This document shows, in pieces, positions 1-64,000 of a DNA stretch of 64,000 bases (positions are counted from its first letter, which is position 1; every line of letters begins with the position of its first letter). The DNA lies in NCBI RefSeq assembly GCF_030148435.1, contig NZ_JASBTN010000066.1, positions 1 to 64,000 of the forward strand, written 5' to 3'. This DNA comes from Aliiroseovarius sp. (GTDB taxonomy: Bacteria; Pseudomonadota; Alphaproteobacteria; Rhodobacterales; Rhodobacteraceae). The notes beneath the pieces are model-generated. The model saw only the letters and a list, made by a program, of their open reading frames with translations. It did no database searches and was not told the origin of the DNA. The translations under genes were made by a program, and so were the position numbers.

Positions 1-43
1 GGGCGACGCCTAAAACCAGAACCAATCCGAAAATCAATCGCAT
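1..43 (-). CDS. cpaB: Probable Flp pilus assembly protein CpaB, N-terminus only
   Basis: A minus-strand ATG at 43-41 opens a frame reading MRLIFGLVLGVA and running off the window. This hydrophobic start matches how CpaB/RcpC proteins of the tad pilus locus begin: a membrane anchor followed by a periplasmic SAF domain. The gene lies directly downstream of two flp pilin genes on the same strand, which is the usual tad order of pilin, prepilin peptidase or CpaB, then secretin. Only 14 residues are visible, so the call rests mainly on context. Confidence 0.45.
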   Translation of the reverse strand, partial: MRLIFGLVLVLGVA

Positions 44-193
44 GTCCTGTCCTTTCGCTTACGTGACCGGCCGGGCCGATCGATACACTCGTCGTCCCGA
101 CCAGCGTGGTGCCAGATTGCGGCAGAATTGGGGACAAAGAAGGAAAACTGGAAGAATTTGTCTGATCGCCGCAACAGGGCGGCGGAGAATGGC

Positions 194-224
194 AAGGGGC
201 GCGCCGATGTCCGGTGCGCCCCTT
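194..224 (-). terminator. Hairpin between pilin and cpaB genes
   Basis: AAGGGGCGC (194-202) pairs perfectly with GCGCCCCTT (216-224) around a 13-nt loop. No U-run follows on the minus strand. It is therefore more likely a partial terminator or mRNA-stabilising hairpin that keeps pilin transcripts more abundant than the downstream assembly genes. That role is inferred from position. Confidence 0.45.
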
Positions 225-249
225 GTTTTACTTACTGGCCAGCGCCGGC

Positions 250-441
250 TTACGAGCCGCTGTGGTCCAGGATGGTGGTCGTGCCCAGCTCGGTCGAGAT
301 GGTGTCGGCCAGGGTGGTGGTACCGCCCGAAACCGAAGTCAGCACGGCGATGCCGAGGCCGACGATGGCAGCAGTCAGCACGACCCAGTCAACCGTCACG
401 GCGCCGGATTCGTCTTTGAAGAATTTGTTGAACAGTTTCAT
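250..441 (-). CDS. flp: Flp-family type IVb pilin (copy 2)
   Basis: The 63-residue product is the major subunit of a tight-adherence (tad) pilus. It begins MKLFNKFFKDESGAVTVDW, a short charged leader, followed by a hydrophobic segment (about residues 18-40) that anchors the prepilin and later packs the filament core. The likely prepilin peptidase site is after Gly13, with Asp-Trp where classical Flp pilins have Glu-Tyr. It differs from the upstream copy at one residue near the C-terminus (DHSGS against DQSGS). It is the downstream member of a tandem pair and precedes a probable cpaB gene. Confidence 0.9.
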   Translation of the reverse strand: MKLFNKFFKDESGAVTVDWVVLTAAIVGLGIAVLTSVSGGTTTLADTISTELGTTTILDHSGS

Positions 442-498
442 GGTGGTGTCTCCGTCAAGAGTTTAGCGTATTTGGTGTTTTCAGCTGGATCAGCCGGT

Positions 499-690
499 TT
501 ACGAGCCGCTCTGGTCCAGGATGGTGGTCGTGCCCAGCTCGGTCGAGATGGTGTCGGCCAGGGTGGTGGTACCGCCCGAAACCGAGGTCAGCACGGCGAT
601 GCCGAGGCCGACGATGGCAGCGGTCAGCACGACCCAGTCAACGGTCACGGCGCCGGATTCGTCTTTGAAAAATTTGTTGAACAGTTTCAT
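499..690 (-). CDS. flp: Flp-family type IVb pilin (copy 1)
   Basis: A 63-residue Flp pilin prepilin nearly identical to the copy 57 bp downstream, in protein and in DNA, so the pair arose by recent tandem duplication or is kept alike by gene conversion. An in-frame ATG exists further upstream (to 798), but the family start is MKLFNKFF at 690, preceded by a purine-rich GGGACAC stretch. The rest of the tad machinery presumably continues beyond the left window edge. Confidence 0.9.
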   Translation of the reverse strand: MKLFNKFFKDESGAVTVDWVVLTAAIVGLGIAVLTSVSGGTTTLADTISTELGTTTILDQSGS

Positions 691-861
691 GGTGTGTCCC
701 TCCGATGGGTGTTCAGTCTGTGTCAGTTTGACCGAGCTCTTCTTGAACCGCCTGAGATCCGGTCCGTTCGCTGCTTGGTTTGGGTACATAAAGCCCATTG
801 ATTGGGGCAGGATTTGGGCGGCTTTCGTACGTTTTTGCGTAAGAAGTCATTGCGCGGCAAA

Positions 862-889
862 TTCATAGTAAGTAGCTGAAAACAAACAA
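862..889 (-). promoter_or_regulatory. Candidate promoter for the pilin genes in an AT-rich spacer
   Basis: The 351-bp spacer between the pilin gene and the lytic transglycosylase gene is strikingly AT-rich around 870-930. On the minus strand TTGTTT and TATGAA lie 16 nt apart, which fits a sigma-70 promoter with a leader of about 170 nt before the pilin ATG. No other recognisable element was seen in this spacer. Confidence 0.3.
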
Positions 890-1041
890 AATAAAAGTTA
901 ACAAAATTTAATTAGTATTACTTTTTGCCGGATTTCCCGACCAATTCCGGCGCGGAAAAAGCAGGAAAAACTGGCCCTTTTATCTCGAGTCTGCGATGTT
1001 TTTCCAAAATGATAGGCCCGGGGCAGACGAGTGAGGCGCGC

Positions 1042-1854
1042 ATGCGTCGTTTTCTTCATATGTGTATGATATTTTCCACTTTCGGCGTGGCTCCAGCCTT
1101 GGCAGAGGGGCCGGAGCCCTGGCCGGACTTCACCTTCAAGCGGGTGGGGATCCCCGAGCCGGGGCAGCGCGGGCCGCGTATCACCGTTCAGGTGGATCCG
1201 GTCGCGCCCGCGCCCGAAGCGCCGGCCGTGCCCCGGGCGGAGGGTCCGGCCTTGCCCGCCTCCGGGTGGGATTGGTTCTGGTCCACTGTACAGACCGAAA
1301 GCACCCAGGGCGGGGCCCAGAACATGGCGCGCGCGCTGGCCGCTCTTGATGGGCGCGAGGCACTGCCGCAGCCGCGCCTGCAACACCTGCAGGACATTGC
1401 CGCCGCTCACGGCGCCGCGATCCTGCGCGCCACGGTGGGCACCGATGTCAGCCCGGCCCTGGTCGTGGCGGTGATCGCGGTGGAAAGCTCGGGCCATTCC
1501 GGCGCACAAAGCGACAAGGGCGCGCAGGGGCTGATGCAGCTCATCCCCGCAACCGCCGCGCGTTTCGGGGTCGAGGATGCCACCGACCCGGCGCAGAACA
1601 TCGCGGGTGGGGTGAAATACCTGTCCTGGCTGCTGGGACATTTCGATCGCGACGTGATCCTGGCGCTGGCGGGCTACAACGCCGGCGAGAACGCTGTCCG
1701 GAAATATGCCGGCGTTCCCCCCTATCCCGAAACGCGCGCCTATGTGCCCAGGGTGCTGGCCGCCTGGCAGGTGGCGCGCGGCCTCTGCCTGACCCGGCCG
1801 GAACTGATTACCGACGGTTGCGTCTTCGCGGTGCGGGAGGCCTCGAATGGCTGA
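1042..1854 (+). CDS. Periplasmic lytic transglycosylase (SLT domain)
   Basis: The 270-residue protein should cleave the MurNAc-GlcNAc bond of peptidoglycan, forming 1,6-anhydro ends. The start at 1042 gives a good signal peptide (MRRFLHMCMIFSTFGVAPALA); an in-frame ATG at 925 would spoil it. A proline-rich linker comes first. The SLT domain occupies about residues 115-240 with catalytic Glu148 in VESSGH, then KGAQGLMQL and the GYNAGE motif. Its stop overlaps the start of the HAD-UbiA gene (ATGGCTGA), so the two are translationally coupled, although no functional link between them is established. Confidence 0.85.
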   Translation: MRRFLHMCMIFSTFGVAPALAEGPEPWPDFTFKRVGIPEPGQRGPRITVQVDPVAPAPEAPAVPRAEGPALPASGWDWFWSTVQTESTQGGAQNMARALAALDGREALPQPRLQHLQDIAAAHGAAILRATVGTDVSPALVVAVIAVESSGHSGAQSDKGAQGLMQLIPATAARFGVEDATDPAQNIAGGVKYLSWLLGHFDRDVILALAGYNAGENAVRKYAGVPPYPETRAYVPRVLAAWQVARGLCLTRPELITDGCVFAVREASNG

Positions 1855-3274
1855 CGGAAAACCGCTGGTTCTGGATGTCGACGGCACCTTTCTGCGCACC
1901 GACATGTTGGTCGAAAGCTTCTGGGCGGGCATGGGAAAGCGCCCGCTGGCCACGCTTGCCGCATCGCTGCGCAATCTGGGAAACCGGCCCCGGCTGAAGG
2001 CCGAACTGGCCCGGATCGGTCAGCCGCGCACGGATCTGATGCCAGTGAAACCCGAAATTGCCGAACTGGCCCGGGTGGCCCGGGGGGAAGGGCGCGAGGT
2101 TGTCTTTGCTTCGGCCTCGGACCGGGGGTTGGTGGAACAGTTGGCCGCCGATCACGGGCTGGAGGGGCGGGTGTTCGGCTCCGAAGCCGGCGTGAACCTC
2201 AAAGGCGTGGCCAAGGCCGAAGCCCTGGTCGCCGCCTATGGCGAGGGAGGGTTCGACTATGCGGGCAACGAAGCCGCCGACCGCGCGGTCTGGGAGCGCG
2301 CCGATACCGCCATCGTTGTCGGCGACGCGGGCTCCGCCCGGGCGCTGGCTGCCGCGGGCAAACCGGTGCAAAGCTACGATGGTGCCTGGCGCTGGAGCGA
2401 TCTGGCCCGCGCCCTTCGCCCCCATCAATGGGTCAAGAACATCCTGCTTCTGCTGCCGATGGTGGCCGCGCATGACTTTACCTGGGCCACGCTGGGCATG
2501 GTGATCCTGGGCATGATCTGTTTCTCGGCCGCCGCCTCGTCCATCTACGTGGCCAATGATCTGCTGGACCTGGAAGCCGACCGGCTGCACGAGAGCAAGT
2601 GCCGCCGCCCCTTTGCGGGCGGATCGGTGCCCCTGATCGTGGGCATGGCGGCAGGGGCTGGCGCGGGGACGGTGGCCTTGGCGGGCTCGGCGTTGCTGGG
2701 CCCCGGGATGCTGTCGATCACCGGATTCTACATGCTGCTGTCGCTGGCCTATTCGCTGCGTCTCAAGCGGTTTCGCTGGATCGATATCGTAATCCTGGCG
2801 GGGCTGTACACTCTGCGCGTGGTGGCTGGCGCGGCCGTGACGGGCCTGAGCGTTTCGGGCTTTCTGATCGGGGTCATCTTCCCCGCATTTGTAGCTCTTG
2901 GCGCGGTGAAACGCCTGACCGAAGTGACGAGGGCCGAGACCGACGAGCGCCTGCCCGGTCGCGGCTATGCGCGCGGGGACCGGTCGAAACTTCTGAACCT
3001 GGCGCTCGCAGGCGTGGCAGGGGCGGTGCTGTCCTTTCTGGCCTACGGGTTCTCCCCCCAGGCGATCGGGCTTTATCCCGACCGTGTGTTTCTCTGGCTG
3101 GCGGCGCTGCCGATGCTCCTGTGGCTGATCCGCATGGTGCGGCTGGGCTACGAAGGGCGGCAGGATTACGACCCGATCCTTTTTGCCATGCGCGACAAAC
3201 GCGGCATCGGGCTGTTGTTGATCTGCCTGGCCTCGCTATTCTTTGCCTCGGGCCTGTGGGAAGGCGTGTTCTGA
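1847..3274 (+). CDS. HAD phosphatase-UbiA prenyltransferase fusion (DPPR synthase-like)
   Basis: The 475-residue protein joins an N-terminal HAD phosphatase domain to a membrane UbiA-family prenyltransferase. HAD motif I is DVDGT with Asp10 and Asp12. The UbiA domain begins at about residue 187 (RPHQWVKN) and carries the prenyl-diphosphate motif NDLLDLEAD (residues 237-245), several membrane segments and a late YDPILFAMRDK motif. These resemble mycobacterial Rv3806c, which transfers 5-phosphoribose to decaprenyl phosphate; the HAD part would then supply the next step, removal of the 5-phosphate. The convergent neighbours are DprE2- and DprE1-like, which supports this assignment over ubiquinone synthesis. 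The substrate is inferred. Confidence 0.75.
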   Translation: MADGKPLVLDVDGTFLRTDMLVESFWAGMGKRPLATLAASLRNLGNRPRLKAELARIGQPRTDLMPVKPEIAELARVARGEGREVVFASASDRGLVEQLAADHGLEGRVFGSEAGVNLKGVAKAEALVAAYGEGGFDYAGNEAADRAVWERADTAIVVGDAGSARALAAAGKPVQSYDGAWRWSDLARALRPHQWVKNILLLLPMVAAHDFTWATLGMVILGMICFSAAASSIYVANDLLDLEADRLHESKCRRPFAGGSVPLIVGMAAGAGAGTVALAGSALLGPGMLSITGFYMLLSLAYSLRLKRFRWIDIVILAGLYTLRVVAGAAVTGLSVSGFLIGVIFPAFVALGAVKRLTEVTRAETDERLPGRGYARGDRSKLLNLALAGVAGAVLSFLAYGFSPQAIGLYPDRVFLWLAALPMLLWLIRMVRLGYEGRQDYDPILFAMRDKRGIGLLLICLASLFFASGLWEGVF

Positions 3275-3287
3275 GGCGCGCGCCTGT

Positions 3288-4028
3288 TCAGATCGACAGT
3301 TTCTTGAACACCGGTTCCGGGATCAGGCGGATGATCAGCATGATCCAGCGCCAGAAGAAGGGGGTGTAGATTACGTTGCGCCCCTTGGCGGCCGCCCTGA
3401 GAATGTCCCGCGCCACCGCGTCGGGCGAGGCGACCAGGAACATGCCTTCGATGCCCCAGGTCATCGCCGTATCGACAAAGCCGGGTTTCACCGTGATCAC
3501 ATGGCCGCCCGCGCGGTTAAGGCGGTTTCGCAGCCCCGAAAGGTAAGTCGCAAACCCCGCCTTGGCCGCGCCATAGACATAGTTGCCGACCCGCCCGCGA
3601 TCTCCGGCGACCGAGCCCACGCCGACGATCGTGCCCGCGCCGCGCGCTTCGATCTCCGGGGCCAGCATGTGCAACAGGTGGGCAGGGCCGGTGAAATTGT
3701 CGCGCACGGTGCCGTCGATCAGGCCGGGATCCGCGTCGATTGCAGATTGCTCCGGCATGGAGCCCACGAAAACGGCCGCGTTCAGCACACCGGGCTCCGT
3801 GCGGCCGCGTTCGACAAGGGCGTCGAACCCGGACGGGGTGCGCGCGTCGAAGGGCAGGGCCTCGGCCCGGCCGCCGCGTGCCACCAGATCGGCGGCGGTC
3901 TTGCGCATGTCCTCCATGTCCCGCCCCGCAAGCAGCACGGTCGCGCCTTCGGCGCTGACCCGCCGGGCAAAGGCGCGGGCCATAGAACTGGTGGCGCCCA
4001 GGATGATCCAGGTGTGGCTGTCGCTCAT
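3288..4028 (-). CDS. dprE2: Short-chain dehydrogenase, DprE2-like
   Basis: The 246-residue SDR is predicted to reduce the 2'-keto intermediate of decaprenylphosphoryl-ribose to the arabinose epimer, using NAD(P)H. The nucleotide-binding motif GATSSMA is at residues 11-17, the catalytic Ser near 139 and the YxxxK pair at Tyr152/Lys156. The C-terminal end (YTPFFWRWIMLIIRLIPEPVFKKL) closely follows mycobacterial DprE2, including a hydrophobic stretch that could touch the membrane. Its ATG overlaps the stop of the DprE1-like gene, so the two are co-translated. It ends 13 bp from the convergent HAD-UbiA gene. Confidence 0.8.
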   Translation of the reverse strand: MSDSHTWIILGATSSMARAFARRVSAEGATVLLAGRDMEDMRKTAADLVARGGRAEALPFDARTPSGFDALVERGRTEPGVLNAAVFVGSMPEQSAIDADPGLIDGTVRDNFTGPAHLLHMLAPEIEARGAGTIVGVGSVAGDRGRVGNYVYGAAKAGFATYLSGLRNRLNRAGGHVITVKPGFVDTAMTWGIEGMFLVASPDAVARDILRAAAKGRNVIYTPFFWRWIMLIIRLIPEPVFKKLSI

Positions 4029-5341
4029 CTCGCGCTCCTCAGGGTCAGGCGGCGGGTCATGTCGGTCTCATAGGCGCCGTCGGGGTCGGCCTTGGCGGTC
4101 TCGGCCACCCAATCGCCATGTTCGGAATACATCGCCTTGATCGCCTCGCCATGGGCCAGCGCATCCTTGGCCAGGTAAAGCCGCCCACCCGCCTGGCGGC
4201 AAAGCTGTTCAAGCTGGTCGATCAGCGCCTCAATCCCGTCGCGGGCGGGGAAATCGACAGCGAGCGTATAGCCCTCCATCGGGAAGGACATATGCCCGGC
4301 ACGCCCCGGACCCAGCCGTTTCAGCACGGCAAGGGGCGAGGCCAGGTGGGCCTCGGCGATCTCGACCAGTATCTCGCGCAATGCCGCCACCTGATCCAGC
4401 GGCACGACACATTGGAACTGGTGAAAACCGCGCTTGCCATAAAGCCGGTTCCAGTCGTGGATCTTGTCCAGCGGGAAGAAGAAATCGTCGATCCGGCGGG
4501 TGCGTGCGCGCCCCTCGCCGGGCGGAATGCGCCCGTAATAGGCGGCGTTGAACAGCCGCACCACGGGGGGCGAAAGGGCAAAGCCGGGCGCGTCCATCGG
4601 CACTTTGCGGCTGTGCGATCTGGGGGGCGTGTCGCCGCGGGTCAACTGCGCCTCTTCCAGAACACCGCGGCCCAGGTGGGCGCCGGTGGCGGCGGCGTCG
4701 ATCCAGCCGACCACGTAGTCGGCCTGACTGCCGTCCAGCGCGCGGATGAAATCCTCGAAACATTCGATACGGCGTTCCCTGACCTCGAGCACGGTGCCGG
4801 GGCAGGGTTTCAGCTGCAGTTTCAGCTGCGCAATCACGCCGGTCTGACCAAGACCGCCCATGGTGGCACGAAACAGGGATTTGTTGCGGTTCGGCGTGGC
4901 CACAACGCGCCTGTCGCCCTGCATCAGCGTCACGGACAGCACATGCTGGCCGAAACTGCCCGCCACATGGTGGTTCTTGCCGTGCACATCCATTGCCGCG
5001 CAGCCGCCCAGCGTGGCCCGGCCGGTGCCCGGCATCACCGCGGGCAGCCAGCCCTGCGGCGCGGTCACGTGGGCCAGCGCGCCGATGGTCAGCCCTGCCT
5101 CGGCCTCGAGGACGCCGGTCTGTCTGTCGAAACTCAGGATGCGGTCCATCCGGGTCATGTCCACGGCGTGGCCATCTCCGTTCAGGCAGGCATCGCCATA
5201 CGAGCGGCGGTTGCCGACCCCGGGGGCGGGCGTGTCGGCAAGCGTTGCCGACAGTGTCGAGAGCCGTTCCGGGCGGGCCACCTGGCTGGTTGCCCTGTGT
5301 ACGCGGCCCCAGCCGGTGCATTCCACGGTGTTCCAACGCAT
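4025..5341 (-). CDS. dprE1: FAD-dependent oxidase, DprE1-like
   Basis: The 438-residue protein is the probable partner of the SDR downstream, oxidising the 2'-hydroxyl of polyprenylphosphoryl-ribose. It has a PCMH-type FAD-binding domain with NRRSYGD (44-50), PGTGRATLGG (104-113) and GKNHHVAGSFG (121-131), then a substrate domain with FHQFQ (306-310) and a conserved YLAKD (Lys392). These track mycobacterial DprE1 throughout. The cysteine attacked by benzothiazinones in mycobacteria is replaced here by Ala361 in GYTLAVDFP. The family assignment is strong; the lipid carrier and final acceptor are unknown. Confidence 0.82.
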   Translation of the reverse strand: MRWNTVECTGWGRVHRATSQVARPERLSTLSATLADTPAPGVGNRRSYGDACLNGDGHAVDMTRMDRILSFDRQTGVLEAEAGLTIGALAHVTAPQGWLPAVMPGTGRATLGGCAAMDVHGKNHHVAGSFGQHVLSVTLMQGDRRVVATPNRNKSLFRATMGGLGQTGVIAQLKLQLKPCPGTVLEVRERRIECFEDFIRALDGSQADYVVGWIDAAATGAHLGRGVLEEAQLTRGDTPPRSHSRKVPMDAPGFALSPPVVRLFNAAYYGRIPPGEGRARTRRIDDFFFPLDKIHDWNRLYGKRGFHQFQCVVPLDQVAALREILVEIAEAHLASPLAVLKRLGPGRAGHMSFPMEGYTLAVDFPARDGIEALIDQLEQLCRQAGGRLYLAKDALAHGEAIKAMYSEHGDWVAETAKADPDGAYETDMTRRLTLRSAR

Positions 5342-5651
5342 CGGCGCGCCCCTCTCTTTTCGATTGTTGCCGGTCTAGCGACGGATTGGGGCAAGATTAT
5401 GAAATTGGTTCGGGAATGGGAACGCTTTTGGACCAGGGACAATCTCCTGGCGTCGAGCGGGGGTGAAACTCGGGAACATGCAGCTGGAAACTGAAGCCAG
5501 GTGGCCGGTAAAGGCGCACCGGACAAAGGCCCGACAGAGGCTTTCGTTCAGGTGCAAACCCAAGATGCGGCCTTCCGTAATGGGTTGAGCCCGTGAAACA
5601 AAAAAGGCGAGCCCCGGTGAGGGCTCGCCCGTTTTCCGAGGTGTGTGACGA
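5342..5651. other. Intergenic region with no recognised gene
   Basis: This 310-bp spacer separates the DprE1-like gene from the repeat-containing secreted protein gene. Apart from the terminator at 5599-5629 I see no coding potential or clear promoter. A 12-mer, TTGGGGCAAGAT, near 5387 matches the tail of the dispersed intergenic repeat found at 33.8 kb and may be a relic of it. Confidence 0.5.
5599..5629 (-). terminator. Rho-independent terminator of the duplicated-unit secreted protein gene
   Basis: On the minus strand GGCGAGCCC and GGGCTCGCC form a perfect 9-bp stem around a 6-nt loop, followed by TTTTTTG. It lies about 23 nt after the stop of the gene at 5652-6119. Confidence 0.9.
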
Positions 5652-6119
5652 TCAGTCCTGACCTTCTTCCTCCTCCGCTGCCAGTTGCTCGAAGATGCGC
5701 CGCGCGGTTTCGTTGACGCCCACCCGCCCGTCGACACGGACACTCTGGGTCGACACGATTTCAGCGCCGCCGCCGAGGATATGCCGTTCGAGGGTCTTGT
5801 CGTTGTCTTCCCGCGCCTTGGCCAGAAGGATGAGTTCATGGGTCGAGTACATGCCCGGCTCGACACCCAGGCTCCGGGCCAACTGATCGTTCCCAGGCAT
5901 CATGTCGAAGCTCTGCGTCGACACAACTGCGGCGCCACCGCCAAGGACATGCCGTTCAAAGGTTCTGTCGTTGTCTTCCCGTGCCTTGGCCAGCAGGATG
6001 AGTTCGGAGGTCGAATACATGCCGGGCTCGACGCCCAGGCTTCTTGCCAATTGCTCATTGGCGAATGCCGGGGCCGCGAATGCCAGGATGAGGGCTGAAG
6101 TAAGTGCAAAGCGTTTCAT
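5652..6119 (-). CDS. Secreted protein with two copies of a 50-residue unit
   Basis: The 155-residue protein is of unknown function. A signal peptide (MKRFALTSALILAFAAPAFA, residues 1-20) directs it to the periplasm. Residues 21-70 and 77-126 are near-identical copies, each starting N(E/D)QLARSLGVEPGMYST, continuing ELILLAKARED and ending in LGGGA..VSTQS. The acidic tail ends EEEEGQD. The DNA copies are also alike, so the duplication is recent. It is a single-gene unit with its own terminator. I recognise no catalytic motif; a small periplasmic binding or stress protein is possible. Confidence 0.8.
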   Translation of the reverse strand: MKRFALTSALILAFAAPAFANEQLARSLGVEPGMYSTSELILLAKAREDNDRTFERHVLGGGAAVVSTQSFDMMPGNDQLARSLGVEPGMYSTHELILLAKAREDNDKTLERHILGGGAEIVSTQSVRVDGRVGVNETARRIFEQLAAEEEEGQD

Positions 6120-6362
6120 TGGTCGATCCTTTCCAAATCGGTCAAAGTTGTCGAAAGGTCACGGCCGCTGTCGGGCGTGCCTCTGGGCATGAGTCTTAAA
6201 GGAAAGCTGGTAAACCCGAGCGCAAGAGCCTGTGAGCACACTCTCAGTTGTTGTCCGGTGATCAACAGGTGATCTCCCTTCCCCCGAGCGCCTGAAAACG
6301 GCGCGCGCGATTGGGTGTCACTTGCCCTGTCTGCTTCGCCGCGATCCCGGAAGTCGCGCGAA

Positions 6363-6395
6363 AACAAAAAAGGGCCCCCGGATGGGAGCCCTTTG
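6363..6395 (-). terminator. Rho-independent terminator of the CoA-transferase operon
   Basis: On the minus strand AAGGGCTCCC pairs with GGGGGCCCTT (one mismatch) around a short loop, followed by TTTTTGTTTT. It sits about 20 bp after the stop of the CoA-transferase B subunit gene. Confidence 0.88.
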
Positions 6396-6415
6396 CGAAT
6401 GTGCGTCAGGGGGCC

Positions 6416-7042
6416 TCAGACGATGGCCGCTTCGGTCTTGGCAATCACCTCTTCGCGGGTCACGCCGGGGGCGAGTTCCACGATGTGCAACCCGTTGTGT
6501 TCCACCTGGAACACGCAGAGGTCGGTGATGATCATGTCGACCACGCCCTTGCCGGTCAGCGGCAGGGTGCATTCCTTCAGCACCTTGGTTTCACCGTGCT
6601 TGTTGCAATGGTCCATGACCACGATCACGCGGCCCACGCCAGCGACCAGGTCCATCGCGCCGCCCATGCCCTTGACCAGCTTGCCGGGGATCATCCAGTT
6701 CGCCAGGTCGCCGTTCTCGGCCACTTCCATCGCGCCCAGGATCGCCATGGCGATCTTGCCGCCGCGGATCATGCCGAAGCTCATCGAACTGTCGAAATAG
6801 GCGGTCTGGGGCAGTTCGGTAATGGTCTGCTTGCCGGCGTTGATCAGGTCGGCGTCAATCTCGTCCTCGGTCGGGAAGGGGCCCATGCCCAGCATGCCGT
6901 TTTCCGATTGCAGCGTGACGCTGACGCCCTCGGGGATGTGGTTGGACACCAGGGTCGGAATGCCGATCCCAAGGTTCACATACATGCCGTCTTCCAGCTC
7001 TTTTGCCGCGCGGGCGGCCATTTGGTTGCGATCCCATGCCAT
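6416..7042 (-). CDS. scoB: 3-oxoacid CoA-transferase subunit B
   Basis: The 208-residue beta subunit of a succinyl-CoA:3-oxoacid CoA-transferase moves CoA from succinyl-CoA to acetoacetate so that it can enter central metabolism. The catalytic glutamate lies in [11 protein letters not shown] (about residue 46). The glycine-rich GIGIPTLV motif and the late [18 protein letters not shown] segment are typical. It starts 4 bp after the A subunit gene and the two form a two-gene operon closed by the terminator at 6363-6395. Confidence 0.92.
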
Positions 7043-7046
7043 GGTC

Positions 7047-7742
7047 TCAGCCCTCCCGGATGGTGCGTTGTTCGATGCGCTTCTCGTGCTCGCCCTGGAT
7101 GATGCGATGCACGTAGATGCCGGGCAGGTGGATCGCGTCGGGATCCAGCGAGCCGGTCGGCACGATCTCTTCGACCTCGACCACGCAGGTCTTGCCGCAC
7201 ATGGCGGCCGGCGGGTTGAAGTTGCGCGCGGTCTTGCGGAAGATCAGGTTGCCGGTTTCGTCGGCTTTCCAGGCTTTCACGATCGACAGGTCCGCGAAGA
7301 TGCCTTCCTCGAGGATGTAGTCCTCGCCACCCCAGCTTTTTACTTCCTTGCCCTCGGCAATCACGGTGCCCACGCCGGTCTTGGTGTAGAAACCGGGGAT
7401 GCCGTGACCTGCGGCGCGCATGCGCTCGGCCAGGGTGCCCTGCGGGTTGAATTCCAGCTCCAGTTCACCGGACAGATACTGGCGCATGAATTCGGCGTTT
7501 TCGCCCACGTAGGACGAGATCATCTTCTTTACCTGCCGCGTCTGCAAGAGGATGCCGATGCCGAAATCATCCACGCCCGCGTTGTTCGAGGCAAAAGTCA
7601 GATCCTTTGTGCCCGCGTCGCGAATGGCGCCCAGCAGAAGCTCGGGGATGCCGCAGAGGCCAAAGCCCCCGGCGGCGATCAGCATGCCGTCCTGCAAAAG
7701 CCCGTCGAGGGCCTCGGCGGCGGAGCCGTATACCTTGTTCAT
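7047..7742 (-). CDS. scoA: 3-oxoacid CoA-transferase subunit A
   Basis: The 231-residue alpha subunit supplies the CoA-binding half of the enzyme, with [12 protein letters not shown] (residues 22-33) as the glycine-rich loop and [13 protein letters not shown] downstream. The length matches separately encoded alpha subunits. It is first in the operon; no regulator gene is adjacent. It probably serves acetoacetate or ketone-body use, which fits the leucine pathway at 43.9-51.8 kb because HMG-CoA lyase releases acetoacetate. Confidence 0.92.
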
Positions 7743-7835
7743 GAAAGTGTCCTCACGTCAGTTCCGCGCCATTTCTGGCGGCTGGCAGGACGCGAGTCAA
7801 TGAAATGGGCCCCTCTGACGGTTGGGAGGGTATTT

Positions 7836-8270
7836 CTACCTATCCGGCACCAGGGTAGCCTGCGTGATCGGCAGAGGGGCGACGAACACCGGGCGCGGAG
7901 GTGCCGCGGCCAGGGTCAGCTCGCGCCAGTCAGGGATCAGGTTCAGCATCGCGGGCAGGCCGATCCCGGCGGGGTAGGTTGCCTGGTGCCAGGTGATCAG
8001 CCCCATGAGTGCGAGCGCCAGGTTCAGCCGCCGCGCCGGGTGCCATCGCCAGGCCAGCGTCAGGTGGGCCAGTATCGGAAGGGTGAGCATCAGGAAATGC
8101 GGCGTCGGCACCGTGTTGCCCGGGGCGGACAGCATGACCCGCCGTCCCAGCGGGGTTTCATGAGACCAGACCACGTAGAAGGTCATCAGCGCGGCAAAAC
8201 CCACCGTGATCGTCGCCGCCCAGAGCCAGGGGCGCAGGTCACGTGAGGGGAGGGGCGGGGCATCGGCCAT
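7836..8270 (-). CDS. Small integral membrane protein of unknown function
   Basis: The 144-residue protein has a cytoplasmic-type N-terminus (MADAPPLPSRDLRPW), then about three hydrophobic segments (residues 14-35, 58-74 and 83-105) and a proline-rich tail. No family motif is recognised. It sits between topA and the CoA-transferase genes on the same strand, separated from topA by 34 bp, so it may be read through from topA. Confidence 0.6.
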   Translation of the reverse strand: MADAPPLPSRDLRPWLWAATITVGFAALMTFYVVWSHETPLGRRVMLSAPGNTVPTPHFLMLTLPILAHLTLAWRWHPARRLNLALALMGLITWHQATYPAGIGLPAMLNLIPDWRELTLAAAPPRPVFVAPLPITQATLVPDR

Positions 8271-8304
8271 GCCTCCACCCTGTCACGCCGATCTTAAAAG
8301 CCGG

Positions 8305-10848
8305 TTAAGCCTTCTTGGCCACCGCTTTCTTCTTCGGCGCCGCCTTCTTTCGCGCGGGCTTCTTCTTGGCGGCCTTCTCGGCGATCCAGCCCACGGCCAT
8401 CTCCATGGTCACGTCCTCGGGCTTCACGTCCTTCGGGATGGTCGCATTGACCTTTTCCCATTTCACGTAGGGTCCGTAACGCCCTTCCATGACATTGACC
8501 GGCCCGCCGCTGTCCGGGTGATCACCCAGTTCCTTCAGCGGTTTGGCCGCCGCGGATCGGCCCCGTCCCGGGTTGGCGCGTTTCTCGGCCAGCATTTCGA
8601 CCGCGCGGTTCATGCCGATCTCGAACACATCCGTCTGGTCCTTGAGGTTCACATAGACCGGTTTCGCCTCGCCTTCCGCCTGGTGCATGATATAGGGACC
8701 GAAGCGGCCGAAGTTCGATTTCACCTCGCCGCCTTCCGGGTGCATGCCCACGATACGCGGCAGCGACAGCAGGGTCAGCGCCTTTTCCAGCGTCATGTCA
8801 TCCTTGTCCCAACCCTTGGGCAGGGAGGCGCGCGGCGGTTTCTTGTTCTCGGGCGTGGGTTCGCCGCGCTGCACATAGGGGCCGAAACGGCCGGATTTCA
8901 GCCAGATCTCGTCGCCCGCATCCTCGCCCAGCACGCGTTCGTCGCCTTCCGCGCCTTCCCCGGCGATTGGACGGGTGTAGTTGCATTCCGGGTAATTGCC
9001 GCAGCCGACGAAGCCGCCGGTGCGCGAGGTCTTCAGGTGCAGTTGGCCGGTGCCGCATTTCGGGCAGATGCGCGGGTCCGACCCGTCCTCGCGCGGCGGG
9101 TAGAGCTGTGGGGCCAGCGCTTCGTCGAGCTTTGACAGCACTTCGGAAATCCGCAGCTCGGAGGTCTCGCCGATCGCCGCCGAGAAATCCCGCCAGAACC
9201 GGCTGAGCACATCCTTGTAGCCCATGTCGCCGGCCGAGATCTCGTCCAGCTCCTCTTCCAGGTTGGCGGTGAACTCGTACCCAACGTATTTGCGGAAAAA
9301 GTTCATCAGGAAGATGGTGACGATACGCCCCTTGTCCTCGGGGAACAGGCGGTTCTTGTCCTTGCGGACATATTCGCGGTCCTGGATCGTGGTAATCACG
9401 CTGGCATAGGTCGAGGGACGGCCGATGCCCAGCTCTTCCATTCGCTTGACCAGGGTCGCCTCGGTGTAACGCGGCGGCGGCTGGGTGAAATGCTGTTCGG
9501 GGCTGACCACGCGTTTCTCGGCCGCCTCGCCCTCCGTCAGCTGGGGCAGGCGTTTGTCGTCGTCATCAACCACGGAGTCGTCGCGGCCTTCCTCGTAGAC
9601 CTTCAGGAAGCCTTCGAACAGCACCACCTGGCCGGTGGCGCGCAGCACGACTTCACCGTCATCCGAGGCGATATCCACAGAAGTGCGTTCCAGCCGCGCC
9701 GAGGCCATCTGGCTTGCCAGGGTGCGTTTCCAGATCAGGTCGTAGAGCTTGCGTTGATCGGGCTCCAGCCGGGCCAGATCGGTTGCCGCGACGGTCATGT
9801 CCGTGGGGCGGATACATTCGTGCGCTTCCTGCGCGTTCTTCGCCTTGTTCTTGTAGATGCGCGGGCTGTCAGGCACGAATTCCGCGCCATAACGATCCTT
9901 GATCGCATCGCGCGCGGCGGTCACGGCTTCGGGGGCCATGTCGATCCCGTCGGTCCGCATATAGGTGATGTAGCCGGCCTCATAGAGGCGCTGGGCGGTC
10001 GACATCGTCTGACGCGCGCCGAAGCCGAACTTGCGGCTGGCTTCCTGTTGCAGGGTCGAGGTCATGAAGGGCGGCGAGGGGTTGCGTGCTGCCGGTTTCG
10101 CCTCGACCGATCTGACGGTCAGGTCGCGCGACCTGATCGCCTGCACTGCCATTTCGGCGGCGGTGGAGTTCTCAAGGTCGTAGCGTTCCAGCTTCTTGCC
10201 GGCCAGATGGGTCAGTCGCGCCTCGTATTCCTGGCCGCGCGGCGAGGTCAGAGCTGCCTTCACCGACCAGTATTCGCGGGCGTTGAAGGCTTCGATCTCC
10301 TGTTCACGTTCGACGATCAGGCGCAGGCAGACCGACTGCACACGACCGGCCGAGCGCGCGCCGGGCAGTTTGCGCCACAGAACCGGGCTCAGGTTGAAGC
10401 CGACCAGATAGTCCAGCGCACGGCGTGCCAGATAGGCGTCAACCAGATCCTGATCCACGCCGCGCGGGTTTTGCATCGCTTCGGTGACGGCGGATTTGGT
10501 GATCGCGTTGAAGACCACGCGGCTGACCGGCGTGTCCTTCTTCACCGCGCGCCGCTTGCGCAGCGCTTCCTCCAGGTGCCAGGAAATCGCTTCCCCCTCG
10601 CGGTCGGGGTCGGTGGCGAGGATCAGGTTGTTGTCGTCCTTCAGCGCGTCGGCGATGGCCTTGACGTGTTTGCGCGAGTCGTAGCCGACCTCCCAGGTCA
10701 TGTCGAACCCGTTGTCGGTGTCGACGGATCCGTCCTTCGCAGGCAGGTCGCGCACGTGCCCATAAGAGGCCAGCACCGTATAGTCCTTGCCCAGGTACTT
10801 GTTGATGGTTTTGGCCTTGGCCGGGCTTTCGACGACAACGACGGGCAT
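8305..10848 (-). CDS. topA: DNA topoisomerase I
   Basis: The 847-residue type IA topoisomerase relaxes negative supercoils by single-strand passage. The TOPRIM domain is at the N-terminus (VVVESPAKAKTINKYLG, then DPDREGEAISWHL). The catalytic tyrosine is about residue 296 in ITYMRTDG, with Gly where enteric enzymes have Ser, as is common in alphaproteobacteria. A single four-cysteine zinc finger (CPKCGTGQ...CGNYPECNY) and several TopA C-terminal repeats follow, and the protein ends in a Lys/Ala-rich tail that should bind DNA nonspecifically. It diverges from the helicase gene; dprA, its frequent neighbour, is not present here. Confidence 0.97.
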   Translation of the reverse strand: MPVVVVESPAKAKTINKYLGKDYTVLASYGHVRDLPAKDGSVDTDNGFDMTWEVGYDSRKHVKAIADALKDDNNLILATDPDREGEAISWHLEEALRKRRAVKKDTPVSRVVFNAITKSAVTEAMQNPRGVDQDLVDAYLARRALDYLVGFNLSPVLWRKLPGARSAGRVQSVCLRLIVEREQEIEAFNAREYWSVKAALTSPRGQEYEARLTHLAGKKLERYDLENSTAAEMAVQAIRSRDLTVRSVEAKPAARNPSPPFMTSTLQQEASRKFGFGARQTMSTAQRLYEAGYITYMRTDGIDMAPEAVTAARDAIKDRYGAEFVPDSPRIYKNKAKNAQEAHECIRPTDMTVAATDLARLEPDQRKLYDLIWKRTLASQMASARLERTSVDIASDDGEVVLRATGQVVLFEGFLKVYEEGRDDSVVDDDDKRLPQLTEGEAAEKRVVSPEQHFTQPPPRYTEATLVKRMEELGIGRPSTYASVITTIQDREYVRKDKNRLFPEDKGRIVTIFLMNFFRKYVGYEFTANLEEELDEISAGDMGYKDVLSRFWRDFSAAIGETSELRISEVLSKLDEALAPQLYPPREDGSDPRICPKCGTGQLHLKTSRTGGFVGCGNYPECNYTRPIAGEGAEGDERVLGEDAGDEIWLKSGRFGPYVQRGEPTPENKKPPRASLPKGWDKDDMTLEKALTLLSLPRIVGMHPEGGEVKSNFGRFGPYIMHQAEGEAKPVYVNLKDQTDVFEIGMNRAVEMLAEKRANPGRGRSAAAKPLKELGDHPDSGGPVNVMEGRYGPYVKWEKVNATIPKDVKPEDVTMEMAVGWIAEKAAKKKPARKKAAPKKKAVAKKA

Positions 10849-11072
10849 TCTTATCCTCTCGACTCACATCTGACCCGGTTCAAGGGCCGGGCGTTCTGAC
10901 GGGCTAGATGTGTCGGGAGGGGGCGGCTTGTCAATGGCCGCACTCCTTATAATAGGGGGGCTTTGGCCGCGCCCCCGTAGGGGGCGGGAAAAAACGCGAT
11001 TGTGCGGGCGGGGTGCGGAACATTCCCCGAACACCTCTTTTCACCCGGCCACCGGGTTGCTAAGGGTGGACC

Positions 11073-13535
11073 ATGAGCAGCCCCGATGATGACGACCTGA
11101 TCGATGCCGGCGATTCCCGCGTGCCCCTGTCGCAACGTGCGATGGGCATGGTGTCTGCGCGTGCGGATTTTCCCTATCTGGACGAGCTGAACCCGGCGCA
11201 ACGCGAGGCGGTCGAGGCGCTGGACGGGCCGGTCCTGATGCTGGCCGGTGCGGGGACCGGCAAGACCAAGGCGCTAATGGCTAGGATTGCGCATCTCATT
11301 GAGACCAAAAAGGCTTGGTCGAGCCAAATATTGGCGGTTACTTTCACAAACAAAGCCGCGCGTGAGATGAAGGACCGGCTGGAAAAAACTCCTTACAACC
11401 AGAAAGAACCCATCAGGTGGATGGGCACTTTCCACGCGCTTTCCGCCAAACTTCTACGTCGACATGCTGAGCTTGTCGGCCTCAAATCAAACTTTACCAT
11501 TCTCGACACTGATGACCAAATTCGGTTGCTGAAACAGCTTATTGTTGCGGAAAACATTGACGAAAAACGATGGCCCCCGCGCCTGTTGGCGGGCATTATT
11601 GATACATGGAAAAACCTTGCTTTAACACCAGACAAGGTTCCAGCCTCCGAAGCTGCCGCCTTCAATGAACGGGGCATCGAACTCTATGCCCAATATCAGG
11701 AGCGGCTGAAAAACCTTAACGCTACGGATTTTGGCGATCTCATTATGCATATGGTGTCGGTTTTTCAGAACAATGAAGATATTCTTCGAGGTTATCAACA
11801 GCGGTTCCGCTACATCCTTGTGGACGAATACCAGGACACAAACGTGGCCCAGTATATGTGGCTGCGCCTGCTGGCGGGCGGGCACAGGAACATCTGCTGC
11901 GTGGGCGATGACGACCAGTCGATCTATGGCTGGCGCGGCGCCGAAGTGGGCAATATCCTCAAGTTCGAAAAGGATTTTCCCGGCGCCAAGGTGGTGCGGC
12001 TTGAGCAGAACTACCGCTCGACCCCGCATATTCTGGGCGCGGCCTCGGGAGTCATTCGCGGCAACGAGAACCGGCTGGGCAAGGAACTCTGGACCGACAA
12101 GACCGACGGCGAAAAGGTCCGCCTGATCGGCCATTGGGACGGCGAAGAGGAAGCGCGCTGGGTTGGGGAAGAGATCGAGGCCCTGCAGCGCGGTACGCGC
12201 GGCATGGCGCCGAAATCATTGGACGATATGGCGATCCTCGTCCGCGCCAGCCACCAGATGCGCGCGTTTGAGGACCGGTTCCTGACCATCGGCCTGCCCT
12301 ATCGCGTGATCGGCGGTCCGCGTTTCTATGAGCGGATGGAGATCCGCGATGCCATGGCCTATTTCCGCCTTGCGGTCAGCCAGGACGACGACCTGGCCTT
12401 CGAGCGTATCGTCAACACGCCCCGCCGGGGGCTCGGCGACAAGGCGGTGCAGACGATCCAGATGACCGCGCGCCAGAACGGTGTCTCGCTGGTCGAAGGC
12501 GCGCGAATCTGCGCCTCGGACGGGCTGATCAAGGGCAAGGGCGGCAAATCGCTTGGCCAACTGGTGGCGCAGCTGGATCGTTGGGCCGCCATCGTGCACC
12601 TGCACGCGCAGCCTGCGACCGACGATGATGCCGTGGTGGAGGACGACGGCACGCCGATGCTGAACCTCGGCGACCTGCCGGCCGACCTGCCCAAGACCCA
12701 TATCGAACTGGCCGAGGTCATTCTGGACGAAAGCGGCTACACCGCCATGTGGCAGAACGACAAGACGCCTGAGGCGCCCGGACGGCTGGAGAACCTCAAG
12801 GAGCTGGTCAAGGCCCTGGAAAGCTTTGAGAATCTGCAAGGGTTCCTGGAGCACGTCAGTCTGATTATGGACAATGACTCCGAGGAGGCCGAGGAGAAGG
12901 TCACGATCATGACGCTCCACGCCGCCAAGGGTCTGGAATACCCCGCCGTCTTCCTGCCGGGCTGGGAGGACGGGCTGTTCCCGTCACAACGCTCGATGGA
13001 TGAAACCGGCCTGAAGGGGCTCGAAGAGGAACGCCGGCTGGCCTATGTCGGCATTACCCGCGCCGAGGAGGTCTGCACCATTTCTTTCGCTCAGAACCGC
13101 CTGGTTTATGGCCAATGGCAGAGCCAGCTGCCCTCGCGTTTCATCGACGAACTGCCGGAGGAACACGTCGTGGTGGTTCCGTCCTCCTCGGGTCTCTACA
13201 GGAACATGTCAGGCGGGGGCGGCGGTCCTTCGCAACTGGAAGAACGCGCCCACCGCGCGGATGCCTACAATTCGCCGGGTTGGAAACGCATGTCCCGGAA
13301 AGGCGGCCTGCGTCGCAAATCTCCGCCGAACGAGGGGCGCAACGTGGTGATCGACCTGGAGGCGGTCAGCGCTTTTACCGCTGGCGACCGGGTGTTTCAC
13401 ACCAAGTTCGGTTATGGCACGGTGATGGAGATCGAAGGCGACAAGCTGGACATCGAGTTCGACAAGGCCGGGGCCAAGAAAGTCGTCGCGAAATTCATCG
13501 TGCCCGCGGCCAAGGCGGGCGACGTGCCCTTCTGA
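11073..13535 (+). CDS. uvrD: UvrD/PcrA-type superfamily 1 DNA helicase
   Basis: The 820-residue 3'-5' helicase acts in nucleotide excision and mismatch repair. Walker A is GAGTGKTK (residues 59-66) and motif II is DEYQD (251-255). QSIYGWRGA, the late VTIMTLHAAKGLEYPAVFLPG motif and YVGITRAE follow. The C-terminus has an acidic, Gly-rich linker and a Tudor-like region (FHTKFGYGTVMEIEGDKLDIEFD). Codons from about 68 to 259 are much more AT-rich than the rest, suggesting intragenic recombination with a donor allele; the frame is intact and the motifs are kept, so the product should work. Confidence 0.95.
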   Translation: MSSPDDDDLIDAGDSRVPLSQRAMGMVSARADFPYLDELNPAQREAVEALDGPVLMLAGAGTGKTKALMARIAHLIETKKAWSSQILAVTFTNKAAREMKDRLEKTPYNQKEPIRWMGTFHALSAKLLRRHAELVGLKSNFTILDTDDQIRLLKQLIVAENIDEKRWPPRLLAGIIDTWKNLALTPDKVPASEAAAFNERGIELYAQYQERLKNLNATDFGDLIMHMVSVFQNNEDILRGYQQRFRYILVDEYQDTNVAQYMWLRLLAGGHRNICCVGDDDQSIYGWRGAEVGNILKFEKDFPGAKVVRLEQNYRSTPHILGAASGVIRGNENRLGKELWTDKTDGEKVRLIGHWDGEEEARWVGEEIEALQRGTRGMAPKSLDDMAILVRASHQMRAFEDRFLTIGLPYRVIGGPRFYERMEIRDAMAYFRLAVSQDDDLAFERIVNTPRRGLGDKAVQTIQMTARQNGVSLVEGARICASDGLIKGKGGKSLGQLVAQLDRWAAIVHLHAQPATDDDAVVEDDGTPMLNLGDLPADLPKTHIELAEVILDESGYTAMWQNDKTPEAPGRLENLKELVKALESFENLQGFLEHVSLIMDNDSEEAEEKVTIMTLHAAKGLEYPAVFLPGWEDGLFPSQRSMDETGLKGLEEERRLAYVGITRAEEVCTISFAQNRLVYGQWQSQLPSRFIDELPEEHVVVVPSSSGLYRNMSGGGGGPSQLEERAHRADAYNSPGWKRMSRKGGLRRKSPPNEGRNVVIDLEAVSAFTAGDRVFHTKFGYGTVMEIEGDKLDIEFDKAGAKKVVAKFIVPAAKAGDVPF
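11274..11850 (+). other. AT-richer, probably imported tract inside the helicase gene
   Basis: Counted by hand, 60-base lines starting at 11461, 11521 and 11761 contain 27, 29 and 24 G+C, against 41 of 60 for the line at 12241 in the same gene. Codons rare in the neighbours (CTA, TTA, ATT, AAA, CAA, AAT) appear throughout. The edges fall just after Walker A and just after motif II, both highly conserved, as expected where homologous recombination resolves. Confidence 0.7.
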
Positions 13536-13647
13536 CGCCGTGCCATGGGAGCGCCCCTTTCGAGATCCACATGAATTCGCAGGTGCGTAAACCTGTCCTT
13601 AGCTGTTTTTCGCCATCCTCCCTTTCAGCAAGTGTGGGGATGCGCGC

Positions 13648-14661
13648 ATGGCAATCGAAGCTGCAGACAGCCAGTTCAGCGTTGCGACTGGCGGGAATGT
13701 GAATACCTCCGGCGGGTCCAGCGCCTTCGACGGGCCGCCATCGGACACGACCGGCCTGAACGTGACGCCGAACGCAGGCGATCCGAGCCCCTATCAGTTC
13801 ACTCCCGGCGAAACCTACGACCTGGAATATACCGACCCTTCGGGAAAAACCGTGACCTTGGAGGATGCCGGGGTTTTGCGCTCGGACACCTACAGCGGTG
13901 GCGTGAATGTCGTTGTGTTCGAGGGCGAGGATCAGGATGGCAACACGGTGCAGGTCTGCTGGGCGCCGGACTATGACCTTCAGGGCTGGTATGACCAGGC
14001 GGAGGACCGGGGGACGCCGCGCTTCTACACGGCGGATCAGCTTGGCACGACCTATGGTCATGTCTGCCTTGCCGCCCGGACGTTGATCGAAACCCCGCGC
14101 GGGGCGGTGCAGATCGCGGATCTTCGGCGGGGTGACAGGGTTGTCACCCTGGATGGCCCCTCCGAGCCGGTGACATGGATCGGGCGCCGTCAGGTGGCCG
14201 GGATTGGCCCGGCGGCACCGATACGCTTTGCGCCGGGAGCGATCGGAAACCACCGCCCGCTGCGCCTGTCCGGTCAGCACCGGGTGCTGCTGGTCCATCC
14301 GCTGGCCGATCTGCTGTATGACAGTTCCGAAGTACTTGTCCCGGCGAAGTCCCTGATCAACGGCGATACGATCCGTTGCGAACCCTGCCCTCAAGTCACC
14401 TGGATGAATCTGGCGACATCCTCCCACGCGCTGATCCGCGCCGAAGGCGCCGCGGTGGAAACGCTCTGGCTGGGCGAGGTGGCGCGCAATGTGCTGGGGG
14501 AGGCCGGGCAGATCGCGGCCAACTATCCCGACCTGTCCGGCGCCGGGCGTCCCGACCAGCTGTCGGTGCGCCCGATGCTGCGCCACCGGGAGGCATTGGA
14601 GCTACTGTCCCTGATCCACGGGCGCGACCTGCGCCCGGCGCGGCAGCTCTCGTTGCTGTAA
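13648..14661 (+). CDS. Hint-domain protein, probably exported
   Basis: The 337-residue protein has no classical signal peptide. Its N-terminal 135 residues are low in charge and rich in Gly, Thr and Asp. A Hint_2 (hedgehog/intein-like) domain starts at CLAARTLIETPRGAVQIADLR (about residue 140), and its conserved SGQHRVLL block follows near residue 208. Such proteins are common in Rhodobacterales, often many paralogues per genome, and are thought to be secreted and self-processing; the start cysteine of the Hint fold is present. No partner gene is adjacent, and it converges on the hairpin array. Confidence 0.75.
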   Translation: MAIEAADSQFSVATGGNVNTSGGSSAFDGPPSDTTGLNVTPNAGDPSPYQFTPGETYDLEYTDPSGKTVTLEDAGVLRSDTYSGGVNVVVFEGEDQDGNTVQVCWAPDYDLQGWYDQAEDRGTPRFYTADQLGTTYGHVCLAARTLIETPRGAVQIADLRRGDRVVTLDGPSEPVTWIGRRQVAGIGPAAPIRFAPGAIGNHRPLRLSGQHRVLLVHPLADLLYDSSEVLVPAKSLINGDTIRCEPCPQVTWMNLATSSHALIRAEGAAVETLWLGEVARNVLGEAGQIAANYPDLSGAGRPDQLSVRPMLRHREALELLSLIHGRDLRPARQLSLL

Positions 14662-14678
14662 CCCCACATCCGAAAACG

Positions 14679-14719
14679 AAAAAAAACGGCGACGCCCGGG
14701 AGGAGGTGGGCGCCGCCGT
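14679..14719 (-). terminator. Intrinsic terminator closing the hairpin array
   Basis: Left arm 14686-14697 and right arm 14708-14719 form a 12-bp stem with one mismatch around the loop ACCTCCTCCC. Eight T residues (14679-14686 on the complementary strand) follow on the minus strand. The terminator itself carries the same loop motif as the rest of the array and shows that the array is transcribed from the DUF1127 side. Confidence 0.88.
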
Positions 14720-15134
14720 TCTTCATGTGCCGTGGCGCCCAGGGAGGAGGAGAGGGCGCTCCGGCGTCCCGCTTCGCCCCAGGGAGGAGGAGAGGGCCTT
14801 GCGGTATCTGTTGAGCGGCGGGCCAGGGAGGAGGAGAGGCCCGCCGCCAATCCGATCACCCCAGGGAGGAGGAGGGGCGTCGGTATCTGTTGAGCGGCGG
14901 GGCCAGGGTGGCGGAGCGGCCCCGCCGCCAATCCGAACGACCCAGGGAGGAGGAGAGGGCCTTCGGTATCCGGTACGGCGGGATCTGGGAGGAGGTAGAT
15001 CCCGCCGCCAGTCTCAGACGCCCCAGGGAGGAGGAGGGGGCATCCGATCTTGGAATTCTGTGCGGCGGGACCAGGGAGGAGGAGAGGTCCCGCCGACAAT
15101 CACGGGCGTGTCTGGGAGGAGGTAGAAACGCCCG
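14679..15134 (-). ncRNA. Array of eleven CCTCCTCCC-loop hairpins (CcsR/cuckoo-like sRNAs)
   Basis: Eleven stem-loops lie head to tail, the first 12 nt after the DUF1127 stop codon. Loops start at 14698, 14741, 14781, 14825, 14863, 14905, 14944, 14986, 15025, 15073 and 15113. Ten loops read CCTCCTCCC on the minus strand; the one at 14905 is changed to CCGCCACCC. Stems differ in sequence but still pair: perfect 10- to 11-bp stems flank the loops at 14825, 14905, 14986 and 15073. Strong and weaker hairpins alternate, giving a two-hairpin unit of about 82 bp. This matches the known CcsR RNAs of Rhodobacter, which are cut from a DUF1127 mRNA and resemble the anti-Shine-Dalgarno sequence. Eleven hairpins is more than I know for that locus. 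Confidence 0.85.
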
Positions 15135-15145
15135 ATCCGTGTTCC

Positions 15146-15361
15146 TTACTTGCCGTAGGCGGCGTGCCAGGCGATATGCCGGATCTCGCTACGGGTGATG
15201 CCCAGGTCGGCCAGTTCGCGGCCGGACAGTTGGTTCCGTTCGCGTACGGTTCCGGTGAACAGCCTGCGCTGGGCGCGGGCCGCTTGCAGCTGCTTCCAAA
15301 GGGCGGTCAGCCGGTCGGCGACACGGGTTTCGGAAGTGTTGTATTCGGTTGCGTAAGCCAT
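15146..15361 (-). CDS. DUF1127 small protein (CcaF1-like)
   Basis: The 71-residue basic protein has the DUF1127 pattern: a helical N-terminal part (LTALWKQLQAARAQRR) and a conserved C-terminal RNQLSGRELADLGITRSEIRHIA. In Rhodobacter sphaeroides the equivalent small protein is encoded just upstream of the CcsR RNAs and binds RNA. The same arrangement here, with hairpins starting 12 nt after the stop, strongly suggests one transcript carrying both protein and small RNAs. In Rhodobacter this unit responds to stress through RpoH-type sigma factors; I could not identify such a promoter with confidence here. Confidence 0.88.
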   Translation of the reverse strand: MAYATEYNTSETRVADRLTALWKQLQAARAQRRLFTGTVRERNQLSGRELADLGITRSEIRHIAWHAAYGK

Positions 15362-15706
15362 GGGCTCTCTCGTTCTCTTGTCGGGTGCGCACTGGGCGCA
15401 GAGGGTCTGGTAGCGCTAGCGTGTTGCGCTGTTGAGAAGAAAATGGGGGCTATGCTGCAGATGCACAATCCCGGAAAAGAGAAATGCTGCTATGCAGAAA
15501 ATGCATGCCTTCATTTGACCCAAGGTCATGTGATTTCAGCGGGTTAACCTGTCGCTTTTCGCACGTGAAACGCCGCATATTCGGGCAGGGTGCCGCATGC
15601 TGTGGCATCTTGCCTCGGGCATTTGGTCGCGTGGGCTTGTTCTTGATGCAAAAGGCGGCAAGTAATGGCGCACGAACAGGCAGCTTGATATGGCACGGAG
15701 AAAATC
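15362..15706. promoter_or_regulatory. Divergent promoter region with a 17-bp direct repeat
   Basis: This 345-bp spacer separates the DUF1127/sRNA unit from apbC. Two direct repeats of the form GCTATGC-N5-ATGCA lie at 15449-15465 and 15489-15505, exactly 40 bp apart, or about four helical turns, and 88-144 bp upstream of the DUF1127 start. They look like a regulator-binding pair for that transcript. CCTTGGGTC on the minus strand near 15520 is a possible -35 element, without a convincing -10. The apbC side has only a ribosome-binding site (GGAG near 15695). Confidence 0.5.
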
Positions 15707-16780
15707 ATGACCCGCACAAAAGACTCGATCATGGATGTCCTGGCGACGGTGTCGTTGCCCGATGGGGGCGACCTGGCCTCGCGCGACATGATTCGAGCGC
15801 TGAAAGTCGAGGGCGGCGTGGTGAGTTTCGTGATCGAAGCGCCCAGCCCCGACCTGGCCGCCCGCATGGAACCGCAGCGTCATGCCGCCGAAGCCGCTGT
15901 GGCCGCGATGGACGGGGTCGAGAAGGTGACGGTGATCCTGACCGCTCATGGTGCGGCGCCGGCGAAACAGCCGCCGCAGCTGAAGGTGGGCGGCCATGCA
16001 AAGCCCCAGGCCGGCCCCGAAGCGGTGCAGGGCGTGAGCAACATCCTCGCCGTGGCCTCGGGCAAGGGCGGGGTGGGGAAATCGACGCTCAGCTCGAACC
16101 TGGCCGTTGCGCTGGCCAAACAGGGCCGCAAGGTCGGCATTCTTGACGCCGACATCCTGGGCCCGTCGCAGCCGCGCATGATGGGCAACGACACCAAGCC
16201 GCGCACCACGCCGGACGGCAAGGCGATGGTCCCGGTCGAGGCGCACGGGGTCAAGATGATCTCGATCGGCCTGTTGATCGACCCGGACCAGTCCGTGGTC
16301 TGGCGCGGCCCGATGCTGATCGGCGCGCTGCAGCAGCTGCTGTTCCAGGTCGACTGGGCGCCGCTTGACGTGCTGATCGTCGATCTGCCGCCGGGCACCG
16401 GCGATGTGCAACTGACCCTGAGCCAGAAAACCAGCCTGACCGGCGCGCTGGTGGTCTCGACCCCGCAGGACGTGGCGCTGCTGGACGCCAAGAAGGCGAT
16501 CGACATGTTCGGCAAGGTGGGTGTGCCGGTGCTGGGTCTGATCGAGAACATGTCCACCTATGTCTGCCCCAGCTGCGGGCACGAAGCCCATCTGTTCGGC
16601 CATGGCGGCGTGCGCGCCGAGGCCGACGCGCTGGGCCTGCCCTTCCTGGGCGAGATTCCCCTGTCGCTGGATGTGCGTCTGGCCGGGGACGAGGGCACGC
16701 CGATCGCCGCAGGCGAGGGGGCCGAGGCGGAGGCCTATGCCAGGCTGGCTGCCGGGCTGGTGGCCCAGGGCGTCGCCTGA
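15707..16780 (+). CDS. apbC: Iron-sulfur carrier protein ApbC/Mrp (NBP35-type ATPase)
   Basis: The 357-residue cytoplasmic P-loop ATPase binds and delivers [4Fe-4S] clusters to apo-proteins. The N-terminal MIP18-like domain (about 1-100) is followed by the deviant Walker [10 protein letters not shown] (about 118-126) and the CPSC motif with Cys287 and Cys290 that bridges the cluster at the dimer interface. Length is normal. GGAG 6 nt upstream supports the ATG at 15707. A strong terminator follows, so it is a single-gene unit. Cluster supply is relevant to the complex I operon at 52-64 kb, but no direct link is shown. Confidence 0.93.
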
Positions 16781-16804
16781 CCTCTACTCTATATGAGCTC
16801 GGAA

Positions 16805-16830
16805 GCCCCGGTCCTTGCGCCGGGGTTTTT
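16805..16830 (+). terminator. Rho-independent terminator after apbC
   Basis: CCCCGG (16806-16811) pairs with CCGGGG (16820-16825), followed by five T residues. It separates apbC from the long mraZ leader. Confidence 0.88.
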
Positions 16831-16848
16831 CAGTTCCACGGGAAAATA

Positions 16849-17170
16849 TGGGACGGGCCATGGGAATCCATGGGCGCAAAGGTGTGTCCTACCCGAATCG
16901 GCGGTTGGGATCGCGAGGATCAGTGCAAAACCTCGTGAAATCCAGTGGGAAAGTCATGGGAAACACGTGCGGATTGCGAAACTCCGGGAAAAAGTGGGAA
17001 TTTGTTGCACGGAGTTTGGCTGTCCATATCTGGTGTATGATTTCGACATACCCCCTAGATATTTCCATTCGTTCACAAAAGTTCCAGTAAAATCTTGCGT
17101 TTGCAGCGTGGGTTTGGCGGATGTGGGTAAGATTTTCCCATAAAAAGGTATTGCCTCCCATGAAATCCCA
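16849..17170 (+). promoter_or_regulatory. Cluster of TGGGA boxes upstream of mraZ (candidate MraZ operators)
   Basis: The 674-bp spacer before mraZ is AT-richer than its surroundings and has no gene. Plus-strand TGGGN boxes start at 16849, 16861, 16871, 16906, 16946, 16957 and 16995, with CGGGA at 16985. The pairs 16861/16871 and 16985/16995 are exactly 10 bp apart. The same box occurs inverted at 17136, 17156 and 17166, all in 10-bp phase. MraZ in Escherichia coli is known to bind TGGGN repeats separated by 5 nt and to repress its own operon. Autoregulation here is inferred. Confidence 0.55.
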
Positions 17171-17454
17171 GAGTACTTCTTGAATACACGATGAGGACGG
17201 GAACGAAAAAGGGGCACCCCAAGACCCCAAAAAATGACACTCCCAAGTCAGGTTTCATACAGGCACCCGCCTTCATCGAACCAAGAGATCCGGCGCGTAC
17301 GCGAGCAGACATCCCCCCAGGTGGCGCGCGCAGCTGGACACCCGGAAACGGGACGAGGGCGGCGGATTGGGCATGTGGCAGCAGCTCAATCCGTCGTTTT
17401 CGTTTCAGGGCTCCGAATGGGCCGGAATGAGGACAGAGCGAAGGAGCCGCGAAA

Positions 17455-17955
17455 GTGGCACGACGTTTCAGAGGTGAAAGCCACCACAAGGTGGACACGA
17501 AGGGCAGGGTCTCGATCCCCGCCCTGTTTCGCCGTGTGCTCGAGGCCGGGGATCCCGATCACCGCGAGGGGGACAACCCCAACCTGGTGATCGTCTATGG
17601 CGACCATCGCCGCAGCTACCTGGAATGCTACACGATCGAGGCGATCGACGAGGTGGACGAACAGATCGCCGCCCTGCCGCGTGGCTCGATCGAACGCCGC
17701 ATGCTGGAGCGCCTGTTCAACGGTCAATCCTTCCCCACCACCGTGGACGAGACCGGCCGCCTGGTGCTGCCCGCGAAGCTGCGCCAGAAGATCGGGCTCG
17801 ACAAGGAAGCCTTTTTCATCGCCACCGGCGACACCTTCCAGATCTGGAAGCCCGAGACCTATGACGAGGTCGAACTGAAACGGACCGAGGAATGGCTGGA
17901 CGAAATGCCCGATGATTTCGACCCGCTGACCCTGCTGAACGGAGCAGGGGGCTGA
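17455..17955 (+). CDS. mraZ: Transcriptional regulator MraZ
   Basis: The 166-residue DNA-binding protein has two SpoVT-AbrB-type repeats, starting near residues 5 ([20 protein letters not shown]) and 91 ([17 protein letters not shown]). MraZ forms an oligomeric ring and controls the division and cell-wall cluster it heads. It starts with GTG at 17455, preceded by GAAGGAG. The rsmH start follows the stop by one base. The boxes at 16.85-17.17 kb are its probable targets. Length is slightly above the usual 145-155 because of an insert near residue 35 typical of alphaproteobacteria. Confidence 0.95.
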
Positions 17956-17956
17956 C

Positions 17957-18955
17957 ATGGCGGGTGCGGCTGAGACCGGCGACCGTCCCCACATCCCCGT
18001 CTTGCTGCGCCCGCTTCTGAAAGCCGTGGAGCCCGTGTCCGGCATCTGGGCCGATGGCACCTTCGGCGCGGGCGGCTATACCCGCGGGCTGCTGGCCGAA
18101 GGCGCGGATGTGGTCGTGGGCATCGACCGCGACCCGCTGGTGTTCGAAATGGCGGCGGGTTGGGCAAGGGAATACGGCGACCGGCTGCGGCTGGAACAGG
18201 GCACCTTTTCCGATCTCGACAGGCTGGCGGGCGAACCGCTGGACGGTGTGGTGCTGGATCTGGGCGTCAGCTCGATGCAGCTCGATCTGGCCGAGCGCGG
18301 CTTTTCCTTCATGAAGGATGGCCCCCTGGACATGCGGATGAGCCAGACAGGCCCCTCGGCCGCCGATATTGTCAACGAGGCCACCGAGGCAGAGCTGGCC
18401 GATATCCTGTTTCAATATGGCGAAGAGCGCGCCTCGCGCCGGATCGCCAGGGCCATCGTCGCCGCGCGTGCCGAGCAACCGTTTGAAACCACGCTGCAAC
18501 TGGCGGGGGTCATCGAAACATGCCTGCCCCGGTCGAAGCCCGGTCAAAGCCACCCGGCGACGCGCAGCTTTCAGGCCATCCGCATTGCGGTAAACGACGA
18601 GTTCGGGCAGCTGATCGCCGGGCTCGAGGCCGCCGAGCGCGCCCTGAAGCCGGGCGGCAAGCTCGCCGTGGTCACGTTCCACTCGATGGAGGATCGCGTG
18701 GTCAAACGCTTCCTGCAGGCGCGCTCCAGCGTCGGGGGTGGCGGCTCGCGCCATGCTCCGCAGGGGCAGGACGAGGTGCCCGCCTTCCGCCTGACGCCGA
18801 AGAAGGCGATCGGCCCGGATGAGCAGGAGCTTGAGGAAAACCCGCGGTCGCGCAGCTCACGCCTGCGCGTGGCGACCCGGACCGAAGCCCCGGCCGAGGC
18901 TACGGACCGCCAGAAACTGGGCCTTCCCGGCCTTGCTCTCAAGGGGACGAGATGA
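17957..18955 (+). CDS. rsmH: 16S rRNA (cytosine(1402)-N(4))-methyltransferase
   Basis: The 332-residue SAM-dependent enzyme methylates N4 of C1402 in the ribosomal P site. It contains [16 protein letters not shown] near the start, the SAM-binding [14 protein letters not shown] motif (about residues 33-46), [11 protein letters not shown] and the conserved [11 protein letters not shown]. It lies in its usual place, second in the dcw cluster. Its stop overlaps the ftsL start (ATGATG). Confidence 0.96.
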
Positions 18956-19296
18956 TGCGTACCATATTGTATTTTACCTCTGCGCTGATCGTCATGGCCC
19001 TGGCCTACTGGGCCTATTCTGAAAACTACCGCACACAGGACAGCCTGACTGAAGTCGAGCGCCTGCAGCGCGAAATCGGCCAGATGCGCGAGGAACTGGC
19101 GGTTCTGCGCGCGGAATGGGCCTATCTGAACCGCCCCGACCGTTTGCGTGACCTGGTCGGGATGAACTTCGACCGGCTGGGCCTGCTGCCGCTGACGGCC
19201 GAGCAATTCGCCCGCGTGGATCAGATCTCCTTTCCCGGCGAGGGCAGCATCGACCTGTCCAAATCCATCGATGTGATCGGGGAGATTGCCCAATGA
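18952..19296 (+). CDS. ftsL: Cell division protein FtsL
   Basis: The 114-residue bitopic membrane protein has a short N-terminus, a membrane segment (about residues 4-20), and a coiled-coil region with heptad-like [28 protein letters not shown]. It should join FtsB and FtsQ in the divisome to activate FtsWI. Sequence is poorly conserved in this family, so position between rsmH and ftsI carries weight. A second ATG 3 nt on could also serve as start. Confidence 0.85.
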
Positions 19297-21074
19297 CCCG
19301 GACCCCCCTGCGCCCCCTGGCCCGTATCCTCGACGCCCGCGAGAAGGGCGAGAACCCGGATGTCATCGAGCGCGAGAACCTGCGCCGCCGCCATGACGAG
19401 ATGCGCGACAAGGCGCGTCTGCGTGCCGAGGGGCGGCTGCTGGTTCTGGCCGGTCTGTTCCTGTGCGCCTTTCTGGTGGTGGGCGCACGTATGGCCATAT
19501 TGGCGGGCACGGACCCCACCGAACCCCGTGCCCATGCGCCCGGGGCGCGCATTGCGATGGCGCGCGCGGACATTGTGGACCGCAATGGCCGTGTGCTGGC
19601 CACGAACCTCGCCACCTATGCGCTTTACGCCCAGCCGCCGATGATGGTGGACCCGATCCGCGCGGCGACGGAACTTGCCTCGATCTTTCCGGACCTGAAA
19701 GCCGAAAAACTTCTGGAGGACTTCACCGGGTCGCGCAAGTTCCTGTGGATCAAGCGGAAAATCAGCCCGGAACAGAAACAGGCCGTGCATGATATAGGCG
19801 AGCCCGGCCTTCTGTTCGGCCCGCGTGAAATGCGGCTCTACCCGAATGGCCGGCTGGCGGCGCATGTGCTGGGCGGGGCCTCTTTCGGCAAGGAGGGCGT
19901 GAATGCCGCCGAGGTGATCGGCGTTGCCGGGATCGAGCGCCGTTTCGACGACTATCTGCGCGATCCGGCCAACGGGGACACGCCCCTGACGCTGTCGATC
20001 GACCTGACGGTGCAGGCCGCCGTAGAACGCGTGCTCGATGGCGGCATGCGCATGATGAACGCCAAGGGCGCCGCCGCCGTGCTGATGGATGTGAACACGG
20101 GCGAGGTGATTTCGATGGCGAGCCTGCCCGATTTCGACCCCAACAACCGCCCCCGTCCGCTGACCCGGGGCGACCAGTCCGATGACCCGCTGTTCAACCG
20201 CGCGGTGCAGGGGGTGTACGAACTGGGCTCGGTGTTCAAGATCTTTGCCGCCGCCCAGGCCTATGAACTGGGGTTGGTGGATCCCTCGACCGAGGTCGAG
20301 ACCAAGGGTCCGATGCGCTGGGGCAAGTTCACCATTCGCGATTTCCGAAACTACGGTCCGCGCCTGTCGGTGACGGATGTGATCGTGAAAAGCTCCAACA
20401 TCGGCACCGCGCGCATCGCTGTGCAGATCGGTGCGGAACGCCAGCGCGACTTCCTGGGCCGTCTGGGCCTGCTGGAAGCCACCCCGGTCGAACTGACCGA
20501 AGCGCCGGGCGCAAAACCGCTCCTGCCGAAAAACTGGTCGGAGCTTTCGACCATGACGATCTCCTATGGGCACGGGCTCAGCTCGTCGCCCCTGCACCTG
20601 GCTGCGGCCTACTCCAGCCTGTTGAACGGTGGCACCCGCGTGCGGCCGACCCTGATCCGCGCCGGTCGGGTGGAACGCGGCGAACGGGTCGTGCGGCCCG
20701 AAGTTTCGGAAGCCGCGCGCGACATGCTGCGCCAGGTCGTGACGCGTGGCACGGCCAGTTTCGGCGAGGTTCCGGGCTATGCCGTGGGGGGCAAGACCGG
20801 CACCGCCGACAAGCCGCGCCCGCAGGGGGGGTATTACGACAGCAAGGTGATCGCCACCTTCGCCAGCGTCTTCCCGGCAAATGATCCGAAATATGTGTTG
20901 ATCGTCACGCTGGATGAGCCCGAAGAAACCTCGGGCACCGAACCGCGCCGCACCGCCGGCTGGACCGCTGTGCCGGTCGCCGCCGAGATCATTCGCCGCA
21001 TCGCCCCGCTGATGGGACTGAAACCGGAGATTGCACCTCTCTCCCCGACCGGGGTAACACTCACCTCGAACTGA
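19293..21074 (+). CDS. ftsI: Peptidoglycan transpeptidase FtsI (PBP3)
   Basis: The 593-residue class B penicillin-binding protein cross-links septal peptidoglycan. A charged cytoplasmic tail of about 45 residues precedes one membrane segment (LLVLAGLFLCAFLVVGARMAI, near 48-68). The pedestal domain (about 80-240) is followed by the transpeptidase domain with SVFK (Ser313-Lys316), SSN in KSSNIG and KTGTA near 500. It overlaps ftsL by four bases and is 16 bp from murE. Confidence 0.96.
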   Translation: MTRTPLRPLARILDAREKGENPDVIERENLRRRHDEMRDKARLRAEGRLLVLAGLFLCAFLVVGARMAILAGTDPTEPRAHAPGARIAMARADIVDRNGRVLATNLATYALYAQPPMMVDPIRAATELASIFPDLKAEKLLEDFTGSRKFLWIKRKISPEQKQAVHDIGEPGLLFGPREMRLYPNGRLAAHVLGGASFGKEGVNAAEVIGVAGIERRFDDYLRDPANGDTPLTLSIDLTVQAAVERVLDGGMRMMNAKGAAAVLMDVNTGEVISMASLPDFDPNNRPRPLTRGDQSDDPLFNRAVQGVYELGSVFKIFAAAQAYELGLVDPSTEVETKGPMRWGKFTIRDFRNYGPRLSVTDVIVKSSNIGTARIAVQIGAERQRDFLGRLGLLEATPVELTEAPGAKPLLPKNWSELSTMTISYGHGLSSSPLHLAAAYSSLLNGGTRVRPTLIRAGRVERGERVVRPEVSEAARDMLRQVVTRGTASFGEVPGYAVGGKTGTADKPRPQGGYYDSKVIATFASVFPANDPKYVLIVTLDEPEETSGTEPRRTAGWTAVPVAAEIIRRIAPLMGLKPEIAPLSPTGVTLTSN

Positions 21075-21090
21075 TCGAGAGGGCGCGCAT

Positions 21091-22578
21091 ATGGCAGGAC
21101 GAGACCCGAAATCCCTGGCCGACCTCGGGCTGAGCGCCCGGGGCGGGCAAGAGGCGCAGGTAACTGGCCTGTCGGTGGACAGCCGCGAGGTGAAGCCCGG
21201 CTACCTGTTTGCGGCCCTTCCCGGCGTGCGTGTGCACGGGGCCGAGTTCATCACCTTCGCCCTGCGCATGGGGGGCGGGGCCGTGCTGACCGACCTGGAA
21301 GGGGCCGAGATCGCCCGGGACGAGCTTGCCGGCACCGACGCCGCCGTGGTCATCACCGAAGACCCGCGCATGGCGCTGTCCTACGCCGCCGCGCTCTGGT
21401 ACGGCGCCCAGCCCGATCTGATGGTCGCAGTCACCGGCACCAATGGCAAAACCTCCGTTGCCAGCTTTACCCGCCAGATCTGGACCCTGCTGGGCTTTGA
21501 TGCCGCCAATATCGGCACCACCGGGGTCGAGGGCGCGTTCACCGCCCCGATGACCCACACGACGCCCGAACCGATCACCCTGCACCGGGTGCTGGCCGAG
21601 ATGGCGGGCTCCGGCGTGACCCACGCGGCGATGGAGGCCTCCTCGCACGGGCTCGCGCAACGCCGACTGGACGGGGTGCGCCTGAATGCGGCCGCCTTTA
21701 CCAACTTCTCCCAGGACCACCTGGATTACCATGCCACCTTCCAGGAATATTTCGAGGCCAAGGCGGGGCTGTTTACCCGTGTGCTGCCCGACGACGGCGT
21801 GGCGGTGATCAACATCGACGATCCGCGCGGGGTCGAACTGGTGGCGATGGCCGAAGCGCGCGGGCAGAACCTGATCCGTGTCGGAGGCGGCGAGGACGCC
21901 GAACTGCGCCTGCTGGGCCATCGCTATGACGCCACCGGGCAGGATCTGCGATTTTCCTGGCTGGGACAGACCCAGCTTGTACGGCTGAACCTGATCGGCG
22001 GCTTCCAGGCGCAGAACGTGCTGACGGCGGCCGGGCTGGCGATTGCCTGCGGGGCGGAACCGACACGCGTCTTCGGATGCCTGGAAGAGCTGCAGACCGT
22101 ACGTGGCCGGATGGAGCTTGCCGCCACCCGCGACAATGGCGCGGCGGTGTTTGTCGACTATGCCCACACGCCCGATGCGGTGGAAACCGCGCTAAAGGCG
22201 ATGCGCCCCCATGTGTTGGGCCGTCTGGTCGTGGTGCTGGGCGCCGGCGGGGATCGCGACACCTCGAAACGCCCGCTGATGGGCAAGGCGGCGGCGGAAA
22301 ACGCCGATGTGGTCTTTGTCACCGACGACAACCCGCGCTCCGAAGACCCCGCCGCGATCCGGTCCATGGTGATGCAGGGCTGCCCCAATGCCAACAACGT
22401 GGGCGACCGGGCCGAGGCGATCCTGCGCGGCGTCGATGCCTTGGGGCCGGGGGATGCTCTGCTGATCGCCGGCAAGGGCCATGAGAGCGGGCAGGTGATC
22501 GGCGACGACGTACTGCCGTTTGACGATGTCGAACAGGCAAGCGTGGCCGTGGCCGCGCTGGAAGGGCGGCTGACATGA
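21091..22578 (+). CDS. murE: UDP-MurNAc-tripeptide synthetase MurE
   Basis: The 495-residue cytoplasmic Mur ligase adds meso-diaminopimelate to UDP-MurNAc-Ala-Glu. ATP-binding TGTNGKTS is near residue 114, the substrate and metal regions THAAMEASSHGL and FTNFSQDHLDYH follow, and the meso-DAP recognition motif DDNPRSEDP is present near 411, which excludes a lysine-adding enzyme. It shares ATGA with murF. Confidence 0.96.
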   Translation: MAGRDPKSLADLGLSARGGQEAQVTGLSVDSREVKPGYLFAALPGVRVHGAEFITFALRMGGGAVLTDLEGAEIARDELAGTDAAVVITEDPRMALSYAAALWYGAQPDLMVAVTGTNGKTSVASFTRQIWTLLGFDAANIGTTGVEGAFTAPMTHTTPEPITLHRVLAEMAGSGVTHAAMEASSHGLAQRRLDGVRLNAAAFTNFSQDHLDYHATFQEYFEAKAGLFTRVLPDDGVAVINIDDPRGVELVAMAEARGQNLIRVGGGEDAELRLLGHRYDATGQDLRFSWLGQTQLVRLNLIGGFQAQNVLTAAGLAIACGAEPTRVFGCLEELQTVRGRMELAATRDNGAAVFVDYAHTPDAVETALKAMRPHVLGRLVVVLGAGGDRDTSKRPLMGKAAAENADVVFVTDDNPRSEDPAAIRSMVMQGCPNANNVGDRAEAILRGVDALGPGDALLIAGKGHESGQVIGDDVLPFDDVEQASVAVAALEGRLT

Positions 22579-24023
22579 GCCCCGATACGCCCCTTTGGAC
22601 GGCACCCGAGGCCGCCGCCGCCACCGGCGGCGAGGCCCGTGGTGACTGGGCCGTGCAGGGCGTGTCGATCGACACCCGCACGATCCGGCCCGGTGATCTC
22701 TTCGTTGCCCTGAAGGATGCGCGCGACGGGCATGATTTCGTCGCCCAGGCGCTAGAGAAAGGGGCGGGTGCCGCGATGGTCTCGCGCATTCCCCAGGGTG
22801 TGGCCGAGGATGCGCCGTTGCTGATCGTCGACGACGTGTTGCCCGCGCTGGAGCGGCTGGGCACGGCCGCGCGTGCCCGCACCGGGGCCCGTGTGGTGGC
22901 CGTGACAGGTTCGGTCGGCAAGACCTCGACCAAGGAAATGCTGCGCACGGTGCTGGCCGCGCAGGGGCGCTGCCATGCGGCCGAGGCCAGTTACAACAAC
23001 CATTGGGGCGTGCCCCTGACGCTGGCAAGGATGCCCGCCGACACAAAGTTTGCGATCATTGAAATCGGCATGAACCATCCCGGCGAGATCGGCCCGCTGG
23101 CGCAGATGGCGCGGCCCCATGTCGGCATGGTAACAACCGTTGCGGCGGCTCATCTGGAAGCCTTTGACAACATTGCGGGAATTGCCCGCGAGAAGGGGGC
23201 CGTATTCGACGGGCTGACGCCCGGGGGCGTGGCGATCGTGAACGGCGACCTGGAAACCACGCCGATTCTGACCGAGGCCGCGGGCAGCGCCCGTCTGGTG
23301 CGTTTCGGCGAGGGGGAGGCCAATGACGCGCGGCTCACCCATGTTGAGCTGACCGACGAGGCCACGATCTGCAAGGCCGAAATGTGCGGCGAGAGCCACC
23401 TGTTTCGTATTGCCCCGCCCGGGCGGCATTTCGCGATGAACGCGCTGGCGGTGCTGGCCGCTGTCGGCGCCGTGGGGGCGGATGTGACCCTGGCCGCCCG
23501 CGACCTGGTGCTCTGGCACCCGCCGGGCGGGCGCGGCACGCGCGAGGAAGTCGTGCTGGATCCGGTCGAAGGCCTGTCGGTGCAGCTGATTGACGACGCG
23601 TTCAACGCCAACCCGACCTCGATGGCGGCCTCACTGGAGGTGCTGGCGGCGGCGACTCCGACGGACGCGGTCGGACGGGTGTCGAAGGGCCGGCGCATTG
23701 CCATTCTGGGGGACATGTTGGAGCTGGGCCCGGAGGAGGCGGCGCTGCATGCCGCGATTGCCGATCTGCCGCATGTCACCGCGCTGGATCGGGTGCATTG
23801 CGTCGGGCCGCGCATGAAGGCGCTGTGGGAGCGGCTCGATGCCGACCGGCAGGGCGACTGGGTCGAAACGGCGGACGAAGCCGTGGCCCGGGTGCATTCC
23901 TGGGTCGATGCCGGCGATATCGTGCTGGTCAAGGGTTCCAAGGGCTCAAAGGTCAGCCACGCGGTTGACGCCATCCGAAAACTGGGCCATGCGCGGGGCC
24001 TTCAACACGAGGGGCAAGAATAA
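22575..24023 (+). CDS. murF: UDP-MurNAc-tripeptide:D-Ala-D-Ala ligase MurF
   Basis: The 482-residue Mur ligase adds D-Ala-D-Ala, completing the soluble pentapeptide precursor. It has the N-terminal MurF domain ([18 protein letters not shown]), the P-loop [13 protein letters not shown] (about 112-124), [12 protein letters not shown] and the C-terminal [16 protein letters not shown] block. Translation is coupled to murE by an ATGA overlap and to mraY by a one-base overlap. Confidence 0.96.
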
Positions 24024-25105
24024 TGCTGTATTGGCTGGCCGAGCTTTCGGACGGCGGTGACGCCTTCAACCTGTTTCGCTATATCACCTTCCGGGCGGGC
24101 GGGGCATTTTTCACCGCGCTTATCTTCGGGTTCATCTTCGGCAAGCCCCTGATCAACATCCTGCGCAAGCGTCAGGGCAAGGGGCAGCCGATCCGCGAGG
24201 ACGGGCCGCAGAGCCACATGGAGAAACAGGGCACCCCGACCATGGGAGGGCTGCTGATCCTGTCGGCGCTTCTGGTGGCGACGCTGCTCTGGGCCCGGCT
24301 GGACAACCCCTATGTGCTGATCACGCTCTTCGTGACCTACGCTTTCGGACTGATCGGATTCGCGGATGACTACGCGAAAGTATCGAAATCCTCGACCAAC
24401 GGCGTGCCTGGGCGGGTGCGCTTTACCCTGGGGCTGGTGATTGCGGGCATTGCCGGCTACTGGGCCAGTATGGCCCATCCCGAGGGGCTGCAGTTCCAGC
24501 TGGCAATGCCGGTGTTCAAGGATACGCTTCTGAACTTCGGCCTGTTCTTCATCCCCTTCGTGATGATCGTTATCGTCGGGTCGGCCAATGCGGTGAACCT
24601 GACCGACGGTCTGGACGGGCTGGCGATCATGCCGGTGATGATCGCGGCGGGCACGCTGGGCGCGATTGCCTATGCGGTGGGGCGTGTCGACTTTACCGAA
24701 TATCTGGAAGTGCATTACGTACCGGGCACCGGGGAGCTGTTCATCTTTACCTCGGCACTCATTGGCGGTGGGCTGGGCTTCCTGTGGTACAACGCCCCGC
24801 CGGCGGCGGTTTTCATGGGCGACACCGGGTCGCTGGCCCTGGGCGGCGCCCTGGGCGCCATTGCGGTCGCGACCAAACACGAGATCGTCCTGGCCATCGT
24901 CGGCGGATTGTTCGTAGTCGAAGCCCTGTCGGTGATCATCCAGGTGCTCTATTTCAAGAAAACCGGCAAACGCGTTTTCCTGATGGCGCCGATCCACCAC
25001 CATTTCGAACACCTGGGCTGGAAAGAGCCGCAGATCGTCATCCGCTTCTGGATCATCTCGCTGATCCTCGCGCTGATCGGGCTGGCCACGCTGAAGGTGC
25101 GATAA
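24023..25105 (+). CDS. mraY: Phospho-MurNAc-pentapeptide-transferase MraY
   Basis: The 360-residue integral membrane enzyme attaches phospho-MurNAc-pentapeptide to undecaprenyl phosphate, giving lipid I. Diagnostic motifs are GFADDYAKV (about residue 113), [10 protein letters not shown] (about 192), [12 protein letters not shown] and HHHFEHLGW (about 324). Roughly ten membrane segments are apparent. It is followed by a repeat-rich 213-bp gap before murD. Confidence 0.97.
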
Positions 25106-25192
25106 GACACAGCGGGCTCCCGCCACTCGGCCGGCGCAGCGAAGCTGCTTGTCGAGGGTTGGGCAAGGCGCGTTTTGCAGGGCAAAACGCGC

Positions 25193-25250
25193 GGGGGGGC
25201 TCTGCCCCCCGCCTTCGGCGCCCCCCGGGATATTTCCGGCAAGATAAAGA
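25193..25250 (+). repeat. Dispersed intergenic repeat, copy 1
   Basis: A G7-CTCTG-C6 palindrome (25193-25210) is followed by a second C-run and the tail CCCCGGGATATTTCCGG-CAAGATAAAG. It lies between mraY and murD. Copies 2 and 3 at 26719 and 33774 share the palindrome, the GGATATTT core and the AAGATAAA-like tail. Confidence 0.7.
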
Positions 25251-25318
25251 AGCAGGCACCGTGGCTTTCCACCTGCGGTGATTTCGGCTAGCACCGTGGG
25301 GAACAGCAGGAGGTGCGC

Positions 25319-26728
25319 ATGATCCCGGTGCAAGGTTTCGAAGGCTTGAAGGTGGCCGTGTTGGGCCTGGGGCGGTCCGGTCTGGCCGCCGCCAGGGCGT
25401 TGGAGGCCGGCGGGGCAGAGGCGCTGTGCTGGGATGAGGGGCAGGAGGCCCGGATCCGGGCCGAAGAGGCCGGGCTGACGCTGTTCGATCTGACCAGGGG
25501 CAGCGCATGGGACGGGGTCGCCGCGTTGATCGTCAGCCCGGGCATTCCACATCTTTACCCCGAGCCCAACAAGCTCATCGCCCGGGCCATGGCTGAGGGC
25601 GTACCGGTGGACAATGACATTGGTCTCTTCTTTCGCAGCTTCGCCACCCGGGATTGGGACGGGTTCGACACGCTTCCCCGCGTGGTGGCCGTGACCGGGT
25701 CGAACGGGAAATCGACCACCTCGGCGCTTATTCACCACGTGCTGGAACATGCGGGTCGCGCGACTCAGCTGGCGGGCAATATTGGCCGGGGCGTGCTGGA
25801 CATCGAACCTGCCGTGGATGGCGAGGTGGTGGTGCTGGAACTGTCGAGCTACCAGACCGACCTGGCCCGTGCGTTGACGCCGGATGTGGCGGTCTTTACC
25901 AACCTCTCTGCCGATCACCTGGAGCGTCACGGCGGCATGGGCGGCTATTTCGCGGCCAAGCGGAGGCTCTTTTCCGAAGGTGGGCCGGACCGGGCGGTGA
26001 TCGGCGTGGATGAACCCGAGGGGGTGTATCTGGCGGGCCAGCTGACCGAAGGCGCGTCGGATGACCGGGTGATCCGTGTTTCCGTCGACCGCAAGCTGAC
26101 CGGGCCGGGCTGGCAGGTCTTTGCCCGCAAGGGCTTTTTGTCGGAATACCGCAAGGGGCGGCAGGTGGGCGTGATCGACCTGCGGGCCGTGAAGGGGCTG
26201 CCGGGCAGTCACAACCACCAGAACGCCTGCTGTGCCTATGCGGTCTGTCGCACGCTGGGTCTGGCGCCACGGGTGATCGAGGCGGCGTTTCACGACTTCA
26301 GGGGGCTGCCGCATCGGTCCCAGCTGGTGGGCGAGGCGGAGGGCGTGGCCTGGGTGAATGACAGCAAGGCGACCAATGTGGATGCCGCTGCTGCTGCTTT
26401 AGGCGCGTTTCGGAACATTCGCTGGATCGCGGGCGGGCTGGGCAAGGACGGCGGGATCGAGCCGCTGGCCGACAAGTTGAGCCATGTCGCCAAGGCCTAT
26501 CTGATCGGCCATTCGGCGCGGGATTTCGCCTTGCAGCTGGGGAAGGTGCCCTATGAGATCTGCGAGACCATGGAGCGCGCGGTTGAACGCGCGGGGAACG
26601 AGGCCCAGGCCGGGGATACGGTGCTGCTGGCCCCGGCGGCAGCCTCCTTCGACCAGTACCCGGATTTCGAGAAGCGCGGCGAGGATTTTGTCCGGCTCGT
26701 GCTGGCGCGGATCGGGCAGGGGGGCTAG
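25319..26728 (+). CDS. murD: UDP-MurNAc-L-alanine:D-glutamate ligase MurD
   Basis: The 469-residue Mur ligase adds D-glutamate to UDP-MurNAc-L-Ala. It has the N-terminal Rossmann-like domain ([17 protein letters not shown]), P-loop [13 protein letters not shown] (about 125-137), ELSSYQTD and [11 protein letters not shown], and the C-terminal [15 protein letters not shown] at 25308-25313 sits 5 nt before the ATG at 25319, so this start is preferred to the GTG at 25313. The stop codon TAG is the centre of a G6-CTAG-C6 palindrome belonging to the second repeat copy. ftsW, its usual next neighbour, is absent here. Confidence 0.95.
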
Positions 26729-26780
26729 CCCCCCGCGCGTTCCGCGCTCCCCCCAGGATATTTCCGGAAAGCTGAAAGAG
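26719..26780 (+). repeat. Dispersed intergenic repeat, copy 2
   Basis: The palindrome GGGGGGCTAGCCCCCC (26719-26734) includes the murD stop codon. A GCGCGTTCCGCGC mini-hairpin and CCCCCCAGGATATTTCCGG follow, then AAAGCTGAAAG. It resembles the copies at 25193 and 33774 and could act as a terminator or transcript-end structure. Confidence 0.72.
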
Positions 26781-26906
26781 GGGATCATCTGCCACCGCGG
26801 CCAACTTTCGGAAACATCGGCCGCTTTCCCGTGGGGATTTGTCGCGATTGTTGGGGTTGATGCGATCCTTCCTGTCGTTAACCTTGCACCAAACAAGGAG
26901 CGCGCG

Positions 26907-28187
26907 ATGCCCCAGATGCCTGACCATCCCCTGCGCTATGCGTTGGCCAACGAGCTGCATGCGCGGCCGTTCCCCTCGCTGAAGGCGCCGTGTTTTGCCG
27001 CCTATGTGGCCGTGAAACGGGAGCACGATGCCGCAGGGCGCGACCGCGAAGCCGATCGCATGCATCTTCTGGCGCTGCTTGACCGCCACGGGGCGCCCCA
27101 TCCGCAGCCCGGTGCCACGCATTATTCCGGCAAGGTCGGGCGCTATCAGTTGAAATGGGAAAGCCACACGGAATTCGTGACCTATACGCTGTTTGGCGAC
27201 GGGGTGACGGCGCGGGCCTTCGATCCGGCCGCATTTGATGCCTTTCCCGAAGACTGGCTGGCCGAGGCGCCCGGGGTTCGGGTGACATCCGCCCTGATCC
27301 GGGTTGAAGAACAGCGCGAAGAGGTGGACCTGCGCGCGCGGCTGTCCGAATGGTTCGTGCCGGAAAGCCTGGCGGCGTCCTGGGTTCTGGACCGCGAGGC
27401 GCTGGTGGCCGGAGATTTCCGCATCGACCAGGCCGGACACATGCGCTTTGCGGTCTTTACCGCGCCGGGGATCGGCAAGCGGCGGGTCGGGCGGATCGTG
27501 CAGCGCATCTGCGAGATCGAGACCTACAAGTCCATGTCCATGCTGGGGCTGGCGCGCGCGCGCAGCCTGTCGGGGCGCCTGGGCGAAGTGGACGGGGAAC
27601 TCTGTCGTCTGGTAGGTGCCATGGGCGGGCAGGGGGCGGCGGATACCACGCTGGATGCGCTGCTGTCGATCAGCGCCGAGTTGGAGGATCTGATGGCCCG
27701 GTCCAGTTTCCGTTTCGGCGCTACCGGCGCCTATGAGGCGATCGTCAACCAGCGGATCGACGTCCTGCGCGAGGAACGGTTCGGCGGGCGCCAGACCTTT
27801 GCCGAATTCATGACCCGCCGTTTCGACCCCGCAATGCGCACGGTCAAGGCCGCCGAACGGCAGTTGGCCAGCATGTCGGAACGCGCCAAGCGCGCGGGCG
27901 ATCTTCTTCGGACGCGGGTGGATGTCGAACGCTCGGCGCAGAACCAGGCGCTGTTGGAAAGCATGGACCGGCGCGCCGACCTGGCCCTGCGCCTGCAACA
28001 GACGGTCGAGGGCCTGTCGGTGGTCGCGATCAGTTATTACGCGCTGAACCTGGCGAGCTATTTCCTCTACCCGGCGGCGAAACTGGCGGGCGTATCGAAG
28101 GAAATCATGACCGCCGGGCTCACGGTGCCGGTCGTGGCGCTGGTCTGGCTGATGGTGCGACGGATCCGCAAGTCTATGGGGCACTGA
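26907..28187 (+). CDS. DUF3422 family membrane protein
   Basis: The 426-residue protein matches the DUF3422 pattern: HPLRYALANELHARPFPSLKAP near the start, YSGKVGRYQLKWESHTEF, and a C-terminal pair of hydrophobic segments (about residues 372-392 and 397-417) after a long helical region. Function is unknown; the family is common in alphaproteobacteria and predicted to sit in the inner membrane with a large cytoplasmic part. The start at 26907 is chosen because family similarity begins there and AAGGAG lies 8 nt upstream. It interrupts the expected murD-ftsW order. Confidence 0.85.
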   Translation: MPQMPDHPLRYALANELHARPFPSLKAPCFAAYVAVKREHDAAGRDREADRMHLLALLDRHGAPHPQPGATHYSGKVGRYQLKWESHTEFVTYTLFGDGVTARAFDPAAFDAFPEDWLAEAPGVRVTSALIRVEEQREEVDLRARLSEWFVPESLAASWVLDREALVAGDFRIDQAGHMRFAVFTAPGIGKRRVGRIVQRICEIETYKSMSMLGLARARSLSGRLGEVDGELCRLVGAMGGQGAADTTLDALLSISAELEDLMARSSFRFGATGAYEAIVNQRIDVLREERFGGRQTFAEFMTRRFDPAMRTVKAAERQLASMSERAKRAGDLLRTRVDVERSAQNQALLESMDRRADLALRLQQTVEGLSVVAISYYALNLASYFLYPAAKLAGVSKEIMTAGLTVPVVALVWLMVRRIRKSMGH

Positions 28188-28529
28188 GCCTCGGGTTTTC
28201 AGAGGCGCGCGCGTGCGAAAACGGCGCCCGGATGGGCGCTGTTCCTGGCCGATGCCGTCCTGTTTTCGAGGGTATTCCTCCGCGCCACTCAGGATGCGCG
28301 CGACCTGAGGCCAGACTGTAAATATGATGGCGAAGAGGATCGGCAGAGGTAGCGCCTGCAGCATCGCGGTGACGCCGAGCAGATGCGCTGCTCGCCCGCC
28401 CTGAAAAGCGGCGGGCGGGGCTGAATGCGCCTAAGGCAGGTTTGACAACTTTGCTGTTGCGGCGCTAGCGTACCGGGCAAATGGCACCCGGATCGCCTGC
28501 AAAAACATAAACACAGGGGAGAGGTGAAC
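28188..28529. other. Intergenic region with hairpin and candidate promoter
   Basis: A perfect 8-bp stem CGCCCGCC/GGCGGGCG lies at 28393-28417 without a T-run. TTGACA (28442-28447) and TAGCGT (28466-28471) are 18 nt apart and look like the sigma-70 promoter of the decayed transporter gene that follows. A minus-strand frame starting MLQALPLPILFAIIFTVWPQ (from 28364) would encode one membrane helix but runs open through the antisense of the next gene, so I do not call it. Confidence 0.5.
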
Positions 28530-29077
28530 ATGCTGGATCAGCCGATTGCCGCGATCCGAAATCTGTGCGTGGAATTCCAGACCGGGGACGGCCCGGGCAG
28601 CGGGGGCAGGGATCCTCGCGACAGCGACCGGGACGCGATGCGCAGGGGGCGCGGCTACGGGACAGGCAGACCTTTCAGGAGCCGAAGACGGTGCCGGACG
28701 TGTCGGTGCAGGCGCTGGCGCCTAATCTGATGATGGAGCCGCAGGCCGAGCTGAGCCTGAGCTACCTGTTCATCTCCCACAACATGGCGGTGGTCGAACC
28801 TGTCCGCCACGATGTGCGCGTTTTGCACCTGGAGCGCGTCGCCGGAATGGGTCCGTACCAAGCCCTGTCCGAGACCCCGCAGCCCCCCTGTCCCCAAGCC
28901 CCGAGGAGTCCCGTTCCGATCACTGACCCGACCCGGTGCAAGTCGGAAAAAGAACTTAATTTCAAGCCGGTCCCATCGCCCATTCACCTGCTGGGCCACA
29001 AGCCCGGCCCCTCCGAATACAAGGACGTCTCCCCGGGACAGTTCGCGATGACTTCGGACAGCGGGAATTGCGCATGA
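28530..29077 (+). pseudogene. Decayed dipeptide/glutathione ABC transporter ATPase gene
   Basis: The start MLDQPIAAIRNLCVEFQTGDG resembles the N-terminus of Dpp/Gsi-type ATPases. A different frame from about 28691 reads DVSVQALAPNLMMEPQAELSLSYLFISHNMAVVE, which is the D-loop to H-loop region of the same family, followed by PSPIHLLG and the C-terminal EYKDVSPGQFA signature. Walker A, the Q-loop, the ABC signature and Walker B are missing, so roughly the middle half has been deleted with a frame change. The AGAGGTGAAC ribosome-binding region and a promoter survive. It may be all that is left of a peptide-import operon tied to the M20 genes downstream. Confidence 0.8.
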
Positions 29078-29078
29078 C

Positions 29079-30053
29079 ATGGCGCGCCGACCAACGCGAC
29101 TGGCTCCGGTGAGCGGCGGGCGCGGGCCCCGGCGCGGTGTTGCCGCGTGCCTTGCAGGGCTGTCCTCTCTGCTCCTGGTGGCCTGCACCGTCCCTCGTGG
29201 CGACCCGGATGGACCCGGCCGGCCGTTGCCACCACATGTCGCCGATACGCTGCGTGTCGCCTCATACAACGTGCATTTCATCCGGGCCGACCGCGCCAAT
29301 GGTCCCTGGTCGCGGTCGGATTGGGCGGCGCGCAAACACGGGCTCGATGCGGCGTTCAAGGCGCTGGATGCGGATCTTGTCGGGTTTCAGGAACTCGCCA
29401 CGATCCCGGAACGGGGCCTGGCCGGGGAAAACCTGGCGCTGGCCTGGCTCCGGGCGCGCAACCCGAATTACGGCGTGGCCGCGGCCGGGGACGGGCCGGA
29501 CTTCCCCTCCGGGCAGGCGGTTTTTTATCGCCGTGACCGGTTTCGCCTGCTGGATCAGGGCTGGTTTCACTGTGATGACCCCGGCGACGGCGCAGGCAGC
29601 ACGATCGACCGGCTGTTGCGGGCGCGTGAAGGCTGGGCCTACTATTGCACCTGGGCGCGCTTCTCTACCCGCAACGGGCGGCAGTTCCAGGTCTTCAACG
29701 TGCATTTTCACAGCAATGACCAGCGGCGCCAACGTCAGGCCGCCCGCGACGTCGGCACCCGCGCCGCACCGTTGATGGAAAGAGGATTGCCGGTTTTTGT
29801 ACTGGGGGACACCAACGCCCTTTCCGGCTGGCGCACGGTGCAGATTCTGCGGCGTGCGGGCCTGTCGATCCGCGAGGCAATCGGCGCCAGTTTCCATTTC
29901 AATTCCGGCCTGCACCTGTTCGGCGCAATTGACCGCATCGCGCGCAGCCCCCAGATTGAACAGGTCGGTGGCCCCTGGTTGATCGACCAGCAGTTCGACG
30001 GCATCTGGCCCTCTGACCACTATCCCCTGGTTGGCGATTTCCGCCTGCCGTGA
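29079..30053 (+). CDS. Endonuclease/exonuclease/phosphatase-family lipoprotein
   Basis: The 324-residue protein has an Arg-rich start, a hydrophobic stretch ending LLLVAC (lipobox, Cys near residue 36) and an EEP fold: RVASYNVHFIR, a QEL metal ligand near residue 107, NVHFHSND, GDTNALSGW and the final WPSDHYPLVGDFRLP. The substrate, nucleic acid or phosphoester, cannot be told. It starts two bases after the pseudogene stop and lies 16 bp before the M20 peptidase gene, so it may be read from the old transporter promoter. A GTG at 29109 is an alternative start. Confidence 0.82.
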   Translation: MARRPTRLAPVSGGRGPRRGVAACLAGLSSLLLVACTVPRGDPDGPGRPLPPHVADTLRVASYNVHFIRADRANGPWSRSDWAARKHGLDAAFKALDADLVGFQELATIPERGLAGENLALAWLRARNPNYGVAAAGDGPDFPSGQAVFYRRDRFRLLDQGWFHCDDPGDGAGSTIDRLLRAREGWAYYCTWARFSTRNGRQFQVFNVHFHSNDQRRQRQAARDVGTRAAPLMERGLPVFVLGDTNALSGWRTVQILRRAGLSIREAIGASFHFNSGLHLFGAIDRIARSPQIEQVGGPWLIDQQFDGIWPSDHYPLVGDFRLP

Positions 30054-30069
30054 CGCCGAGAGACATCAT

Positions 30070-31230
30070 ATGAAACAAATGCCTGGCCCCCGTGATATCC
30101 TGGACAAACTGATCGGTTTTCCGACCGTGTCGGATGTGTCCAACCTGGAGCTTGTGGACTGGGTCGAGGACTATCTGGCCTCCCATGGCGTCCGCGCGCA
30201 CCGGGTCTATTCCGATGACGGGACCAAGGCGAACCTCTATGCCAATGTCGGACCCGAGGTTGAAGGCGGAGTTGTCCTGTCGGGACATACCGACGTCGTG
30301 CCCGTCACCGGGCAGGCCTGGGACACCGACCCGTTCTCGGTGGTCGAGAAAGAGGGCAAGCTCTACGGTCGCGGCACCTGTGATATGAAGGGGTTCGACG
30401 CGCTGGTCCTGGCCGCCGTGCCGCTGGCGCTGGAGGCGGGGATCAGGCGGCCCCTGCAGATCGCGCTGAGCTATGACGAGGAAGTCGGCTGCGTCGGCGC
30501 GCCGCGCATGATCCGCGAGATGGCAACCCGTCTGCCGCGTGCCTCGGCCGCCATCATCGGCGAGCCCAGCGAGATGCAGGTCGTGACCGGCCACAAGGGC
30601 GGGCTGGGGCTGGAAACCCATGTGCGCGGGTTCGAGGTGCATAGCTCGATCATGCACACCGGGGTTTCGGCGGTGCACGAGGCCGCGCGGCTGATCGACT
30701 GGGCCAACCGCATGAATGACAAGGTGGCCCGTGCCGACAAGGATCCGATTGCCGCCATGTTCGATCCGCCCTGGACCACCTCGCATATCGGCACGGTCGA
30801 AGGGGGGACCGCCGACAATATCACCGCGAGGGATTGCCTTTTTACCATGGCCTTCCGCTGCGTGCCGACCGAGGATCCCGAGACCTGGCGCGCGCTCTAC
30901 ATGGAGGAAATACGCCGGGTCGAGGCGGCCATGCAGGCGGTACACCCGGACACGAGGATCGACGTGAATGATCGCTTCGCCGTACCCGGTCTGCGCCCCG
31001 AGGAAGAGGGCGCCGCCGAGCTTCTGGCGCGGCAGCTGACCGGGGATAATGGCTCCCACGTTGTCAGCTATGCTACCGAGGCCGGGCAGTTTCAGGACGA
31101 AGGTTATTCGGCGGTGGTCTGCGGGCCCGGCAATATCGAACAGGCCCATCAGCCCAACGAGTTCATCACGGTGAAGGAGTTCAACCGCGGCTGGGCCTTC
31201 ATGCAGAAACTGGTGGACCAGTTGCGATGA
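30070..31230 (+). CDS. argE: Acetylornithine deacetylase-like M20 peptidase
   Basis: The 386-residue M20A metalloenzyme has the metal-binding SGHTDVVP (about residues 76-83), GRGTCDMKGF, SYDEEVGCVGAPRM with its catalytic Glu and EPSEMQVVTGHKG. This closely fits ArgE, which cleaves N2-acetylornithine. Its neighbours are an amino-acid-oxidase-type gene and a second M20 amidohydrolase rather than arginine biosynthesis genes, so a catabolic role on an N-acyl amino acid is possible. It overlaps the next gene by four bases. Confidence 0.82.
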   Translation: MKQMPGPRDILDKLIGFPTVSDVSNLELVDWVEDYLASHGVRAHRVYSDDGTKANLYANVGPEVEGGVVLSGHTDVVPVTGQAWDTDPFSVVEKEGKLYGRGTCDMKGFDALVLAAVPLALEAGIRRPLQIALSYDEEVGCVGAPRMIREMATRLPRASAAIIGEPSEMQVVTGHKGGLGLETHVRGFEVHSSIMHTGVSAVHEAARLIDWANRMNDKVARADKDPIAAMFDPPWTTSHIGTVEGGTADNITARDCLFTMAFRCVPTEDPETWRALYMEEIRRVEAAMQAVHPDTRIDVNDRFAVPGLRPEEEGAAELLARQLTGDNGSHVVSYATEAGQFQDEGYSAVVCGPGNIEQAHQPNEFITVKEFNRGWAFMQKLVDQLR

Positions 31231-32573
31231 AGCCGTTCCCGATCTCCATCGCGCAACCGGTTGAACATGCGGCGGAACTGCCGGACGCCTGCGATGTGGT
31301 GGTGATCGGCGGCGGGGTGATCGGGGTCAGCACTGCGCTTTATCTTGCCAGGGCCGGCAAGCGCGTGACCCTGCTGGAAAAGGGCCGTATTGCCGGGGAA
31401 CAATCCGGCCGCAACTGGGGCTGGATCCGGGTGCAGGGCCGCGACCCGGCCGAAATCCCGATCATGTTGGAGGCGCGCGGACTATGGCGCGAGTTGTCGG
31501 ATCAGGTGGATACGGACATCGGCCTGACCCGTGCGGGTGTGGCCTATCTGGCCGATCGTGATAGCGACATGGAGCGGTTCGAAGCCTGGATGCCCAATGC
31601 GCTGGCCCATGATCTGGATACGCGGATGCTGACCCGTGACGAGCTTGCCGGGCTGATGCCGGGGGCGGCGCGCGACTGGCCCGGGGCGCTCTGGACCGCG
31701 ATGGACATGCGGGCGGAGCCCTTCGTCGCCGTGCCCGCTCTGGCGCGGCTGGCGGCGAAAGAGGGCGCCGTGATCCGCGAAGACTGCGCGGCGCGTGGGC
31801 TGGATGTCGAGGCCGGTCAGGTCGTTGGGGTGATCTCCGAGGCCGGGCGGGTTCGGGCCGATCAGGTGGTGCTGGCCGGTGGCGCCTGGTCGGCGCTGCT
31901 TCTGCGTCGTCATGGCGTGTCGATTCCGCAGCTTTCCGTCCGGGCGACCGTGGCGCAGACCGCCCCGATGGCAGAGGTGTTCCAGGGCGGCGCGGTGGAC
32001 GGTCGCCTGGCGTTCCGGCGCCGGGCCAGCGGTGGCTACACCCTGGCGCCGTCAGGCTTTCACGAGCTGTTCCTGGGCCCCGATGCCTTTCGCGCCTTCG
32101 CGGGTTTCCTGCCGCAGCTCCTGGCTGATCCGCTGGGCACGAAATACCTGCCCTTTGCGCCGAAGGGCTTTCCCGATGCCTGGCGCACGCCGCGCCACTG
32201 GGCGCTGGACGGCCCCAGCCCGTTCGAGGCAATGCGGGTCCTGAACCCGGCGCCGAATCCACGCAAGCTCCGCCAGATTGCCCGGGATTTTTCCGCGACA
32301 TTCCCCTCGCTTGGGCCAACCGAACTGGTCTGCACCTGGTCCGGCATGATCGACGTCATGCCGGACGTGGTGCCGGTCGTCGATCGGGTCGAGGCGCTGC
32401 CGGGCCTCATCGCCTGCACCGGCATGTGCGGCCACGGCTTCGGCATCGGCCCCGCCTTCGGCCGCATCACCGCAGATATCGCGCGCGGGCTCGACCCGCG
32501 CCATGACCTGAGCCGCTTCCGGCTGAGCCGTTTTCACGACGGGTCCAAGCTGGAACTCGGCCCCAATCTTTGA
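31227..32573 (+). CDS. FAD-dependent oxidoreductase, DAO family
   Basis: The 448-residue flavoprotein has the dinucleotide-binding motif VVVIGGGVIGVSTALYLA (about residues 21-38) and the DAO-type ending CTGMCGHGFGIGPAFGRI. It is of the D-amino-acid dehydrogenase/sarcosine oxidase class and should oxidise an amino group. It is sandwiched between two M20 hydrolase genes in one operon, suggesting stepwise breakdown of an N-acylated or opine-like compound: deacylation followed by oxidation. The substrate is not determinable from sequence. Confidence 0.83.
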   Translation: MKPFPISIAQPVEHAAELPDACDVVVIGGGVIGVSTALYLARAGKRVTLLEKGRIAGEQSGRNWGWIRVQGRDPAEIPIMLEARGLWRELSDQVDTDIGLTRAGVAYLADRDSDMERFEAWMPNALAHDLDTRMLTRDELAGLMPGAARDWPGALWTAMDMRAEPFVAVPALARLAAKEGAVIREDCAARGLDVEAGQVVGVISEAGRVRADQVVLAGGAWSALLLRRHGVSIPQLSVRATVAQTAPMAEVFQGGAVDGRLAFRRRASGGYTLAPSGFHELFLGPDAFRAFAGFLPQLLADPLGTKYLPFAPKGFPDAWRTPRHWALDGPSPFEAMRVLNPAPNPRKLRQIARDFSATFPSLGPTELVCTWSGMIDVMPDVVPVVDRVEALPGLIACTGMCGHGFGIGPAFGRITADIARGLDPRHDLSRFRLSRFHDGSKLELGPNL

Positions 32574-32590
32574 CGAATTGGAGAAAGCAG

Positions 32591-33757
32591 ATGCCGATCA
32601 GGAACCGTTTTGCCGAGCTGTTGCCGGAGATCACCGAATGGCGCCGTGACATCCACGCCCATCCTGAGCTGCTGTTCGAAACCCACCGGACCTCGGCCCT
32701 GGTCGAGGAAAAACTGCGCAGCTTTGGCGTGGACGAGGTCGTCACCGGCATCGGCCGCACCGGCGTGGTCGGGCTGATCAGGGGCAGGTCGAACAGGTCA
32801 GGCAAGGTGATCGGGCTGCGTGCCGACATGGATGCGCTGCCCATCTTTGAGGCGACAGGGGTGGACTATGCCTCGACCGAGCCGGGCAGGATGCATGCCT
32901 GCGGCCATGACGGGCATACCGCGATGCTGCTGGGGGCGGCGAAATACCTGAGCGAAACCAGAAATTTCGACGGCACCTGCGTTGTCATCTTCCAACCCGC
33001 AGAGGAAGGCGGCGGCGGCGGCAAGGAGATGGTCGATGACGGCATGATGGAGCGTTTCGGCATCCAGGAGGTCTATGGCATGCACAATATGCCCGGCCTG
33101 CCGCTGGGCGAATTCGCGATCCGCCCCGGCGCCTTCTTCGCCGCCGCCGATCAGTTCGAGATCCATGTCGAGGGCAAGGGCGGCCATGCCGCCAAGCCGC
33201 ATGAGACGATCGACACCACGCTGGTCGCCGCCCATATCGTCATTGCGCTGCAGTCGATTGCCAGCCGCAACGTGGACCCTCTGCATCCGGTGGTGGTGTC
33301 GACCTGCACCTTCCGCACGGAAAGCGAAGCGCATAACGTGATCCCGCAGCATGTGCTGTTGAAGGGCACGGTGCGCAGCCATGACGCGGGCGTGCGCGAC
33401 CTGGCCGAAGAGAACCTGAAAACGCTTGCGCAAAGCACGGCGGCGGCCTTCGGCGCCACTGCGCGGGTGGATTTCCAGCGTGGCTATCCGGTCATGGTAA
33501 ACTCCGACGAACAGACCGCCTTTGCCGCAGATGTGGCCGCCAGGGTCACTGGCAAGCAAACCCGGCAAGCGCCGCCGATCATGGGCGGCGAGGACTTTGC
33601 CTATATGCTGGAAAGCCGCCCGGGGGCCTATATCCTGGTCGGCAATGGGGACACGGCGGCGGTGCACCATCCGGAGTACAATTTCGACGACAACGCCATC
33701 CCGACGGGCTGTTCCTGGTGGGCGGAGATCGTGGAGAGCCGCATGCCAGCGGAGTGA
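32591..33757 (+). CDS. M20 amidohydrolase (hippurate hydrolase type)
   Basis: The 388-residue M20D enzyme has MHACGHDGHTAMLLGAAKYL, FQPAEEGGGGGKEMVDDG with the catalytic Glu pair, GMHNMPGLPLGEFAIRPG and a late GGEDFAYML. Such enzymes hydrolyse N-acyl amino acids or hippurate-like substrates. The start at 32591 follows GGAGAAAGCAG; an in-frame ATG at 32570 overlaps the previous stop. It is the last gene of the operon, followed by repeat copy 3. Confidence 0.88.
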   Translation: MPIRNRFAELLPEITEWRRDIHAHPELLFETHRTSALVEEKLRSFGVDEVVTGIGRTGVVGLIRGRSNRSGKVIGLRADMDALPIFEATGVDYASTEPGRMHACGHDGHTAMLLGAAKYLSETRNFDGTCVVIFQPAEEGGGGGKEMVDDGMMERFGIQEVYGMHNMPGLPLGEFAIRPGAFFAAADQFEIHVEGKGGHAAKPHETIDTTLVAAHIVIALQSIASRNVDPLHPVVVSTCTFRTESEAHNVIPQHVLLKGTVRSHDAGVRDLAEENLKTLAQSTAAAFGATARVDFQRGYPVMVNSDEQTAFAADVAARVTGKQTRQAPPIMGGEDFAYMLESRPGAYILVGNGDTAAVHHPEYNFDDNAIPTGCSWWAEIVESRMPAE

Positions 33758-33773
33758 GGCGAGAAGGCGCATT

Positions 33774-33823
33774 GGGGGGCTAGCCCCCCAAACCCCCCAG
33801 GATATTTGGGGCAAGATAAAAAA
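33774..33823 (+). repeat. Dispersed intergenic repeat, copy 3
   Basis: GGGGGGCTAGCCCCCC (33774-33789), then AAA and CCCCCCAGGATATTTGGGG-CAAGATAAAAAA. It lies in the 75-bp gap between convergent genes, close behind the M20 amidohydrolase stop. The stem plus downstream A/T stretch could terminate transcription from either side. Confidence 0.72.
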
Positions 33824-33832
33824 CGAAGTCGG

Positions 33833-34963
33833 TCAGGGGAGGGGGTCTGTGCGGTGGAGCGTGATCTTCAGCCCGCCATGGGCCACCGGGGGCGTCGTGG
33901 GCAGGAAGGGCAGGCCGGTTGCCTTGGCGAGGCCCCCGTCCGAGGTGACGATGCCGACGCGCCAGCCGGAGAAGCGCTCCATCAGGGTCTTGCCGAGCGA
34001 ACCATAGAGGCCGAAGAGCAGTTTGCGGTTGCCGATCCGCGCGCCGTAGGGCGGGTTGACGATCACCAGGCCGGGTGGGCCGTCGGGCGGCACGATGTCT
34101 GATATGGCCTTTTCGGAAAAGCTGACCCAGTCCGACACGCCCGCGCGGGTGGCATTGTCGGTGGCCATTTTTACCGCGCCGGCGTTGCGGTCCGATCCGT
34201 AAAACCGGTGGGCCGGGGCGGCGGGCTGGGTGGAGGAGGTCATGGCCACCCAGGCGTCCGGGTCGAAAGTGGCCAGATCCTCGAAGGCAAAACGGCGGGC
34301 GCGGCCGGGCTCAAGGCCTGCGGCGATCTCGGCCGCTTCGATCACGAACGTGCCCGAGCCGCACATCGGGTCCAGCACGGGCTCGTCGCCGCGATAGCCG
34401 CATTGGCGCAGGAACAGGGCGGCGAGGGTCTCGCGCATCGGGGCCTTGCCCATCGCCTGTTTGTGGCCGCGTTTGTGCAGGCTTTCACCCGAGGCATCCA
34501 CGGAAAAGGTGCAGAGGTCGTCCTCGATCCGAACCTTCAACTGCACGCGGGCCTTGTCGGCCTCCTTGACGATCGGGGCGCCCAGGGTTTCCGAAATCGC
34601 CTTTTCCACCCGCTGCACGGCGGCGCCGGCGTGGTAGATGCGCGAGCGTTTGCAGGTGGCTTCGACCTTTACCGGGACGTCCGGGCGCAGGATTTGGCCC
34701 CAGGGAAACTTGCGCGACCGCTTGTCCAGCTGCGCCGGGTGCATGGCGCGGAAGCTGCCCACGCGTACCAGCACGCGGGTGGCGCCGCGCAGGGTCAGAT
34801 TGGCGCGCCAGACCTCGGACCAAGGCCCACGCACGGTGACGCCGCCGCGTGAGACCTCGGGCAGGGCAAACCCCTTTTCGCGCGCCTCTTCGGCCAGAAG
34901 CTGTTCCAGCCCCGGGGGCACGACCAGGAAGATGTCGAGTTCGGAGTTCTCCTGTTCGGCCAA
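33833..34963 (-). CDS. THUMP-domain 23S rRNA methyltransferase (RlmL N-half type)
   Basis: The 376-residue enzyme has an N-terminal THUMP/ferredoxin-like RNA-binding region (about residues 1-160) and a class I methyltransferase domain with LDPMCGSGTFVIEAAEIA (about 196-213) and the amino-group methylation motif NPPYG (about 305). This is the single-methyltransferase form related to the RlmL half of Escherichia coli RlmKL, predicted to make m2G in 23S rRNA. The moaA stop lies 4 bp upstream of its start region, so the two are probably co-transcribed. Confidence 0.87.
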   Translation of the reverse strand: MAEQENSELDIFLVVPPGLEQLLAEEAREKGFALPEVSRGGVTVRGPWSEVWRANLTLRGATRVLVRVGSFRAMHPAQLDKRSRKFPWGQILRPDVPVKVEATCKRSRIYHAGAAVQRVEKAISETLGAPIVKEADKARVQLKVRIEDDLCTFSVDASGESLHKRGHKQAMGKAPMRETLAALFLRQCGYRGDEPVLDPMCGSGTFVIEAAEIAAGLEPGRARRFAFEDLATFDPDAWVAMTSSTQPAAPAHRFYGSDRNAGAVKMATDNATRAGVSDWVSFSEKAISDIVPPDGPPGLVIVNPPYGARIGNRKLLFGLYGSLGKTLMERFSGWRVGIVTSDGGLAKATGLPFLPTTPPVAHGGLKITLHRTDPLP

Positions 34964-34967
34964 GGTA

Positions 34968-35975
34968 TCAGCCGCCGGTGTGGTTCATGTGACGGATGGT
35001 CTGGCCCTGTATTACCTGCCGCGAATAGTCGAAATCATGGCCCTTGGGCTTGATGCCGATGGCGGTGCGGATGGCGTCGGCCAGGTGGTCGTCGCTGTCG
35101 TTCTCGCGAAGGGGCGCGCGCAGGTCGGACATGCCATCGTGACCCAGACAGGTATAGAGCTGGCCGGTGCAGCTCAGGCGAACGCGGTTGCAGCTTTCAC
35201 AGAAGTTATGGGTCATCGGGGTGATGAAACCGACCTTCTGCCCGCTTTCTTCGAGCCGAACGTAGCGGGCCGGGCCGCCGGTGCGCTCGGCCAGGTCAGT
35301 GAGCGTGAACCGTTCCCCAAGACGCGTACGCAGGTCGTTCAGCGACCAGAACTGGTCCAGCCGGTTTTCCTCGCCCATGTCGCCCATCGGCATGACCTCG
35401 ATGAAGGTCAGGTCCATGTCGCGGGTGGCACACCAGTCGATGATCCGGTCGAGCTCTTCCTCGTTGAAGCCCTTCAGCGCCACGGCGTTGATCTTGACCC
35501 TGAGCCCGGCCTTCTGCGCGGCGTCGATGCCGCGCAGCACCTGGGGCAGGCGGCCCCAGCGGGTGATCCTGGCGAATTTCTCTTCGTCCAGCGTATCGAG
35601 CGAGACGTTCACCCGGCGCACCCCGGCGGCGTAGAGGTCATCAGAGAATCGATGCAGCTGGGAGCCATTGGTGGTCAGGGTCAGCTCACGCAGGGCGCCC
35701 GAGTCCAGATGACGCGACATGGCGTTGAAAAAGGTCATGATGCCCTTGCGGACCAGGGGTTCACCACCGGTGATGCGCAGTTTTTCCACGCCCAGTCCGA
35801 TGAAAGTGGTGCAGAGACGGTCCAGCTCCTCAAGCGAGAGCAGGTCGCGCTTGGGCAGGAAAGTCATGTTTTCGGACATGCAATAGGTGCAGCGGAAATC
35901 GCAGCGATCCGTAACGGACAGCCGCAGATAAGTGACGGCCCGGTTGAACGGGTCGATGAGAGGCGCGTTTTCCAT
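34968..35975 (-). CDS. moaA: GTP 3',8-cyclase MoaA
   Basis: The 335-residue radical SAM enzyme performs the first step of molybdopterin synthesis, converting GTP to the cyclic precursor of cPMP with MoaC. The N-terminal cluster motif is in [14 protein letters not shown] (about residues 22-35), the C-terminal [4Fe-4S] cluster cysteines are in [19 protein letters not shown], and the essential C-terminal Gly-Gly is present (HTGG). Other moa genes are not in the window. Confidence 0.96.
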
Positions 35976-36077
35976 GGCGCGAATTTACGCCTGCGCGCGG
36001 GACACCGCAAGGGCTGCGACGACGTGCCACCGCCTTGTGAATATGCAGGTTTTGCTATGAAGCCGGACGCCGCGTGG

Positions 36078-36794
36078 TCAGGCCTCCGGCGCTTTCTTCC
36101 TGGGTGGAAAGATGTATTTCTCGGCTTCCTTGCGGGCAAAGGGTTTCAGCCTCTTGCCATGGGCCTTCAGGAAGGTACGCGCGCGGTCCGGGTCGTGTTT
36201 CGACAGGTCGCGCACCCACCAGGCGATGGCCTTCTGGATGAACCAGTCGCCGTCCTCGACGTAAGCCTCGGCCCAGCCCAGCACCCGGTCGCGCACCGCT
36301 TCTTCCTCGGGTTTGGGGAAATTCTGCTTGGTCCAGGGCAGGGTGATCACCAGGGCCGCGCGGCGGGTCCACATGTGGTCGCTTTTGGTCCAGGCCTCGA
36401 CCTCGTCGATGCGGGTGGGGTCGGCGACCAGCCGTTTCTGCCCGGCCATGCTGACATGGTCGGCGATGGCCCAGCTGTCGAACTGGGGCACCCAGGAGGC
36501 GATCAGTGCCCAAACCCCAACGTCAGGGTGGATGCGGGCCTGGGTCAGCAGCTTGGCGGCGGCCAGCCGGGCTTCGAAGATATCGCTGCGCCAGAGCTGA
36601 TCGGCGAGCGCCACGCGTTCCTCCACCGTCAGGGCGCTGCGCCAGGCCTTGGTCAGATCGTTGATTGCCGGGTTCGGGACGCCCAGAACCTCGCGGCTCT
36701 GCTTGTGATATTCGGCCTGGCCTTCGGCACGGCCGGGTACAATCTCGGCGCGCAGGGCGGCCAGAGCGTCTTCCAAGGTCATTGCGGTTGTCAC
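36078..36794 (-). CDS. AlkD-like DNA alkylation repair protein
   Basis: The 238-residue protein is made of HEAT-like helical repeats, with LWRSDIFEARLAAAKLL, WVPQFDSWAIADHV and KSDHMWTRRAALVITLPW typical of the AlkD glycosylase family, which removes alkylated bases without base flipping. Length is normal for the family. A short Lys-rich tail (PPRKKAPEA) ends it. It is followed by moaA on the same strand after a 100-bp gap that shows no promoter I can identify. Confidence 0.87.
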   Translation of the reverse strand: MTTAMTLEDALAALRAEIVPGRAEGQAEYHKQSREVLGVPNPAINDLTKAWRSALTVEERVALADQLWRSDIFEARLAAAKLLTQARIHPDVGVWALIASWVPQFDSWAIADHVSMAGQKRLVADPTRIDEVEAWTKSDHMWTRRAALVITLPWTKQNFPKPEEEAVRDRVLGWAEAYVEDGDWFIQKAIAWWVRDLSKHDPDRARTFLKAHGKRLKPFARKEAEKYIFPPRKKAPEA

Positions 36795-36828
36795 GTCTTG
36801 TTCTCCGGTACGCCCCCGACAAGGGCAG

Positions 36829-38646
36829 TTATTCCACCGTCACCGACTTCGCCAGGTTGCGCGGCTGGTCCACGTCGGTGCCCTTGGCGATGGCGGTGTG
36901 ATAGGCGATGAGCTGCGCGGGTACGGCGTAGACGATCGGCTGAACGAGCTCCGGCGCGTGGGGCAGGGTCAGCGTCTCCCACGCCCCTTCGGCAGCGCGG
37001 TCGCCCTTCTTGGCGTCCGACACCAGCAGCACCCGTCCGCCGCGCGCCATGACCTCCTGCATGTTGGACACGGTCTTGTCGAACAGCCCGTCGCGCGGTG
37101 CCATGACCACGGTGGGGGTTTCCTTGTCGACCAGCGCGATGGGGCCGTGTTTCAGCTCGCCCGATGCATAACCTTCGGCATGGATGTAGCTGATTTCCTT
37201 GAGTTTCAGCGCGCCTTCCAGGGCCAGGGGAAACATCTGGCCGCGACCCAGGAACAAGACGTCGCGGGCCAGCGCCAGCTTTCGTGCGACCTTGGCGACC
37301 GCCCCGTCGATGGTCAGGGCGTGGGACATGAGCCCCGGCAGCTGGCGCAGCTCCGCCAGGCGGGTGGCGAGTTCCGTGTCGTCCATGTGGCCCCGCTCAT
37401 GCGCCGCCTTCAGCGCCATGATGGCGAAGGTGGTCAGCTGGCCGGTAAAGGCCTTTGTCGAGGCGACCGAGACCTCGATGCCCGCGTGGATTTCCACCGC
37501 CACGTCGCTTTCGCGTGCGATCGAGCTTTCGGGCACATTGATCAGTGCCACGGTGCGGTCGGCCTTGCCTGTCGCGTAGCGCAGAGCGGCCAATGTGTCG
37601 GCGGTTTCACCAGACTGGCTGACGAAAACACCCACGGTGCGCGGGGCAAACGGGGCCTCGCGGTAACGGAACTCGCTGGCCACGTCGATGTCGACGGGCA
37701 GGCGGGCATAGCGTTCGAACCAGTATTTCGCGGTCAGCCCGGCATAGAAGGCGGTGCCGCAGGCGACGATCGACAGGCGGTCGATGTCCGCGAAGTCGAA
37801 CCCCAGGTCCATCGCGATCTCGCCATCACGAACATAGGCGTTCAGCACCTCGCCCGCCACGGTGGGCTGCTGCGCGATTTCCTTGGCCATGAAATGCTTG
37901 TGCCCGTCCTTCTCGATCCGGGCAAAATCCATCTTGACCCGTTTCACCGGACGGTTGGCCAGGCGGCCCTGCTTGTCGAAGATCTCGGCGCCCTGACGGG
38001 TGATCACGGCCCAGTCGCCTTCCTCCAGATAGGTGATCCGGTCGGTCATCGGGGCCAGCGCGATGGCATCCGAGCCCACGAACATCTGCCCATCGCCGTG
38101 CCCGATGGCCAGTGGCGAGCCCTTGCGGGCAGCGATCATCAGGTCGTTTTCGCCATCGAACAGGAAGCAGAGCGCAAAGGCCCCGTCGAGCCGCTTCAGT
38201 GTCTCTGCAACGGCTTCAGCCGGGCTCAGCCCCCGGTCCAGATGGTGGCTGGCCAGCAGCGCGACGGTTTCGGTGTCGGTTTCGGTGGCAAATTCGATGC
38301 CATCGGCGGCCAGCTCTTCCCGCAGTTCGCGGAAGTTCTCGATGATCCCGTTGTGCACCACGGACACACGGCCCGCACGGTGCGGGTGGGCATTGTCCGT
38401 GGTCGGCGCGCCATGGGTGGCCCAGCGGGTGTGCCCAATGCCTGCCTTGCCCTGCAGAGGGTCATGCACCAGAAGATCCGACAGGTTCACCAGCTTGCCC
38501 ACGGCGCGGCGGCGCTCAAGGCGACCATCGCCATTGATGGTGGCAATCCCGGCACTGTCATAGCCACGATATTCCAGACGTTTCAGGCTTTCGACCAGGA
38601 TGGGGGCAACTTCATGATTACCCAGAACTCCAACAATTCCGCACAT
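36829..38646 (-). CDS. glmS: Glutamine--fructose-6-phosphate aminotransferase GlmS
   Basis: The 605-residue enzyme makes glucosamine-6-phosphate for cell-wall and LPS precursors. The glutaminase domain starts MCGIVGVLGN with Cys2 (after Met removal the nucleophile). Two SIS sugar-phosphate domains follow (SQSGETADTLAALRYA near 344), and the end LAKSVTVE is the expected C-terminus. Its start lies immediately after the glmU stop. No glmS ribozyme is present, as expected for a proteobacterium. Confidence 0.96.
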   Translation of the reverse strand: MCGIVGVLGNHEVAPILVESLKRLEYRGYDSAGIATINGDGRLERRRAVGKLVNLSDLLVHDPLQGKAGIGHTRWATHGAPTTDNAHPHRAGRVSVVHNGIIENFRELREELAADGIEFATETDTETVALLASHHLDRGLSPAEAVAETLKRLDGAFALCFLFDGENDLMIAARKGSPLAIGHGDGQMFVGSDAIALAPMTDRITYLEEGDWAVITRQGAEIFDKQGRLANRPVKRVKMDFARIEKDGHKHFMAKEIAQQPTVAGEVLNAYVRDGEIAMDLGFDFADIDRLSIVACGTAFYAGLTAKYWFERYARLPVDIDVASEFRYREAPFAPRTVGVFVSQSGETADTLAALRYATGKADRTVALINVPESSIARESDVAVEIHAGIEVSVASTKAFTGQLTTFAIMALKAAHERGHMDDTELATRLAELRQLPGLMSHALTIDGAVAKVARKLALARDVLFLGRGQMFPLALEGALKLKEISYIHAEGYASGELKHGPIALVDKETPTVVMAPRDGLFDKTVSNMQEVMARGGRVLLVSDAKKGDRAAEGAWETLTLPHAPELVQPIVYAVPAQLIAYHTAIAKGTDVDQPRNLAKSVTVE

Positions 38647-39993
38647 TTACTTGCCTTTCTTCGCCTTGATCGCACGCAGGCGCGCAAAGAATTTCACCGC
38701 CAGTCCCGGCTTGTTCACCTGTTCGGCCCGGGCAATCGCCATGGCGCCAGCAGGCACGTCCCTGGTGATCACCGAGCCGGTGGTCGTCATTGCCTCGTCG
38801 CCCACGGTAACGGGCGCCACCAGCATCGTGTCCGAGCCGATGAAAGCCCGTGCGCCAATCGTCGTGCGGTGCTTCATCACCCCGTCATAGTTGCAGGTCA
38901 CGGTGCCCGCGCCAAGGTTGGCCGCTTCGCCCACGGTCGCGTCGCCCACGTAGGAGAGGTGGTTGACCTTCGCCCCTTCGCCGATCTGCGCGTTCTTGAT
39001 CTCGACGAAATTGCCGATCTTGGCACCGTTCGCGAGCTCCGTTCCCGGGCGCAGGCGGGCATAGGGGCCGACCACGGCGTCCCTGGAGACATGGCAGTCC
39101 TCCAGATGCGAAAAGGCCCGGATCCGCGCGCCGCTTTCCACCGTCACGCCGGGGGCAAAGACCACGTTGGGTTCGATAATCGCGTCGCGTCCGATCACCG
39201 TATCGGCCGAGAAATGCACCGTGTCGGGCGCTTGCAGCAGCGCACCGTTCGCCATCGCCTCGCGGCGGGCGCGGGCCTGGAAAATCCGTTCAGCCTCGGC
39301 CAGTTCCCCGCGGGTGTTGATGCCCAGGGTTTCGGCCTCGTCACAGGTGACGGCGGTGGCGGTGAGGCCGCGCATACTCGCCACCTCGATGATGTCGGTC
39401 AGATAGTATTCGCCCGAGGCATTGTCATTGCCCACCTCCGCGACCAGCTCGAGCAACGTGGCGGCCTCCGCACAAATAACGCCGCTGTTGCAAAGACTTA
39501 TGGCGCGTTCTTCATCCGTTGCGTCCTTGAATTCGACGATGCGCGACAGGCGGTCTCCTTCCATCACCAACCGACCATAGCGGCCCGGGTCGGCGGCTTC
39601 GAACCCCAGCACGACCACATCCGCCGACTTGCGCGCCTCTACCAACCGCGCCAGCGTCTTTTCCCCGGTAAAGGGCGTGTCGCCATACAGCACCACGGCA
39701 TCCCCGTCGAACCCCTCCAGGGCCGCGCGGGCCTGGGCGACGGCGTGACCGGTGCCAAGCTGGTCTTCCTGCACCACCACGGTGATCTCCGGGTCAATTT
39801 TGCGCGCGGCCGTTTCAACCAGCGCGGCGCCGTGACCGGCGACGATCACCGTGCGCGCGGGCTCCAGCGCGCGACCGTGGTTCCAGGCGTGTGCAAAGAG
39901 CGGTGCGCCGCCCAGTTCGTGCATGACCTTGGGAAGGTCGCTTTCCATGCGGGTACCCTTGCCTGCGGCAAGAATGATAAGGGCTATCGACAT
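38647..39993 (-). CDS. glmU: Bifunctional UDP-GlcNAc synthesis enzyme GlmU
   Basis: The 448-residue enzyme acetylates glucosamine-1-phosphate and then uridylylates it to UDP-GlcNAc. The N-terminal pyrophosphorylase domain has LAAGKGTRMESDLPKVMH (about 8-25), and a left-handed beta-helix acetyltransferase domain begins near residue 250 with hexapeptide repeats such as GAKIGNFVEIKNAQIGEGAKVNHLSYVGDA. The start MSIALIILAAG at 39993 is the family start; the frame is open further upstream. It is the first gene of glmU-glmS and supplies the mur pathway encoded at 21-27 kb. Confidence 0.95.
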   Translation of the reverse strand: MSIALIILAAGKGTRMESDLPKVMHELGGAPLFAHAWNHGRALEPARTVIVAGHGAALVETAARKIDPEITVVVQEDQLGTGHAVAQARAALEGFDGDAVVLYGDTPFTGEKTLARLVEARKSADVVVLGFEAADPGRYGRLVMEGDRLSRIVEFKDATDEERAISLCNSGVICAEAATLLELVAEVGNDNASGEYYLTDIIEVASMRGLTATAVTCDEAETLGINTRGELAEAERIFQARARREAMANGALLQAPDTVHFSADTVIGRDAIIEPNVVFAPGVTVESGARIRAFSHLEDCHVSRDAVVGPYARLRPGTELANGAKIGNFVEIKNAQIGEGAKVNHLSYVGDATVGEAANLGAGTVTCNYDGVMKHRTTIGARAFIGSDTMLVAPVTVGDEAMTTTGSVITRDVPAGAMAIARAEQVNKPGLAVKFFARLRAIKAKKGK

Positions 39994-40120
39994 AATCGGC
40001 TCTTCAATTTCGTTCCGGGTCGTTTTAACTCTAGTGTACCCACCCGCAAGGGGCAGGGGATCAAATTCCCTTTCGATCTGTAACATGGGCGGCGGGGCTT
40101 TGCCGAGAGGGAAACAGCGC

Positions 40121-40789
40121 ATGACCAAGCGAACGGTGATCTTCGATCTGGACGGCACGCTGGCCGATACCTCCGGGGATCTGATCGCGGCGGCCAACGC
40201 CTGTTTTCGCGGGCTGGGGCATGGCGATCTTCTGGACCCGGTGGCAGATGCCGCCACCGCCTTTCGCGGCGGGCGGGCCATGCTGCGGTTGGGGTTCGCC
40301 CGGCTGGGGGGCGGCGGCGAGGCGGCGGTGGATCGCGAGTTTCCCAACCTGCTGGCGGCCTATGAGGCGGATATCGACCGGCACACGATGCTCTACCCGG
40401 GCTGTGCCGATGCGGTCGAGCGCCTGCGGGTCGCGGGCTATGCGATCGGTATCTGCACCAACAAGCCCGAAGCCCTGGCCGAGATTCTGATGACCCGGCT
40501 GGGCGTGCGCGACATGTTCGCCAGCCTGGTGGGGGCGGACACGCTGCCCACGCGCAAGCCGGATCCGGCGCCCTATGTGGCGGCGGTCGAACGCGCCGGT
40601 GGCACGGTGGCGCGCTCGGTGCTGATCGGCGACACGGAAACCGACCGCAACACCTCGCGGGCCGTGGGCGTGCCGTCCGTCCTGGTAACTTTCGGTCCGG
40701 ACGGGCGCGGGGTCGAGGCGCTGGCGCCCGAGGCCCTTCTGGATCACTATGACGAGCTGGACCTGGTGGTCTCCCGGCTTATTGGTTGA
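40121..40789 (+). CDS. gph: Phosphoglycolate phosphatase-like HAD hydrolase
   Basis: The 222-residue HAD phosphatase has motif I DLDGTLADT (residues 8-16), motif II ICTNKP, Lys in TRKPDP and motif IV IGDTETD. A helical cap lies between motifs I and II, as in Gph enzymes that clear 2-phosphoglycolate from DNA repair or photorespiration-like reactions. The start at 40121 follows GAGAGGGAAAC. The 3' end overlaps the convergent MmgE/PrpD gene by 43 bp. It diverges from glmU. Confidence 0.85.
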   Translation: MTKRTVIFDLDGTLADTSGDLIAAANACFRGLGHGDLLDPVADAATAFRGGRAMLRLGFARLGGGGEAAVDREFPNLLAAYEADIDRHTMLYPGCADAVERLRVAGYAIGICTNKPEALAEILMTRLGVRDMFASLVGADTLPTRKPDPAPYVAAVERAGGTVARSVLIGDTETDRNTSRAVGVPSVLVTFGPDGRGVEALAPEALLDHYDELDLVVSRLIG

Positions 40790-42066
40790 TTGAGGAGGCG
40801 GGTCAGCGGCGCAAGCCCTTCGGTCGGCAGGGCCGAAACCGCGGCCTCGACCGGCTTGGCAAGATCGCCGGCCAACCTCCTGAACTTGCTTCGCAATTCT
40901 TTCTCGGAGGGTGGGGCGGAGGCGTCCCATTTCGGTTCCATCCAGTCACCCTGCAACACGGTGCCGTCCTTCAGCACCAGGCGGGTGCGCGACAGGCGCG
41001 TGTCGGGAAAGGCCGCGTTGGCGCGGTCGTGTTCCTCCATCACCATGGAGCGTGACAGGCGCAGCACCTCCGGGTGGTCAAGCGCCTCTTCCACAAGGTC
41101 TGCGGGGGTCACGTCGCCCCGGACAAGGGCCACCGCGCTGGGAAAGGAGGTGGAATATTGCGCCTCGTCGGTCAGCCGGGGTTCGGCGGTGGCCAGGCGC
41201 ACGGATTGCGCAAAGGTTTCCACCCCGATGTGATCGACCTGATCGGCACTCACGCCGTGGCGCGCGCGCAGCTCCAGCACGCCGCCGATCGGGCCATGGG
41301 CCCAGCGGCAGACCGGCCAGGGCTTGTAATACTGTTCCAGCGTCAGCCAGCGCTGGCCCAGATCGTGCCAGGGGGCGTGGACCTCTTCGACCGTCAACGC
41401 GGGCGCACCGGTGAACCCGGCCTGCGCCAGCAGCGCGGCGGATACGCCCGACATTGCCCCCCAGCCCGACCCATCCTTGACCATGGTCGGGTGGTCGATG
41501 CAGCGCATCATCTGGCTGCGCGGGCCGTGATATTCGGCGATGCCCAGGGCGTGGCGGCTGGCCTCGCGTCCGAGGCCAAGATAGCGCGCGCCGATTCCGG
41601 CCGCCGCCACCGCGCCCCAGGCGCCCGAGGTGTGATACTCCGGAACCGAGCCATGCAGCGCGAGGGCCAGGCGGCAGCCCAGCTCATAGCCCAGCACGAT
41701 CGCGGTCAGGAACGCGGTGCCGTCCATGTTGCCCGCCTCATGGGCCATGGCGAAGGCGGCGGGCAGGGCACAGGCGCCCGCATGGCCCTTGGCCGGGTTG
41801 AACCCGTCATGGCCGTCCAGCGCGTCGATGGTCACGGCTGCCGCATGGGCCACGCCGGGGGCGGAGGCGGTGCGGGCGTCGAACAGCATCGGGTGGGGGC
41901 CGGCGTTCTGAACACTCACGTAGCCGCAGGCGATCCGGCTGGCGCGCAGGGGCGCGGCGGCGATGCCGATGCCAGTCAGGTCCAGAAGGTTCAGCTCCGC
42001 CTGTTTTTGCACTTCGGCGGGCAGGTCCGACCATTGCAGGTCGTGAATGAAATCCAGTGTATCCAT
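40747..42066 (-). CDS. MmgE/PrpD family protein
   Basis: The 439-residue protein starts MDTLDFIHDLQW and shows family blocks LDLTGIGIAA, DALDGHDGFNPAKGHAGACALPAAFA, YHTSGAWGAVAAAGI and the late PSAVALVRGD. Members include 2-methylcitrate dehydratase and aconitate-decarboxylase-like enzymes, but the substrate cannot be assigned and no propionate genes are adjacent. The C-terminus ends STRSSSS and overlaps the convergent gph gene. Confidence 0.85.
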   Translation of the reverse strand: MDTLDFIHDLQWSDLPAEVQKQAELNLLDLTGIGIAAAPLRASRIACGYVSVQNAGPHPMLFDARTASAPGVAHAAAVTIDALDGHDGFNPAKGHAGACALPAAFAMAHEAGNMDGTAFLTAIVLGYELGCRLALALHGSVPEYHTSGAWGAVAAAGIGARYLGLGREASRHALGIAEYHGPRSQMMRCIDHPTMVKDGSGWGAMSGVSAALLAQAGFTGAPALTVEEVHAPWHDLGQRWLTLEQYYKPWPVCRWAHGPIGGVLELRARHGVSADQVDHIGVETFAQSVRLATAEPRLTDEAQYSTSFPSAVALVRGDVTPADLVEEALDHPEVLRLSRSMVMEEHDRANAAFPDTRLSRTRLVLKDGTVLQGDWMEPKWDASAPPSEKELRSKFRRLAGDLAKPVEAAVSALPTEGLAPLTRLLNQPISRETTRSSSS

Positions 42067-42168
42067 GGCTCCAGCCTCGGCTGTCAGCGTAAGCGCGGAT
42101 TGCCTGTTTGCGACACGATCCCGGCTTTTTCTTTGACCTTCCCGCCCGGCCCGCCCAATCTCCGCCCC

Positions 42169-43368
42169 ATGAACGAGCGATTCACAGGGTCTTTCACCCA
42201 GCAGGAGCCGATCCCCGACGAGGGAATCGAAGCGGCCCTCCGCGTCATGCGGAGCGGGCGGCTGCACCGGTACAATACGCTGGGCGACGAGCTGTCCGAG
42301 GCCGCGCTGCTGGAGCAGGAGTTCGCCGCGCTGATGGGCTCGACATATGCGCTCGCGGTGGCCTCGGGCGGCTATGCCATTGCCACCGCCCTGCGCGCGG
42401 TCGGGGTTAGGCCGGGCGACAGGGTGCTGACCAATGCCTTCACCCTGGCACCGGTGCCGGGGGCGATTGCCTCGGTCGGGGCGCAGCCGGTTTTCGTCGG
42501 CGTGACCGAGGCGCTGGTGATTGATCTGGACGATCTGGCCGCGAAGCTGGATCAGGCTGACGTACTGCTGCTGTCGCATATGCGTGGACATATCTGCGAC
42601 ATGGGCGCGCTGATGGCGCTCTGCGACGGGGCCGGGGTCAAGGTTATCGAGGATTGCGCCCACACGATGGGCGCGCGCTGGAACGGGGTGCCGTCCGGGC
42701 GCCATGGTGTCATGGCCGCCTATTCGACCCAGACCTACAAACACGCGAATTCCGGCGAGGGGGGCTTGCTGATCTCGGATGACGCGGAGCTGATGGCCCG
42801 CGCGGTAATGCTCTCGGGCAGCTACATGCTTTATGAACGCCACCTGGCCGCGCCGGGGCCGGAGGTGTTCGAGCGGGTGAAATATGTGACCCCGAATATC
42901 TCGGGCCGGATGGACAATCTGCGCGCGGCGGTGCTGCGCCCGCAGCTGGCGAGGCTCCGGGACCAATGCGCCGCCTGGAATGCGCGCTACCGCGTGGTCG
43001 AAGAGGGGCTTGCGGGCACACCCGGTCTGACGGTGATCGAACGGCCCGAAGCAGAGGACTATGTCATGTCCTCCTTTCAGTTCCTGCTGCTCGACTGGTC
43101 GGAGGAGGCGGTGAACCAGGTCGTGCAGCGCTGTGCGGATCGTGGCGTCGAACTGAAATGGTTCGGCGGGGCCGAGCCTGCCGGGTTCACCTCGCGCTAT
43201 GACAGCTGGCGCTATGCGCCGAGCGAGCGGATGCCCGCGACCGACCGGGTGTTGAAAGGCATCCTTGACCTGCGCTTGCCGCTGACCTTCTCGCTTGAGG
43301 ATTGCGCACTGATTGCACGGATCATCCGGGCCGAGGTCCGGTCGGTCCACAACCAGGCTTCGGGGTGA
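42169..43368 (+). CDS. DegT/DnrJ/EryC1/StrS family aminotransferase
   Basis: The 399-residue PLP enzyme is of the sugar-aminotransferase family: ALAVASGGYAIATALRAVGV for the cofactor pocket, VIEDCAHTMGARWNG with the Asp contacting the pyridine nitrogen and the Schiff-base lysine in TYKHANSGEGG (about residue 190). Such enzymes usually make amino sugars for surface polysaccharides, but no sugar-nucleotide genes lie beside it. It is divergent from the MmgE/PrpD gene with 102 bp between; the start at 42169 is the first ATG with family similarity. Confidence 0.85.
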   Translation: MNERFTGSFTQQEPIPDEGIEAALRVMRSGRLHRYNTLGDELSEAALLEQEFAALMGSTYALAVASGGYAIATALRAVGVRPGDRVLTNAFTLAPVPGAIASVGAQPVFVGVTEALVIDLDDLAAKLDQADVLLLSHMRGHICDMGALMALCDGAGVKVIEDCAHTMGARWNGVPSGRHGVMAAYSTQTYKHANSGEGGLLISDDAELMARAVMLSGSYMLYERHLAAPGPEVFERVKYVTPNISGRMDNLRAAVLRPQLARLRDQCAAWNARYRVVEEGLAGTPGLTVIERPEAEDYVMSSFQFLLLDWSEEAVNQVVQRCADRGVELKWFGGAEPAGFTSRYDSWRYAPSERMPATDRVLKGILDLRLPLTFSLEDCALIARIIRAEVRSVHNQASG

Positions 43369-43388
43369 CGCCGTTCTGCGGCCCCCGG

Positions 43389-43700
43389 TCAGACGACCCG
43401 GAAAACCTCCCACCGGGTTGAACCTGAAACGATCACTTCGCCCATGTCGCGCCCCCAGTCATCGTGCATTTTGACCGTGGCGATCTTGTCGAAGAATTTT
43501 TGCAGCTCATCCAGGCCTTCGATTTCGAATTCGGTTTCGACCAGGCCTTCGCTGACACCGACCGATCCGGTAATGATGCGTTCCCTTGTGACGTCGATAT
43601 CGGTCTGTGAACCGATTTCTTCGTTCCATTTCTTGATCAGGTCGATGGCCTTCTGCTTGTAGCCGAACTTCGCGGTAAACTGCCAGCGTGCGATCATCAT
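43389..43700 (-). CDS. Conserved small protein of unknown function
   Basis: The 103-residue soluble protein starts MMIARWQFTAKFGYKQKAIDLIKKWN and is rich in Lys, Glu and Asp, with beta-alpha-beta patterning reminiscent of dimeric alpha/beta-barrel (NIPSNAP or antibiotic-monooxygenase-like) folds; that resemblance is only by eye. The start at 43700 is preceded by GAGGGAG. An upstream in-frame ATG at 43763 would add an unlikely Gly/Thr/Arg-rich extension. It diverges from the leucine operon promoter but no link is known. Confidence 0.65.
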   Translation of the reverse strand: MMIARWQFTAKFGYKQKAIDLIKKWNEEIGSQTDIDVTRERIITGSVGVSEGLVETEFEIEGLDELQKFFDKIATVKMHDDWGRDMGEVIVSGSTRWEVFRVV

Positions 43701-43847
43701 GTGAAAAACTCCCTCGTGGGTGCCTCGACCGCTCGATGGGGTTCCGGGAACTCGTACCGTCAAATGAACGGGCTCAGTTTAGCACAGTTTCTGCTGAAAA
43801 TCCGCTTTTCTCCCCGGGCGCGCCGGGTTCGTGACGCTGCGTGCGTA

Positions 43848-43892
43848 TTGACCCGAATCGTGCGTGCATCCTAATAAATGAACAAACGTTCA
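43848..43892 (+). promoter_or_regulatory. Promoter and palindromic operator of the leucine-degradation operon
   Basis: TTGACC (43848-43853) and TAATAA (43872-43877) are separated by 18 nt, a convincing sigma-70 promoter. Directly after the -10 lies the inverted repeat TGAAC-AAAC-GTTCA (43879-43892), which would cover the transcription start near 43884. This is a classical repressor position and the half-site resembles TetR-family operators. ivd starts about 60 nt downstream behind GGAGGAGAGG. Confidence 0.6.
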
Positions 43893-43944
43893 ATAATGCC
43901 GGAAACACCTCGGCTGACTGCAATACCGCCCGGAGGAGAGGCCC

Positions 43945-45108
43945 ATGTTCAATCACACGATGAATTTCGACCTTGGTGAAGACGTCAACGCCCTGCGTGA
44001 GATGGTGCACCGCTTCGCCCAGGACCGCATCAAACCCATCGCCGCCGAGGTGGATGAAAAGAACGAATTTCCCAACGAGCTGTGGAAGGAATTCGGCGAC
44101 CTGGGCCTCTTGGGCGTCACCACGCCCGAGGAATATGGCGGCTCGGACATGTCCTATCTGGCCCATGTGGTGGCTGTTGAAGAGATCGCCCGCGCCTCGG
44201 CCTCGGTCTCGCTGTCCTACGGCGCGCATTCGAACCTCTGCGTGAACCAGATCCGCCGCAACGCGACCCCGGAACAGGCGGCGAAATACCTGCCGGGCCT
44301 GTGTTCGGGCGAAAAGATCGGCGCGCTGGCGATGTCCGAAGCTGGCGCGGGCTCCGACGTCGTGTCGATGAAGCTGAAGGCGGAAAAGCGCAACGGCTAC
44401 TACGTGCTGAACGGCACCAAGTTCTGGATCACCAACGGCCCGGACGCCGACGTGCTGGTGGTCTATGCCAAGACCGACCCGGAGGCCGGTCCCAAGGGGA
44501 TCACCACCTTCATCATCGAAAAGGAAATGGTCGGCTTCTCGACCTCGCCGCATTTCGACAAGCTGGGCATGCGCGGGTCGAACACTGCCGAGCTGATCTT
44601 CGAAGACGTCGAAGTTCCCTTCGAAAACGTGCTGGGCCAGGAAGGCAGGGGGGTTGCCGTGCTGATGTCGGGCCTCGACTATGAACGGGTGGTTCTGTCG
44701 GGCATCGGCACCGGCATCATGGCCGCCTGCCTGGACGAGATCATGCCCTATCTCGCGCAGCGCAAGCAGTTCGGCAAACCGATCGGGGATTTCCAGTTGA
44801 TGCAGGCCAAGGTGGCGGACATGTACACCGCGATGAACTCGGCGCGGGCCTATGTCTACGAGGTTGCCAAGGCCTGTGACCGGGGCGAAGTGACCCGCCA
44901 GGATGCGGCGGCCTGTGTTCTGTACGCGTCCGAGGAAGCAATGAAATGCGCCCACCAGGCGGTGCAGGCGATGGGCGGCATGGGCTTCATGAACGAAACC
45001 CCCGTGAGCCGCATCTTCCGCGACGCCAAGCTGATGGAGATCGGCGCGGGCACGTCCGAAATCCGCCGCATGCTGATCGGCCGGGAACTGATGGGGGCGA
45101 TGAAATGA
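43945..45108 (+). CDS. ivd: Isovaleryl-CoA dehydrogenase
   Basis: The 387-residue acyl-CoA dehydrogenase oxidises isovaleryl-CoA to 3-methylcrotonyl-CoA with FAD, passing electrons to ETF. It has [14 protein letters not shown] (about residues 130-143), [19 protein letters not shown], and the catalytic Glu247 in [10 protein letters not shown], the internal position used by isovaleryl-CoA dehydrogenases rather than the C-terminal Glu of other family members. It heads the operon, is preceded by GGAGGAGAG, and shares ATGA with mccB. Confidence 0.95.
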
Positions 45109-46709
45109 AACTGCAATCCCAAGCCATGCCCGGATCGGACGCCTGGAAGGCGAATCGCGCGGGGCATCTGGACGCACTGGACACCATTCGCGCGGCGGCG
45201 GCCAAGGCGGCCGCTGGCGGGGGCGAACGGTCCCGTGAACGTCACCTCTCGCGCGGCAAGATGCTGCCACGTGACCGGGTCGCGAACCTGCTGGACCCGG
45301 GCAGCCCGTTCCTTGAGGTCGGCGCCACCGCCGCCCATGGCATGTATGACGATGCCGCCCCCTGCGCGGGTGTGATCGCGGGCATCGGGCAGGTGCATGG
45401 CCAAGAGGTCATGGTTGTCTGCAACGATGCCACCGTGAAGGGTGGCACCTATTACCCGATGACGGTCAAGAAACACCTGCGCGCACAAGAGATTGCCGAG
45501 GAAAACAACCTTCCCTGCATCTATCTGGTCGACAGTGGCGGGGCGAACCTGCCGAACCAGGACGAGGTCTTCCCCGACCGCGACCATTTCGGGCGCATCT
45601 TCTACAATCAGGCGCGCATGTCGGCGAAGGGCATCCCGCAGATTGCCGTGGTGATGGGATCGTGCACCGCCGGGGGTGCCTATGTGCCCGCCATGTCGGA
45701 CGTGACCATCATCGTGAAGGAACAGGGCACGATCTTCCTGGCCGGCCCCCCTCTGGTAAAGGCCGCGACCGGCGAGGTCGTGTCCGCCGAAGACCTGGGC
45801 GGCGGCGACGTGCATACGCGCCTGTCCGGTGTGGCCGACTACCTGGCCGAGGATGACGGCCACGCGCTGGCGCTGGCGCGCCGGGCGGTTGAAAGCCTGA
45901 ACCGCGAGAAGCCCTCTACGGTCAAATGGCAGGAGCCCGAAGAGCCGCTTTATGATCCCGAGGAGCTGCTGGGCGTCGTGCCCGCCGACCTGCGCACGCC
46001 CTATGACATCCGCGAGGTGATCATGCGCGTGGTGGATGGCTCGCGCTTCGACGAGTTCAAACCGCGCTTTGGCGAAACCATAGTGACCGGTTTCGCCCAT
46101 CTGAAAGGCTGTCCGGTCGGCATCATCGCCAACAACGGCGTGATCTTCTCGGAGGCCGCCCAGAAGGGTGCGCATTTCGTGGAACTGTGCAGCCAGCGCA
46201 ATATACCGCTGATTTTCCTGCAGAACATCACCGGTTTCATGGTTGGCCGCAAATACGAGAACGAAGGCATCGCCCGTCACGGCGCCAAGATGGTGACAGC
46301 GGTGGCCACCACCAACGTGCCCAAAGTGACCATGGTCGTGGGCGGATCCTACGGCGCGGGCAACTACGGCATGGCGGGGCGCGCCTATCAGCCGCGGTTC
46401 ATGTGGTCCTGGCCGAATTCACGCATCTCCGTGATGGGCGGCGAACAGGCGGCCGGCGTGCTGGCGACGGTGAAACGCGACGCGATCGAACGGTCGGGCG
46501 GCGAATGGTCGGCCGAGGAAGAGGCCGCCTTCAAACAGCCCACCATCGACATGTTCGAGGAACAGTCGCACCCGCTCTACGCCTCCGCGCGGCTGTGGGA
46601 CGACGGTGTTATCGACCCGCGCAAGACCCGCGACGTGCTGTTCCTGTCCCTGTCCGCCGCGCTGAATGCGCCGATCGAGCCGACGAAGTTCGGCGTGTTC
46701 CGCATGTGA
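45105..46709 (+). CDS. mccB: Methylcrotonyl-CoA carboxylase beta subunit
   Basis: The 534-residue carboxyltransferase subunit transfers CO2 from biotin to 3-methylcrotonyl-CoA. It has [33 protein letters not shown], typical of MccB and geranyl-CoA carboxylases, and oxyanion regions [13 protein letters not shown] and [16 protein letters not shown]. Coupling to ivd and the presence of mccA and HMG-CoA lyase decide for the leucine enzyme. A 244-bp gap with an inverted repeat separates it from the macrodomain gene. Confidence 0.94.
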
Positions 46710-46792
46710 TGCAGAGGCAAGTGGTCATAGGCGGCGTGTACCTACGCAACACTCACCAAGCGTCAGCGAAGACGCCTGCCACGCACCGCGCA

Positions 46793-46928
46793 GCGGGGCG
46801 GCGCCCGACCCGCCCCACGGGAGGGCGCAATGCGACGTTTCACTCCGAACTGCCGGTTCGTGTTTTGCGCGCGGATTGCAACGCTCACCTGTTTACAAGC
46901 GCCCACCCAGGGTCGGGCGCCGCCCCGC
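46793..46928. repeat. 136-bp segment bounded by a 19-bp perfect inverted repeat
   Basis: GCGGGGCGGCGCCCGACCC (46793-46811) is repeated in inverse orientation at 46910-46928. Similarity continues imperfectly inward (GGGAGGGCGC against GGGTGGGCGC). The inside is AT-richer than its flanks and not coding. It lies in the only large gap of the leucine operon. It could be a small MITE-like insertion or a long-range hairpin in the mRNA; no target-site duplication is obvious. Confidence 0.6.
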
Positions 46929-46953
46929 GGAGCTTCTTCGAAAGGCATGCTCA

Positions 46954-47505
46954 ATGCCCCGGATAGAGATCATCACCGGCGACATCACCACGCTGAACGT
47001 GGACGTGATCGTCAACGCTGCCAACAGCTCGCTGCTGGGCGGGGGCGGCGTGGATGGGGCGATACACCGCGCGGCGGGGCCAGAGCTTCTGGCCGAATGC
47101 CGCACGCTGGGCGGCTGCGATACCGGACAGGCCAAGGTCTCCGGTGGCTATAACCTGCCGGCCAAGCATGTGATCCACACCGTAGGGCCGGTCTGGAAGG
47201 GCGGCAACGCGAACGAGGCGGCGCTTCTGGCGGGCTGCTATGTGAACAGCCTGCGTCTGGCCGTCGAGGCGGGGGCTGACAGCATCGCCTTCCCGGCCAT
47301 CTCGACCGGCGTCTACGGCTACCCGGTGGACGAGGCCGCGCGCATCGCCACCTGCACCGTGCTGGGCTGGGCGAAGGAAAACCCCACGCCCGCCCGCATC
47401 ATCCTGTGCTGTTTTTCTCAAGCCTCGGCGGCCGCGCATCGCGCCGTGCTGGGCGGGGCCACCTGGCCTGACGACATGACAACCCCCCGAGGGGAGGAGG
47501 ACTGA
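46954..47505 (+). CDS. Macrodomain protein (O-acetyl-ADP-ribose deacetylase type)
   Basis: The 183-residue protein is a single YmdB/MacroD-type macrodomain: IEIITGDITTLNVDVIVNAANSSLLGGGGVDGAIH (residues 4-38), where the NAAN and GGGGVDGAI loops bind ADP-ribose, then HTVGPVW and AFPAISTGVYGYP. It should remove acyl or ADP-ribosyl groups from ADP-ribose derivatives. It lies between mccB and mccA, all in one direction, and its stop abuts mccA. A role in the pathway is not established; see findings. Confidence 0.9.
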   Translation: MPRIEIITGDITTLNVDVIVNAANSSLLGGGGVDGAIHRAAGPELLAECRTLGGCDTGQAKVSGGYNLPAKHVIHTVGPVWKGGNANEAALLAGCYVNSLRLAVEAGADSIAFPAISTGVYGYPVDEAARIATCTVLGWAKENPTPARIILCCFSQASAAAHRAVLGGATWPDDMTTPRGEED

Positions 47506-49440
47506 ATGTTCAACAAGATCCTGATTGCAAACCGGGGCGAGATTGCCTGCCGGGTCATGGAAACCGCCCGCAAGTTGGGCGTGGCGACCGTGGCGGTCTA
47601 TTCGGACGCCGATGCGCGGGCGAAACACGTGATGATGGCGGATGAGGCCATACACATCGGCCCGCCGCAACCTGCCGAAAGCTACCTGCGGGGCGATGCG
47701 ATCATCGCCGCTGCCCTTGCCACCGGGGCGCAGGGCATTCACCCGGGATACGGCTTCCTGTCGGAAAACCCCGATTTCGTGGACGCGGTCGAGGCTGCGG
47801 GCCTGACCTTCATCGGCCCCTCGGCCAGCGCGATCCGCGCCATGGGCCTGAAGGACGCCGCCAAGAAGCTGATGGTCGAGGCGGGCGTGCCCGTTGTGCC
47901 CGGCTATCACGGTGACAACCAGGACCCTGCCTTCCTGGCCGCCGAGGCCGACAAGATGGGCTATCCGGTGCTGATCAAGGCGGTCGCGGGCGGCGGCGGC
48001 AAGGGGATGCGCCGCGTCGATGATCCCGCCGACTTCGCCGACGCTCTGGCCAGCGCGCAGGGCGAGGCACAGACTGCTTTCGGCAACCCGGACGTCCTGA
48101 TCGAGAAATATATCCTCAGCCCCCGCCACATCGAGGTGCAGGTCTTTGGCGACGGCACCCATGCGGTGCACCTGTTCGAACGCGACTGTTCGCTGCAACG
48201 TCGTCACCAGAAGGTGATCGAGGAAGCCCCCGCGCCGGGCATGACCCGCGAGGTGCGCGAGGCCATGGGCAGCGCCGGTGTGCGCGCCGCCGAGGCGATC
48301 GGCTACAAGGGCGCGGGCACGGTCGAATTCATCGTGGATGGCGCGAACGGCCTGCGCCCCGACGGGTTCTGGTTCATGGAGATGAACACCCGTCTGCAGG
48401 TGGAACACCCGGTCACGGAAGAGATCACCGGGGTCGACTTGGTTGAATGGCAGCTGCGCGTTGCCTCGGGCGAAGGGCTGCCGGCGCGGCAGGAGGACCT
48501 GTCGATCAACGGCCATGCCTTCGAAGCCCGGCTCTATGCCGAAGACGTGCCGAAGGGTTTCCTGCCCGCCACCGGCACCCTGACCCACCTGCGGTTTCCC
48601 GAGGGTGCTCGCGCCGACAGCGGCGTGCGGGCAGGGGACACGATCAGCCCCTTCTATGACCCGATGATCGCCAAGCTGACCGTGCATGGCGCGACGCGGG
48701 CCGCAGCGCTGCAACGGCTGACGGCGGCACTGGAACATTGCGAGGTCGCCGGGTCTGTCACCAACCTGGGCTTCCTCGGCGCCCTGGCCCGGCACGAGGG
48801 CTTTTCGGCGGGCGATGTGGACACCGGGCTGATCGAACGCGACCTCGATGCCCTGATCGCCGAGGATGGTGCGACGATCAGCGACATCGGCGCGGCCGCC
48901 CTCTCCGCCTTGAACCTGCTGAAGCCGAAGGGGTCGGGATTTACCCTGTGGGGCGGGCTGAACCATTTCGTCACCCTGACCCATGGCGAGGAACAGTTCG
49001 ACGTGGTGGTCACTTCGTACGGGGCCGATCACCACGTGATCACGGTCGGCGACAACCAGATTGAGGCGATTGCGATTGACGGCCAGTGGAAGCTGGGCGG
49101 CGACCGCGGTCCGCGGGTTGCCCGGGCCGGAAACGTGGTGACTGTGTTCACCGGCTCGGGGCTGGAGTTCCACGTGGCCGACCCGCTGGACCGCGACGCA
49201 GGGGTCGGGGCCGGGGCGGGCGTGATCAAGGCGCCGATGCCGGGCTTGGTCAAGGCGGTCTTTGCCGGGGCCGGACAGGAGGTCAAGCAGGGCGACCGGC
49301 TGGCGATCCTGGAAGCGATGAAGATGGAGCACTCGCTGGAAGCGGCGCGCGATGGCGTTGTGGCCGAGGTGCTCTGTTCGGATGGCGATCAGGTCGAGGC
49401 CGGCGCCCCCCTGATCCGTCTGGAGGACGAAGATGAGTGA
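47506..49440 (+). CDS. mccA: Methylcrotonyl-CoA carboxylase biotin-containing alpha subunit
   Basis: The 644-residue subunit has a biotin carboxylase domain (about 1-445; IANRGEIACRVMETARKLG, GGGGKGMR, EMNTRLQVEHPVTE), a linker/BT domain and a C-terminal biotinyl domain with EAMKMEH, where Lys606 is biotinylated. It carboxylates biotin with ATP and bicarbonate for MccB. The start is directly after the macrodomain stop, behind GGGGAGGAGG. It overlaps the GST gene by eight bases. Confidence 0.95.
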   Translation: MFNKILIANRGEIACRVMETARKLGVATVAVYSDADARAKHVMMADEAIHIGPPQPAESYLRGDAIIAAALATGAQGIHPGYGFLSENPDFVDAVEAAGLTFIGPSASAIRAMGLKDAAKKLMVEAGVPVVPGYHGDNQDPAFLAAEADKMGYPVLIKAVAGGGGKGMRRVDDPADFADALASAQGEAQTAFGNPDVLIEKYILSPRHIEVQVFGDGTHAVHLFERDCSLQRRHQKVIEEAPAPGMTREVREAMGSAGVRAAEAIGYKGAGTVEFIVDGANGLRPDGFWFMEMNTRLQVEHPVTEEITGVDLVEWQLRVASGEGLPARQEDLSINGHAFEARLYAEDVPKGFLPATGTLTHLRFPEGARADSGVRAGDTISPFYDPMIAKLTVHGATRAAALQRLTAALEHCEVAGSVTNLGFLGALARHEGFSAGDVDTGLIERDLDALIAEDGATISDIGAAALSALNLLKPKGSGFTLWGGLNHFVTLTHGEEQFDVVVTSYGADHHVITVGDNQIEAIAIDGQWKLGGDRGPRVARAGNVVTVFTGSGLEFHVADPLDRDAGVGAGAGVIKAPMPGLVKAVFAGAGQEVKQGDRLAILEAMKMEHSLEAARDGVVAEVLCSDGDQVEAGAPLIRLEDEDE

Positions 49441-50110
49441 GTTCAAGCTGCACCATGTGCAATACGGGCGCTCGGTCCGGGTGCTCTGGCTGATCGAGGA
49501 GGCCGGTCTGGAACAGAAGATTGGCCCGCTCGAGGTCATTGAATACCAGATCGGCACGCCCGAGATGCGTGAAGGTGGGCTGCCCAGGGTCTCGCCCGCC
49601 GCACGCATCCCGGCGATTGAAATCGGCGACATGGCGATGAGCGAAAGCCCGGCCATCGTCGAATACCTGGTGGAAACCTATGCGCCCGAACTGGGCGTGG
49701 CGGTGGGCGGAGCCGAACGCACCGATTACCTGCAATGGATCCACTATTCGGAAACCATGGCCAGCCTGATCGAGCAGTTGAACCTGCAGATGGTCTTCCT
49801 GCGTCCGCCCGCAAAACCCAGCCCGATCGTGATCAAGCTGAACGTGGCGCGGTTGCGCGCGACGCTGGCCGGTCTGGAGGCACGGCTGGAGGGGCGCGAC
49901 TGGCTGCTGGACCGTGGGTTCACGGCGGCCGATATCATGATGGGGTTCAACCTGTTTGCCGCACCTTACTATGTGAAGCTGGACGAGTTCCCGAACATCC
50001 TGCGCTATGTGGCGCGCATCCAGGCGATGCCCTCGCACCAGCGCACGGTGGCGCGCGAGGGTGAACAGCGGTTCTATGCACAGGACTTCTACCCCGTACC
50101 GGAGGAATAA
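49433..50110 (+). CDS. Glutathione S-transferase family protein
   Basis: The 225-residue protein has an N-terminal thioredoxin-like GST domain (YGRSVRVLWLIEEAGL, VSPAARIPAIEIGDMAMSESPAIVEYL with the cis-Pro and the SES glutathione contact) and an all-helical C-domain ending with AADIMMGFNL. It is embedded in the leucine operon between mccA and mvaB, overlapping mccA. It may protect against reactive enoyl-CoA or aldehyde intermediates; this is inferred from context. Confidence 0.85.
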   Translation: MSEFKLHHVQYGRSVRVLWLIEEAGLEQKIGPLEVIEYQIGTPEMREGGLPRVSPAARIPAIEIGDMAMSESPAIVEYLVETYAPELGVAVGGAERTDYLQWIHYSETMASLIEQLNLQMVFLRPPAKPSPIVIKLNVARLRATLAGLEARLEGRDWLLDRGFTAADIMMGFNLFAAPYYVKLDEFPNILRYVARIQAMPSHQRTVAREGEQRFYAQDFYPVPEE

Positions 50111-50111
50111 G

Positions 50112-50981
50112 ATGGCGGAATATGTCGAAATCTTCGAAGTCGGCCCGCGTGACGGGTTGCAGAATGAAAAACGCCAGATCCCGACGGCAGAGAAGGTCGC
50201 CCTGGTCGACACCCTGTCCGCTGCGGGCTTCAAACGGATCGAGATCGCGAGCTTCGTAAGCCCCAAGTGGGTGCCGCAGATGGCGGACTCGGCTGACGTA
50301 CTGGCCGGGATCACCCGGCGCGACGGCATCTCCTACGCGGCCCTGACGCCGAATCTGCGCGGGTTCGAAGGCGCGGTGGCCGCCAAGGCCGACGAGATCG
50401 CCATCTTCGGCTCGGCGTCCGAAGGGTTCTCCAAGGCCAATATCAACGCGACGATTGCCGAAAGCCTCGAACGCTTCGCCCCGGTGGCCGAGGCCGCCAA
50501 GGCGGCGGGCCTGCCGATCCGCGGCTATGTCTCCTGCGTGACCGATTGCCCCTATGACGGGGCCACCCCGCCGGAACAGGTTGCCTGGGTGGCCGAAAAG
50601 CTGATCGCGATGGGCTGCTATGAGGTCAGCCTGGGCGACACGATCGGACAGGCCACACCTGACAGCATCGGCGCCATGCTGGACGCGGTGCTGGGCGTGG
50701 CGGAGCCCGGGATGTTCGCGGGGCATTACCATGACACCAGCGGCAGGGCGCTGGCGAATATCGAGGTCTCGCTGGAAAAGGGCCTTCGCGTCTTTGACGC
50801 TGCCGTCGGCGGCCTGGGAGGCTGCCCTTATGCGCCGGGCGCTGCGGGCAATGTCGCGACCGAGGCGGTGCACGACCGCGTCACCGCGCTGGGCTATGAC
50901 ACCGGGCTGGATCGTGCCGTTCTGGAACAGGCCGCCGCGATGGCACGCCGGATGCGGCAGGAAGGACAAGACCATGTATGA
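50112..50981 (+). CDS. mvaB: Hydroxymethylglutaryl-CoA lyase
   Basis: The 289-residue TIM-barrel enzyme splits HMG-CoA to acetoacetate and acetyl-CoA, the last step of leucine breakdown. It has FEVGPRDGLQNEKRQIPT (about residues 7-24), metal-binding and substrate residues in SLGDTIGQATP and HYHDTSGRAL, and the signature GGLGGCPYAPGAAGNVATE with the catalytic cysteine near residue 235. It overlaps the hydratase gene by eight bases. The acetoacetate formed can be activated by the CoA-transferase at 6.4-7.7 kb. Confidence 0.95.
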   Translation: MAEYVEIFEVGPRDGLQNEKRQIPTAEKVALVDTLSAAGFKRIEIASFVSPKWVPQMADSADVLAGITRRDGISYAALTPNLRGFEGAVAAKADEIAIFGSASEGFSKANINATIAESLERFAPVAEAAKAAGLPIRGYVSCVTDCPYDGATPPEQVAWVAEKLIAMGCYEVSLGDTIGQATPDSIGAMLDAVLGVAEPGMFAGHYHDTSGRALANIEVSLEKGLRVFDAAVGGLGGCPYAPGAAGNVATEAVHDRVTALGYDTGLDRAVLEQAAAMARRMRQEGQDHV

Positions 50982-51756
50982 AACGATAGAGATCAGGATT
51001 GATGACCGGGGCGTCGCCACGCTCACGCTGGACCGCGAGGACAAGCACAACGCCCTGTCGGCGCAGATGATCGCCGAGCTGACCGAGGCCGCCGAAAAGC
51101 TGGGCGCGGACCCGGCGGTGCGGGTGGTTATCCTGACCGGGGCGGGCAAGAGCTTCTGTGCAGGGGGCGACCTGCGCTGGATGCAGGACCAGATGGCGGC
51201 GGATGCGGACACCCGGTTCGTCGAGGCCAAGAAACTGGCCATGATGCTGAATGCACTGAATGAAATGCCGAAACCTTTGATCGGCCGGGTGCAGGGTCAG
51301 GCCTTTGGCGGCGGCGTCGGCATGGCCTCGGTCTGTGATGTGGCGATCGGCGTGGACAGCGCCAAGTTCGGCCTGACCGAGACCCGGTTGGGCCTGATCC
51401 CGGCCACCATAGGCCCCTATGTACTGGCCCGCCTGGGCGAGGCAATGGCGCGGCGCGTCTTCATGTCCGCGCGCATCTTCGGTGCCGAAGAGGCCGTGAC
51501 CCTGGGGCTGCTGGCGAAAGCCGTGCCCGCCGAGGCGCTGGACGACGCGGTGGAGGCCGAGGTCAAACCCTATCTGACCTGCGCCCCGGGCGCGGTGGCC
51601 GAGGCCAAGCGATTCACCCGCTGGTTGGGCATGCCGATCAGCGAAGAGGTGATCGACCAGACCATTCGCGGCCTTGTCGAACGCTGGGAAAGCGACGAGG
51701 CGCAGGAGGGAATCGGCGCCTTCTTCGACAAGCGCAAACCCGGCTGGGTGGGCTGA
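50974..51756 (+). CDS. liuC: Enoyl-CoA hydratase, probable 3-methylglutaconyl-CoA hydratase
   Basis: The 260-residue crotonase-fold enzyme has GKSFCAGGDLRWM, the oxyanion-hole GQAFGGGVGMASVCDVAIG, and ETRLGLIPATIGPYV. As last gene of the ivd-mcc-mvaB operon it most likely hydrates 3-methylglutaconyl-CoA to HMG-CoA. Substrate assignment rests on context and on the LGLIPATI(G/S)PYV pattern common to LiuC/AUH-type enzymes. A terminator follows 28 bp after the stop. Confidence 0.88.
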   Translation: MYETIEIRIDDRGVATLTLDREDKHNALSAQMIAELTEAAEKLGADPAVRVVILTGAGKSFCAGGDLRWMQDQMAADADTRFVEAKKLAMMLNALNEMPKPLIGRVQGQAFGGGVGMASVCDVAIGVDSAKFGLTETRLGLIPATIGPYVLARLGEAMARRVFMSARIFGAEEAVTLGLLAKAVPAEALDDAVEAEVKPYLTCAPGAVAEAKRFTRWLGMPISEEVIDQTIRGLVERWESDEAQEGIGAFFDKRKPGWVG

Positions 51757-51784
51757 GCGCCCGGCTTCGGACGAGGCGATTTGA

Positions 51785-51808
51785 GGCCCCGCTTCGGCGG
51801 GGTCTTTG
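51785..51808 (+). terminator. Rho-independent terminator of the leucine operon
   Basis: CCCCGC (51787-51792) pairs with GCGGGG (51797-51802) around a stable TTCG tetraloop, followed by TCTTTGCGTTTT. Confidence 0.85.
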
Positions 51809-52224
51809 CGTTTTGCCGGGTGAAACGGGACAGACAAAATGGCCGGCAGGCCGTGTCACGACACCGGGGGGCTGGACAGGGTGGCCCTCGCCGGGCGGCC
51901 ATGACCTGTGGCAGGCTGTGACCTGCGCCGGTGTGAAGCCGCGCCTTGGTGAGTCTCCTGCGGATTTCAAGGGGCGTTGAGGAAATCCGTGGTCAGGGAC
52001 GATTTTTCTGCGAAAAATAGATGCTTGCGACGGGCGGGTTGCAGCCCTGCGGGCCGCCATAAACGCAATTGTAAACAATGGTATACGACGCCAAACAAGT
52101 CATTGTGTCGCATAGTTATTTTAATATTGGAATGCTTGCTCCATTCGGTTGACCCTACGGGCCTGCGGGAGTAAACCGGCCAGAGCTAGCGACATGCGGC
52201 CCACCCGCATCAAAGGAGCCACAC
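51809..52224 (+). promoter_or_regulatory. Leader and promoter region of the nuo operon
   Basis: This 416-bp stretch has no gene. From about 52060 to 52140 it is markedly AT-rich and probably holds the nuo promoter, though no -35/-10 pair with good spacing stands out. The palindrome ATTGT-AA-ACAAT lies at 52068-52079, and a further ATTGT starts at 52102. A good ribosome-binding site, AAAGGAG, precedes the GTG start of nuoA. Confidence 0.4.
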
Positions 52225-52590
52225 GTGGAAGAACTTCTTCGGGAATACCTCCCCATCATCGTTTTCATGGGACTGGCCATCCTGATTGGCCTCGTCTTCA
52301 TCATCGCCGCCGCCCTTCTGGCCGTGCGCAACCCGGACCCCGAAAAGCTCAGCGCCTATGAATGCGGTTTCAACGCTTTCGATGATGCGCGCATGAAGTT
52401 CGACGTCCGCTTCTACCTTGTGTCGATCCTGTTCATCATCTTCGACCTGGAAATCGCCTTCCTGTTCCCCTGGGCCGTGGCCTTCAAGGACGTGGGCGTG
52501 ATCGGCTTCTGGTCGATGATGGTGTTCCTTGCGGTCCTGACCATCGGGTTCGCTTATGAATGGAAGAAAGGGGCCCTGGAATGGGAGTGA
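52225..52590 (+). CDS. nuoA: NADH-quinone oxidoreductase subunit A
   Basis: The 121-residue membrane subunit of complex I has three transmembrane helices and the conserved loop [38 protein letters not shown] segments, which border the quinone site. It starts with GTG at 52225 behind AAAGGAG. It overlaps nuoB by ten bases. Confidence 0.96.
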
Positions 52591-53129
52591 TGGCAGAAGG
52601 ACTCCAAACCGGAGCCAACACCGCCGGCGGTGATCGCGAACACGCCACGCGGGTGCTGAACGACCAGTTGGCCGACAAGGGCTTCCTGCTGACCACCTCG
52701 GACGACCTGATCAACTGGGCGCGCACCGGGTCGCTGCACTGGATGACCTTCGGCCTGGCCTGTTGCGCGGTCGAGATGATGCATGCCTCGATGCCGCGCT
52801 ATGATCTGGAACGCTACGGCATCGCGCCGCGCGCCTCTCCGCGCCAGTCGGACGTGATGATCGTCGCGGGCACGCTGACCAACAAGATGGCCCCGGCCCT
52901 GCGCAAGGTCTATGACCAGATGCCCGAGCCGCGCTACGTGATCTCGATGGGAAGCTGCGCCAATGGCGGCGGTTACTACCACTATTCCTACAGCGTCGTG
53001 CGCGGTTGCGACCGTGTCGTGCCCGTGGACATCTACGTGCCTGGCTGCCCGCCTTCCGCCGAGGCGCTGTGCTACGGCATCCTGCAGCTGCAACGCAAAA
53101 TCCGCCGCACCGGCACGATCGTGAGGTAA
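52581..53129 (+). CDS. nuoB: NADH-quinone oxidoreductase subunit B
   Basis: The 182-residue peripheral-arm subunit carries cluster N2, the last electron carrier before quinone. Ligands are the adjacent cysteines in [10 protein letters not shown], Cys in SMGSCANGG and Cys in [11 protein letters not shown]. The N-terminal extension of about 25 residues varies within the family. ATG at 52581 overlaps the nuoA end; an in-frame upstream ATG at 52560 lies within nuoA. Confidence 0.96.
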
Positions 53130-53135
53130 GCGACC

Positions 53136-53759
53136 ATGAGCGAAGCCCTACAAGAACTTGGCGCGCTGATCGAAGCGAAACGCCCCGACTGCGTGCTTTC
53201 GTGGGAGGTTGCCTTTGACGAGCTGACCGTGACCGCGCCGCTGGCCGCGCTGCCCGGTTTCATCGAGTTCCTGAAGACCGACAAGAGCTGCCGTTTCTCG
53301 ACCCTTGTCGACATCACGGCGGTCGACTACCCGGAGCGCGAGGCGCGGTTCGACGTGGTCTATCACTTCCTGTCGATGTACCAGAACCACCGCATCCGTG
53401 TGAAGGTCGCAACGCAGGAAGAGGACATGGTGCCCTCGATCATCGACGTGCACCCCTCGGCCAACTGGTTCGAACGCGAGGTGTTCGACATGTTCGGCAT
53501 CCTGTTCACCGGCCACCCGGACCTGCGCCGGATCCTGACCGACTACGGATTCCGCGGCCACCCGCTGCGCAAGGATTTCCCGACCACGGGCTATACCGAG
53601 GTGCGTTACGACGAGGTCGAAAAACGCATCGTCTATGAACCGGTGTCGCTGACCCAGGATTATCGCCAGTTCGACTTCATGTCGCCCTGGGAAGGGGCCG
53701 AATATATCCTGCCCGGCGATGACAAGGCCGCAGACAAGCCCGACGGGGCCAACGGCTGA
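53136..53759 (+). CDS. nuoC: NADH-quinone oxidoreductase subunit C
   Basis: The 207-residue 30-kDa subunit stabilises the junction with NuoD. It has [23 protein letters not shown] and the signature [39 protein letters not shown] in overlapping parts. It is separate from nuoD, unlike the fused form of enterics. The sulfotransferase gene begins 7 bp after its stop. Confidence 0.95.
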
Positions 53760-53766
53760 AGCGACG

Positions 53767-54630
53767 ATGGGGCAGCAAACTCTTCTCTTCTGCGTGGGTG
53801 CGACGAAGGCCGGCACGAGCTGGCTTTTCGACCATCTGCACGGCCATCGGGAGGTTCACCTTCCGGCGGTGAAGGAGCTGCACTATTTCGACGCGCTGGA
53901 GGCCGGCAACGGCGGCTGGCAGCGCAAGCAGTTCGAAGCACAGCTTTCGGACGCGCAGGGACGGCTGGCCACGGCGACCGAGCACAAGCCGAAACCCTGG
54001 CAGGCCAAACTGGCCGGAGAGCTGTCCGAGTGGCTGAATGTCTTTGACGGCAGGACGGCGAACCATGACGGCTACCTGGACTTCCTTGGCCGCGGCCGGG
54101 ACGGGGTCCGGGTGATCGGTGACTTCACGCCGTCCTACGGGCTTCTGAAGGAAAAGACGCTGGCGACCATGGCCGGGCTGATGGAGCGGGTGCGTTTCGT
54201 CTACCTGCTGCGTGACCCGGTCGAACGGCTGTGGTCGAATATCCGCATGGTGGTCGGGTCCGATGACCCGAAGGAACTCGACCGCAAGGTCGATGGCGTG
54301 CTGGCCGGCACCGCCCGGAACATCCTTGACCGCTCGAACTACCGACGCACGCTGAACCGCTTGACTTCGGTCATTGCGAAGGACGCGCTGCATATCGAAT
54401 ATTATGAACGCCTGTTCTCGCCCGACGCGATCGCGCGGCTTTCGGCCTTCCTGGGGATCACCCCGACGCAGGCCGATTTCTCGCGCGTGGTGCATGGTGG
54501 CCTGCGCGCCGACCTGCCCCGTGAGCGTCGCGCGCAGCTCATGCAGGTGATGAAACCGCAATACAATTTCGTCGAACGCTACATGGGTGAGCTGCCGGCG
54601 GAATGGACCCAGAAGATGGTGAATGCATGA
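53767..54630 (+). CDS. Sulfotransferase-family protein inside the nuo operon
   Basis: The 287-residue protein has the PAPS 5'-phosphosulfate loop in [15 protein letters not shown] (about residues 10-24) and the 3'-phosphate motif [17 protein letters not shown] (about 145-161), so it could be an active sulfotransferase for a carbohydrate or small acceptor. It is inserted between nuoC and nuoD; its stop overlaps the nuoD start. The start at 53767 fits the domain; an in-frame ATG at 53719 lies in nuoC. It is unrelated to any complex I subunit. Confidence 0.85.
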
Positions 54631-55844
54631 TGGACGGCAACTTCGACGACACGCTGAGCGGCGAACAGAAGATCCGCAATTTCAACATCAACTTCGGGCC
54701 TCAGCACCCGGCGGCACACGGTGTGCTGCGCATGGTGCTGGAGCTGGATGGCGAGATCGTGGAGCGCGCCGACCCGCATATCGGCCTGCTGCACCGTGGC
54801 ACCGAAAAGCTGATGGAAAGCCGCACCTACCTGCAGAACATCCCCTATTTCGACCGTCTCGACTATGTGGCGCCGATGAACCAGGAACATGCCTGGTGTC
54901 TGGCGATCGAAAAGCTGACCGGCACCGAAGTACCGCGTCGCGGGCAGCTGATCCGTGTGCTCTATTCGGAAATCGGACGCATCCTGAACCACCTTCTGAA
55001 CGTCACCACCCAGGCGATGGACGTCGGCGCGCTGACCCCGCCGCTCTGGGGGTTCGAACAGCGTGAAGACCTGATGATCTTCTACGAACGGGCCTGTGGC
55101 GCGCGCCTGCACGCCAACTATTTCCGTCCCGGTGGCGTGCATCAGGACCTGCCGCCCGATCTGATCGACGACATCGAGGCCTGGGCGCACAAGTTCCCGG
55201 CCGCTCTGGACGATATCGACGACCTGCTGACGGAAAACCGGATTTTCAAGCAGCGCAACGCGGATATCGGCATCGTGACCGAGGAAGACATCCTGAACTG
55301 GGGCTTCTCGGGCGTGATGGTGCGCGGCTCGGGCCTGGCCTGGGACCTGCGTCGCAGCCAGCCCTACGAGTGCTATGACGAGTTCGATTTCCAGATCGCC
55401 ATCGGCAAGAACGGCGACTGCTACGACCGCTACCTCGTGCGCATGGCCGAGATGCGCGAGTCGACCAAAATCATCCTTCAGGCGATCGAAAAACTGCGTG
55501 CCCCCGAGGGGCAGGGCGACGTTCTGGCGCGGGGCAAACTGTCTCCGCCAAAGCGCGATGCCATGAAAATGTCCATGGAAAGCCTTATTCACCACTTCAA
55601 ACTGTATTCTGAAGGGTTCCACGTGCGCGCGGGCGAGGTCTACGCGGCCGTTGAGGCGCCGAAAGGAGAATTCGGTGTCTATCTGGTCGCGGACGGCTCG
55701 AACAAGCCCTACCGCGCGAAGATCCGTGCGCCCGGGTATCTTCATCTCCAGGCCATGGATCACGTCGCCGGCGGCCATCAACTGGCGGACGTCGCGGCGA
55801 TCATTGGAACCATGGACATCGTGTTTGGAGAGATCGACAGATGA
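54627..55844 (+). CDS. nuoD: NADH-quinone oxidoreductase subunit D
   Basis: The 405-residue 49-kDa subunit forms the quinone-reducing site with NuoB. Early [34 protein letters not shown], the quinone-site Tyr region YFDRLDYV and the C-terminal [14 protein letters not shown] are all present. ATG occurs twice (54627 and 54630). It overlaps both neighbouring genes. Confidence 0.96.
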
Positions 55845-56137
55845 ATATGAAGACCCTGAAGACCGCAATCGCCCTTTTCGTGTTTGGCGCCGGTATGGCG
55901 CAGGCCGTGGAACTGCCTTCGGGCGTAACCCAGGATGACGTGGACAGCTTCATTCAGGCCATGCTTGACAACAGCTGCCTGGTGGCCACGGATGCCGACG
56001 GGGACACCATCGAAACCGCCACCGGCTTTGACGAAGAGAAACTGGAAATCATCGTGGGCTATCTGATCGAACAGGGTCAGGTCACTGGTATCGAAGCCGG
56101 CGAAGGCATTCGCCTGGTGAACGAGGCCTGCGAATAA
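55841..56137 (+). CDS. Small exported protein of the nuo operon, unknown function
   Basis: The 98-residue protein has a signal peptide ([22 protein letters not shown]) and an acidic mature part with two cysteines (NSCLV and the final EACE) that could form a disulfide. Its ATG overlaps the nuoD stop. No domain is recognised. Rhodobacter-type nuo operons are known to carry extra reading frames between nuo genes, and this appears to be one of them. Confidence 0.75.
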
Positions 56138-56200
56138 ACATGCGCCGTGGGGGCAGCATAGCGGGGCGAAAGCTCCAAAGGCAGTCTCCGAACTGCGCGA

Positions 56201-56231
56201 AACGGGAGGCCCGGACAAGCCGGGCCCTCCG
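56201..56231 (+). other. Intercistronic hairpin before nuoE
   Basis: GGCCCGG (56208-56214) pairs with CCGGGCC (56219-56225) in the 177-bp gap between the small exported protein gene and nuoE. There is no T-run, so a stability or attenuation role is more likely than termination. Nothing else was recognised in the gap. Confidence 0.4.
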
Positions 56232-56314
56232 CTTCGGCGCAGGCGCTTACGAAACCTTGGCCGCCCGCCCCGGGCGCGCCCGACTTTGGTAAGAGAAGAG
56301 GTCGAGACAGTCTG

Positions 56315-57403
56315 ATGCTGCGCCGCCTGCACCACGAACAGCCCGAAAGCTTCGCTTTCACGCCCGCCAACCAGGCCTGGGCCGAAGCACAGATCACCAA
56401 GTATCCGGAAGGCCGACAGGCCTCTGCGGTCATTCCGCTTCTGTGGCGCGCCCAGGAGCAGGAAGGCTGGCTGACCAGGCCCGCGATCGAATATGTGGCG
56501 GACATGCTGGGCATGGCCAATATCCGCGTGTTCGAGGTGGCCTCGTTCTATTTCATGTTCCAGCTGCAACCGGTTGGTTCTGTGGCTCATATCCAGATCT
56601 GCGGCACAACCTCCTGCATGATCTGCGGCGCCGAAGACCTGATCGCGGTCTGCCGCGAAAAGATCGCCGACAAGCCCCATGTGGTGTCGGCCGACGGCAA
56701 GTTCAGCTGGGAAGAGGTCGAGTGCCTCGGATCCTGCACCAACGCGCCGATGGCCCAGATCGGCAAGGATTACTACGAAGACCTGACCGCCGAGAGCTTT
56801 GCCCGGCTGATCGACGAGATGGCCGCCGGTAACGTGCCGGTGCCGGGCCCGCAGAACGGCCGCTACGGCGCCGAACCGCTGTCGGGCCTGACCTCGCTGA
56901 CCGAATACGAAAGCGGCAAGACGCAATACAACGCTTCCGTCCAGCTGGCGACCGACATCGGCGACACGATCAAGCGCATCGACGGCACCGAAGTGCCGCT
57001 GCTGACCCCCTGGCAGGGCAAGACCGGTGGCAAGCCTGCCGCGAAACCGGCCAGGAAAGCCGCCGCGCCGAAGGCGAAATCCGCCGCTAAACCTGCCGCC
57101 GCCGAAGGCGGGGCCGCATCGAAAAAACCGCGCACCCTGAAAGCGCCGCGCAAGGCCGGTGCCGATGATCTGAAACAGCTCAAGGGCGTTGGCCCCAAGC
57201 TGGAGCAGACCCTGAACGAACTGGGGTTCTGGCATTTCGACCAGATCGCCAAATGGACCGAGGCCGAGGTCGCCTGGGTCGACGACAACCTGTCCTTCAA
57301 GGGCCGCATCCAGCGCGATGGCTGGATCGAGCAGGCCAGGGTGCTCGCCGAGGGTGGCGAGACGGCTTTCGCGAAGAAGGTCAAGAAGGGCGACGTGTAC
57401 TGA
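56315..57403 (+). CDS. nuoE: NADH-quinone oxidoreductase subunit E with C-terminal helix-hairpin-helix extension
   Basis: The 362-residue protein is far longer than the usual 160-240 for NuoE. The N-terminal part is the thioredoxin-like [2Fe-2S] N1a subunit with ligands in [11 protein letters not shown] and CLGSCTNAP. After about residue 230 comes an Ala/Lys/Pro linker, then a helix-hairpin-helix-type module ([29 protein letters not shown], from about residue 283). Longer NuoE proteins of this kind occur in alphaproteobacteria. The function of the tail is unknown. Confidence 0.94.
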
Positions 57404-57406
57404 CGA

Positions 57407-57643
57407 ATGGCTGGGGGCATGAGCATCGATCCGAAACAAGATACCGCCAGACAAGGCAGGGTGGCCGCCGTGGTCATCGCCCTGACCGGCGTGCTGTGGA
57501 TCGGCTCGACCTTTGCCGGGTCGCAATTGGGGTGGTCTCAACGGACGCTGGCCCTGTTCGACCTTGCCGCGCTGGCGGGCTTTGCCTGGGCGCTGATTGC
57601 AATTTACCGGATCTGGCGTGCGCGTCAGGATGACGAGGGATGA
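57407..57643 (+). CDS. Two-helix membrane protein, DUF5337-like
   Basis: The 78-residue protein has two hydrophobic segments (about residues 18-38 and 47-67) and a charged C-terminus ([12 protein letters not shown]). I believe it matches the DUF5337 family found in Rhodobacterales nuo operons, though that name is from memory. It starts 3 bp after nuoE and ends 4 bp before nuoF. A second ATG at 57419 with GGGGG in front is an alternative start. Confidence 0.72.
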
Positions 57644-57647
57644 ACGA

Positions 57648-58943
57648 ATGCTGAAGGATCAGGATCGGATCTTTACCAACCTTTACGGCATGCACGAACG
57701 CACCCTGGCGGGCGCGAAGGCGCGCGGCCACTGGGACGGCACCGCCGGGATCATCCAGAAGGGCCGCGACTGGATCGTGGACCAGATGAAGGCCTCGGGC
57801 CTGCGCGGCCGTGGCGGCGCGGGCTTCCCGACCGGCCTCAAATGGTCCTTCATGCCCAAGGAAAGCGACGGGCGCCCGGCCTATCTGGTGGTCAATGCCG
57901 ACGAATCCGAGCCCGGCACCTGCAAGGACCGCGAGATCATGCGCCACGATCCGCACACGCTGATCGAGGGCTGCCTGATCGCCTCCTTCGCGATGGGCGC
58001 GCATGCCTGCTATATCTATATTCGTGGTGAATACATCCGCGAGCGCGAAGCCCTGCAAGCGGCCATCGACGAGGCCTATGACGCGGGCCTTGTGGGCAAG
58101 AACGCGGCCGGCAGCGGCTGGGATTTCGACCTCTACCTGCACCACGGCGCCGGCGCCTATATCTGCGGCGAGGAAACCGCGCTGATCGAAAGCCTCGAAG
58201 GCAAGAAGGGCATGCCGCGCATGAAGCCGCCCTTCCCGGCGGGCGCGGGTCTGTACGGTTGCCCGACCACGGTCAACAACGTGGAAAGCATCGCCACGGT
58301 GCCGACCATCCTGCGCCGCGGCCCCGAATGGTTCGCCGGCTTTGGCCGTCCGAACAACGCGGGCACCAAGCTGTTCGGCATCTCGGGTCACGTGAACAAC
58401 CCCTGCGTGGTCGAAGAAGCCATGTCGATCCCCTTCGAGGAACTGATCGAGAAACATTGCGGCGGCATTCGCGGCGGCTGGGACAACCTGCTGGCGGTCA
58501 TTCCCGGCGGCTCGTCCGTGCCTTGTGTGCGCGGCGAGAACATGCGCGACGCGATCATGGACTTCGATGCTCTGCGTGACGTGGGCTCGTCGCTGGGCAC
58601 CGCTGCGGTCATCGTCATGGACAAGCAGACCGATATCATCAAGGCGATCTGGCGCCTGTCGAAATTCTACAAGCACGAAAGCTGCGGCCAGTGCACGCCG
58701 TGCCGTGAGGGCACCGGCTGGATGATGCGCGTGATGGACCGCCTGGTGCGCGGCGAGGCCGAACTGGAAGAGATCGACATGCTCTTTGATGTCACCAAAC
58801 AGGTCGAAGGTCACACGATCTGCGCTCTGGGCGACGCGGCGGCCTGGCCGATCCAGGGTCTGATCCGCAACTTCCGCGAAGAGATCGAGGACCGCATCAA
58901 AGCGCAGAAATCGGGCCGTATGGGCGCGATGGCAGCCGAGTAA
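57648..58943 (+). CDS. nuoF: NADH-quinone oxidoreductase subunit F
   Basis: The 431-residue flavoprotein subunit oxidises NADH. It has the FMN/NADH glycine loops [20 protein letters not shown] (about residues 54-73) and [17 protein letters not shown], and the [4Fe-4S] N3 cluster ligands in [16 protein letters not shown] with a distal Cys in [13 protein letters not shown]. The start MLKDQDRIF at 57648 is the family start. Confidence 0.96.
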
Positions 58944-59078
58944 GGACAGACAGATGGCCGTGGGGGCACATATCTGCAAGGATTTGACAGGCGGCGGGAA
59001 ATCGCTGCTCTTGCCCCTGTGTTATGGCATATCAGCCCCCGCCGCTCCCACCTCCTTTCTTACGAAAGGAGACTTCTG

Positions 59079-59498
59079 ATGAGTAACACGCGTAACGCCC
59101 TTCTGGTCGCGGGCCTTCTGACCGCCAGCGCCGCCCCGGCTGCCACGGCCACGGATTACACCGCCATCCGCGAGGACGCGCATATCCACGCGCGCCTGCT
59201 GGCGGCCTCCAAGGCCTATGTGCTGCAGGAAAACTGCGACAGCCTGAAGCGCCGCAAGTTCTACCTCTTCACCGAGGCGATGAAACTGCAACGCTACGCG
59301 CGGGGACTGGGCTACACGAACAAGGAAATCTCGGCCTATGTCGATGACAAGACCGAGCAGGCGCGGTTTCGCGCCCTTGCCGAACCCTGGGCCTTTGCAC
59401 AAGGCGCCGTGAAGGGGGACGGGGAAAGCTTCTGCGCGGTGGGCCGCGCCGAGATCGAAAACAAGACCGAGGTCGGCGCATTCCTGCGACGTGACTGA
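59079..59498 (+). CDS. Exported protein of the nuo operon, DUF5333-like
   Basis: The 139-residue protein has a signal peptide (MSNTRNALLVAGLLTASAAPAATA), a helical mature part and two cysteines (ENCDSLK, SFCAVG). I believe it matches DUF5333, a Rhodobacterales family seen between nuoF and nuoG; the name is from memory. The start at 59079 is fixed by AAAGGAG 8 nt upstream. A GTG at 59019 in frame is less likely. A hairpin (GCGGGGGCG/CGCCCCCG, about 59513-59532) lies between it and nuoG. Confidence 0.78.
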   Translation: MSNTRNALLVAGLLTASAAPAATATDYTAIREDAHIHARLLAASKAYVLQENCDSLKRRKFYLFTEAMKLQRYARGLGYTNKEISAYVDDKTEQARFRALAEPWAFAQGAVKGDGESFCAVGRAEIENKTEVGAFLRRD

Positions 59499-59552
59499 GG
59501 CCAAGACAAAATGCGGGGGCGTGTCGCCCCCGTGGGATGAAAAGGGACCGTG

Positions 59553-61571
59553 ATGAGCGACCTGAAAAAGATCGTCATTGACGACAAGGAAATCGAGGTG
59601 GACGGCGCGATGACGCTGATCCAGGCGTGTGAGGAAGCGGGCGTGGAAATCCCGCGTTTCTGCTATCACGAGCGCCTTTCGATTGCCGGCAACTGCCGTA
59701 TGTGCCTGGTCGAAGTGGTTGGCGGTCCCCCGAAACCCACCGCCTCCTGCGCGATGCAGGTGCGCGATCTGCGCCCCGGTCCCGAAGGCCAGGCCCCGGT
59801 GGTGAAGACCAATTCGCCGATGGTCAAGAAGGCCCGCGAAGGCGTGATGGAATTCATGCTGATCAACCACCCGCTGGACTGCCCGATCTGCGATCAGGGC
59901 GGCGAATGCGACCTGCAGGACCAGGCCATGGCCTATGGTCTGTCGGGCACCCGGTTCACGGAAGGCAAGCGCGCGGTGGATGATCTGAACCTCGGCCCGC
60001 TCGTGTCGACGGCGATGACCCGCTGCATCTCCTGCACCCGCTGCGTGCGCTTCACCACCGAGGTCGCGGGCATCTCCCAGATGGGCCAGACCGGCCGTGG
60101 CGAGGACGCCGAGATCACCAGCTATCTGAACCAGACGCTGGACTCGAACATGCAGGGCAACATCATCGACCTCTGCCCGGTCGGCGCCCTGACCTCGAAA
60201 CCCTACGCCTTTACCGCCCGCCCCTGGGAGCTGACCAAGACCGAGACCATCGACGTCATGGACGCCCTGGGTTCGAACATCCGCGTGGATACCAAGGGGC
60301 GCGAGGTCAAACGCATCCTGCCGCGCAACCATGATGGCGTGAACGAGGAATGGATTTCCGACAAGACCCGGTTCGTCTGGGACGGGCTGCGTCGCCAGCG
60401 TCTGGACCGCCCCTATGTGCGCGTCGACGGCAAGCTGAAGCCCGCCACCTGGGCTGAAGCCCTTGCTGCCGCTGCCGCGGGCATGAAGGGCAGGAAGGTT
60501 GCCGGTATCGTTGGCGATCTGGTCTCGGTCGAGGCCGCATTTGCCCTGAAACAGCTGATCGAAGGCCTGGGCGGAAACGTAGAATGCCGCACGGATGACG
60601 CCAAGCTGCCGGAGGCGAACCGCTCGGGCTATCTGGGCACCGCGACCATCGAGGACATCGACAACGCCGAGCTGATCCAGCTGATCGGCACCAACCCGCG
60701 CGACGAGGCACCGGTGCTGAACGCACGGATCCGCAAGGCCTGGCTGAAAGGCGCCGAGGTCGGCCTGATCGGCGAGGCGGTTGACCTGACCTATGACTAC
60801 CACCATGTCGGAGCCGACCGTCAGGCGCTCGTCGATCTGGCTGAATCCGATCACGGGGGCGTCAAGGACAAGCGTTCGGTCGTGATCGTTGGCATGGGCG
60901 CCCTGCGCGAAGCCGATGGCGCCGCGGTGCTGAGCCAGGCGATGAAGCTGGCCGAAGGATCCGACAGCAAGCTGATGGTGCTGCACACCGCCGCCGGGCG
61001 CGTCGGCGCGATGGACGCGGGCTGTGTCACCCAGGGCGGCATCACCGCCGCAATGGACGAGGCCGAGGTGGTTTACAACCTGGGCGCCGACGAGGTCGAG
61101 ATATCGAAGGGGGCCTTCGTGATCTACCAGGGCTCGCACGGCGACCGTGGCGCGCACCGCGCCGACGTGGTGCTGCCGGGCGCGGCCTATACCGAGGAAG
61201 GCGGGCTATTCGTGAACACCGAGGGCCGCCCGCAACTGGCTCTGCGCGCGGCGTTCCCGCCGGGTGAAGCCAAGGAAAACTGGGCCATCCTGCGCGCCCT
61301 GTCGGCCGAGTTGGACGCGACCCAGCCCTGGGACAGCCAGGCCGGTCTGCGCCGCGCCCTGGTCGAAGCGGTGCCGCATCTGGGCCAGCTGGACCAGATC
61401 GCAGCGAATGACTGGGTCCGCGAGCCGCTGAAAAAGCCGGCAAAGGCCAGTTTCGTCAACGCGATCAAGGATTTCTATCTGACCAATCCGATCGCACGCG
61501 CCTCCGAGGTCATGGCGGAGCTCTCCGCCAACGCCAAGGCGCGCGTCGAAGCGAAGATGGCGGCGGAGTAA
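59553..61571 (+). CDS. nuoG: NADH-quinone oxidoreductase subunit G
   Basis: The 672-residue 75-kDa subunit carries most peripheral-arm clusters. It has the [2Fe-2S] N1b motif [15 protein letters not shown], the His/Cys N5 and N4 region in [18 protein letters not shown] and [10 protein letters not shown], then a molybdopterin-oxidoreductase-like domain that has lost its cofactor role. No N7 cluster motif was noticed. ATG at 59553 is preceded by AAAGGGACCG. Confidence 0.96.
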
Positions 61572-61577
61572 CCGGCA

Positions 61578-62000
61578 ATGCACAGGATCCCCGCATATGT
61601 GCTGACCGCACCAACGACCGTGGTGGCCCTGGCCGCCCTGTCGGCCTGTGCGCAGCCGGGCGCGGGGCAGGGGGGCGTGGAAATGTCCTTCACCCCCGCC
61701 TATCAGGGGATCGAAACGCGGCTTCTGGACGGCGACCTGGTGTCGTTCCAGGTGCAGATGACGGGTGCGCGTGACAACAATGATGTCGCCGCCTACGGAG
61801 AATGTGCGGCAGCGCAATATGCGCTGATCCGCGGATATGGTTTCGCGCGCCATGTGCGCACGAATGTGGACAAGAATGGTGGCGTTTGGTCGGGGGATGC
61901 GGTTTACACCATCTCGGCGGCGCTGCCCCGCGGATTGAAGACGATTGACGCCGAAGTCACCGTCCAGAATTGCGCGGAAAACGGGATACCGACGGTCTGA
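61578..62000 (+). CDS. Small lipoprotein of the nuo operon, unknown function
   Basis: The 140-residue protein has a signal sequence ending LAALSAC (lipobox, Cys near residue 24), so it is probably anchored to a membrane in the periplasm. The mature part shows beta-strand-like alternation and two further cysteines (GECAAAQYA, VQNCAENG). It starts 6 bp after nuoG and ends 14 bp before nuoH. No family is recognised. Confidence 0.75.
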   Translation: MHRIPAYVLTAPTTVVALAALSACAQPGAGQGGVEMSFTPAYQGIETRLLDGDLVSFQVQMTGARDNNDVAAYGECAAAQYALIRGYGFARHVRTNVDKNGGVWSGDAVYTISAALPRGLKTIDAEVTVQNCAENGIPTV

Positions 62001-62014
62001 GGGCATAGGGAAAC

Positions 62015-63052
62015 ATGGTTGAATTCTTCACGACAACAAACTTGGGCATCTTCCTGCTCATCGTCCTCCAGTCCCTGGCCGTCGTTGTGCCGCTGCTGGT
62101 GGCGCTGGCCTTCCTGCTGTGGGGCGACCGCAAGATCTGGGCTGCGGTCCAGCTGCGCAAGGGCCCCAATGTGGTGGGCGCCTTTGGCCTCATGCAGTCC
62201 TTCGCGGACTTCTTGAAATACGTGCTGAAGGAAATCGTCGTGCCCGCCGGGGCCGACCGGTTCGTCTTTTTCCTGGCGCCGATGCTGTCGCTGACCCTGG
62301 CCATGACCGCCTGGGCGGTGATCCCGTTCAATGACGGCTGGGTCGTGGCCGACCTGAACGTGGCGATCCTGTTCGTCTTTGCCGTGTCCTCGCTGGAGGT
62401 CTATGGCGTGATCATGGGCGGCTGGGCGTCGAACTCGAAATACCCGTTCCTGGGCTCGCTGCGCTCGGCCGCGCAGATGATCTCCTACGAGGTTTCCATC
62501 GGTCTGATCATCATCGGTGTGGTGATTTCGACCGGTTCGCTGAACTTCGGTGACATTGTCATGGCGCAGGACGGCGCAGGGCTGTTCAGCTGGTATTGGC
62601 TGCCGCATTTCCCGATGGTGTTCCTGTTCCTGATCTCGTCGCTGGCCGAGACCAACCGCCCGCCCTTCGACCTGCCGGAAGCGGAATCGGAACTGGTTGC
62701 CGGGTACCAGGTCGAATACAGCTCGACCCCGTTCCTGCTGTTCATGGTGGGTGAATACGTGGCCATCGTGCTGATGTGCACGCTGATCTCGCTGCTCTTC
62801 TTCGGGGGTTGGCTGTCGCCGATCAAGGCCCTGCCGGACGGTATCTTCTGGCTGCTGATCAAGATCGTGTTCTTCTTCTTCGTCTTCTCGATGGTGAAGG
62901 CCATCACGCCGCGCTACCGCTACGACCAGCTGATGCGCATCGGTTGGAAAGTTTTCCTGCCGCTGTCGCTGGCCTGGGTCGTTCTGGTCGCATTCTTCGC
63001 CCAATACGGGCTCTTCTGGGGCGCCTATGCCCGCTGGACCGTGGGGGGCTGA
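62015..63052 (+). CDS. nuoH: NADH-quinone oxidoreductase subunit H
   Basis: The 345-residue membrane subunit forms the heel of complex I and part of the quinone channel. It has about eight helices, the [15 protein letters not shown] loop near residue 46, and [20 protein letters not shown] (about residues 212-231). Length is normal. Confidence 0.96.
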
Positions 63053-63947
<895 letters not shown>

Positions 63948-63951
<4 letters not shown>

Positions 63952-64000
63952 GCGTTGCCGATTTCGCCTTTTACATCCTTGCCATCACAACGGTGGCGTC
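63948..64000 (+). CDS. nuoJ: NADH-quinone oxidoreductase subunit J, N-terminus only
   Basis: The last 53 bases read MSVADFAFYILAITTVAS, the hydrophobic start of a membrane subunit at the exact place of nuoJ after nuoI. The ATG overlaps the preceding stop. The rest lies beyond the window. Confidence 0.85.

Follow-up and report, generated by a model that had tools for sequence, protein, structure and literature searches.

The hairpin array and its DUF1127 gene

The 64,000-nucleotide stretch of Aliiroseovarius DNA analysed here (the window) carries, on its minus strand, a gene for a CcaF1-like DUF1127 protein of 71 aa (15146–15361; PF06568, 37.1 bits). This gene lies directly upstream of an array of 11 hairpins on the same strand (15134–14682), ten of which display CCTCCTCCC in the loop and the last of which is a terminator. 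The array is real, and hairpin folding and inspection of the loops confirmed the first-pass annotation of this DNA, which had described 11 minus-strand stem-loops, ten with the motif, ending in a terminator with the same loop. Read along the minus strand, the motif is found in the loops of hairpins 1 (15103–15134, −13.4 kcal/mol), 2 (15061–15098, −22.5 kcal/mol), 3 (15008–15053, −20.3 kcal/mol), 4 (14975–15008, −21.9 kcal/mol), 5 (14933–14973, −10.0 kcal/mol), 7 (14849–14887, −16.3 kcal/mol), 8 (14814–14848, −25.1 kcal/mol), 9 (14769–14804, −13.5 kcal/mol) and 10 (14729–14765, −20.9 kcal/mol). Hairpin 9 is weak, reaching −5.4 kcal/mol when taken as a 5-bp stem (14797–14776). The terminator, hairpin 11 (14682–14723, −28.3 kcal/mol), also presents CCTCCTCCC and has a run of eight T (a U tract) on its 3′ side. 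Hairpin 6 (14893–14929, −28.1 kcal/mol) has a 13-bp stem and a loop without CCTCC, the core of the anti-Shine-Dalgarno (anti-SD) motif; with its strong stem intact and its loop altered, it is a natural variant of the motif.

The weaker member leads in all five successive pairs (1–2 to 9–10), hairpins 3 and 4 being nearly equal, and one repeat family has start-to-start spacings of 82, 81 and 81, which bears out the alternation with a period of about 82 bp noted earlier. The 3.3-Mb genome holds 28 CCTCCTCCC sites on both strands, ten of them in 425 bp of array sequence; the reversed pattern, used as a control, has 30 sites, some possibly inside the array.

Kinship with the CcsR and ar14 RNAs

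The genome holds five DUF1127 genes, and only this one is followed by an array. The Rfam family ar14 (RF02344) matched hairpins 9–11 on the minus strand (14682–14809) at 67.7 bits, above its threshold of 58.8; two more matches in the array, at 57.8 and 53.9 bits, fell under it. CcsR1 (RF02791) gave five matches of 35.2–49.7 bits, which tile hairpins 1–2, 3–4, 5–6 and 7–8, with a weak one on 10–11. Because every one of these is below the family threshold of 65.3, the array is not filed as CcsR1 itself. The comparison with CcsR and cuckoo covariance models that had been proposed for this array therefore succeeded once, with ar14, and fell short with CcsR1. CcsR-like sRNAs accompanied by short DUF1127 proteins are reported to be frequent in alphaproteobacteria and have been labelled CIN1 (PMC10253847). 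The CIN1 hallmark of neighbouring hairpins that show CCUCCUCCC in their loops was found in 10 of the 11 loops; another feature by which such loci are recognised is a stress-induced transcript processed by RNase E with CcaF1.

Judged by these matches, the locus is of the Rhodobacterales ccaF1–CcsR kind, in which a DUF1127 gene is followed by CcsR/ar14 (cuckoo) RNAs. The kinship suggested by the first-pass annotation holds in this form, resting on the PF06568 match, the ar14 match and the sub-threshold CcsR1 tiling. It divided the array into a terminator unit and five RNAs of two hairpins each, which is one possible parsing; the Rfam matches suggest another, with four CcsR1-like pairs (1–2 to 7–8) and a three-hairpin ar14-like end (9–11).

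Two conserved dyads at the array promoter

We compared the locus with 80 named loci, chosen by similarity to the window's DUF1127 protein. In 76 of them the divergent Mrp gene has a homologue; MraZ homologues were counted in 64 and, within limited flanks, UvrD homologues in 46. On the other side of the array, a Hint-domain gene (13648–14661) converges on the terminator; only one of the 80 loci has a homologue.

Upstream of the DUF1127 gene, CCCCCATTTT (15440–15449, minus strand) resembles an RpoH −10 element. Together with an upstream TTGTGC it makes a conserved TTGT-N18-CCAT, found in 40 of 81 loci against a shuffled mean of 0.2, the sigma factor assignment being borrowed from Rhodobacter sphaeroides. 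The upstream regions also share CTGCATAGCAGCA, about 30 bp further on TTGTGCANNTGCAGCA, and then CCCAT; a strict anchor of this kind fits 41 of 81. The R. sphaeroides ccaF1–CcsR operon is reported to be under RpoHI/RpoHII control (PMC10253847).

Two dyads lie at this putative promoter. Dyad 1, TTCTGCATAGCAGCA (15485–15499, minus strand), is a PhaR-type site of the form CTGC-N3-GCAG. Dyad 2, TTGTGCATCTGCAGCA (15453–15468, minus strand), has the form TGC-N4-GCA, overlaps the putative promoter and sits between its −35- and −10-like elements, and the centres of the two are 31.5 bp apart. In relaxed form, within 350 bp upstream, dyad 1 was retrieved at 79, dyad 2 at 71 and both at 71 of 81 promoters, compared with 29, 7 and 1 of 303 control segments of the same loci. 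The strict CTGCN3GCAG occurs at 53 of 81 promoters and in none of the 303 controls. In a second sample, both dyads were present at 68 of 81 loci with at least two hairpins and at 2 of 15 with fewer, the patterns having been shaped on the first sample, with which the second shares species. What appears to be new here is this conserved pair of TGC dyads, which correspond to the PhaR site CTGCN3GCAG. Because they are located in a stretch shared with mrp, they could also serve that divergent gene.

Dyads and PhaR across the family

According to the parts of PMC12542648 consulted, the R. sphaeroides PhaR site is CTGCNNNGCAG, in two phasin promoters the −35 element has palindromes on both sides, two in all, and in Sinorhizobium meliloti PhaR binds at the mmgR promoter, which belongs to an sRNA gene. 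PhaR is present in the genome analysed here. Allowing a single mismatch, the pattern TGCTGCN3GCAGCA has 22 sites in it, listed on both strands because the pattern is palindromic; the reversed control occurs at 2 per strand. Of these sites, two lie between phaC and phaR and one upstream of a thiolase gene. Others are found where a PPDK-like frame begins, beside panB, before a second DUF1127 gene and at the array, and several more lie inside open frames and look incidental. CTGCN3GCAG was also observed within 400 bp upstream of two other DUF1127 genes of this genome that have no array (G000:C17:13395 = L202, L005; L001), hinting that DUF1127 genes may belong more widely to the PhaR regulon.

Of 80 handles, 79 gave a PhaR match, as did 385 of 395 family genomes. 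Four of the ten genomes without a match have an array of at least two hairpins behind the DUF1127 gene (G003 and G398, from one genus, G153 and G364), and neither dyad was detected within 500 bp at these arrays. Among the named loci, 27 of the 80 genomes were tested for PhaR, a subset picked so that the two loci lacking dyad 1 (L055 and L062) were among them. Of the 27, the genomes of these two alone gave no PhaR match, and neither dyad was found at their arrays. By their DUF1127 proteins, the six PhaR-less genomes with arrays form four groups, with two identical pairs and 51–63% identity between groups over the matched part. Of the array-carrying genomes with PhaR, 76 in all, 73 have dyad 1, 70 have dyad 2 and 68 have both; eight lack one or both. 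The only one with neither was G105 (L186), whose PhaR falls in a higher-scoring group.

Counted by lineage, dyad 1 occurs in 0 of 3 PhaR-less against 73 of 76 PhaR-bearing cases (Fisher's test, p = 2.5e-4). With the hand-picked named set added, less four repeated genomes, the counts are 0 of 4 against 94 of 97 (p = 9e-6), three keeping PhaR without dyad 1. Because promoters share ancestry, these p values are only a guide; moreover, the PhaR-less cases are few, and L055 and L062 come from assemblies of unstated completeness. PhaR-less lineages may have lost this promoter detail for other reasons. As it stands, the array promoters show what PhaR regulon membership is judged by, a CTGCN3GCAG-type promoter site that is kept with PhaR and lost without it. 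No link between PhaR and CcsR, or between PhaR and DUF1127, was found among the titles listed in the literature searches (at most six to eight each) or in parts of PMC12542648, PMC4344238 and PMC10673084, although an earlier mention is possible; PMC9230146 and PMC10986841 proved unrelated.

The array could instead be under RpoH control only, with the dyads serving another factor or the divergent mrp and having nothing to do with PhaR. RpoHI/RpoHII control is indeed the published regulation in R. sphaeroides (PMC10253847), and the mrp homologue accompanies nearly all loci (76 of 80). We nevertheless consider this rather unlikely, given that the −35- and −10-like elements of the array's own promoter flank dyad 2, that the dyads match the published PhaR site (PMC12542648) and recur at PHB genes in this genome, and that neither was found at an array whose genome has no PhaR match.

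Conserved loops and candidate targets

Stems vary freely around the kept loops. At each of the eight loop-proximal stem positions, all six standard pair types occur (up to 644 hairpins), with mutual information of 0.7–1.5 bits (644 hairpins). Because the stems were detected by pairing, the pairing itself and part of this information are built in. The loops contain CCUCCUCC in 543 and CUCCUCCC in 584 of the 644 hairpins, the CCTCC core being fixed by the choice of rows because hairpins were picked by CCTCC. A search of the gaps within arrays for further strong hairpins added 13, nine with CCUCC and four without; the latter are hairpin 6 of the window and one each in L009, L047 and L057. We rejected the idea that the loop is a copy of the 16S anti-SD tail, since CCUCCUU occurs in one of the 644 loops compared with 543 for CCUCCUCC (all loops having been chosen by CCUCC).

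GGAGGAG is found 3–9 nt before ATG at 69 sites in the genome, compared with eight for the reversed pattern, and part of this excess is normal Shine-Dalgarno (SD) usage. We sampled 30 of the 69 loci, which gave 28 translated frames of 30–501 aa, and scanned 18 distinct proteins. Those encoded behind the sampled leaders include DctP-type and ABC transporters, an acyl-CoA dehydrogenase, a biotin carboxylase-type protein and dihydrolipoyl dehydrogenase. Two candidate targets lie on the plus strand of the window: GGAGGAG at SD distance before the acyl-CoA dehydrogenase gene (43932–43947), and the full 9-nt complement GGGAGGAGG at SD distance before the biotin carboxylase-type gene (47492–47508). 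Outside the array, GGGAGGAGG has 18 sites, two at 5 nt and one at 2 nt before the ATG of a long frame and four more before GTG. These positions decide nothing, because all 18 sites underlie some long open frame, and the full complement was dropped as a target rule.

A free loop was predicted to pair with three leaders at −16.4, −18.7 and −23.1 kcal/mol, loop strain being left out. The 16S tail was predicted to pair more weakly with the same leaders (−13.3, −12.1 and −16.0 kcal/mol). The titration of mRNA leaders raised in the first-pass annotation fits the loop sequence. In a related case, the ar14 RNA NfeR1 is reported to silence an ntrB reporter through its anti-SD loops, which are described as redundant (PMC10746234).

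The hairpins might mainly titrate or recruit a protein, such as CcaF1, Hfq or another RNA-binding protein, and their loops would then not be mRNA seeds. For CcsR RNAs, both an interaction with Hfq and a CcaF1-dependent maturation have been reported (PMC8307010, PMC8625941), and hairpin 6 retains its stem without the motif. We regard this as improbable, as kept loops on freely varying stems suggest that the loop sequence itself is selected, and the seeds of NfeR1 act by pairing (PMC10746234); protein binding is still compatible with both observations.

Array length, strand and structure

At least two hairpins follow the DUF1127 gene in 79 of the 80 named loci, and at least 11 in 20 of them (gap hairpins included, cut-off −6). 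At this cut-off the scan counts the window's array as 10, not 11, because hairpin 9 is left out. In the second sample (66 genomes, cut-off −5), which shares some species with the named loci, 63 genomes have at least two hairpins and 16 at least 11, while two loci have one and one has none. The array is not universal, as 17 of 24 same-family relatives have a protein match and 15 have an array of at least two hairpins. Even counts outnumber odd ones by 59 to 21 (named loci and window, entered as 10), an excess that fits a two-hairpin unit. The longest array, that of Alexandriicola marinus (L050), has at least 24 hairpins, largely in a repeated three-hairpin unit, and near-identical repeated units are found in the arrays of L050 and L082.

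The first-pass annotation had seen a notable copy-number expansion in the window. Lengths of 11 or more are common in the family, so length was rejected as the new element. Behind this DUF1127 gene, arrays of anything from 2 to 24 hairpins are commonplace, and in anatomy and length the present one is typical of a known kind of sRNA locus. Such variation in number, like the near-identical units of L050 and L082, would also be expected of a structured repeat or terminator cluster that grew by slippage and has no regulatory function. Diverse paired stems with kept loops, and a promoter conserved across many genera, make this highly improbable.

The 462-nt minus strand folds with a z-score of −8.46 relative to shuffles, compared with −2.40 for the plus strand. 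Stem mismatches flanked by Watson–Crick pairs comprise 155 G–U, 16 A–C and 65 others (537 hairpins from 79 named loci and the window). The excess of G–U over A–C and the fold z-scores indicate that the minus strand, that of the DUF1127 gene, is likely the RNA, in support of the earlier strand assignment. A CsrB-like sponge on the plus strand, which places GGAGG in nine hairpin loops and whose GGA loops would titrate CsrA, was given next to no credence and rejected, as no CsrA match was found in this genome, both the G–U/A–C asymmetry and the fold z-scores speak for the minus strand, and the T run follows the terminator on that strand.

A proposed link between carbon storage and anti-SD RNAs

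We consider it likely that the locus is a ccaF1–CcsR operon with an RpoH-type promoter, yielding anti-SD sRNAs and held under PhaR repression that PHB relieves. The promoter, about 100 bp upstream, would drive transcription of a DUF1127 mRNA whose 3′ region is the hairpin string and its terminator, and the array RNA would probably be processed into two- and three-hairpin sRNAs. Each loop would present UCCUCCUCCC and pair with purine-rich SD sites (GGAGGAG) in a limited set of mRNAs. Those led by GGAGGAG, for example from transporter and central-carbon genes, would be blocked in translation, and the several loops of an array may act as redundant doses. The two PhaR-type operators, one overlapping the promoter, would be bound by PhaR and keep the operon repressed; accumulating PHB would then draw PhaR away from these sites and relieve the repression. 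From sequence evidence, then, we infer that PHB storage gates the array through PhaR. With a stress promoter and PHB-relieved repression combined, carbon storage and stress would jointly set the dose of anti-SD loops.

A broader reading, held with less assurance though we lean towards it, is that across Rhodobacterales these arrays are the RNA arm of the PHB sensor PhaR, and that array length sets the dose that represses mRNAs with GGAGGAG leaders. On PHB accumulation PhaR would leave its two operators, spaced by about three helical turns, the RpoH-type promoter would open, and the repressed set would include transporter genes and the one for dihydrolipoyl dehydrogenase. In R. sphaeroides, the pyruvate dehydrogenase complex is reported to be modulated by CcsR RNAs (PMC8625941), and PhaR of S. 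meliloti is reported to raise this complex and lower PpdK (PMC12542648). If PhaR represses an array that in turn represses the pyruvate dehydrogenase complex, this would plausibly provide an RNA route for the positive effect of PhaR. If true, PhaR control would tie anti-SD silencing to carbon storage. The prediction also makes it possible to test directly, in a laboratory model, how PhaR can act positively on pyruvate metabolism.

Comparison with known systems

Sponges of the CsrB/RsmY type are built of repeated hairpins with one loop motif, their GGA loops binding CsrA. The array shares repeated hairpins and a single loop motif with them but differs in that this genome has no CsrA match.

A close resemblance in layout is to ccaF1 (RSP_6037) and CcsR1–4 of R. 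sphaeroides, where a DUF1127 gene is likewise followed by same-strand hairpins with CCUCCUCCC loops and a terminator, under an RpoH-like promoter. Unlike CcsR1–4, the array has 11 hairpins; in the set compared, the number in close kin of R. sphaeroides is 8 (Cereibacter johrii, L010; Luteovulum azotoformans, L024) or 13 (Cereibacter changlensis, L007). It also differs in its sub-threshold CcsR1 matches and in hairpin 6, which is without the motif. PhaR-type dyads are not mentioned for CcsR1–4/ccaF1 in the parts of the literature consulted.

As in the ar14/cuckoo RNAs NfeR1, SmelA075 and SmelA099, adjacent hairpins carry CCUCCUCCC loops on variable stems, and the ar14 model passes on hairpins 9–11. 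Published members are described as having two to four hairpins (PMC3927594, as far as consulted), whereas here the run is longer and stands behind a DUF1127 gene.

MmgR (alpha-r8) of S. meliloti belongs to another sRNA family, being a 77-nt sRNA of three stem-loops with the anti-SD motif in the first loop. Like the array, it is an sRNA with an anti-SD loop and a PhaR site in its promoter, and PhaR binding, predicted here, has been shown for MmgR (PMC12542648, PMC7143759, each consulted in part).
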